Of a stretch of 64,000 nucleotides of DNA, positions 1-64,000 are shown in pieces (position 1 is the first letter of the stretch; each line of letters begins with the position of its first letter). The notes below the pieces were generated by a model. The model saw only the letters and a list, made by a program, of their open reading frames with translations, did no database searches and was not told the origin of the DNA. Made by a program: the position numbers and the translations under genes. The stretch lies in assembly GCF_041146795.1 (NCBI RefSeq), contig NC_135176.1:11903286-11967285 (forward strand), given 5' to 3'. This DNA comes from Maylandia zebra (lineage: Eukaryota > Chordata > Actinopteri > Cichliformes > Cichlidae).

Positions 1-3000
1 CAAATCATCTCAAACTTCTTAAACGTGACATTGAGTTCACCTCGTTTTATCTGTGCCATGAAGAATTAAGGTGGTGCTGCATGGGAAAGGGAGTTCAACC
101 CAGTACTAGCAAGATGTACCTAATAAAGTGGACAGTGAGTGAAAATCAGTAAAAAAGTTTAAACACTTAAATTAAAAACAAACAAACAAAAAAACTCGGA
201 AACTGGAAAGTTTTAGTAGGAAAGTGTAATGAACTCATTGGCTGGACCCAGACTAAGAATGAAATTCAAGTATCACAGCACTATGTGAACTCTCCAGTTC
301 GCCATCAGTGGACATGTTCAGGTTTTGCCCCATGACATCACAGATTACATATGGCTTACTTAACATTAAAGGAAGAAAGAAATGTGTGTGGGAGGGCCCT
401 TTTCATTTCACCATCAGACCTGACACGATCTTGTTGTGACTCCACTAAAGCAAACAACGTTGTAATGCACATGCAGCCAACACCCTCAACTGGAGATCTG
501 AATCACTAGATCTAGGTCACACACACACTGCGAGGCCCATTTTTCTTCTTCATCTGACACACAATGTGTGGCCACACCCGATTCTTAAACGTAACCTTTT
601 GTAGTGAAGCAAGAATAAATGTTACATCCTGTGAATTAGCTATATTTTAGAGACACACGGGGGGGGGGGGGGGGGTGATCATCATCACTCAGATGATGAT
701 AACAGCTTCTAAAAGAACCTCATTTATGTAGATTCTCACTCCTTTGAATGATGAAGTACCATAAAAACCTTTCCGAAAGGTCAGTATTAGTGCAGTGTCA
801 CTGAGGAGCTCTCACACACGTTAGTTTCAGGTCATGTCATTTCATGCCACAAATAAAAAGAGAGGAAGCAAATTCACATAATGTGACTGGTCTCAGTGCC
901 AGAAAAAGGAAAGCTTTCTCTTTTTTATAAAAGGAATAAATAGATTTGAAAAAGCCAAATGTCTTAATGATGGCATAATGGCTCTGAGCCTGCAGCTACT
1001 GAGGACAATCACTGTGTGCTTTAGAGCAAGAGTTCAGTGACACCAGCAAGGCCGATGACGTCAGTAGAGGCAGTTATATAACTGCTGCTGAACATTTTGT
1101 CTGTCATAGTTACAAGGCCAAAGAGGGTGACATGAATACCAGTCATACTCTCAGGAGTCATGTGCAACATAGTTCCACTGGCCAAAGGAAGAAAAAGGCA
1201 AGCAGGCCTCGGTATAGAGGGGTATGGAACAAAAGGGAACGCTCTGATTAATGATAACAGTCTGCATGTCTGTCTTATGTCTGCCCTTACGGCTATAAAT
1301 GCTTCCACATTATCTTCTTACTGGAGATTGATCAAGAATTCACAAGTCTAAAAATTCCCAAACAGCACATCAGACCAACAGGTCAAAAGAGTCTAAAGAT
1401 GATAAAACAGAGAAAATAAGACTGGGATGTGTCTGCAAAGTTTGCTAAAAACTATAACAGTTTGAACAAACACTACAAATAGAAATTATTTAGACATACA
1501 CAGTAGGCCGCACAAGATTATCAACAAACAAAAAACCTGAAAAAAATCATCATTTAGAGAAGTTCATAATTTAAAACTGTCAGTTTCACTTGGTATTAAT
1601 TTAATTTAATGGCGACTGTTGCTTCTAGCACCATCGAAGATAAACCCTGTAGCAATAAATGGTGTAAATAAACAGTGGCTTTTGGCCTTAACCCAAATAC
1701 TGTTACACACTGTACTGACACCTCTGCCATCACTGATTATCCTTATAGGCCACTTTCTTAACTGGGTCTTTTATTGATTCCTAAACAAATTTTATCAGAG
1801 GAAATAAGCAGAATTCCACAGAGTCAGTATAACAATTTCATTATCACTGTCACAAAAATATGCCAGCACTGATATAAGGAAATGATAAGGTGTGTGCCAT
1901 GTGATCCCATGGACCATTTAGTACAAGCTTTCAACTGGAACCATTTCTTACTTCCCATCAGGAGTCATTGTTCTCTGAAATATGTTACCTAAGAATCAGA
2001 AATACCGGACAACAGCGATCTAAAGCCAACAAATAAAGGCTGTGGATTGGCCTTTAAAGGGTAAGCGTCACTTCAATGTTTTTATAATCATTTTAACTAA
2101 GTAATTTGACTGATTTTTATTGGACAATACACATTTCACATGCATTCAAAGTTGCTAAATATAGTTGTTCGCCTATATTTGACTGTAAAGCTAAATTGTG
2201 GCTGCTTTAAAGCCAGCTGTCTGCAACAGAAAGGCTCTGAAATATTCTCTGCCCAGCTGTGACAGATGGTATACAGAATTTGCAAAGACACTTACTTCTT
2301 ACACCAACCATAACCTGAGAATCAGTGCCTTAGCAAAATCATGTAACATGGAACTTGAGGCAAAGAGTGGAAATAAAGTTCCACTAAAAAAAAAAAAGCC
2401 TACACAAAGGAGCCGACAAGTTAATGTGTTTATGTATTTTCTGGCAGCAGTCCATTTTTAATAGCGTATGGTTGAGGCGAATACATCAAAAAATAAACCA
2501 CACTATATATATATATTTTTTTTAAAAGCACAATCTCTTGCCATTTATTACTTTAAATTAATTTTATACCTGAGATAGCAATATCTCACTCAAGGCCATA
2601 GTGCTTTAGAGAATATCGGCATGGCTGTGGCCTTGTCCCTGCAAACCATTCAGAGCTGTACTAATATTCAATAAACAGCACTCACTCTTGTGTGATATTG
2701 CTTGATTAAGCTGTCTCAGACCAAGGATGATGCCCTCTAGTTTGATAGTGAATCACTGAAGCAATTTCCCTGGTTCCAGCTTCTCAAATGTAAGCCTTCG
2801 CTGCTTTTTTCCAGTTTGCACCCAACTTGGTTTGATATAAATCATAATTGTGGTTTTTCTATATTTTTATTAACCAATTATAATTGGGCCTTAAAGAAAC
2901 AGCCCTATTTGAATTTTAGGATTATAGATTCTGTACAGATTTTACCATTAAAACATAAACATGTTCGCTTCAACAACAATATTCAGCTACTGTAGCAAGA

Positions 3001-4250
3001 ACCATTAATCTGAAAAATTCAAATTCCATTATAACTTTAAGATATAAAGTTCAATTAAATTTCAAGACGTTTGGAAGGTTTTTTTCCCCAAGTTCAGCTG
3101 CAAAAGCCAACTAACACCTTGATGAAACTAATCCTCATGGGGACAATCCCAGGAAGAGAAAGACAACGAGTTATGTCTGCCACAGGGGATAAGTTCATTA
3201 GAGTTACCAGCATCTCACATTAGAGACACATTACTTCCCAGAGTTCAAGTAGCGGACACACATTAACACCAAATATTCGGATGAGACTGCGTAAACTGGG
3301 CCTTAAGGGTTGATTCCTATGGGTTACCAATTCCAACAAGTAATAAAAAGACACAATAGGACAAAGAAATACCCTGAATGAACCAATGAAAAACTGCATT
3401 TTGTTCTCATAAGTGTAAATTTGAGATTTTTGGTTCAAATTGCTGCATCTTTGCAAGACTTTGCTGTTGACAGCTGTTGGAGATTCGTTCAAAATTAATG
3501 GCAACACTGCTTTCCCAGCAGAGCTAACATAACATCATGGTCTGAGCTCAGTTTGTTTGTCATTGTGACAAAGATCCAAAACACATCTCCAGGAAATGAA
3601 AGGCTATAACTACTAAGATATAGAGCAATAGAGCGCAACATCAGAAAGCTCAGCTAACAGAAAGCTGATATGATCTGGGGTAACATCGGGGTCAGCAAGT
3701 GCACAGCAATAAAACTATTCCCTTTGACAACTTCATTAGACTTGGACACTAAATTAAGAATTCAAAGGTGTTGCTTTAGCAAGAAATTCTGGCTCTTTAG
3801 AAGAAGGTGGTTCAAGACTTTTGCACTGTACATGTATCTAAATAAAAAATGTTTTCCATAAATACAACCGACTATAATAACATTGTTGCAGAAATGCTGT
3901 TGTTTGTGATGTGGTTTGACTGAGTTAATTACTTCTTGTAATTGGCTCCATTGTCCTTCGGTCACTTGGTTGTAAGATTATGGTCATTAAACTTTAACTA
4001 CAGTTGAAGGAAGTTCCTAGAGAAGCCACAGTGATTTCAGGTTTAGTTAACTTCCTTAACATTCAGCTCTGTCCTAAACAAGGTTATTATAGTTAACTTA
4101 GACATAAAACTGGATGTGAAAAAATATATATAAATATCAAATTTTTAATATAATATAGTTAAAAAATAAACAAATTAATTAAAATACTATAATAATAATA
4201 ACAATTTGACTGACACTTTAAATAAACTAATTTCATTTTTTCACCCTGGT
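1..4250. other. Left flank without recognisable gene
   Basis: AT-rich sequence with short scattered open frames only (none above about 95 codons), none resembling a known family and none flanked by convincing splice signals. A pure G run lies at about 660-676 and a short TA run near 2503-2516. It could be intron or 3' UTR of a minus-strand gene whose 5' exon is proposed at 7567, but I cannot show that. Confidence 0.5.
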
Positions 4251-4254
4251 GTTT

Positions 4255-4310
4255 ACGACAGAATTGCCTAATTTCCTTCGGGATTAATAAAGTATTCTGA
4301 TTCTGATTGG
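4255..4310 (+). repeat. LINE (L2/Rex1-type) 3' tail, severely truncated
   Basis: The stretch reads as the typical 3' end of a fish L2/Rex1-like LINE: a TTTCCTTCGGGATTAATAAAG-like motif followed by short TTCTGA repeats. No coding sequence remains upstream, so it is a dead 5'-truncated copy on the plus strand. Class assignment rests on my memory of such tails. Confidence 0.55.
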
Positions 4311-6280
4311 CTGTTGGGGAAGTTCATTAAAAATCACTGTGGCTTTTGTAGGAGACAAGTGAGCCATGGACAATGGGGCCAATTACGAGAAGTCTCAGTC
4401 AAACCACAACACAAACAACAGCATTTCTGGAACAATGTTGCGATAGTCAGTTGCATTTATAGATTTATAGACTGTAAAAGTCTTTAACAACCCTTCAATT
4501 CTCAATATTTTGCTTCCAAGGAGCCAGCCTTTCTTATAATTTTTGGATTTGAGTAGCAGTTCTCCAGGCTAGGAAGGTTTTTTAAAGAGGAGTCATTTCT
4601 CTTGTTAATTCATTACGTCACTTCACACTGAGACAATCAAGCATAAAAATGGACCTAACTCAAAGGATGACCCAGTTGTGTTCTCACATAACAGACAACT
4701 GAGCAAATAATCAATTTTAACAAGTATCTTTAGGAACTTTAATAGAAGCCTGTTGAAAAACACATTTTTTTCCCATTTCTTTAGGTGAATCTATGAAAAA
4801 GAAAAACATAGCACATTTTCAACATGAATAAAATTGTTTTTTTACACTAACAAAATTATTTCCAAGGAGCTGTTAGCTGTACAAAATTGGCATATCTCGC
4901 TTTGTGTCCTTAAAAGCTTTTGAGAGAAATGAAAAAGTCGAAGTGAAACAACAAGAGCTGTTGTTGGTAAGAAGCAGTGAAAGTCTAGCTCTGATAGAAA
5001 TTACAAATACTCTGAATGCCTCTTTCATGTAGTCAGGGAGCCTGTTTCCCATCTCTCTCAGCTTTTTTTCTGTTTTATTACCTCGAACTTACCTATTTAA
5101 ATGTTTTGGCTGCTGCTCTGTCCAAGTACGCATGCCACTGTGGTGCTCATGTCTGCTTTTCTTGATGTCTGTGGAAATAACTGGCTAACCTAAAGTCTTA
5201 CATTGTATTTGTATGCCTTCTAGTTTTCTGTGGAAGATTTTATATCAATATGGTTTGTTAAAGAAAAAAGCAAAACACCGTGATAAGACTTGAAGTCAAT
5301 GTCAGTACTGAGACAATAAGGCCAAAATGAGCTAATCACACACAAAAAGATGACACCTCTGGTGTTCGGAGGTAAGCGGGACTTGGTTATTTGCAACCTC
5401 TGATCTATTAATCAACCTGTTGTGAGATTACACCCCATTTCATGTGTTTGTGATGAATCATCATGGGTTGAACATTCAACATTCATTCTATGTGGAGCGC
5501 GGCTCTGTTTTCTTAAAGAGACAGAAAGCAGGAGGAGTCCCTTTGCTGTAACACAGACCTACACCATTTGTGCATGCCCAGTCACACTAAGCAGCTCTAG
5601 CAATATTCAGACTAGCTTTCAGTTTAAGCTTGCAGGACATGGCCCAGTAACCTACTTTCCCCACAACATGCTCTGTAACATCAGAGAAGAGGCTATGTGT
5701 CATCAGTTAACTAACCTTCACCACAGCATAGTTTCAGCAAAGAGATGAAAGAAGAAGAAAAAATCACAGACACTAATCAGAGTTATATGTCAGGACAGAA
5801 ATGTCTACAAGGCCCCATGCTCAGTTTATACTTAAAGGTGAAATAAATCCAGATAGAACTTATAATATAACTTATATTCCCTGCATTTAAAGGTCTCCGG
5901 GGGAGGAGACTAAAACTAAAAAAAGACCACATGAAGAAGATTAGAGAAGAAAACTTTCAATTTGAGAGCAGAAAAGTCTCAAATTGCCATTCCACTGAGT
6001 ACAGGGCAAGCGAATTACATTACAATAAATGTTGGTTATAAAAAAACAAACAGATGTGTAACATTTGTGGCAGCATTTCTCAAAACTCTGAAATCCTTGT
6101 TTGACTCGAACACATCTTAGCAGAACCTTAGCAGATTGGGTTTCCCTTTTTTCTTCTGTGCACAGACTCGTGTATCAGGTGATCAGCACTGTTAATGGTT
6201 AAACCCCACTACCTGACACCCTCAAACCAGTCTTCTGGGTTACCACACACAAAAAAAACCGAAACACCCACACAGTCTGA
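4311..6280. other. Non-coding stretch, nothing recognised
   Basis: Ordinary AT-rich intergenic or intronic sequence. The longest open frame, 108 codons at 5422-5748 on the plus strand, has no recognisable domain and no splice or start context, so I do not call it. Confidence 0.5.
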
Positions 6281-6321
6281 CAGCTGTGTCAGTGGTGCAC
6301 AGTGCACCACTGACACAGCTG
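6281..6321. repeat. Perfect 41-bp palindrome (hairpin)
   Basis: Two 20-base arms are exact reverse complements of each other around a single central A at 6301. Each arm contains CAGCTGTGTCAGTGGTGCAC or its complement. The flanking sequence is unremarkable. Function unknown; it could be the end-joined remnant of a miniature inverted-repeat element or a recent inverted duplication. Confidence 0.9.
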
Positions 6322-7083
6322 GTCCAGGCTCACTCTACATTTGTTTATCACCCAGAAGCCAAATTTTTTAGTCTGACAAGTAGTGGATGGCCTTCTCCAT
6401 GATACCTGTCAGTTACTGGAAGCTGTAAAAGGATTGTGATTGACTCCTATATACTGTTTTTATAGTGGTAGACCTAATGCCAAAAGTGGAATCCACAACG
6501 TTTTCAAGCTCACCGTGTAACAATGTTCTGATTGTCCCATTTAGCAGCAGGATTAGAATTGGCTGAAGGGAGAAGAAGACAGCATGAGTCATGAGGCAGG
6601 CCCAAATGTTTAGCAGCACGATATAAAGAGGAGCATATGGTGCAATGAACAGCCCAGTTCAGTCAGTCATGGAACAGCCTCATCCTGCCCCGCTCAGCTG
6701 TCAGCACACATCCTCATCACTGCTCATGGCTCCTGGGCCAACCTCAGCACTGACACAGCAAGCCGGAAAAATGGCACAAGCCTCAACACGAGTGTAAGTA
6801 GATGGACACACAGGATAATCTTTTAGACTCTGACAGCAGCACACTTTGGAGCAAAGATAAAAAACAACCAAAATGCCCCGGATCCCTGGCTCTGGGTTTT
6901 GTTTCGCATCAGGTCCCCGAACTACAGCTGTGACTGACATAGCATCGGTCATTCAGATCAGACATTCAGATGTATATCAGAGCTGATTTTACTAGGACAA
7001 GTGTCTTGGCTTATCAGACTCTAGTTTGTTTGTCTGTTCGTGCCAATTAAGCCACATTCATATTTCATTCCTCATATTTCAAA

Positions 7084-7146
<63 letters not shown>
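7084..7146. repeat. (CA)n microsatellite
   Basis: About thirty uninterrupted CA dinucleotides. Open frames across it (poly Thr-His) are artefacts of the repeat. Confidence 0.98.
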
Positions 7147-7147
<1 letters not shown>

Positions 7148-7566
7148 GAATCTTCCTTTTTCAGATGGAGTCAAGTGTCTCCATATGGAAAAAACTGACA
7201 TTTCAGAGCTAGGTCAGCACATAGGTTCCATTATACAGTAGTTACTGCACTTACTAAGATTCTTACACAGCTTCCCACAATATAATGATTATAACACACA
7301 CTAAAGGACTAAGACTTTCTTCACTTAGTAAACAGAAATTAAAAAAAAAAACAGTCTAAACAGTTATGTATGTGTTTGATTGGGACATAAAGAAGCAGAT
7401 ATACCATCTATTGATATTATAAACACTGTGAAACAGACTGAGCCAGGAGAAGAGGGTAGCTACTAAAAACAACTTTTTAAAATATTATTATTATTTGAAA
7501 GTTTCCAATTTGAAGCCACATTTATAACAACCGTAACAAGTAACGAGCACAAAGCCGGACACTCAC

Positions 7567-7800
7567 CTTATTCTGCCGAATAATGATCCAAACAGGAGCG
7601 GCTGTATGTGTTTGTGAGTCTGGGTTTTAACAAATAAAACTCAGACGTGTTACATTCCAGAAAGTTGCTCACATGTGAAACTGCACTGCAGTCTGCTAAC
7701 GATTCCTGCCGCTGTCTGTATTTAGGCTGCAGCACGCTGCTGAGGTGACCCAGCCTACAAACCTCACACGTTCATTAGAGCGCGCTGGTCAGTCCGCCTC
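7567..7800 (-). other. Possible 5' non-coding exon of a minus-strand gene
   Basis: Read on the minus strand, this GC-rich stretch ends in GAATAAG followed by GTGAGT (plus-strand ACTCAC at 7561-7566), a strong splice-donor match. It contains no useful open frame, so it would be 5' UTR. The gene body would lie to the left, through the otherwise unexplained 1-7.5 kb and beyond the window. In human, HMGN5 and SH3BGRL lie beyond BRWD3, so an sh3bgrl-type gene is a guess only. The transcription start is unknown; the right boundary is arbitrary. Confidence 0.3.
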
Positions 7801-7844
7801 CTGTCCGCGGACTCATGCAGGCTGAATGAAGAGCCTCCGGCAGC

Positions 7845-9847
7845 TATGGCAAGCCGTTAGAGCCATAAATCGCCACTTTCCTAACCCGTTTGGTTAAGAA
7901 ATGGCGTAAAAAACGCCGTTTAATTATTCAAAACGCCGAAAAAAGCGGCGTTCTGTTCCGACAAACGCCGCTTTTTCCGCCACTCGGATGGCGCCCTGAA
8001 CGCACCATCCGAGTGACGTAAAAAGCGGCGTTCAAAGACAGACGGAAACGCCGTTTTTTACGCTACTCGGCACAAAACGCCGTTTTTATGCATCTTTGAA
8101 CGGCGTTTTTTACGGCGTTCTCTGCCAGCTGTAACGGCGTTTAAAACGGCGTTTTATTGAAATTATGCAGGGCACTCCCCATGGTTCCCTCATCCAATTA
8201 CTTTCAACTCATTTCACCCAATCAAAGAAGAGGAAGTGCAGACCACACTAATGCATCACCGATTCACCTTGCTGCTAAGTGATTGCCTATTCAGTACCAG
8301 TGCTTGTCACAGTATTCACTTGTATTATAATCCCACTATGCATTTTGATGTGTTTAAGGCATGATCGAGCAAACAAACGACAGAATACTTTTTCTGAAAC
8401 CTTAACTGTGTTACCTGTTATGGCAGCTAACAGGTAATGAGCAGAGCTAGCTCTGCTCATTTCTGAGCTTCTTTCTTATTTTCCTCTTTACTTCTCTTAA
8501 CCTTTAACTTATGTTTTAGCAATCAGATCCTGCCATCTTGCATTACCGCTTCGTGCTAGTTATGTTGACTTTTCTCTTCTTTTGTCTCCACTTTTTTCAC
8601 CCGTGTTTGGACACTCGGCGCATGGCTCCTTTGTTTACATTAGGGATCAGCTGTTAGCGCTGCGCCCTGCAGCTGCGCTACCGGCAGACAGACCCTACAT
8701 CCCCAGTGAGGGAAGAAACGGGGGTGATGTCTCCCGAGGACACCTCACACACCATCTCTCCTTCCTGTAATCACTTTAAATGTCTCTCGTCTTGTCCGCC
8801 CGCAGCAGCTGGAAGCCGGGCAGCCTACTCACAGAGGGAGTACCGGGATACTGCCACTGTGACCGGGTTAGCGTCATTAGCTCCTCAATCATATCAGGGA
8901 GCGATCTCACATTTAAAGTGATTACAGGAAGGAGAGATGGTGTGTGAGGTGTCCTCGGGAGACATCACCCCCGTTTCTTCCCTCACTGGGGATGTAGGGT
9001 CTGTCTGCCGGTAGCGCAGCTGCAGGGCACAGCGCTAACAGCTGATCCCTAATGTAAACAAAGGAGCCATGCGCCGAGTGTCCAAACACGGGTGAAAAAA
9101 GTGGAGACAAAAGAAGAGAAAAGTCAACATAACTAGCACGAAGCGGTAATGCAAGATGGCAGGATCTGATTGCTAAAACATAAGTTAAAGGTTAAGAGAA
9201 GTAAAGAGGAAAATAAGAAAGAAGCTCAGAAATGAGCAGAGCTAGCTCTGCTCATTACCTGTTAGCTGCCATAACAGGTAACACAGTTAAGGTTTCAGAA
9301 AAAGTATTCTGTCGTTTGTTTGCTCGATCATGCCTTAAACACATCAAAATGCATAGTGGGATTATAATACAAGTGAATACTGTGACAAGCACTGGTACTG
9401 AATAGGCAATCACTTAGCAGCAAGGTGAATCGGTGATGCATTAGTGTGGTCTGCACTTCCTCTTCTTTGATTGGGTGAAATGAGTTGAAAGTAATTGGAT
9501 GAGGGAACCATGGGGAGTGCCCTGCATAATTTCAATAAAACGCCGTTTTAAACGCCGTTACAGCTGGCAGAGAACGCCGTAAAAAACGCCGTTCAAAGAT
9601 GCATAAAAACGGCGTTTTGTGCCGAGTAGCGTAAAAAACGGCGTTTCCGTCTGTCTTTGAACGCCGCTTTTTACGTCACTCGGATGGTGCGTTCAGGGCG
9701 CCATCCGAGTGGCGGAAAAAGCGGCGTTTGTCGGAACAGAACGCCGCTTTTTTCGGCGTTTTGAATAATTAAACGGCGTTTTTTACGCCATTTCTTAACC
9801 AAACGGGTTAGGAAAGTGGCGATTTATGGCTCTAACGGCTTGCCATA
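7845..9847. mobile_element. 2-kb palindromic DNA transposon, IS3EU-like
   Basis: The element is one giant inverted repeat: left arm 7845-8783 and right arm 8909-9847 are each 939 bases with no net indel, around a 125-base spacer. The arms agreed wherever I compared them; the only difference found is 8663 versus 9029, a C-to-T change at a CpG. The ends read TATGGCAAGCC / GGCTTGCCATA and are flanked by a perfect 6-bp direct repeat GGCAGC (7839-7844 and 9848-9853), a target-site duplication. Six-base duplications with TATGG termini are what I recall for the IS3EU superfamily. The outer ~300 bases of each arm carry many CGCCG/CGGCG motifs, as expected for transposase-binding repeats. There is no transposase; the two mirror-image 62-codon frames resemble the N-terminal part of a LINE ORF2 and are probably captured sequence. 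Near identity of the arms implies a recent insertion. Confidence 0.88.
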
Positions 9848-9853
9848 GGCAGC

Positions 9854-10100
9854 AGCCAGTGTGCGGCCGCGCTCACAGCCCCGCCCACTGGTCCACATAC
9901 TATATTAAGTTACGTGAGCAGGCTGGTTGCAGTCTGCCGAAGAGCGGAGGCGGTCTTTTAAGCCCCGCCTGTTCTCACGACGTCATTGGAGGAAAGTGCC
10001 ATCCAATACCGCCCTCTCCATAGGGTTACCGTAAGGGGGCGTGGCTGGACCTCCATCCAGCCTTTCAGTTGTCTGCGTTTGGGGGTTTCTCGGCCAACCA
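9854..10100. promoter_or_regulatory. GC-rich promoter-like sequence beside the palindrome
   Basis: The stretch has GC-box-like CCCCGCC motifs (near 9880 and 9963), an ACGTCA half site near 9979 and CCAAT near 10002, unlike the AT-rich surroundings. With the GC-rich 7567-7840 on the other side of the palindrome it may be one former CpG-island promoter split by the insertion. There is no transcript evidence. Confidence 0.35.
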
Positions 10101-10618
10101 ACACTACAGGTAGATTATCGCGTGGGTGCAACACAACTGAAGATTTTAAGGCGTTTTGAAGATCACATTTTGGCTGTTTCACACACCACTGTTCGGCTTA
10201 TTTGTGTGACTCGTGGTCTCTGGGTCAGCCACAGAGACCACGTAAAGTTTGTTGGTCTGAGAGGCGCACCACTGAGTCGTACCTGTCCCCTACTTTCTCC
10301 TCAGTCCAACCAATCAGTGGACGCTGCAGCGCCACCTTTAGTTCAGTGCGTAATATCTGCATGGGTAAACTGCTAAGGGTGCAACAGCTCAAATGAGTCA
10401 CTCCAGTATATGCAGTTGGTTGAGGCTGAAAGAGTTGTACCTCACTGAGTTTCTCTGGTTTGCTATTTTACATTACAGCTATAGCATTACAGGTCACTAC
10501 TCATGCATACCATGCATACTTCACATACAATGAAAATGGTTGAGATGTTAGTGGATAAGCAGATATGCTTTTAAATGCTGTGTTGTAGGTCAAAGCAACT
10601 GGGGTCCAAACATCTGTC
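10101..10618. other. Intergenic, no feature recognised
   Basis: A small hairpin, GTGGTCTCTG with its complement, lies at 10213-10242. The 111-codon frame at 10041-10376 shows no recognisable family and no conserved start context. Confidence 0.4.
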
Positions 10619-10790
10619 AGTCTAGAATTGTCCTGCCCAGAGCCCAGACCTGAACATTATTGAAGCGGTGTGGGATCACCCTGACAGTGAACATCCAAAG
10701 AAGAGCTTTGAACGTCCTTCAAGAACCCTTGGAGAACTATTCCTGAAGAAGAAAGCTGCCTAAGAGAGTTTAGATTGACTTTCAAGCTCA
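10619..10790 (+). mobile_element. Tc1-like transposase C-terminal remnant
   Basis: In one frame the sequence reads PAQSPDLNIIEAVWDH, the well-known block around the third acidic residue of the DDE domain in Tc1-type transposases, then a short degraded tail. Nothing upstream matches the rest of the transposase and no terminal inverted repeats were found, so it is a relic. Confidence 0.75.
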
Positions 10791-12819
10791 TTACAATTGT
10801 GAAAACTCTGTTTTTGCCCTATATACTCTATGTTCTTGTTTGTACAAAAATCACTGGACCTATTTTTCAGTTTCCAATCAAAATATAAAGAAATAACAGG
10901 TGGCTCTTTGCTTTTGCACAATGCTTTATTTAGAAATCTGCATTATTTCTAGGGTGGCATATAAACAGAAGAAAATTTATGTGACAGGAAAGGTTAACTC
11001 CTTTTGAAAAAGGCAGCTGAAGCACATGTTCAGATCACACTCCTGCAGATCAGTTCTGGAGGCATTTGTACAAAGTTAGACTGATTTGTGGTTTTTCCTA
11101 TGTCTAAAGACAAGGTAGCATGTAACACTCTAAAACAATTCTGTTGTGAGAGTTGCATCCAAAGCATGATCAAATAGGCCAACACCCCCACTCCTTCACT
11201 TCATCTGTCAAAAGATATGCTGTCTAATAGACCTCTCACAGGATGTGTGTCTCTAAATCACTCCTCAGAGGGGAAACAAGGCCAAATGCTTCGAGTGGGT
11301 TAAGACATACTTGTATTTCACAGCGGACTGACTATTAAATAATGAATTTCGTTATTCATGACTGTAACAGAAGGGATGCTGCCAGAAGGGAGAATGACAC
11401 CACAGCATATCAAATCATTTTCAGGCCACATAGATGTTTTGTCTGCAAAGAAAACTCTTTTGCAACTGCCTGCGAGAAACCGTGTGAGTCTGCCAGTCGT
11501 CGCACATCATTTTCCTTTATAATTTTCCCGGTGAATAGCTATTCATGAACAGGGCAAAGACCACATAGCTCTACGTGACGAGAAATAAATCTACACCATC
11601 CCTCCACTGTTATTCTATATATAAAAAGCTTTATCGTGGAGTCAAACCACACACATAAACACACACTCACACACAAAGAGTCCTCTTCAAACAATGACGA
11701 AGTGAACATAAGCTGCCAATTCTCTCAAAAGCAATATTTGAACAAACCACAGCAAACGGCAAGAGAACTTTTTTTTTCAATTTAACTGGAGATCACGAGG
11801 GAACCTTGAGAATGTACGTATGTGAGCGAGTACATGAAGCCACAACTCAAAAATCCAATAACAATCACAGCTTTGCTGCTGTGATCTGTGATGATGGGTG
11901 TTGTGTCAGCCAGCCGTGCACGGTGAGAAACTTCAAAAGAAGTTTATACGTGATCTTTGTTTGTTCATTTTTTGCTAGTTACAAAGAAGGAAAGCATAGG
12001 GTATTTATTTTCAGCTTCCCAAATAAAATAGTGACCTCACCTTGGTGGTTATTTGAGACTCAGACATGCTCTCAACCTTTCCATGAGTCTTTCTATCTAA
12101 GCCAATGAATGGAGCTTTTTCAGTTTTTAGATTTTCAAGGAATTGTGTGCAAGGTTCAGCTTCAGTATAACACCGATACATTCTGTGGTTTTTTGTGAAC
12201 ACGTGTGAATAATATACCATTAATGTTTACGCATGAACTATTTAAATACATAAGTCTGTCAAAAATGTGTGCTTCAAAAACATCTCATCATGAAAACATG
12301 TCAGGCTGTAAAACATGACTGTGCATCGCCCAGAAAACTTCACCCAGGGTGGCAGTAATAAAATAATGAAAATATATGTCTCAACAGTTCTGCATCATTT
12401 TGAGTAAAACTGCATAATTTAGTGTTACTTAATCTAAAAGTAAGAAAGGCCATGAGGTTTTCTCCTTCTTTCACTTACTCCCTTTAGGGGTCACCACAAC
12501 AGATCAGTTGCCTCTCTTTTAACCTATGCACAACATCCTCTACACCATCTTTCAAAAGTACTTCCTATCTCCTTTTACTACCCAAATGGACGCATACTTC
12601 ACCATAACGTGTTCTTACCCTGTTGTTTTATGTGGCTCATACAAATGAGAACAACCTTCCTTACAAAGATATTGCTGCAAGATGTTATGAACGAATCTGT
12701 AATTGACACAGGTGGATGGTTCGAAACTGTAAGCAAAGTACCAAAACTATGGCTTCATCCTAAACTGTTTACGCAGTCCTGCTACGAGCCGAGCCGCACT
12801 TATTATACTGGTGTGTTTA
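10791..12819. other. Intergenic, no gene recognised
   Basis: AT-rich sequence with scattered open frames up to about 100 codons, none resembling a known protein or flanked by exon signals. Confidence 0.45.
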
Positions 12820-14797
12820 TCAGAATCAGAATCAGAAAGGGTTTTATTGCCAAATGTTGAGCGGGTTTACAACATTAGGAAATTGCTGCGGTGCTTCAGT
12901 GCAAACATACTGTTATAAATTAAGCTTAAATAGACATGAAAATAAAAATGAGAATAAGAATTAAAAGTGCTAAGTAGATAGATAGATATATACATGATAT
13001 ATACATGAGTGCAGGTGGTGATCGGTGCCAAACATGGAATGATGCAGTGAACACAGCGTAGGGTCATGTGTTAGTGGTGGGAACAGTCATACGGTTATTG
13101 TTCATGTGTTCAAGAGCAGAGGGGAAGAAACTGTTCTTGTGGCGAGAGGTTCTGGTGCGAATGGACCGGAGCCTCCTGCCTGAGGGGAGCAGGTCAAACA
13201 GACTGTGTCCAGGGTGAGAAGGGTCAGCTGTGATCCGAGCTGCACGCCCCAGTGTCCTGGAGGTGTACAGGTCCTGCAGAGATGGGAGTCTGCAGCCAAC
13301 CACCTTCTCAGCAGAGGGCACAACACGCTGCAGTCTCTGTTTGTCCCTGATAGTGGCTCCAGCGTACCACACGGTGATGGAGGAGGTGAGGATGGACTCG
13401 ATGATTGCAGTGTAGAACTGCATCATCGTCCGTGTTGGCAGGTTGAATTTCTTCAGCTGCCTCAGGAAGGACATCCTCTGCTGGGCTTTCTTGATGACGG
13501 AGGTGATGGTGGGCTCCCACTTCAGGTCCTGGGTGATGGTGGTACCCAGGAAGCGGAATGAGTCCACAGAGGTGATGGGGGTGTCAGTCAGGATGATGGG
13601 GGGGAGTGGGGCTGTGTGCTTCCTGAAGTCCACAATAATCTCCACTGTCTTCTGGGCATTCAGCACCAGGTTGTTGTGGCTGCACCAGGACACCAGACAT
13701 TCAACCTCCCTCCTGTAGGCAGACTCATCCCCGTCCCAGATGAGTCCAATAACGGTGGTGTCATCTGCAAACTTGATTAGCTTGACAGACTGGTGGGTGG
13801 AGGTGCAGCAGTTGGTATACAGGGAGAAGAGCAGGGGAGAAAGAACACAGCCCTGAGGGGAGCCGGTGCTGATGGTCCAGGAGTCCGAGACATTCTTTCC
13901 CAGCCTCACATGCTGCTTCCTGTCCGACAGGAAGTCAGTGATCCACCGGCAGATGGGATCAGGCACATTCATCTGGGAAAGCTTGCCTCGGAGATGGTCT
14001 GGAAGGATGGTATTGAAGGCAGAGCTGAAGTCCACAAACAGGATCCTGGCGTAGGTTCCTGGGGAGTCCAGATGCTGCAGGATGAAGTGTAGGGCCATGT
14101 TGATGGCGTCATCTACAGACCTGTTGGCTCTGTATGCAAACTGCAGGGGGTCCAGGAGGGGGGCCGTGAGGGTCTTGAGATAGGAGAGAACCAGGCGCTC
14201 AAAAGACTTCATGACCACAGATGTCAGAGCCACGGGTCTGTAGTCATTTAGTCCAGTGATCCTAGGTTTCTTGGGGACAGGGATTATGGTGGAGGACTTG
14301 AAGCAGGCAGGCACATGACATGCCTGCAGTGAGGAGTTGAAAATGCCAGAAAACACTGGGGCCAGCTCGTTTGCACAGTGTCTGAGGGTGGCAGGAGACA
14401 CACCGTCTGGGCCAGGAGCTTTCCGAGCATTCAGACTCTTAAACTGCTTCCTCACACCTGCTTCATGAATATGAAGAGTTATGGTGGGAGGAGGTGGTGT
14501 GAAATCCTCTTTTGTGTGGGGTGAGGAGGGGGGTGTTGTAGGTGAAGTGTTTGAAGGTGGTGATGGCTCTATGGAGGGGGGAGAGGTGGGGGAATGAGTG
14601 TCCAAAGTGTCTCTATTGTTGGAGGTGTGAAGGCTGCCTGATGGCTCGTCAAAACGGCAGTAAAAGTCGTTGGGGGTGTTGGCCAAGAGCAAGTCATCAG
14701 TGGAGTGGGAGGTTTTGTAGTTGGTGATATTCCTAAAACCTTTCCACACAGAGGCCGAGTCATTCTCTGAGATCTGCTGCTGCATGTTATGAAACAT
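12820..14797 (-). mobile_element. 5'-truncated L2/Rex1-type LINE with open RT frame
   Basis: The minus strand carries an uninterrupted 577-codon frame (13064-14797) coding for the reverse-transcriptase half of a LINE ORF2. Visible blocks in order are LNDYRPVALTS (fingers), ILFVDFSSAFNTI (motif A, first Asp), SPQGCVLSPLLF (motif B) and KFADDTTVIG (motif C, catalytic Asp pair), then the thumb and a C-terminal region ending in the HKNSFFPSALEHMN type typical of the L2/Rex1/CR1 branch. The apurinic endonuclease half is absent, so the copy is 5'-truncated near 14800 and cannot move by itself. The 3' end (12820-12850) has the GGCAATAAAACC signal and TTCTGA repeats typical of this group. The open frame suggests a fairly young insertion. 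No target-site duplication could be fixed by eye. Confidence 0.88.
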
Positions 14798-15480
14798 ATC
14801 AGAAATTATCTAAACTGAGTTTTTTTTTATCTTAGAATTGCCCAGAGACTTTTCTCTATTGAGTCTGTTACAAACACAGTGAGATGTCTGTCAGAATATA
14901 GCTATTAATGGAACTGTGTCAGTGTAGTAGACTAATATCTGAGCCATGTGCACATTTACCCAGGTGGCACAGTAACGGTACTTTAATTATCACAGGAACT
15001 GTCCATGATCAATCAAATAATGTTAGGTGTTTTTCTACACATCTTACAGGTCTTCTGTTAAACACAGATTTCAGGTTCATTTGGTGAAGCTGTTAAAAAC
15101 AAAGCAGCTTTCCTATGGATAAAGCTCCACCTGAGTCTCAGCCCCTGGGACCTCACACACAGTGCCCAGAGACTTCTATCTATACCTTATATAAAAAAAT
15201 ATTGATCATCCATCAATTCTTCCCATTTGTGAATTACATAATTATTTTATTAAAAATTCATATTTTTATTAGTAATTGCCTTATTATTTTGTAATATTTT
15301 TATTAGGCCTCCATCACTCATTCTCACTTGGCACTTCCTTTATAGGGTTTGCTGGCTTTGAGCTGTTTCTGGTTATCACTGAAGTGAAATGGCTGGGTTT
15401 TTATATATAAACTATAGAAAACACTGAATGGATAAACCTGTGATTGGAGCATTACAATAATTTACCTCTAAAAGCCATTA
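14798..15480. other. Intergenic, no feature recognised
   Basis: AT-rich sequence between the LINE and an RTE tail; no open frame or repeat that I recognise. Confidence 0.4.
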
Positions 15481-15623
15481 TATCTCTCGGCTGGCCTGGG
15501 AACGCCTTGGTATTCCCCCGGATAAGCTGGAGGAGGTGGCTGGGGAGAGGGAGGTCTGGGCCTCTTTGCTTAGGCTGCTGCCCCCGCGACCCGGCCCCGG
15601 ATAAAGCGGATGAAGATGGATGG
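15481..15623 (+). repeat. RTE-type LINE 3' end fragment
   Basis: The GC-rich text beginning TCTCTCGGCTGGCCTGGGAA and ending in GATGAAGATGGATGGA-type short repeats is the 3' end (last ORF2 codons and tail) of a very common teleost RTE-type LINE. In one frame it codes for WERLGIPPDKLEEVAGEREV, a C-terminal block of that ORF. Truncated and isolated. Confidence 0.75.
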
Positions 15624-16600
15624 ACCTCTAAAAGCCTGTAAAATTAAATACATCTTCTTTTCTTATATTTACCTGTTGAAAAATGATACAGTCTGCTTTC
15701 TATTTCTAGAGCTCCCATCCTAAGCATTTTAAGAACAGCTCTTATTGGCTGTTTAGCAGATAATTCCAGTCACTTCACTGAGTTAGGAACCTTCTTAAAC
15801 AAAAAACATCCATGAATCTCCTCTATGCTTGTTCTCTTTTCCTCCTGCCTGGCAGCTTCATCTTCAACATGCTTTACCCAGCGTATCCACTATCCCTCCT
15901 CTGCACATGCCCAAACCCTCTCAACCCTGCCTCTCTAACGTTGTCTCCACACAAAGGCAATGATGTTCAAGCCCACTCTTTAGAACTCAGCCTTGCAAGG
16001 GTGAGCTGGTGGAAATAAATGCTATACTATTTCACAATTTAACAAGCTGCATATTTTCTTTGTTACTGTTAAAGTCAAGGATGATTCTTCCACAATGACA
16101 CCCAGATGCTAGAGACTGTAACCAAAACACTCCTCATATTAAAGATGAATGCATTTGTACCAATAACTGTTTTCTACAGTCACTGATTTGTACCTACTAG
16201 AAAATGAACTGATTGAAAACTTTTGGAAATACTTTTTGTATGTCCAAATATATTAAGATCAGTGAGATTGCTCCAACAATTGCAACTGTATATTGACTGA
16301 CAACAATATATTTAAAACCACAAATATTTTTATTCACAAAATAGCGTTGGTGCCCCCCCCAAATAAATAAATAAAAATAACAAAATACATTTACGAATAC
16401 ATTTACCCTTTAAAATATTAAAACTGATATAATATTAAAACTGAAAAACTGAAAACTATTAATCCTGAAAAATGTTATCTTACCAGTGAAAAGTATTAAC
16501 ATTCAATTTTTGTGTAAAATCTGTGAAATTTGAACGAGTTTTATTTGTAACATGGATTCATTCTTTCTGAAGAAAGCACTCCGTCCGGTACTGTGTTGAT
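15624..16600. other. Intergenic sequence upstream of brwd3
   Basis: AT-rich, becoming GC-rich only after about 16560. No gene or repeat recognised. Confidence 0.4.
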
Positions 16601-16614
16601 TCACTAGAGGGCAC
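16601..16614 (+). promoter_or_regulatory. CTCF-like site upstream of brwd3
   Basis: TCACTAGAGGGCAC fits the vertebrate CTCF core consensus CCASYAGRKGGCRS at 13 of 14 positions. It lies about 160 bases upstream of the brwd3 start codon, at the edge of the GC-rich first-exon region. Motif match only. Confidence 0.4.
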
Positions 16615-16770
16615 TAATCCAAGGTAGCGGATAGTATGGGAACAACTTGCGAGAGGAGGCCATTCACTAGCCTGTTTTAGCTACACACACCTAGCTACTC
16701 TTAGCTAGCCGGCGGCTAACCAGCGAGCTAAAACATCAGTTTGTCTTAATGTCGCCTGTCTTACCAAGTG

Positions 16771-35096
<18,326 letters not shown>

Positions 35097-37270
35097 CACG
35101 TCGCCCCTCACCCATCCCCTTTTTTCCAAACCTCAATGAAAGAACTGTAAAACATGAGTAACACATCAGGGATTATTCTTTTTCTTTTTATACAAATTTG
35201 TGTGTGTGTATATATAATATATAAATATGATTTCTCTTTTTATCTAAAGACTGATTATGACTCTCAAACTGATAGCCGGTGCTCATAAAATGTTGCCACG
35301 GATTTTTTTTCTTCCCTGGTCAACAGAGCTTCTGTTCAACACGGACCCTCTCCAACTGGATTAACTCACCTCGGCCTTACTGCTTCTCTGGAAGAGCCCT
35401 TACGACATGGCTCTGGTCTTCTTCCTCCTCATCCTGTGGTTTCACGTCCAGAACTTTAAACACTATATAAATTCCCCTTCTTCCCTCCAGCAACCTTTCT
35501 TGCTCCTGGTCGCCAAAGAAGGATGTGGAGATGCCAAAAAAATGGTGCTCATCTGTAGTTTTGTTTTGTTTAACTTTATTTCTTTTTCACTTAGTAAATC
35601 AAAACTGTTGTGGTAGTGGTCACAGCCACAGGTGCAGAATCACTTAAGGTATCTGATGTCAACCTTTCTCGTTTGCAGCACAGACTTCCATCTGATTGTG
35701 CTCTCCTCAACTGAGGACTAGCAATATTAGGAAGAAGTGGGTAAAATAAAATGGCAACACGCTCTTACCCCAGGGCATAAAATACTGCTGTTGTTCTTGG
35801 CTTTGTACAGATGTTGTCTTGAGATGGGGTTATGTCACATTTGGGTGCTTCATTGTATTTCACTTTGTTTTCTTTCAGTTTTTACTTGCTGGTGAGATTT
35901 GAACACCAAAAACTGCTTGGTTAGGAAAAAGATTGTTGTTTACACCTGCTTGTTGAAGAAGAAAAGTTTACCTGCTGTGTTTAAATGCGACTCCAAGCGG
36001 TCCATAAGACCCAAACTGTTTTGTATTTGAGTGGTAGACTGGTTTCTATAACCAATCACTACACTGTCTCCACCTCTTTGCATTTCTTTGAGACACTGGT
36101 GGTTTTGACACAACAGCAGTATTTGACGCCCTGGGAGCAGACGGAGAATAGATTACCATAGTAATATCCCTTTCAATGTCCTTGGTCTGTGAATGTGAAA
36201 GGAAATGTCTTTCCCCAGCTTCTTCTTGCTTGGGTCTTCTCTTCAGCACTGTTATTTAGATAGAGTTGGGTGCTGTTTTTAAAGGGTAAAGGTGGTGTAT
36301 TCTTTCTTTCGGGGGTAACAAAGCCACTGTTTTTAGTGCTGTTGTACTCTGAGTGATCAGACCTGCAAATATTCATGGTTATTTCCGCAGCTCCTTCTCT
36401 ACCCAGCCTGTGCAAAAGCAAAGGAATGCCCTGGCCAGCTCTCTTCCACAGAAATATTTATTTTTCCATTGCATTATACTCGGGTTACTTTATCTATTTC
36501 ATACTTTATTAGTGATGAGGAAAAAGGAAATATTTGCACATTTATCTCCTCCATGTGGCAGCTGAGTAATAAAGATATTAGAGAAATAAGATGAAACCTC
36601 ATTTTTGTGTAAGAATGTTTGAACTGTGCCAGCGGCACTTTCGATTCAGCCTCCCCCCCCCCTTTTTTTTTTTTTTTTTTAGGTTTATAAATATAAGTAG
36701 AAATCTTTTTCAACCTGTGCATGATTAAACTGAAGGTCTCATCTGATTGCGCTTTCTTCTGGTTAACAGCAGAAGTATCATCCTTGGATGACCTTTTCTT
36801 CTCTTTGTAGCCTGATGGGTTTCAAACTTTGATAGTAGATCAACTGCACACATGATGGCTTTCTCCATCACTCTATACAATCACTGTCTCCCTACATGAC
36901 CTACATTCTCATATCAACACTGGATGCTATGATTCAGACACACCTTCTCACCCCTCCGTCACTGAGGAGAGAGGCAGGCCTCCGAAGTTATTGTAAAGCT
37001 CGGTTAGTGACAGATTCTGAGAGACGAAACACAAATCGGCGTCTAAAATCAGGTGTGCTGAGCAGCAGCATTAACTGGTGTCTTGGAATTCCTATGGCTC
37101 AGTGTGGGAAGACTATTCTTATTTTGATACAGTATTTTCATACAGTAGATGACGCTTAGTCTTGCCTCAAAGCATCAGATTAGTCAACAAAGACAACGTT
37201 CTCCCATAGGTTGAATAAGCTTAATGTGTTTTTTATAATGTTTTAATTGTGTTTTGTTTTTTTTAATAAA
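35097..37270 (+). other. brwd3: brwd3 3' UTR (probable)
   Basis: After the stop codon there is no further gene on the plus strand. AATAAA signals occur at 36568-36573 and at 37265-37270, so one or both may be used. Short homopolymer runs (C9 and T20 near 36652-36680) occur. The exact end is unknown. Confidence 0.5.
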
Positions 37271-38249
37271 AAAGAAAATTAACTTCTCTCAGAATTTTGT
37301 CCCCCCTTTTTTTTCTTTTAAAGAATTTTCCATGTCTGATATCTGTCCACGCTAAGCCTGCATAAGCTTGAAGGGCTACTTGCGCAACACAGGGACTGAG
37401 TCATCAGTTGTCTTAGTAATGGGTCGTAAACAGCCACCGAAGGCAGAGATTCGAGAGTTTCTGAACACTGGGGCTGCTGACTGTGATGGTAGGCAGTCAT
37501 AAACCTCACTGTACCATTTGCAACTGCCTAACTGCATTAATGCACTGAAAGCTGGGGTGAGTCAGACAAGGAACAAACAAGGTTGAGCTGTGACGCACCG
37601 TGCTCCACCACACCTAGAAACTGCAGTGATGCTGGAGGATCTTACGATTTCTAACTATTCGGTGCATAAAGAGATAAAGGTCATTTTTAGTGTGACAAGT
37701 GTGCCAAACAGCAACAAAAAAAAGGAAAAGGTGACTTGTTATATAAAACGCCTTCATTCTATATCTAAATTGAGTCTTAAACTGCTAAATCCTCAAATGC
37801 TTATATCAAGTGATTAAAATCTGATTAAAGGCTTTTTCTTTGTAATGTATAGCTGCTGGGTGAGTGCAGCACACGGCAGGAAAAGAGTGTGTTGGCCAGT
37901 TTTGTGTCTTCAGCATTAATAAGGTAATGATTAGAATTACATCCTTTAAAATGCAGCATTATAATTGAGGGTGGTCTTACCAAAATACTGTGAAAATTGG
38001 TAATGTGCTCCTGGAAAAGTATGAATTATTCATATAAAACGTAAATCCTATAGACACACCCATCAGCTCTCACAAGACTGATTATAGGTCCTCATCTTAA
38101 TAATGTGCCAAAACATAACCTAGAGTAAGGATGTAGCATCCTTCAGGACATTTTTCTAATTATATGATCCATCCACCCTTTTTCTTAACCACATTTACAC
38201 AGGTTAAAGTTGTGTGGGGCTCCAGCCAAATGTCATTCGGCAAATGAGA
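37271..38249. other. Intergenic, nothing recognised
   Basis: Between the likely brwd3 3' end and a SINE-like repeat. Short open frames only. Confidence 0.4.
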
Positions 38250-38565
38250 TGCGTCCTGGGATGGGTTGCCATTCAATTTAGAATTACCAGTTGACCTCAC
38301 ATGCAGAAGATCCATAGAGTAGTGGTTTACACATTTTACTAACAAGGGGAAGTTCCAATTCCTGGAGGAATCTGAGTATCCGGCGTAAAAATCTGCCCAA
38401 TCAAACATGCAGAGCTGCCACTGTGGCATCCCCTGGTGAATAAGGGGGAAGATGAAAGTAGCTGCATAGTTGGCCTGATGGAAAACCCAAACTCTACACA
38501 GAAAGACCACAGCCACCTGGTGGATTTGAACCCAGGACCTTCACCACCATACACCAATCTGCCTA
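38250..38565 (-). repeat. Degenerate SINE-like repeat with tRNA B-box
   Basis: On the minus strand the text contains GGTCCTGGGTTCAAATCCACC, an exact RNA polymerase III B-box (GGTTCAAATCC), preceded about 40 bases upstream by an A-box-like stretch. The remainder resembles a common fish repeat with CCCAAACTCTACACAGAAAG on the plus strand. Diverged and without clear ends. Confidence 0.55.
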
Positions 38566-38709
38566 ATTATACTAATAACTCATAATGAAGCACAAGAATA
38601 TTATTATTCTAAATGTGGCACAAAAAGTAAGGACAGTGTGGGGTTTTTTTTTGCATTTCTTTGTTGTAACAATACTTCTTGGCAAGAAATCTTAAACCAC
38701 TGGAAGGTC

Positions 38710-39170
38710 TATTTCCCCTTAAATGGTGGCACATTTGTAAGGAAAATGCATTTGTGGGTTGAGCAGCAGAGTTGAGCATGTAGGTTGCGCTGAAGAAAAA
38801 TATATTCTGCTATTGACACTTGTTTGGTGCCGTTTATTGGATTGAATGATTGAGGTCTAATGAAACTAGACATATCAGCAATTTAAAAATGTATTCATTT
38901 AACGACAGGGGCCTTGGCATGTAGAGCCACAGTCGCCTGGCACCTCCCCATCATGCTGGTCAACCGCTTGGTCACACACTGCTGTGGGATGGGGTCCCAT
39001 TCTTTAACCATCATTTGTCAGTCAGTGTGGTTGTTTTGGTCAATGAATCAGTTGTTTTGCATTGGCAAAGCAGATTTACCAGGTTTTAATGGGTGCAACC
39101 CACATACTCAACTCTGCTGCTCAACCCCAAAATGCATTTTCCTTACAAATGTAAGGAATTAAAGGGAAAT
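38710..39170. mobile_element. Decayed Tc1-like element with inverted arms
   Basis: About 38715-38790 and 39093-39168 are inverted copies of each other (CATTTGTAAGGAAAATGCAT against ATGCATTTTCCTTACAAATG, then TGAGCAGCAGAGTTGAG against CTCAACTCTGCTGCTCA). The interior includes CGCTTGGTCACACACTGCTG and GGGATGGGGTCCCATTCTTT, which resemble antisense transposase text of fish Tc1-type elements. No intact frame. Confidence 0.6.
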
Positions 39171-40344
39171 AAACAGGCGTTCACACGGTTTAATATTGGT
39201 ACAGAATGATAAGTGTCAAACAGGTTATTACTCTGAAGGTTTAATGCAGCTTTTAAAAAATGATATAGTGGAAGTCTGACCACAAAGGAAAAGACTCCAG
39301 ACAAAGAGAGGTTGTGTTAGATTTATTATCACAATAACACAACAATCTGAGCAACTAGATATCATAACAGGGACATTTCTCTACTGGCATAACAGTTCCT
39401 TAACGATACACAACAAACCCAGAGTCTAAAGATAGATACGACCACTACATATTGCACCACAGAGTACTTTAGATGTGTTCGATACTTATGTGGAGAGTCA
39501 CGAGCATGTCACCTTTATTACTCGACAACACCTAAGTGCATTTACATTGTGCTTCAGTCTCAGTGTGAATAGTCCACATATCCTAACCTGTGCTTAAATG
39601 ATTTAGGTTTTGTTTTGTTTTGTTTTTTTAATACTGATTACATGTACTATGCATACACAGTGAACAAACACACAAAGACAGAAGTGCAATAACTGCTGGC
39701 TGCACTGAAGACAGCTGAAATACTTAAAATGAGCAGTAACATTTTTGCACACAATAGCAGGCACCACCCCGACAGAACGTACATCTACCTCGTCCACTAC
39801 AACAAACAGCTGTCAACACATTATACAAACACAAAGTCTATTCAGCCTGTCGACTGTGGGAAAAGGGATTCAACATGCTGTCATTTCTCAGCTTTTGTGT
39901 GAACAAAATTAAAAACAAGACAGTCAAACCCTCGGTCACAAATCCATAAGAAGTTCGTGGTAATTCCCTGACACGGAATAGGAGAATTTAGTTCTAAAAT
40001 GCAGGTAAGTTTGAATCTTATATGGGCACAGATCTAAGCTCAGAATTTTACACTATGTCATAATAAATATCAACACACTCAGAAACACACAACAACAACA
40101 ATCCTAGGAACATGACATCTGTCACTTATTGTGAGCAGAGGTGTGTCTTAACATTTTAAGGGACTGTAGGAAACATATTAGGTGTGAAGAAGCCTCATAA
40201 TTTATTTTTCTTCCATCCTTGTTGTTATCATTAATAATATGGGCTTATATATAAATACTCTGTATTAAAATAAAAGATTAAAGGCCTTTGAAAGCATCTA
40301 TTATTAGCTATCTATTAGCTTTTATAGTGTGGATGATGAGGTGC

Positions 40345-41466
40345 TCAAATGTAATGATCTGCAAGTCTCACAAACCCATATTTTATTGACAGTAGAACAC
40401 AGAAAACATCAGATGTTTAAACTGAAAAAAAGGTAGCATTTCAAGAGAAACGTAGCTCATTTTAAATTCGATTGCAGCAACACATCTCAAAAAATGTTGG
40501 GACAGGGACACATTTACTACTGTGTAGCATCACAGCAGCCAGTAAACCTGTTGGAACTGAGGAGAGTAACTTCTGGACTTTTGGGGGAGGAACGTTGCCC
40601 CATTCTTGTCTGATACTGGATTCTAGCTGCTCAACAGTCCGGGATCTTCTTTGTCGTATTTTTCACTTTATGGTGCATCAAATTTTTTTTAATGGTGAAA
40701 GGTTTGGTCTACTGCCAGACTTGGACTCTTCTATTGGAAGTCATGCTGCTGCAATAGATGCAGTAAGTAGCTTAGCATTGTCTTGTTGAAATATGCAAGG
40801 CCTTCACTGAAAAATGTCTTCTGCATGGGAGAACGTGTTGCTGTATATACCTTTTAGCACTGGGTGCCAGTTCCTCAGGCACTAATGCACCCCCACACCA
40901 GCTTACCCATACTGAATTTATGAAAGGCTTTTAAACCGAGCGCTGCTATGACAAGCTTCTTTAGTCTGGAGGATTCAGCATCCATAATTCTACACACCAG
41001 ATTTTCTACTATACTTCAGTCCATTTTAAAGATGGCAGCATTTCTGGATCATGTTCACATATGGCTTCTTGTTTGCATCACAGAGCTTTAACCTCTGGCA
41101 CAGTGAACAGTGATTTCTGAACTGTTCCTGGGCTCATGCAGTGATATCCATGGCAGAATCATGTTGTTTAAGGCAGTGCTGTCCGAGGGCCTGAACATCA
41201 CAGGCATCCAATACTGATTTCCTTTGTAGCACCACTTACTTTCCAGTCTTTTGTGGGCTCCATCTCAGCTTTTTTGAGATGTGCTGCTGCCATCAATTTC
41301 AAAGGGAGTTAATATTTTTCATGAAAACGTAAAACGTATAAGAATTTGATGCATTTTCTTTGTTCTTTTGTGAATAACAAATGCTTTATGAGATTCGCAA
41401 ATCACTGCATTCTATTTTTATTCACATTTTACCCAGCATCTAAACTTTTTCAAAATTGAGATTGTA
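40345..41466 (-). mobile_element. Decayed Tc1-like DNA transposon
   Basis: Inverted ends about 40 bases long: ATGATCTGCAAGTCTCACAA near 40352 and its diverged complement near 41385-41412, with the right terminus ...AAAATTGAGATTGTA. This is a very common fish Tc1-type family, recognisable by GCAACACATCTCAAAAAATG at the 5' side and by the antisense of a PYVNMIQK-type transposase stretch near 41035-41070. The transposase would lie on the minus strand; frameshifts and stops break it. Element extent is approximate. Confidence 0.7.
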
Positions 41467-42805
41467 CATGAATACCCACATATTAAGAGATTATATAGTC
41501 TTTGTTGTACTTTTTTGACCTTCCTGTAAAGTATGGAGTGGTTGGCAAGTTGTTATGGTGTGTTTACTTGTCAGGATTTAGCAACACAGCCATCAAAAGC
41601 TGTTTGTTTGACCTTTTTGTTGCTATTCCACTGCCAATAAAATCTGATTAAGTCACACCCTCAGTGAAACAATATTTTTCTCGGATAAGATGTTCACTGT
41701 GTTTCATTAGGAGATTATGGACCAGCTATAACCGGGCCAAAACATATGACAATCTACAGGGTAATTACCAACCAAATTCCATCTGTCACCCAAAAAATAT
41801 GCTGGTCTTTTTCTCAGTTTTTGCCAACTATGACACATTATTGTGCCTGATATTTATTGACGGATGTCCTAATTAACTCAATTTTGTCTTTTTTTGTGTG
41901 CCAACTCTTTAATCTGAAGCTAGCGTGAAAGTTTTCATTTCATAATTAAAGAGAAGTCTTCTCCAAACAAAAACTCTGATGCTTTCTTGTTTTTCTAAGA
42001 GTATGATTTACACTTACAAGGGCTTTGATGTAGAAGGTCTTTTTTTGTGTGTATTTCTACAAAGGCCCCCTTATCAACCCAATAATGTTCACACAGTCCC
42101 TAATGGCACTAAACTTTTCAGCTCTCTGAAATGATGTTTACACTCACAAAAACACAGAACTTGGCACCAAGATTATGGAAACACCACAAGAGATTTCGTC
42201 TAAGGTTTTCTTTTAGTAAATGCAGTCCTATTCCTCTACAGTGAATACAGAGTTATAACCACACGTTTGACTTTACTCTACGAAGGCTGTTGACTTACAA
42301 AACACCTATATGGGAGATTTAACCCTTGAGAAATTACCATGACCCAAGCTTTACTCAAACTAGGATTTCTGTTGCCAACAGGTGTATTTTGTTTAATTGT
42401 TAGAGAGGTTTATCGAACCATAAGGAAAGTATCACACTACGATGTTCTCATCACGGGATGATGATCAGTTCAGAGCTCCACCGAAACGCAGCTGAAGCTG
42501 CCACAAATAAAGTCCCTCGGCTTCAATACGATCCTCATCACAAGCTCTCTGAAAAGTGGGTTCCTTGCGTTTCTTTCCTTTGTCAAAAGTGTTCATCTTG
42601 AAAGGGTGACGTGCTTTGATCCCAGACCACTTGCAGTTCTGACCTTTCATTGCCTTTCATGTCATAAGCAGGAGGGATTTCAAAACATTAAACACCACTG
42701 CGCCCGTGGTTGTTTTTTGTTGCTAAAACTTGCATTTGTGCTTCTGCTTGCAGAGCACCATGCTGAAAGCAGCTCGCATGCCTCCCTGTTGGCACATCAA
42801 CGTTG
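41467..42805 (-). other. tent5d: Probable tent5d 3' UTR
   Basis: Downstream of the tent5d stop on the minus strand. Family members have long 3' UTRs, and minus-strand AATAAA candidates occur near 41848 and, beyond the Tc1 element, near 39315. Which is used cannot be told from sequence. No other gene is visible here. Confidence 0.4.
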
Positions 42806-45121
42806 CTACACCAGACCAGTCTGCATGTGGACATGTAAAGGGTACGGGTGGTAGACCAGAGGCGGCTGGGCCTGAGTGATGAAGTAGCTGTTGTAAATGG
42901 GTTCTGTCATGTATGGAGCCGGCTGGTAGAAGCAGGTAACGTTGGCCGTGTTGGGGATGGCGTTTTGCTCGCCCAGCACCCTTAGAGCCAGCACTGTGAT
43001 CATGTTGAGGGTCTGCCTCCTCTCATGTCCCATCAAACACACCGTGCTCTCATCTATCACGCGCCGCAGGGTCATCAAATAGTCATACTTACTAGTCTCC
43101 TCGCTGCCGATGAAATGGCACTGCAAGTAGGCCTCAATCTTCCGCTGCTGCTCGCCTACGTCAGGAAAGTCGATGAAGAAGCGGGAGCACATGTATCGCT
43201 CCAGGGACTTTATCTCTGTCTCGCTGGCTGGCCGGAAGTTCCTCACTAGCAGGTCGCTGTATTTTAGCAATCCCCCACCGCGGATCTCCTCTGGGTTGTG
43301 GGTGGCAATGAGGCGGTTTCGAAGATGATCCATAGCCTGATCAAAGTCTCCGTACATGCACTCAGCTTCAACAGTGATGGTGGGCTCTCCTGCTTCCCCA
43401 AGCCATGAGCTTGACTCACAGCTGTTTGGGACGGCGTCTGCCAGCTCCGGTTTATGCTCATATACCTGAGGCTGTGAGACCACACCTGCTGCACATGAGT
43501 TGCTTTGAGGCTCTGAATCAGGAGGCTCCTTTGAGTGTTTTGGCTTAACAGTTTGTTCTAAAGTTTCTCTGGAGCAAGTCCCATCCTGCGGTGTACTGAC
43601 TGTACTGTGTGTGGGAACTGTAAGTACATCTGTACCCTCCGAGTTCTCCGTCTGACAGCTTGGTATGTTTGAACTGTGAACTTGAGAACTCTCCAGCACA
43701 GCAGGTTTCGGCTGAAGTTGTTTTGGTAGCTCTATGGGTGGAAACAGCTGTGTGGTGAGGTCTGACAGATCGGTTAGTAAAGACCATTTTTCAGGCTTAC
43801 TAATCAACTTCCGTGACATTTTTCTTTGTAATTTCGGCGAGGGGCAGTAATCCGGCACAATGTCCGCTGATGTGCTGCAAGATTTTTTAGCTGGGGGAGG
43901 AAAGGAAAACTCAAGATTTGAATCTTGCGGGTTTGGGGTAGAATCAGTCCTGCAGCTTACAGAGTCTACGTTGAACTTTTCTTCACGATGACTTAAATCC
44001 TGTGGAGCTGGTTTTTCTGTATGTGATGTGCACACTACAGGCTGGGAAGCTTGTGCCTCGTATTTTTCGTCATTACTCTGTAGGGTTAAACATGCATGTG
44101 TCATCAGAGGATCCCCAACATCTGAAAATAAAGTTTTGGGCGATGCAACTACAGGATAATTGATTTCAAACTGTTCTTTCTCTTCTCCTTTTTTCTCACA
44201 CATCTCAAACACAATTTCCTCCTCTGATTGTACATCCTCAATGCCCTCCACTTCCTCTTTCTCCTGTTGTAAGCTTATGCTCTCCGGTTCCAGCACCTGC
44301 TGCACCTCGGGCTTTTCGTCTACACTCTCGACCTCTTCTTGACGAAGCTCTTCCTCGAGTGGAGAAACACCTTCATCCTGGCACGGACTTTCTGTGCTAG
44401 TCACCACTGCAGAATCTTCTTTCATATCATGTTCAACCTCCTGAGGAATGCTCGGCTTCTCTTGTCCTTTGCTTTCATCGTCATCGTCCTTTTTAGATGA
44501 AGGCCCAGCAGTCAGTGCCAACTTCCATTCTTGTTTCCTTTCGTTCCCCCAGTAAGACTGGAGCATACGATCTAATATAATCTGGAAGGAGTCCACACTG
44601 AACTCAAACTGTCGTCTGAGGGAACTAACAAATCGGAGCCCCACAGTTTTAGCCCTGTTGTTAGAAAGCGAGATAAGGCTCCATCTATCATGCTCATTGA
44701 AAACTTTCACCATCTTTTGCACATAGGCTTCCTTCATTGTCAGACAGGTGATCTTACGTCGGTTAACCCCAGAAGGGAGAAGGTCTCGTAGGCTCCCCAG
44801 CACCACCTCCTTAATAACATGGAAGTCTTCCTGCCTCGGAAGCTCCACTCCAAAAATGATGTCTAAGTCTTTGTAGCCAAGCCCGTTGTCTTTAACGAGG
44901 ATGTGGCTGGCAGTCATGCCGTTGAGGCGTATATCTTTAACCTGAATGTTCCTTTCAACCAGACGGTCCTTCACTACACGAATGATGTCTTTCGCTCTCA
45001 CTTGCAGTGTAGGAAAATTACCTCGCCCATGGATGGGGATTACCTCAGTCAAAACTTTGTCAAGAGCCTGAACTTGCTCCAGGGTTAGGTTGTGGAACCT
45101 CTTCTCTGTTTGAAGCTCCAT
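42806..45121 (-). CDS. tent5d: Terminal nucleotidyltransferase 5D (FAM46D), with large insert
   Basis: Single coding exon, 771 residues from MELQTEKRFH; family members are usually about 390. The 33 in-frame bases upstream are cut by a splice acceptor (TTTCACAG then GTGAAGACG before ATG), so the first ATG in the exon is taken as the start. Residues 1-191 match the TENT5 nucleotidyltransferase core: VIPIHGRGNFPTLQV, the NG-x-TASHIL motif (67-74) and YKDLDIIF with the catalytic Asp pair 85/87. Residues about 587-771 hold YGDFDQAMDHL, EEIRGGGLLKY, RYMCSRFFIDF, CLMGHERRQTL and NVTCFYQPAPY. Between them lies a ~385-residue acidic, Ser/Pro/Gln-rich insert. FAM46D-like details (ASHILVKDN, GVELP, HPYPLH) and the brwd3 neighbour give the paralogue. 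TENT5 proteins extend mRNA poly(A) tails in the cytoplasm. Odd: residue 69 is Met where relatives have Ser. Confidence 0.92.
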   Translation of the reverse strand: MELQTEKRFHNLTLEQVQALDKVLTEVIPIHGRGNFPTLQVRAKDIIRVVKDRLVERNIQVKDIRLNGMTASHILVKDNGLGYKDLDIIFGVELPRQEDFHVIKEVVLGSLRDLLPSGVNRRKITCLTMKEAYVQKMVKVFNEHDRWSLISLSNNRAKTVGLRFVSSLRRQFEFSVDSFQIILDRMLQSYWGNERKQEWKLALTAGPSSKKDDDDESKGQEKPSIPQEVEHDMKEDSAVVTSTESPCQDEGVSPLEEELRQEEVESVDEKPEVQQVLEPESISLQQEKEEVEGIEDVQSEEEIVFEMCEKKGEEKEQFEINYPVVASPKTLFSDVGDPLMTHACLTLQSNDEKYEAQASQPVVCTSHTEKPAPQDLSHREEKFNVDSVSCRTDSTPNPQDSNLEFSFPPPAKKSCSTSADIVPDYCPSPKLQRKMSRKLISKPEKWSLLTDLSDLTTQLFPPIELPKQLQPKPAVLESSQVHSSNIPSCQTENSEGTDVLTVPTHSTVSTPQDGTCSRETLEQTVKPKHSKEPPDSEPQSNSCAAGVVSQPQVYEHKPELADAVPNSCESSSWLGEAGEPTITVEAECMYGDFDQAMDHLRNRLIATHNPEEIRGGGLLKYSDLLVRNFRPASETEIKSLERYMCSRFFIDFPDVGEQQRKIEAYLQCHFIGSEETSKYDYLMTLRRVIDESTVCLMGHERRQTLNMITVLALRVLGEQNAIPNTANVTCFYQPAPYMTEPIYNSYFITQAQPPLVYHPYPLHVHMQTGLV
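43390..44548 (-). other. tent5d: Tent5d lineage insert, ~385 residues
   Basis: Residues about 192-578, open throughout and without splice-like compositional breaks. The first half is Glu-rich, from KKDDDDESKGQEKPSIP to EEEIVFEMCEKKGEEKEQFE. The second half is Ser/Thr/Pro/Gln-rich but contains a less simple block near residues 440-490 (CPSPKLQRKMSRKL, WSLLTDLSDLTTQLFPPIEL) that could be a short binding motif. It replaces the short loop joining the catalytic core strands to YGDF in relatives. No domain recognised; predicted by eye to be disordered. Confidence 0.85.
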
Positions 45122-47591
45122 CGTCTTCACCTGTGAAACAGAGTTTTGCATCACATTACGACTAACATCTTACACTGGCAAGGGAACGCATGGAGCAGGA
45201 AAAGAGATCAGAAAGCATAACATCCTGTGGAAAAAATGCACTTTTGCATAGAGCTGGATAAGCCACTAGCGCTGAGCCTTTGCAAGAGAGTGTGCGAAAA
45301 GAAAGGTTTTGTAGACTTGGCTTTTGCCCCTTTGTTTTTCTCTCCTCTGTAAAGTATTGTGTCAAAAATGCAGTCAAACAAAAATGCATATATGAGCTAA
45401 AGTCTTTTGCCACCCTCATTCCTCTCTGACTGCAATTGTTTATTAGTTGGATTTGAAATTCAGCAATTCAGCATTAGGAATAATGGGCAGCTCTGAGGAT
45501 TGAGGATATCTCGGTGATTAGCTTGCCTGGTGTTTTGCCACTAGATGGCAACAGAATCGTAACATATGGCAAAGTCAAATAAGTGGCACAGTAAGGGCTT
45601 AAACATAAGCCACTGATGACGCACAGTAACAAATTATATTTTCCCAGTAATCCAACAAATGTAATAAAAATATGTTCTTATAAGATCGCGTCAGAATGTC
45701 TGCCACAGACCATAAAACTAAGACCATGTACATCAGCTAATCAAATGCACAGGCCAAATATGTAACATTGTTTCTACTTTACGACCCCTCCCACACTGAA
45801 CTGGGGCTTTTTCTCTGCCAGCCATGGACACTGCCAGCTGCCTTTCACACCATTTTACTTGTTGGTCACATTGGATAAATATTCAGTAATCAAGTTTGTT
45901 GAATTTCTTCCATGATTACATGTCCTAGTTACAGGTGACTCACCTGTCTGTCATTCAGCAGCTGACAGGTAATCAGGGAAGAAATTAAACTTAGCAACTA
46001 CAGAACCTGGTCGGTCTGTATAAGGCAAGCTGGATTTGTCTGTTTGGCTTGCACCTCTATGTCAAAAGGTATCAGAGGGAGTCATGCATAATAAAAACAG
46101 GGTTGCGGTTAATACCCCCAGACTACATCTTTCTGCAAATATACAGCATGGCGTAAATGTTCCTGGTCTTTTAATGTCACAACAAATTGTATCTGACATA
46201 GTTTTTGTTAAAATCTTTAAATTAAGAAGGGGGTAAAGGGGAAATGAGTTAGAGTGGGGGAAAGGTGGTCTACGTCATCATTAATGCACGCTGACTCACT
46301 CTGTACAGAGACAAATGTCAGATTTTAGCCTGTTACTGAACACACACCACAGAGAAGAGCTCCACTTATGTGTGTATCTGTAAATGTACCTAAGAAATAG
46401 GTGCATTTAGCTTATTATATACTACCAGCATAAGCTGGTAATCAAAATGAAACGAGCAGTGTTTGAAATCTAATGTTTAAATCTGCATAACTTGATAAAT
46501 ATATTTCATCAACTTTCAGGTCAGATTCAATTAAAATCAAAAGTGTGCTGTTCTAAGAATATTTTTCATGCGATACTCCTCCATAATAGCTCATCATATA
46601 TAGTTTATATAAAGATCAAAGAAAAGGGAATGGTTCAATTTTAACGTGTTACATCAAATATGAGCATAGTGGCTAAAGCTTAATGAAAATACCTGTGAAA
46701 ATGTTTTAACCCCATTTTTAAAAATGCAAACTGAGACGCAAATTGTACCGATTTCATTCACATGGTTTTCACGGCCCTGTGACGTACTGTAAACAGCACT
46801 CAATCAACTGTGCTGCGCACAGCGTGTGACCTGCCTTCTGCATCCTCTATCCTGTGTTAGTATTTGACGGTCATCAATGCAAAATGCAGTCAGTGGCAGC
46901 AACTCGGGGCACAGGGAAGCATGGCCCACAGCAGCCTCTAGTGAATCTCAGGGGTTATATCAACTCGGTCCTGCAGCAGGACTGCTCCTCTGCCACTTGG
47001 CTTCTTTATAGATAAGACTATATGACTCATACAGCCACTGAATGAAGCATCACACGTTGGCTCTCCTGGATTGTCTCTCTGTGCGCAAAAAAACAAAACA
47101 AAACCACCACGACACCAAATGCACCACTTGCGGTGGCATTATGGCTGTGAAACTCTTGAAATATTTAGGCAGGGAAGCTTGTGAATGGATTGAAGCATAG
47201 TCCACCCCACAATACTGAGCACACAGATGGTGATCGTGATGTGGGGACACACAAAAGGCTGGTGGTGGGCATTTCTGCTTGGATCAACAACATTTTGCTC
47301 TTTAATGTTTCAACCACAGAGCAACGTGTTGTCCTCGGAACTTAAAATGTATCACAGATTAGTTCCAGATGTGACCAACATCTGGATTTTCCGCTCCATT
47401 TAGAAGCTACTAGTTGACAAGTTGACAGACAGTGTAAGTAAATAAACAGGCCAATCTTTGTTTCTTTGTTTGCTTTTTTTTTGGCTGAAACTGAGCAATA
47501 TGCTGAAGGAAGGAGAAAAAAGGGTGCATTTACTGCGTTGTGCCAGCAGAAGAGATAATTATGCGTTTACAAAATACAAATAAAAACTCAC
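45122..47591 (-). other. tent5d: tent5d 5' intron
   Basis: Intron between the non-coding first exon (donor CAG|GTGAGT, plus-strand complement at 47586-47591) and the coding exon (acceptor next to 45130). It contains a CTCF-like motif, CCACTAGATGGCAA, at 45538-45551. No gene or clear repeat seen. Other small 5' exons within it cannot be excluded. Confidence 0.55.
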
Positions 47592-47960
47592 CTGCTTCGT
47601 GGTGGAAAGTAAAGCCAGGGCAGAGACAAGAAAAATGAAAACTGTGAAGTATCCAACAGGTTTATGCGACCTCGTTGGAAAGGTTGATGCTGAAGCTGAA
47701 GTTATAACGCGGACACTTTCCTCTCAGCGCAGGAGCCCTGTTTCCATGGCAATCAGGCGTCACGAAATTTACGGTAAATCACGACGCTCGGTGTCTTCCT
47801 TAACTGCAAGTGACAACCACTCAAGTTTGAAACAAAGAACGTATCTGAGCGCCCTCCAAACGCATCTGAAGTGTTTGGTAAAGTTTGGCTTGTAACGGCA
47901 GAGCACACCGACCTGTCAGGCTGAACTACCGGCGTGCCACCGCACTGCCGAGCTGTTGCG
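47592..47960 (-). other. tent5d: tent5d first exon, 5' UTR (probable)
   Basis: GC-rich sequence ending, on the minus strand, in CCACGAAGCAG followed by a consensus donor GTGAGT. It has no coding continuation into the tent5d exon and is therefore taken as 5' UTR. The start is uncertain. Its position fits a head-to-head arrangement with chmp1b. Confidence 0.55.
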
Positions 47961-48350
47961 GGGTGAACATCACATCAGACGGAGTGAGTCATCCTCTCTC
48001 CCAGCCGTGATCCACACCGTAAATCTAATCATCAATCAACCGCTTTTACCTCCCACCGGCACTCCGCCGGGTACAACGCCACGTCCACTTTTATCAGTCT
48101 GTGCTCACTCGGTCACTGTGCTCAGCCGGAGTTTACTCGTAGAAAAAACTGCGGTGTTTTAACGTTAGTTTTATTTATTTATTTCTTTTTTTTATTTTTT
48201 TATTCTCATTCACATTTCGGGTGGAGGAGGGGGGCTAGCCGCTCCTTCGTGACGTCTGAATGGAATACCGTCACCACGTGACACTGACGTCGTCCATATT
48301 TTGATCAGACATCAGGAAGTGCGGAAGAAGACGAGGACCGAAACCTGAAA
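47961..48350. promoter_or_regulatory. Divergent promoter between tent5d and chmp1b
   Basis: CpG-rich block between the presumed first exons of the two head-to-head genes. Visible sites are TGACGTCT (48250-48257), CCACGTGACA with an E-box CACGTG at 48275-48280, and TGACGTCG (48285-48292). The E-box with flanking A resembles the TCACGTG core bound by MiT/TFE factors; the TGACGTC sites are CRE-like. Motif-level evidence only. An A/T-rich homopolymer stretch (48170-48205) divides the block. Confidence 0.55.
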
Positions 48351-48447
48351 AGGTGAAGTTTTACTGGGAAGTTTTGTTATATTTAGCAACTTTTTTGTGT
48401 GTTGATTTTATTGTGTAACTGTTGGATTTTAAAAGAACGGCCTCAAG

Positions 48448-51191
48448 ATGCCCAGCATGGAAAGTATCCTTTTAAAAAGAGCGGTGAGAGAGAGTCACTT
48501 GGTGTAATGTTAACGCCGAGCTAAACGGGCGAACACAACACGGTGGTTTTTGACGAGACTGCTGAGATTAATGTGCGACAGATGTCTGAAGCGTCGCGGA
48601 ACATGTTTGATATTGAGCGGAGACACAGGTAACGCCTTACCGAATAACCTGAACCTTTCATAGTCTGTATAGGCGTCGTAACACGGCGACCGAGCTGGGC
48701 TGAAGGCCTTAAGAGCTTACACTGCTAATGGGTGTAAATAAAGCAGCTGGCGCTCGGTAGTTTCCCGTGAAGTTTGGGTGTTAGCTAGCACTCCGAATCA
48801 TAATAAAGGAACAAGGTGGATGTGTGTTGTTGAACACAGCGCGGCGGTGGTTTCCGGGAGCCATACAAACATAGGCAAATTATTAGAAAACTCCAAAAAT
48901 ACCTGTTTTGTAACCCGTGTCTGTCACAGTATAACTCATGAGAACAAATCTCAGACTTTTTTAAATGTAAATGTTATTCAGACTGACATTGGAATTTTAA
49001 GGGCTGTATTGACATTGTTATTACGGGTTTTAAAATCCAGCTGACTAATAGTATTTTTTTAATAAACAGTAAATCTTAAAGATAATCCATTTGAATAGAC
49101 TTTGATTAAAAAGAATTGTAACTAACACGGGTAGTAAACAGGATGGAAAATGAACTTGTCAGTGCTCTCTTGTGGACAGATCATGCAGTGGTGATGCTGT
49201 TTCTTCAGTCTGTTGGTGCAACTCTGCTTTTTTCCCACATGACTCTATTCAAGCTGAGAAAATAGATACACAAACCATTGTTGTGTGGCTCAAAGGTGTG
49301 ACAGACATTTTTTTTGTAGTAAGTCTCTCCATCCAAAAGTCACGTGATGATGTCAGACCTTTGTTATCTGAGTCTGACTAATATGGGTCAGAATTACGCA
49401 ATCCTTATCTAGAATAGACTGACTGAAATGCTAAGTTTGTATTTATATCTTCTACTAAAGTATAGGGTTCAGAACTGGATAACAACGCGCCCTGGCAACA
49501 CTTGTGTTTAAGACATATTCTCCTTGATATCAAATTTCTGCTTGCACATCTATGTTTGAGTGTATTTTTTGCTGGAGTGTTTAGTTTCACAGTATTCCCA
49601 TGACATCAGAGCACCAGCTTCAAGTTTATTTCACATTTTGTGATCATTTATTTAGCTTGAAATTCAAGGAGATGCATTTAATTTTTATCTTCCTGTAGTG
49701 GTTTAAATGCATCAGATCGTGGTTAAAAAATAAATAAATAATGAGAACTATCACCTGATACCAGATTTAAAATCTTTGTCTCTTTATGAACTGTCTCCTT
49801 TTCCAATAATTATTACAGAGTTTTAGTTTAGGCCAAACTTATGTGAGGACACGGAGGTGTACAGATTTTGGTCTTTGGGCTTTGTATTTGGGCTTTGTTC
49901 TTCTTTAACTTGTTGTACCAGAAAATCTCTTCAATCTAAAGTTTGCTGCCAAAGAACTCCAAAGAAATTCCAAGAAATGTGACAAAGAGGAAAAATTAGA
50001 GAAGGCTAAAGTCAAGAAGGTAAGCAGCGATGACTCAGAATCCATTCATCAGTTCATGAAAGACTGCTCAAGATTTTACTGAACCATTATTTTTGTCTGC
50101 CACCCCACAGGCCATCCAGAAAGGAAACATGGAAGTGGCAAGAATTCATGCAGAAAACGCCATCAGACAGAAGAACCAGTCTGTGAACTTCCTGCGGATG
50201 AGCGCTCGGGTAGATGCTGTGGCAGCGAGGGTCCAAACTGCAGTCACAATGAACCAGGTGCTGTAGTCCTAGAAAGATCAGTTAGAGGCTGAAGACAACA
50301 TTTCAGTTTGAGCTCTGTTTGTGGCTATTTGACTGATGTGGTGTTTTTCTATCTCAGGTCACAAAATCAATGGCTGGAGTGGTGAAAGGCATGGACGCCA
50401 CATTGAAGAGTATGAATCTGGAAAAGGTACAACAGTCTACATGTGGATATAATGTGATGATTTTAGTAAGAAAGAACCGATTAAAACACATCGTCAATGC
50501 TTGTTTTAAGATTTCTGCTCTCATGGATAAATTTGAACACCAGTTTGAGACACTGGATGTTCAGACAGCCCAGATGGAGGATACGATGAGCAGCACGACA
50601 ACTCTCACAACACCACAGGTACCCCACGCCGTGCCGGTTTATTCTTATATTCTTTCACGCTGTCAGGCCGTTAAAGACTCGAAGGTGAAACCTGCTGTGT
50701 CATGTGTGTTTCAGAATCAAGTGGAGTCGTTGCTGCACGAAATGGCTGATGAAGCAGGGTAACATTTTCACTGTTTGTGAAATATCTGATCACGTGGGCC
50801 AGTGTGTGACGTAGAGACATAGATATGATCGGATGTGTTACAGGGCGTTATGAAAGAGTAGATATTTCATTTTGGTTTAAAAATGTACACTTCCCATGTC
50901 CGCCTCTTGCTTAGGTTGGATCTGAACATGGAGCTCCCTCAAGGACAGACGGGATCAGTGGGTACCAGTGTGGCCTCTGCAGAACAGGTACACACACATT
51001 ACATCATAGTTGTTACTAACACATTTGCAAAACTCAGATAGATGAAGCAAAACAGGAAGAAGTTCTTTGTGGATCCAGCAAACAAAAACTGTCTCGTCTT
51101 CATCCTCATTTAATCGCTGTCTTTTCTCTCACTCTCATATCCAAAGGACGAACTGTCTCAAAGGCTCGCTAAACTTAGAGATCAGATGTAA
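48448..51191 (+). CDS. chmp1b: Charged multivesicular body protein 1B (ESCRT-III)
   Basis: Eight coding exons: 48448-48463, 49922-50019, 50111-50257, 50358-50426, 50511-50618, 50715-50758, 50915-50987, 51147-51191. They total 600 bases, 199 residues, the same length as human CHMP1B. The protein starts [20 protein letters not shown], has the basic helical core ([60 protein letters not shown]) and the acidic C-terminal half. It ends in a type-1 MIT-interacting motif, [14 protein letters not shown], that recruits spastin, VPS4 and similar MIT proteins. ESCRT-III subunits polymerise on endosome and midbody membranes for budding and abscission. The first intron looks U12-type. AATAAA occurs at 51439-51444. 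Mammalian CHMP1B is intronless; this copy keeps the ancestral introns. Confidence 0.96.
48464..49921 (+). other. chmp1b: U12-type (minor spliceosome) intron 1 of chmp1b
   Basis: The intron begins GTATCCTTTT, an exact match to the GT-AG U12 donor consensus. Near its end it has TTCTTTAAC (49901-49909), one base from the U12 branch-site consensus TTCCTTAAC, with the presumed branch A 13 bases before the terminal AG. No polypyrimidine tract separates it from the acceptor. The intron holds no recognised gene or repeat. Confidence 0.85.
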
Positions 51192-52726
51192 AGAATGACT
51201 GCAGTCGAATGGCGCTGGAAGAGGACTCCAAAGCGTCTGTACACTACCTGAATATAACTCCCCAACACCTTTTTATTTCCATCATGTCTTCTCTCCTTTT
51301 TACATCTACTGTCTCCTTTGAGGGGCTATTGTATCACTTTTCCTCATGTTGGTGATATGTTTATGATAACATCACGTTATTAAAGTGGTTTACTTGGTAT
51401 GGAAATTGTATGTAATTCTTGAATATATATATTTACCAATAAAGAGGAAGTAATTTATAATTATTGTTAAATATGTATATTTAAGAAGTCCATAAATGTG
51501 ATGTGGGAGTTTGACAGTTAGTACCCTGTAAATTATAGGCCAATTTCATATAGTTTTGGTGAAATGATAAAAAATTTTGGAGGATAGAATTCAATTTTTG
51601 TTTGTGATTCCATGATTGCAAACAACATTTATGCATTTCTTTCTGTCTTCTTGACATCAAAGAGTGGAAGACCTCCCCAGTTATCGGTGAACTGACTTCT
51701 TCTGTTGATTTATTTTATTTTATTTGTGTGAGGTTCCTGAAAGATTAGCCTGAGATTTTGTTTTTGTTTTGTTTTTCTGGTCTTCAATAATCTTGCTGAT
51801 TATTTGGAAAAGGGGTTTTGAAAATAAACAGTAAGCAAACAATAAAATTTTATAACACTTTTATTTCTGTGCTTTTTAATTAAACCAATTCATCCTCCTT
51901 TTGTTAACTATGAATATTTCATTTGGAGTGAAATGCCCACTTTAAGACGTACGCACATGCTTTGAGGGTTAGGGCTGCTGCAGATACTCGTAAAAGCAAT
52001 TTCCAGTGGTAATCTTTCCAATTATTTTTCCATTAAAAACAAAAACTGAGCACATTATGAATATGTAAAGGATGACACCTGTTTTCTCAGGTGTGGGTAA
52101 AGTGTCTCGACTTGCTTTTGTGAGAGATTTCCAAATGCAGATTTCCTCTTCTTTCCAGTCAAGTCTTTAATTTTCCTCTTAAAAGAGACACGTGGTCCAA
52201 ATTAGCTGCTCTGTCTGTTTTCCCCTCAGTAATCATTCTATTTTTGAATATTCACTTGGACTGTATGCAGATACGATCAGAAAACCCCCCCACTTTAAAA
52301 CGGCTCTACAAGAAAAATCTCCTTAGATGGCTATTGAGAGATGTCAAGAGATTTATGTGCAGTGGTGTTACATGAACGAGCATAATGAATTTCTGATCAA
52401 AAAATGTAATGTTCCAGTTTATTTAATCCTTTCTTCTTACAGATTCGGTCATTGCTATGCGGCTGATGTGTTTCTGACGCTATACTTTAAGTCTTACATT
52501 CAAAGGCTAATGAGCAAATAAACAAATCTGTTTGAGAAATCACAAATGTACTACCACAGTTTAAAGTGGCATTATTCTAGTTAGTCACAATAAAAAACTG
52601 TAAATCAGGATTCTCAATGTGGGCAGTTTTATATTTATTATATTTACTATTGTTTTGTTTTTGAACTATCAAAATGGCAACAATGTTTTTTCTTTGTGTC
52701 AGTTTATCCATTAGAGCTGATAAAAT
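51192..52726. other. chmp1b 3' UTR and intergenic sequence
   Basis: Contains polyadenylation signals ATTAAA (51380) and AATAAA (51439). Beyond about 51500 no gene or repeat is recognised. Confidence 0.45.
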
Positions 52727-53033
52727 GGGGCGATCGTGGCTCAAGAATTGTTAGTTCGTCTTGTAATCGGAAGGTTGCCGGTTTGAGCCCCGGCTCCGAC
52801 AGTTTCGGTCGTTGTGTCCTTGGGCAAGACACTTCATCCGTTACCTACTGGTGGTGGTCAGAGGGCCCGGTGGCGCCAGTGTCCGGCAGCCTCGCCTCTG
52901 TCAGTGCGTCCCAGGGCAGCTGTGGCTACAGTGTAGCTTGCCATCACCAGTGTGTGAATGGGTGAATGACTGTGTAAAGCGCTTTGGGGTCCTTGGGGAC
53001 TAAGTAAAGTGCTATACAAATACAGGCCATTTG
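52727..53033 (+). repeat. tRNA-derived SINE, near full length
   Basis: The 5' part has pol III promoter boxes: A-box TGGCTCAAGA (about 52737) and B-box GGTTTGAGCCC (52780-52790). Then comes a body widespread in percomorph and cichlid genomes (GGGCAAGACACTTCA, GGCCCGGTGGCGCCAGTGTC) and a 3' end GTAAAGTGCTATACAAATAC. Few changes from the common form as I recall it. No clear flanking duplication. It is not a functional tRNA gene. Confidence 0.85.
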
Positions 53034-53494
53034 CCAAAATACTCAACAATGAATTCTAGCATTTAAACACACAAGTGACACCTCTGTGAGTGTTTTTGAG
53101 ATCACATTTTAACATAAGAATATTCAAACGCTTGCCGTGATATATTTTATTTTGAAATCTGTTCCTTCATGCACATTGAGGCTACGGGTGTCTAACAGAC
53201 CTCTAGTGGCCAAGAGGCGGAACTGCATCATGTAATTAAAGAAGCGCTTTTGGCGTGAGTGGAAATAATTGTGTGAATGATAATAGACACAAATTTTTCT
53301 GAGAAATCCTTGATCCCAATGTCATGATAGAAACGCTCCAAAACAGCGAAATTAAAAGCGCGTTGTAATGCTTCACGTAATAGGTTTCAAAATAAATCAA
53401 AAATCCAGAACCAGTCACGCCTACAGCCATTACTTTGGTCTCTGAGTCATGTAGTCATGGGTTAACAATGAAACCATTATTTGGGTCTTTATTT

Positions 53495-53740
53495 AATTCA
53501 TATCCTTTATTGCCACTCAGCATTGCGGAACAAAATTATGAGCACAGAAAGACAAACACACACACATACAAATTACAATAAAAACAGGACCAGGTTGAAA
53601 GACAATAAAATAAATTAAGGTTATCCATATGTATAAAAATAACCAAATAAATAAATAAAAACAATATATAAAAAATAAGATGTAAGGCATGACGTGGTGT
53701 GCTATTGTACTGAATAAAGCTATAATTTTAAAGAAATTCA
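53495..53740 (-). repeat. Possible LINE 3' UTR fragment
   Basis: On the minus strand the text ends ...AATGCTGAGTGGCAATAAAG, a tail similar to L2-type elements, preceded by a short AC-rich run. No coding remnant. Weakly supported. Confidence 0.4.
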
Positions 53741-54602
53741 CAAGTCACGACCTGTTTTGATGTTAAGTGTTAAAGTTTAGCTCTTTAATAATTAACAATA
53801 CATCTATAAATTGAATTGCAGCCACTCTGGTTGAATCTCCGATACAAATCAAAATGGGAGGTTTAAATTATGCCTCATAAATAAGGTTTGCCTTTAGCCT
53901 ATTGAAGTATAAACTCTTCTTTTTTTTTTCAAAAAGGACTACAACTAAAACTATTTCGGAGTTAAACTGAAGGTTGTTGTTCTCTTTTAGACTTTAATCT
54001 AAAAACGTCTGTAAGGTTTAAATCTATGACGTCGCCTGTGAGACAGAACTCGGGGCTTAAAGCCCAAATTGCTCATCATGTGACTCTTGGCGTACACAGG
54101 AAGCAGCTGATCCTGACTTCATTGCTGCTTTCACTAAGTAATGTTTATCAACTGTACTCGTTTAAACAAAGGAAAACTGTTGTTTAAAACTGCACCGGTT
54201 TAGGTAACTGGTCGACTCTTTCGGGTAGGTTGATGATACGCTGTTGAATTTTAGTGCAGCTATTCAGCCGTTTATTTAAGCTAAGCTAACCTAGCCTTAT
54301 ATCTGGACTGTTTCGGGCTAGCTAAGTTAGCATTAGCTCAAGTGTTTGTAACAGAGAAAGAAAAGTAAATAAGCCCAGCAAGCTTATTGAGGATTATTAA
54401 AGATCAAAAGTGACGGGATATGTTTGATTTGTTTCTGTTTTAAGCGTTCACACGTGTTATGAACACGTTTTGGGGGTTTTTTTCTGGGGGGGATTTTCTC
54501 CGTAGCCCAAAGAGAGGAAGGGGAGGACAGCTGCAGACACAGCCTGAAGTCATCTGACCCGCAGCTCACTGAGATACCCGACACTCGTATTTGCTGAGGG
54601 GG
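53741..54602 (+). promoter_or_regulatory. rraga: rraga upstream region
   Basis: Upstream of the rraga start. It contains TGACGTCG at 54028-54035, the same octamer found in the chmp1b promoter, and TCATGTGA at 54075-54082, an M-box-like site. A first non-coding exon may lie around 54040-54230, where GC content rises, but I cannot place its donor firmly. Confidence 0.35.
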
Positions 54603-56331
54603 ATGTCAAGCACAGCAATGAAGAAAAAGGTAAAGCAAGGGCAGATCTGTTAGATCATTACAGAGAACTCGTTTTATCCTTTTTGAAGTGTCCTTTGATT
54701 TCAAGCATGTACTTCTAAAATCAGAGATTAATCCACCTAATTACCCTTCCCACTATAATAGTGAGTGTGTGTGCTTTTCAGGTGCTACTGATGGGGAAAA
54801 GTGGGTCTGGAAAGACCAGTATGAGATCAATCATCTTTGCCAATTACATAGCTCGAGACACACGCCGCCTTGGAGCTACAAGTAAGAGCACCGTCTTATA
54901 TGAAAATGTATTTTTAATGCTGAGCGTTTCATTATCTACATTTATTTAACACTTCTGCTTTTATTGGTTGACCATAGTTGACGTGGAACACTCCCATGTA
55001 CGGTTTCTTGGCAATCTGGTTCTAAACCTGTGGGACTGTGGAGGGTAAGACACACATTTGCTAATTATTTGCCATTTCTGGACCAGCTTTGAGAAGCCAA
55101 AGTTATTCCTTATTTTTAATCACTTATCTGTGCCTTTTAAACCAACAGACAGGACACATTCATGGAGAACTACTTCACCAGCCAGAGGGACAACATTTTC
55201 AGAAATGTAGAAGTTCTTATTTACGTATTTGACGTTGAGAGCCGTGAGCTAGAGAAAGACATGCACTACTACCAGTCGTGTCTGGAAGCCATTCTGCAGA
55301 ATTCCCCTGATGCCAAGGTGTTCTGTCTTGTGCACAAAATGGACCTTGTGCAGGAAGACCAGAGAGATTTGGTGAGATTCAAGTAACATTTCATACATCA
55401 TTAGTACTGCTGTCCCGCTCACGTGTTACTATTTTGCTCTGTCTTGAATTTGCAGTGTTATACAATGATATTTAATCTGCGAGTCAAGTGCTGATTAATA
55501 GTCTGATCCGGTTCAGTCAGACATGACACTGCCCATCCAGAACAGAAACAGGAAAAAAATATTGATCATACTACATCTTTTCTAAGATTGTACTGTTCAG
55601 TCTTTTCCACAAGCACAGCCATAGTGCCCAGTGTAGAACCAGTTCCATGTGTTTCCACCAAAAAGCTTTAAAAAACAAAAGTCTCCCACTCCAACTTCAT
55701 TTAGCTGAGTCTGTGAACTCCTTTAAAGTGGGAAACAAGTTAATATAACAGTATGTACTATTAAGGTTTGCTTGAGTTGTTGGCTGGTTCTTCAAAAAAT
55801 TAAAATAAAACCTTACCAAGACATAAGTGACTCTGGCACCAGCACAGGAAATGAGTTGTATATATTTACTCATTAAAGTGGTCCTTTTTAGACTTTTGCA
55901 CTAGTTTTTCTTGATTGAAACTTGAACTTTCATTTCACTGAAAAAGTGAAAGGGATCACTTTGATGTGTAAGCTACAGTATGACCCATTTAAGTATGAAC
56001 TGAATATGAACAACCTAAACGTAGGGCTCTTAAGGGTACCAATAATATTTGTAAATGGTCATATTGTTCACCTCTTAATTTTACTGCCTGTTATGTTAAT
56101 CATATCTATAATAACCTCCTTTCATACTTTTTCTTTGTATTTTACTTATTTGTGTCTATTTTGATCTTGAGCTGGTCCCACTTCCCTTTTGGTGTGACCT
56201 TTCTGTCTTTACAGATCTTTAAAGAACGTGAAGAAGATCTGCGAAGACTGTCCAGGCCTTTAGCTTGCACATGCTTCAGGACATCAATCTGGGATGAAAC
56301 CCTATATAAGGTCTTGAACCTGACTGTCCAT

Positions 56332-56362
<31 letters not shown>

Positions 56363-58207
56363 TTGTCACAGCTAATAAAGCTGAGGCTTTTTTTTTTTTT
56401 TGTTGGTAAATTTAGCTGAACGTTGTTGGGTTTTTTCTCTTTGCAGGCCTGGTCCAGCATAGTGTACCAGCTCATCCCAAACGTCCAGCAGCTGGAAACA
56501 AACCTGAGAAATTTTGCACAGATCATAGAGGCAGATGAAGTTCTTCTGTTTGAGAGAGCGACCTTCCTGGTGAGAGTGTCCGTTTCCTCTGCAGCGTCTG
56601 GGCAGGAAATACAAATTTAGAAATGAGTCATTTATCTTGTCGTTTCCCCGTGTTGTTTTGTAAATGCAGGTGATCTCCCACTATCAGTGCAAAGAGCAGC
56701 GTGACGCTCACAGGTTTGAGAAGATCAGTAACATTATCAAACAGTTCAAACTCAGCTGTAGGTAAGTGTTTTGCAGATGCTCCGCCTCCTCTCCAGATGC
56801 CATCAGCTGGAGTGTGTTGATTTTAATTTTATTTATTTTATCATTCCAGTAAACTTGCAGCTTCCTTCCAAAGCATGGAAGTAAGGAACTCAAATTTTGC
56901 AGCCTTCATTGACGTCTTCACCTCCAACACTTATGTCATGGTCATCATGTCGGACCCTTCTATTCGTAAGTAGTGAAGATAACATTTCTCTGCAGCAGAT
57001 TCACAGTTATGAGAAAAAAAAAAAATAATAATAATAATCATAATAATCATCATCATCATCTAAGGAGCTTAGAAAGAAAAGCGACTGGAAGTTTCTTGAA
57101 GATATTTCACCTTTCATCCAAAAAGCTTCTTCAGTTCTAAAACCAAATCCCTAGTGGGAATGTCCCTTAAGAGGGTCGTTGACCCTCTATTGATCATGTA
57201 CCTCATGACATGAGGAAGTGTTGAGATCCCTTCCCAGGCATTTCAGATCTTGCAACAGATGATCTCACATGATTGGGTGAGGCAGGGTCTCACAATAGCC
57301 GCTTTTCCATTAGTACCTGCTCCGATCAACTCGCCTCGACTCGGATTGAATGGTTTTCCATTACAATTGAGTACCACCTAATGTGCGCGGTCGTTGTCAT
57401 AGCAATGCATCAGAGCGTCCCATGATGTAATTAATATCCGACAAAAATGCTACAACAAAGGTGGATGTAGAGGCGATGATATACCTGCTGCTCAGTCTGT
57501 GGCTTTTTGTCAGACTTTTTTTTTTTTTTTTTTTTTTTTGTAGCCGTTTCACTTGTTGCTGGGTTCAAAAATAGTGGTTTTGATTTTTGTGAATGAGACA
57601 CTCACACTCATCGTGTGACTCATCGAGTGACGCCACTGACCAGCCAATCGGTGGCATGCAGTCTGATGACGTCACATTTTAGTACCTGCTCAGATCACTT
57701 GGAAACCTGCTGAGCGGGTACTGTTTTTAGTACTTGATACTATGAGGTAATGGAAAGTCCTGAAAATTGTGGCCATCAGTGACTGATCGATCAAAGTAGG
57801 TAGTAATGGAAAAGGGACTAATGGTTTCACCCAAACCTCTGCTGCTAATGACTCACACCTTTTTTCACACCATGGCTCATGCGATGAGGGACATGATCAA
57901 TAGTGGGTCAACGACCCTCTTAAAGAATAATCCTCACTAGGGTTTAAATACATGGGACTCTCAACCATTTGGTTTTAGAACTGAATAATCTCTTAGATGA
58001 GAGGTCAGTCAGTTTGCTTTCCAGGCTGCTTAGATTACCTTGTCCTAGATGACTGAGAACCTACACAGACAATAATAAGAACTCACATCTCCTTTTTTTC
58101 CAGCATCTGCAGCCACTCTCATCAATATCCGTAATGCTAGGAAACACTTTGAGAAGTTGGAGCGAGTGGATGGACCCAAGCATAGCCTGCACATGCGGAT
58201 GCGCTAG
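54603..58207 (+). CDS. rraga: Ras-related GTP-binding protein A (RagA)
   Basis: Nine coding exons: 54603-54629, 54782-54881, 54978-55044, 55149-55371, 56215-56310, 56447-56569, 56670-56761, 56850-56965, 58104-58207. They total 948 bases, 315 residues (human RagA 313). It starts [20 protein letters not shown], without the N-terminal extension of RagB. P-loop GKSGSGKT at 14-21; switch II WDCGGQD near 61-67; HKMD at 127-130, the G4 position; then the C-terminal roadblock-like domain that pairs with RagC/D. The C-terminus reads SLHMRMR instead of SLLMR. RagA-GTP with RagC/D-GDP recruits mTORC1 to lysosomes on amino-acid sufficiency. Human RRAGA is intronless as I recall, so the introns point to the ancestral gene structure. 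Intron 8 is filled by inverted-repeat elements. An AATAAA lies at 59135. Confidence 0.96.
55372..56214 (+). other. rraga: rraga intron 4, nothing recognised
   Basis: AT-rich intron between the exons ending QEDQRDL and starting IFKEREED. The 80-codon frame at 55922-56164 has no recognisable family. Confidence 0.5.
57063..58050. mobile_element. Foldback repeat arms in rraga intron 8
   Basis: Left arm about 57063-57235 and right arm about 57885-58045 are diverged reverse complements. Both contain TTCAGTTCTAAAACCAAAT, an AAGAGGGTCGTTGACCC block and TATTGATCATGT in mirrored order. Their outer text (CGACTGGAAGTTTCTTGAAG) is typical of a fish repeat whose ends carry such sequences; the class is not certain, possibly Penelope-like terminal repeats. 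The inner element at 57299-57817 lies between the arms. Confidence 0.65.
57299..57817. mobile_element. Miniature inverted-repeat element (same family as brwd3 intron 5)
   Basis: The ends CGCTTTTCCATTAGTACCTG and (inverted) CCCTTTTCCATTACTACCTA match each other. The interior shares GATTACAATTGAGTACCACC-like and GATGACGTCAC-type blocks with the copy at 18512-20426. A T run of about 22 bases interrupts it near 57516. No open frame, so it is non-autonomous. Confidence 0.7.
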
Positions 58208-59470
58208 CCTGTGCATTTGTCCTAGTGGATACTCTCAGCCAATCAGTTCACAGACAGCATGTTGCGGTCTCCTGGTGTCACATGAGCAGCCCTGCACCGT
58301 TTCGTCTATATCTTCATATTCAATCACAGTTATTACGTGAGAAATCACCTTGTTTTTGTTTTGCTCTAATTCTTACGGGAGAAGTGATAACAACTCGTTG
58401 GGAAATGTATTGTTTACTACAGAGGTGGGGGAGGGGAGGGCTACATTTGCTGTCACACTTTGTCATATTTCAGTAGATTCATTCACTCCATGCAGTGAAT
58501 CCCAGTGATTGGGGATGTCTCTCCGTATGAGAAGCAGCAGATATTGTATGATTTGATTTTCAAATGTCGTTTGTAAGCTGTTACAAACAATATAGTTCTA
58601 TTCAGAAAAATATTTGAAGTGTGGGGTGGTTTGTTTTTTGTTTTGTTTTGTTTTTTTTTTGGGGGGGGGGGGGTTCTGTTTTTAATCTTTGACAATACTA
58701 ACTGCTTTTAGAAACAGGCGCTGTAAACAGATGTACACAGAGATGGATCAGAGATCGTTCTTATTGGTCCTTTTCTTCATTGTAGTCTCACCAGGCTAAC
58801 TTGACAGGTGGCACCAGTTGTCTTGTACACATAGTAAATAGTGCACCAGTTAAGTGAGACAACTTCAGGGGATGGACAGCAAGTTACAGCGCAAATGGCA
58901 TATTTTTGTTCATTTAATATGGCAAACAGCTGCTGAGTGTGTTAAAGTAGACCTATTTCCATTTAACTCATTTCCAACTCTATATTTTTATTGGATTCTG
59001 ATGGAGTGGGGTTGTGTCTGGAAGCTGACCAATCAGAAGAAAGTGATATTTTTGAGACCGTTGCCTTAAAGGGATGAGCTAAAAGGCCTTTTTTTTAAGA
59101 CTGGAACTTAGAGACTGCTAAAGATCAGGTCTAAAATAAAGAATTTTTAAATTTTGAATCATGCAAAATTATGCTAAAGAAGTGCCAGAATACATGTTTC
59201 TACCTGGAATTGAGCACTGGGAACCAGTGATACAAGATTGATACAAGTGGCTCTCATGCTCACTTTTGCTCCTATTTTTCTATCAAAAAATTAAATGGAG
59301 CACAGGCCAACTGAATTTCAACATTATTGTAGTTTTGATGTCTGATCAGTTACCACAATTTCAACACATTTAAATTATAATATTTATTGGGATCAAAACA
59401 AGCAGAGTATTAAAGTCTCCAAACTAAACTTTTCAGTCAAATCTAGCTAATCCATTCTCCTCTTAAGGCT
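58208..59470 (+). other. rraga: rraga 3' UTR and downstream sequence
   Basis: No further gene. A T run followed by a G run lies near 58645-58672. Polyadenylation signal candidate AATAAA at 59135-59140. Confidence 0.5.
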
Positions 59471-60397
59471 ATAAAACACTCACTTTATTAGGTACACTTT
59501 GCTAGTACTCGAGTGGACTCCCTTTCTTTCTTTCTTTTTCGGCTGCACATCCATAATGCAAATAACCAGTTCTACAACATCTATTGGTCTGGAGATGTGG
59601 TGAGTGTGGTCATTTGCATTCAGTAAACCCATTGTCATGTTTCAGAAAATAGTCTAAGAAGATGTGAGTTTGGTGAGATGGAGCCATCAGAAGATGAAAA
59701 TGCTGGGTGTCGGCTGTGGTGTTTAAATGATTCTCAGTTAGTACGATGAGGCCCAAAGTGTGCCAAGAAAATATTTTTCTCCTTACACCACCAGCAGCAG
59801 CTTTCTGACACAAAATTCTGACCCTGCTATCTGAATGTCACAGCAGAAAAGCAGATTCATCAGCGCAGGCAATGTTTTTTTTTCCAATCTTTTGACCAAT
59901 TTTGGTCTTAATTGCAGCCTTAGTTTCCTGTTCTTGCACCATGTTTTGTCTTCTGTTGCTATACCCATCAGCTTCAAGGTTTGGCATGTTGTGCATTAAG
60001 AGATGCTCTTCAGCATATCTCAGTTGTAACCAGTGGTTTTTTGAGTTAATGTTGTCTTCCTGTCATCTTGAAGCAACCTGACCCCTCTCCTCTGATCACT
60101 GGGATCAACTAGACCTTTTCTCCCAGAGGACTGCCGCTCACTGGGTATTTTTTCTTTTTGAGATCATCCTCTGTAATCCTTAGAGATTGCTGTGCAGGAA
60201 AACCCAGCAGATCAGTTTTTTTAAATACTCAGGCCAGCCTGTCGAGCACCGACAACCAACCACATGCAAAGTCACTTAAATTACCTTCTTCCTCATGTCT
60301 AAATACACTGATTTGCTGTGGTGCTGTTTTTCTAATCATTTATATGCATTTATGAGTAGTTGAACAGGTGTACCTAACAAAGTGGCCTGTGTATGTA
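59471..60397 (-). mobile_element. Decayed Tc1-like transposon
   Basis: Terminal inverted repeats CACTTTATTAGGTACACTTT (left) and AGGTGTACCTAACAAAGTGG (right) are those of a very common fish Tc1 family. On the minus strand, broken pieces of its transposase can be read, for example KIFSWHTLG, LDYFLKHDNGFT and CKNRKLRLQL. Several frameshifts and deletions make it inactive. Confidence 0.88.
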
Positions 60398-61504
60398 CCC
60401 AGAATAAGCCTTTCATTTATTTTTAAGTTTGGTTTCAAGGTTTGAGTGGTTTACATGTCATTTGTTTCTTATCAGAGAGAAACAGTATTTATTCATGTTG
60501 TCCATGGAAAGTAACTTGAGATTTAGTCATGGTACCTGATACCACCAACTCCTTCAGGGTCTGCAAGGGATATGGGCTATTATGCCTTGCCTCTTTACTG
60601 TAGCCAGATCTGATCCGGAGGCATTGTTCCAGTAGAGCTTATCTACAGTGTTCATGCGGTTGAGCTGTATCCTGGAATGCAGAGGCTGAATAGCTGGAAA
60701 ATCCCCAGTCTCCCCCCACAGTGAGTAACTTTGCATGAAATAACTGGGAGTAAGTTATTTCATATAGTGGTAGCAGATTGTTTATTTGAAGGTAAGACTT
60801 TGGGGAAAGTTGACAGTGAGTAAACTTTGTAAAAATAAATAAATAAATAATTTAAGGTCAATAACAAGTTAGACATGCACTAATCCATACATGCATAAAA
60901 TACTTTAGGTGCCCTTTGTTGCCACCAAAACAGCTTTGAACCACAGGATCAAGGACACTGGGTTGTACTGTCGTGTCAGACATTAGGATTCTGGCAGTGG
61001 ATCCTTTGGGTCCTGCTGTAATGGATCATCTTGTTTCCTCGCCTTGCATGGTGGCTGGATGCTGGATTTAGATGTTATCAGACTACAGAATGGCGAGTAT
61101 TTGTTGTTATCAGTCCCATTCATATTGCTAATAGGCACAGAATTGCGTAGACATTTTTTGGTCCTGCAAAGAAGTGCACATAGAATCTCTGCCAGTAAAT
61201 ACCTAGTAAGCTTGCAAATATTGCCTTTTTACAATGTTGTTGACTCCTAGTGTATTTTAACCCAAATTATGATACTCTCCCCTACACAAGCTGTGTGTAT
61301 GTTTTAAAGGTATCGTTATCAGTACTGATATTGGCAATACTGGCCGGTATTCGATTGTTACCAAGTAAATATCACAGCATTAATATTTACAATGTGTATG
61401 TATGGGTTAGTAACCACTTATAATGGCTATTCAGTGGTTTTATACAACACTGATTTGGAATAACGGCACCAAAAGTTTCCCAGTAGAAGACGTTATTGTT
61501 ACAG
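60398..61504. other. Intergenic, nothing recognised
   Basis: AT-rich sequence between the Tc1 remnant and a dispersed repeat; no supported gene. Confidence 0.4.
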
Positions 61505-61785
61505 TTTCAATTCAATTCAGTTTTATTTATATAGCGCCAGATCAAAACAGTAGTTGCCTCAAGGTGCTTTATAATGGAAGGTAAGGCCTTACAAGAATAC
61601 AGAGAAAACCTGAACAATGAGACGACCCCCTGTGAGAAAACACTTTGGCGACAGTTGGAAGAAAAACTCCCTATTAACAGGAAGAAGCCTCTGGCAGAAC
61701 CAGGCTCAGGCCATCTGCCACAACCTGTTGGGGTTGAGGGGAGGGAGACAGGTCGCTGTGGAGGAGAACCAGAGATTAATAATAA
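61505..61785 (-). repeat. Teleost dispersed repeat, second copy
   Basis: Minus-strand copy of the family seen in brwd3 intron 18, with TTCAATTCAATTCAG tail repeats, TTTATTTATATAGCGCC, GCCTCAAGGTGCTTTATA and CTCCCTATTAACAGGAAGAA. Unbroken here, so it shows the order of blocks in the split copy. Confidence 0.75.
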
Positions 61786-62447
61786 CTCAGTTGAGCAGTT
61801 ATTCACTTAGCCCATTTTAAGTCACTTTGCTTAAAATGCAAGAAATAGGATCGTTCCATAGATGTCCCTCAAGAGCCCAAGTAAGTCTAACCTGCAAAAT
61901 ATGGACACGCACAAAAAGATCCCTGTGCAGTTGAACACCGCAAACCATTTCTCTGTGGACCCCTTCCCCTCAAGGAGTGGTAAGAGACGATGTGTGCACA
62001 CCCAGAGCGCAATATACAGGACATGGAGAGAACTGAGTCTCCTGCTGATGCAAGCAAAAACAAGATGTTTACAGGTGAACTAGAAACTGTAAACTGGAGC
62101 AGGTCTCAGGTGTTTAGTGTAGAATCACTCCCTTTATTTTGGTAGCATTTAAATACATCTTTAATTTACAGTTTAAAATATATTCTCATGTATTCCATCT
62201 TTTGTTTTGGTTTGATTCAGGAAGTAACTTTAAAACTTTATCTCAGTGTCACTGGTTTATGAACTCAAAGAATGCATGGTCATAGCAGTGTTGTAAATTT
62301 TCTTCTTATGTTTATTAACATGCAAACTTCTCTTTGCAATTGCTAAACTGATAAAACCTTCACATAATACAAGTAAAAGCAGAGAAAATGCATCGTATGG
62401 GTTTCTTATAGTCTTAAAGAGTCATTCCTATTCCGTTAGGTATTGAT
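61786..62447 (-). other. cnga2: cnga2 3' UTR and downstream sequence
   Basis: Downstream of the channel stop on the minus strand. A minus-strand AATAAA corresponds to plus 62133-62138 and is a plausible polyadenylation signal. Nothing else recognised. Confidence 0.5.
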
Positions 62448-63901
62448 CTAAAGTCTTATTGGTGATCCATCTGTATGGGCAACAAACCCAGAGTCATTTT
62501 CAGTGACTGTCCCTGCACCTTCATCCATGTCATTCACATTTGCCTCTGCACAGCAGTCTGTTTGATTGAGGAAATGCTCCAGCAGAGTGACACGCTGCTT
62601 TAGCCTTTGCTGAGTGTGTGTGTATTCACTGAGTAGCCGGGCAAACCGAGTCTGAAGGGTGTCCAAAGAGGACTCCAACCGTTCCACCTTCTCCTCTGTG
62701 TCCTCTTTCTGTAGCCCGCCACTCTGAGCATTCTCATCCAGAAGACCCTCTTTCATCAGAATCTCCCGGCCCCTTTCCTCTAGCACGGTCTTAGCATCTG
62801 GATACTCAGTCACTGCCTCCATCAGGTCGTCCTTAGAGAGGCAGAAGAGGTCAGAGTAACCTAAGCTGCGGATGTTGGCTGTCCGACGATTTCCCATTTT
62901 ACTACCTTTGATATTCAAAATGCTGATTTCACCGAAGCAGCTACCAGCGGTGAGGAGAGCGTACTGTGTGACCCCATCATCAGCCACCACAGCCAGCTTC
63001 CCTTCTTTAATGATATACATCTCCTTACCAATGTCGCCCTTTCTGCAGATGTAGTCGCCTGGACTGAAGACCTGAGGGCGTAGTTTAAGCACAAGCTCCA
63101 CCAGCAGTCCTGCCTCACAGTCTTGAAAAATCCGTACTTTCTTCAGGGTCTCCAGGTGGACATTAATAGCAATCTCAGCCCGCAGCTTGTTTGGCAAATT
63201 CTTTAGCACTTCCTGCTCATCTACTGCTTTCTTGTTGGTCCAGAGGTAGTCAAACCATTTGATGACACGTGTCTCCAGTTCTCTGCTGACTTTGCGGAAG
63301 TGCATGTAGTGTTTGATGGCATCAATACGAGCTTGAAATTCGGCACGGGTGGCATTCATGTTGGCAATCATAGAGCCAACATTTCCCACAATTGTAGCAA
63401 AGATTAATACCCCAACAAGAAAGTCAAAGACCACAAACACGTACTCTTCATCTCGCACAGGGGGAGGCATCTCTCCAATGGTGGTAAGGGTAAGAGTCGA
63501 CCAGTAGAGACAGTAGACATAACTCTGAGTCAAGGTGGAATACCCGGGTTTAGAGATGTTTGGGAACACCCACGTATCTGAGCCAAATCCCAAAGACTTA
63601 GATATAGCATAGAAGATGCAGGCATTCCAGTGAATGATGACCAGGATGTAAAGAACCAAATTGCAGATGCGAAAGATGTTGGGGTAGTTGGTGCGTGTCT
63701 CTGTGCGGTCAAAGAATTCAAACATGCGTGGGAAGCGCAGCAGACGGTTAAACCTGAGCTGTGGTGTATGGATGCCTGTGGAGATGTACCCCAGGTCAGT
63801 GGGCAGGATGGACAGCAAGTCAAGCTTAAACTGTAATGTACGGATGTAGCTGTCTCTTAGCTTGGCGTGGTCCTTCACCAGCAAACCTTGCTCCAGGAAC
63901 C
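62448..63901 (-). CDS. cnga2: Cyclic-nucleotide-gated channel alpha 2, last exon (partial)
   Basis: The large terminal exon of an olfactory-type CNG channel subunit; it begins at a splice acceptor (TTTTTCTCAG then GGTTCCTGG) with (G)[18 protein letters not shown]. Upstream exons lie beyond the right edge. About 484 codons are present: transmembrane segments including S4 ([20 protein letters not shown]) and S5, pore helix and filter [13 protein letters not shown]6 ([20 protein letters not shown]), C-linker, the cyclic-nucleotide-binding domain ([49 protein letters not shown]) and a C-terminal coiled coil (about 62630-62710) that sets subunit stoichiometry. The binding-domain text is closest to CNGA2 as I recall it, not CNGA1 or CNGA3. 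These channels carry Na+/Ca2+ in sensory cilia when cAMP or cGMP rises. Odd: Met follows the pore Glu where relatives have Thr. Confidence 0.92.
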
Positions 63902-64000
63902 CTGAGAAAAATAAATAAAACTCATGTTTAGCTTGGTGGTGGCTGAAAAAAAGTAGAGGGCGGCTCAAATCAAGTTTTTATTTAACAGTTAAACTGGTAG
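63902..64000 (-). other. cnga2: cnga2 intron, cut by window edge
   Basis: Intron sequence immediately upstream of the terminal channel exon on the minus strand. The open frame runs through it by chance ([12 protein letters not shown]...), but it is not coding, given the acceptor and the family alignment. Confidence 0.75.

Follow-up and report, generated by a model that had tools for sequence, protein, structure and literature searches.

A long, predicted disordered insert at the lobe junction of a fish TENT5D-like protein

In the window, i.e., the whole analysed stretch of 64,000 nucleotides from Maylandia zebra, a TENT5D-like gene encodes a protein in which the NTase and helical lobes of the family are separated by an insert of 393 residues, and a sister gene of the same genome carries an even longer insert at the same junction. 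We favour, at a probability of roughly 60%, the reading that the insert is an old, fast-evolving disordered hinge tether within a conserved TENT5D, where it would act as a recruiting or spacing arm.

Gene structure and family identity

As the initial annotation had proposed, the gene consists of one open frame of 771 codons (42809-45121, minus strand), which is followed by a stop codon at 42806-42808. An acceptor-like site (PWM 6.9) is located just upstream of the ATG at 45121. The protein is divided as follows:

42806..45121, minus strand: tent5d-like coding sequence, 771 aa plus stop, single coding exon (open reading frame, Pfam and PDB matches)
44552..45121, minus strand: NTase lobe, residues 1-190 (NTP_transf_7 positions 1-180; PDB matches to TENT5A/B/C)
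43373..44551, minus strand: insert, residues 191-583, predicted disordered, first third acidic (composition and frame tests; weakly, single-sequence fold)
42809..43372, minus strand: helical lobe and TENT5D-type C-terminal tail, residues 584-771 (Pfam, PDB, alignment)

The Pfam family NTP_transf_7 matched the whole 771-aa protein at an E-value of 9.4e-150 and with 498.7 bits, against a Pfam cut-off of 27, in two stretches, the better of which covered residues 12-191. Six distinct PDB sequences were matched, all of them TENT5A, B or C. Five of these aligned in two stretches flanking the insert and the short chain 8eqb_B in a single one; the best PDB chain aligned to residues 5-189 and 574-755. 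Both searches thus recovered the family core that had been claimed to flank the block.

In a tree of ten sequences, this copy paired with the sister copy on contig C2 (support 96/93), and both joined human TENT5D (100/98), the remaining seven rows being split from these three with support 100/98. The human TENT5D sequence used for alignment and tree is a presumed one; its length is 389 aa, and its junction loop is short. In its length and in D210, I289, F355 and K133, it fits what is printed in the available parts of PMC13291444 and PMC10075960. Raw identity of the core was higher to human TENT5C (69%) than to human TENT5D (63%; presumed sequence with a long branch in the tree). The window also contains WD40 and bromodomain exons of a gene for which the name BRWD3 was inferred, which corresponds to the human arrangement, as PMC6770680 gives FAM46D and BRWD3 as neighbours. 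No BRWD-like gene was found around the C2 copy within the 89 kb examined. Together, tree and BRWD-like neighbour support the gene as a fish orthologue of TENT5D, in agreement with the identity initially assigned from the sequence.

A RagA/B-like gene and a CNG-type channel are further present in the window. On the minus strand, a BED zinc finger frame (31628-31951; Pfam E 3.5e-9), possibly a transposon remnant, is located just past the bromodomain exons and on the strand opposite to them, and a poly-Asp, very acidic frame (34253-34480) is positioned opposite a frame of 309 aa, possibly the final exon of the BRWD-like gene. At 13067-14809 (minus strand), an open frame of 581 aa contains the reverse transcriptase domain RVT_1 and probably belongs to a LINE-type element. 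Two near-identical 89-aa frames in opposite orientation (8501-8767, plus strand, and 8925-9191, minus strand) suggest an inverted-repeat element.

Position and composition of the insert

The insert comprises 393 residues or 1179 nt (44551-43373 in the window), so that its borders are slightly wider than those originally given for it (~385 residues, 43390-44548). It had also been described as lying inside the catalytic region. The core is indeed split, but the insert is positioned where the NTase lobe meets the helical lobe, outside the NTase domain. The region contains no Ns and no stop codon in its own frame, whereas the five other frames contain 17, 25, 25, 11 and 12. Under a first-order Markov null, 18.3 stops were expected, and none of 3000 simulated sequences remained open.

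The block had been termed acidic, which applies to its first ~120 residues (net charge -26 in 191-310) but not to the remainder, as the insert is more Ser/Pro/Gln/Thr-rich after residue 310. In both inserts, the one described here and that of C2, Ser, Pro, Glu and Thr are abundant and aromatic residues scarce. Their Uversky values of -0.139 and -0.092, respectively, fall on the disordered side, compared with +0.158 for the core. Among seven sub-windows of this insert, residues 441-491 were the only one of the order type (Uversky 0.078), and the less simple block that had been singled out at ~440-490 does stand out accordingly. The proposed structure prediction was carried out as a single-sequence fold and returned coil from residue 205 to 592, but at a mean pLDDT of 38, which makes it weakly informative.

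Searching the same genome with the insert protein retrieved only the insert itself at E<=1 (seven candidates scored), as did the search at the DNA level (one candidate). Pfam gave only a sub-threshold match to DUF1151 (E 0.08). A transposon or a borrowed domain as the source of the insert is, therefore, unsupported by the genome protein, DNA and Pfam searches. Two pattern matches in viral contigs and 135 in prokaryote contigs yielded no confirmed relative, as expected for a fish gene. Both inserts were also scanned for short motifs using simple patterns, and PAM2, LxxLL, KEN, D-box, PPxY, DSG and FFAT-like motifs were all absent. Loose patterns, which are expected to be common, matched as follows (here/C2): CK2-type 12/25, SP/TP 6/37, PxxP 1/6, TRAF2-like 2/4, SIM-like 1/5 and loose bipartite basic 1/1.

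A second insert in the sister gene

In the fish's own genome (962 Mb, 63 contigs), the domain was matched 14 times; all of these matches were scored, and we group them into seven TENT5 genes. Only two of the seven, the two TENT5D copies, carry inserts, and both do so at the same junction, with 393 residues here and 812 in C2. The five other genes share a junction loop of one aligned length, which is 19 residues in C16 and C21, the two genes in which it was measured cleanly. The short loop that had been assumed for other TENT5 proteins was thus seen in five paralogs of the same genome and also in human TENT5D (presumed sequence). The sister gene and the neighbour common to both copies are:

C2:32578835-32582735 (L009 1836-5736): sister TENT5D gene, 1198-residue protein with an 812-residue insert
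49909..50811, plus strand: CHMP1-like gene, head-to-head neighbour, common to the C2 copy

The cores of the two copies are identical at 278 of 371 positions (75%), which is close to the 83% and 80% found for the two remaining paralog pairs, and both copies are oriented head-to-head with the CHMP1-like gene at a distance of 4788 bases here and 4630 bases at C2. The name of this neighbour is presumed, as the single piece of it that was compared with Pfam matched no family. The two fish TENT5D copies were probably left by the teleost genome duplication. As the CHMP1-like neighbour is found 4.6-4.8 kb from both copies, the insert would predate the duplication, and the simplest history is that it probably arose before this event and then diverged fast.

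The gapped alignment of the two whole inserts scored 89, no better than shuffles with means of 84 and 96, and the C2 insert holds ten [LS][TS]PP units compared with none in the present one. Since the inserts do not align better than shuffled sequences, the case for a common origin is made by position and neighbourhood and not by sequence.

The shared basic island

Only one element of the insert recurs in the sister insert, namely a basic island that adjoins the 441-491 block:

43787..43846, minus strand: basic island, residues 426-445 (CPSPKLQRKMSRKLISKPEK), with a similar segment in C2; mixed support

The most basic window of each insert holds SPKLQRKMSRK or SPKPPRRMCRK, from which the consensus SPKxxR[K/R]M[S/C]RK is derived. 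The best ungapped pair between the inserts scored 41.5, a value that 30 of 400 full shuffles and 33 of 400 block shuffles attained, and after low-complexity masking 322 of 1000 shuffles reached the observed score. When the most basic windows of both inserts were aligned with each other, only 2/1000 and 1/1000 shuffles did so in a test that is post hoc, having been designed once the motif was known; in the corresponding control with acidic windows, it was 50 of 500. The charge of the basic windows as such is not unusual (149 and 103 of 2000 shuffles here, 105 and 55 of 2000 in C2). The shared island is, hence, statistically mixed and may best be regarded as a lead.

Catalytic residues

The conserved catalytic residues of FAM46A are given as Gly122, Ser123, Asp139, Asp141 and Glu215 in the available text of PMC10075960. 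The equivalent positions of the fish protein are:

44915..44917, minus strand: codon 69 (ATG), by which Met replaces the Ser of the G-S motif (alignment; Ser123 of FAM46A is catalytic according to the same part of PMC10075960)
44861..44869, minus strand: Asp85-x-Asp87, catalytic, kept (alignment; numbered from the translation)
44603..44605, minus strand: Glu173, catalytic base, kept (alignments; role from the same part of PMC10075960)

Both catalytic Asp residues had been reported as conserved, and the alignment shows this for D85 and D87 and, in addition, for E173. Conservation does not extend to the G-S motif, in which Gly68 is retained and the Ser, present in all nine other rows of the ten aligned, is replaced by Met69. 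The sister C2 copy keeps this Ser, with the codon TCC instead of ATG. As every Ser codon differs from ATG by at least two bases, a single-base error cannot account for Met69. By descent the protein is a TENT5, but polymerase activity should not be assumed, and the substitution suggests that, as a polymerase, it may be weaker than the C2 copy.

Relative-rate tests with five outgroups and both lobes revealed no significant difference between this copy and C2 (smallest p 0.185). At columns that are otherwise invariant, this copy departed at 7 of 131 and C2 at 2 of 126, while the five other genes had 1 or 2 departures in 125-126 columns and the presumed human TENT5D sequence 13 in 137.

Proposed role of the insert and alternative explanations

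We propose that the linker between the NTase and helical lobes, ~19 residues long in the paralogs, grew into a 393-residue disordered tether which would have been gained before the duplication and diverged almost freely thereafter. The insert probably emerges from the fold as a surface loop where the two mutually mobile lobes meet, and as a flexible arm it may recruit or space partners or RNA, with the basic island as the likeliest site of contact. From its position at the lobe hinge, a long arm could sense lobe movement or set it, or it may simply hang from the surface. The available sections of PMC10075960 describe a bi-lobal fold and, in the complex with BCCIP-alpha, a C-terminal lobe rotated away from the N-terminal lobe, and an arm at the junction would be well placed with respect to such a movement. 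In PMC13291444, TENT5 enzymes are described as stabilising mRNAs for ER-targeted proteins, with TENT5D as the most ER-associated human member, the C-terminal region of which binds FNDC3 at the ER. In the alignment, the C-terminal tail is of the TENT5D type in both fish copies, which makes FNDC3/ER anchoring plausible. Arguing against the tether reading are the 441-491 sub-window, which is not disorder-like, and the pLDDT of only 38 in the fold.

The main rival, which we consider possible but on balance doubtful, is that the insert may be nearly neutral padding at a length-tolerant junction, expanded by replication slippage and drift and with little function beyond spacing. This would explain why the inserts are unalignable as wholes, differ twofold in length and differ in their [LS][TS]PP units, and, according to PMC10104129, fungal proteomes commonly contain long coding insertions that are disordered. 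However, both copies retain the insert in frame, with 0 stops in 393 codons here, and the most basic windows align beyond shuffles, although the unconditional tests are weaker.

Rather unlikely, in our view, is a split of roles after the duplication, in which the C2 copy would be catalytic, whereas the Ser-less copy described here would add tails weakly or not at all and serve as a scaffold anchored at the ER or as a dominant regulator. Its long disordered arm at the hinge would then be the working part of a protein that binds the same machinery. Independent insertions into each copy after the duplication would agree with the lack of significant overall likeness between the two inserts, but we judge them unlikely, as the inserts share the same junction, occur only in the two TENT5D copies out of seven genes and are both disordered and net acidic.

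By analogy with BCCIP-alpha, which acts in trans, the acidic tract might also serve as an autoinhibitory arm by folding onto the basic surface at which RNA enters the NTase cleft. The first third of the insert is strongly acidic, and the part of PMC10075960 considered here places Glu60/Glu62 of BCCIP-alpha against lysines of FAM46A, with inhibitory effect. Nevertheless, we regard such an arm as quite improbable because C2 carries less net charge per residue (0.087 vs 0.104 here) and the low-confidence fold model offers no structural evidence for it.

Splice sites near the insert borders were scored with a PWM in a range that reached 60-90 nt outwards and 300 nt inwards. The best acceptor near the 3' border scored 3.1 and the best donor near the 5' border 5.2, compared with 12.6 and 10.8 on the same scale at the C2 intron. 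Within the insert, an acceptor-like tract (PWM 11.7; 43890-43906, minus strand; nt 1231, residue ~411) lies 480 nt downstream of, and in frame with, the weak donor at nt 751 (5.2), and the two form a possible exitron. The best donor of the gene (8.2) is found at nt 1636, within the insert towards its end. No TENT5 paralog of the genome has an intron at this junction, and none of the eight best C2 acceptors is at the place that matches the 11.7 site. We regard it as highly improbable that the block represents an intron or exitron, left unspliced or spliced alternatively, and that the usual protein lacks the insert or has a shorter one, although a partial splice within the insert is conceivable. 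The strong internal acceptor in frame with a weak donor and the better donors elsewhere in the gene would favour this reading, whereas the lack of good splice sites at the borders, the frame open across 393 and 812 codons in the two copies and the lack of a counterpart among the eight best C2 acceptors argue against it.

Comparison with known systems

Among the literature matches listed, restricted to open-licence sources, there was no description of a fish TENT5D insert or of the Ser-to-Met change. The fungal clade-defining disordered insertions in the available part of PMC10104129 are likewise long, in-frame, polar, disordered and outside structural domains; this survey concerns fungal proteins, and its contents examined include no TENT5 case. 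Natural inserts of 393 or 812 residues show the extent to which the lobe hinge tolerates added sequence and provide a handle on TENT5 regulation, and a Ser-less copy beside an intact sister offers a natural test of catalytic versus scaffold roles.

The structures of TENT5A/B/C (8exe, 6jyj, 6w3i and others) match both lobes strongly in sequence but are without a large insert between the matched stretches, and the aligned rows of 6jyj and 6w3i have the Ser. Human TENT5D (FAM46D) belongs to the same clade (100/98), with the same NTase and helical lobes, a similar tail and BRWD3 as neighbour; unlike the copy described here, it has 389 aa, a short junction loop and the Ser of the G-S motif (presumed sequence). 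The fish protein is a real and unusual variant of an enzyme that is already known, and its genome provides a sister case.
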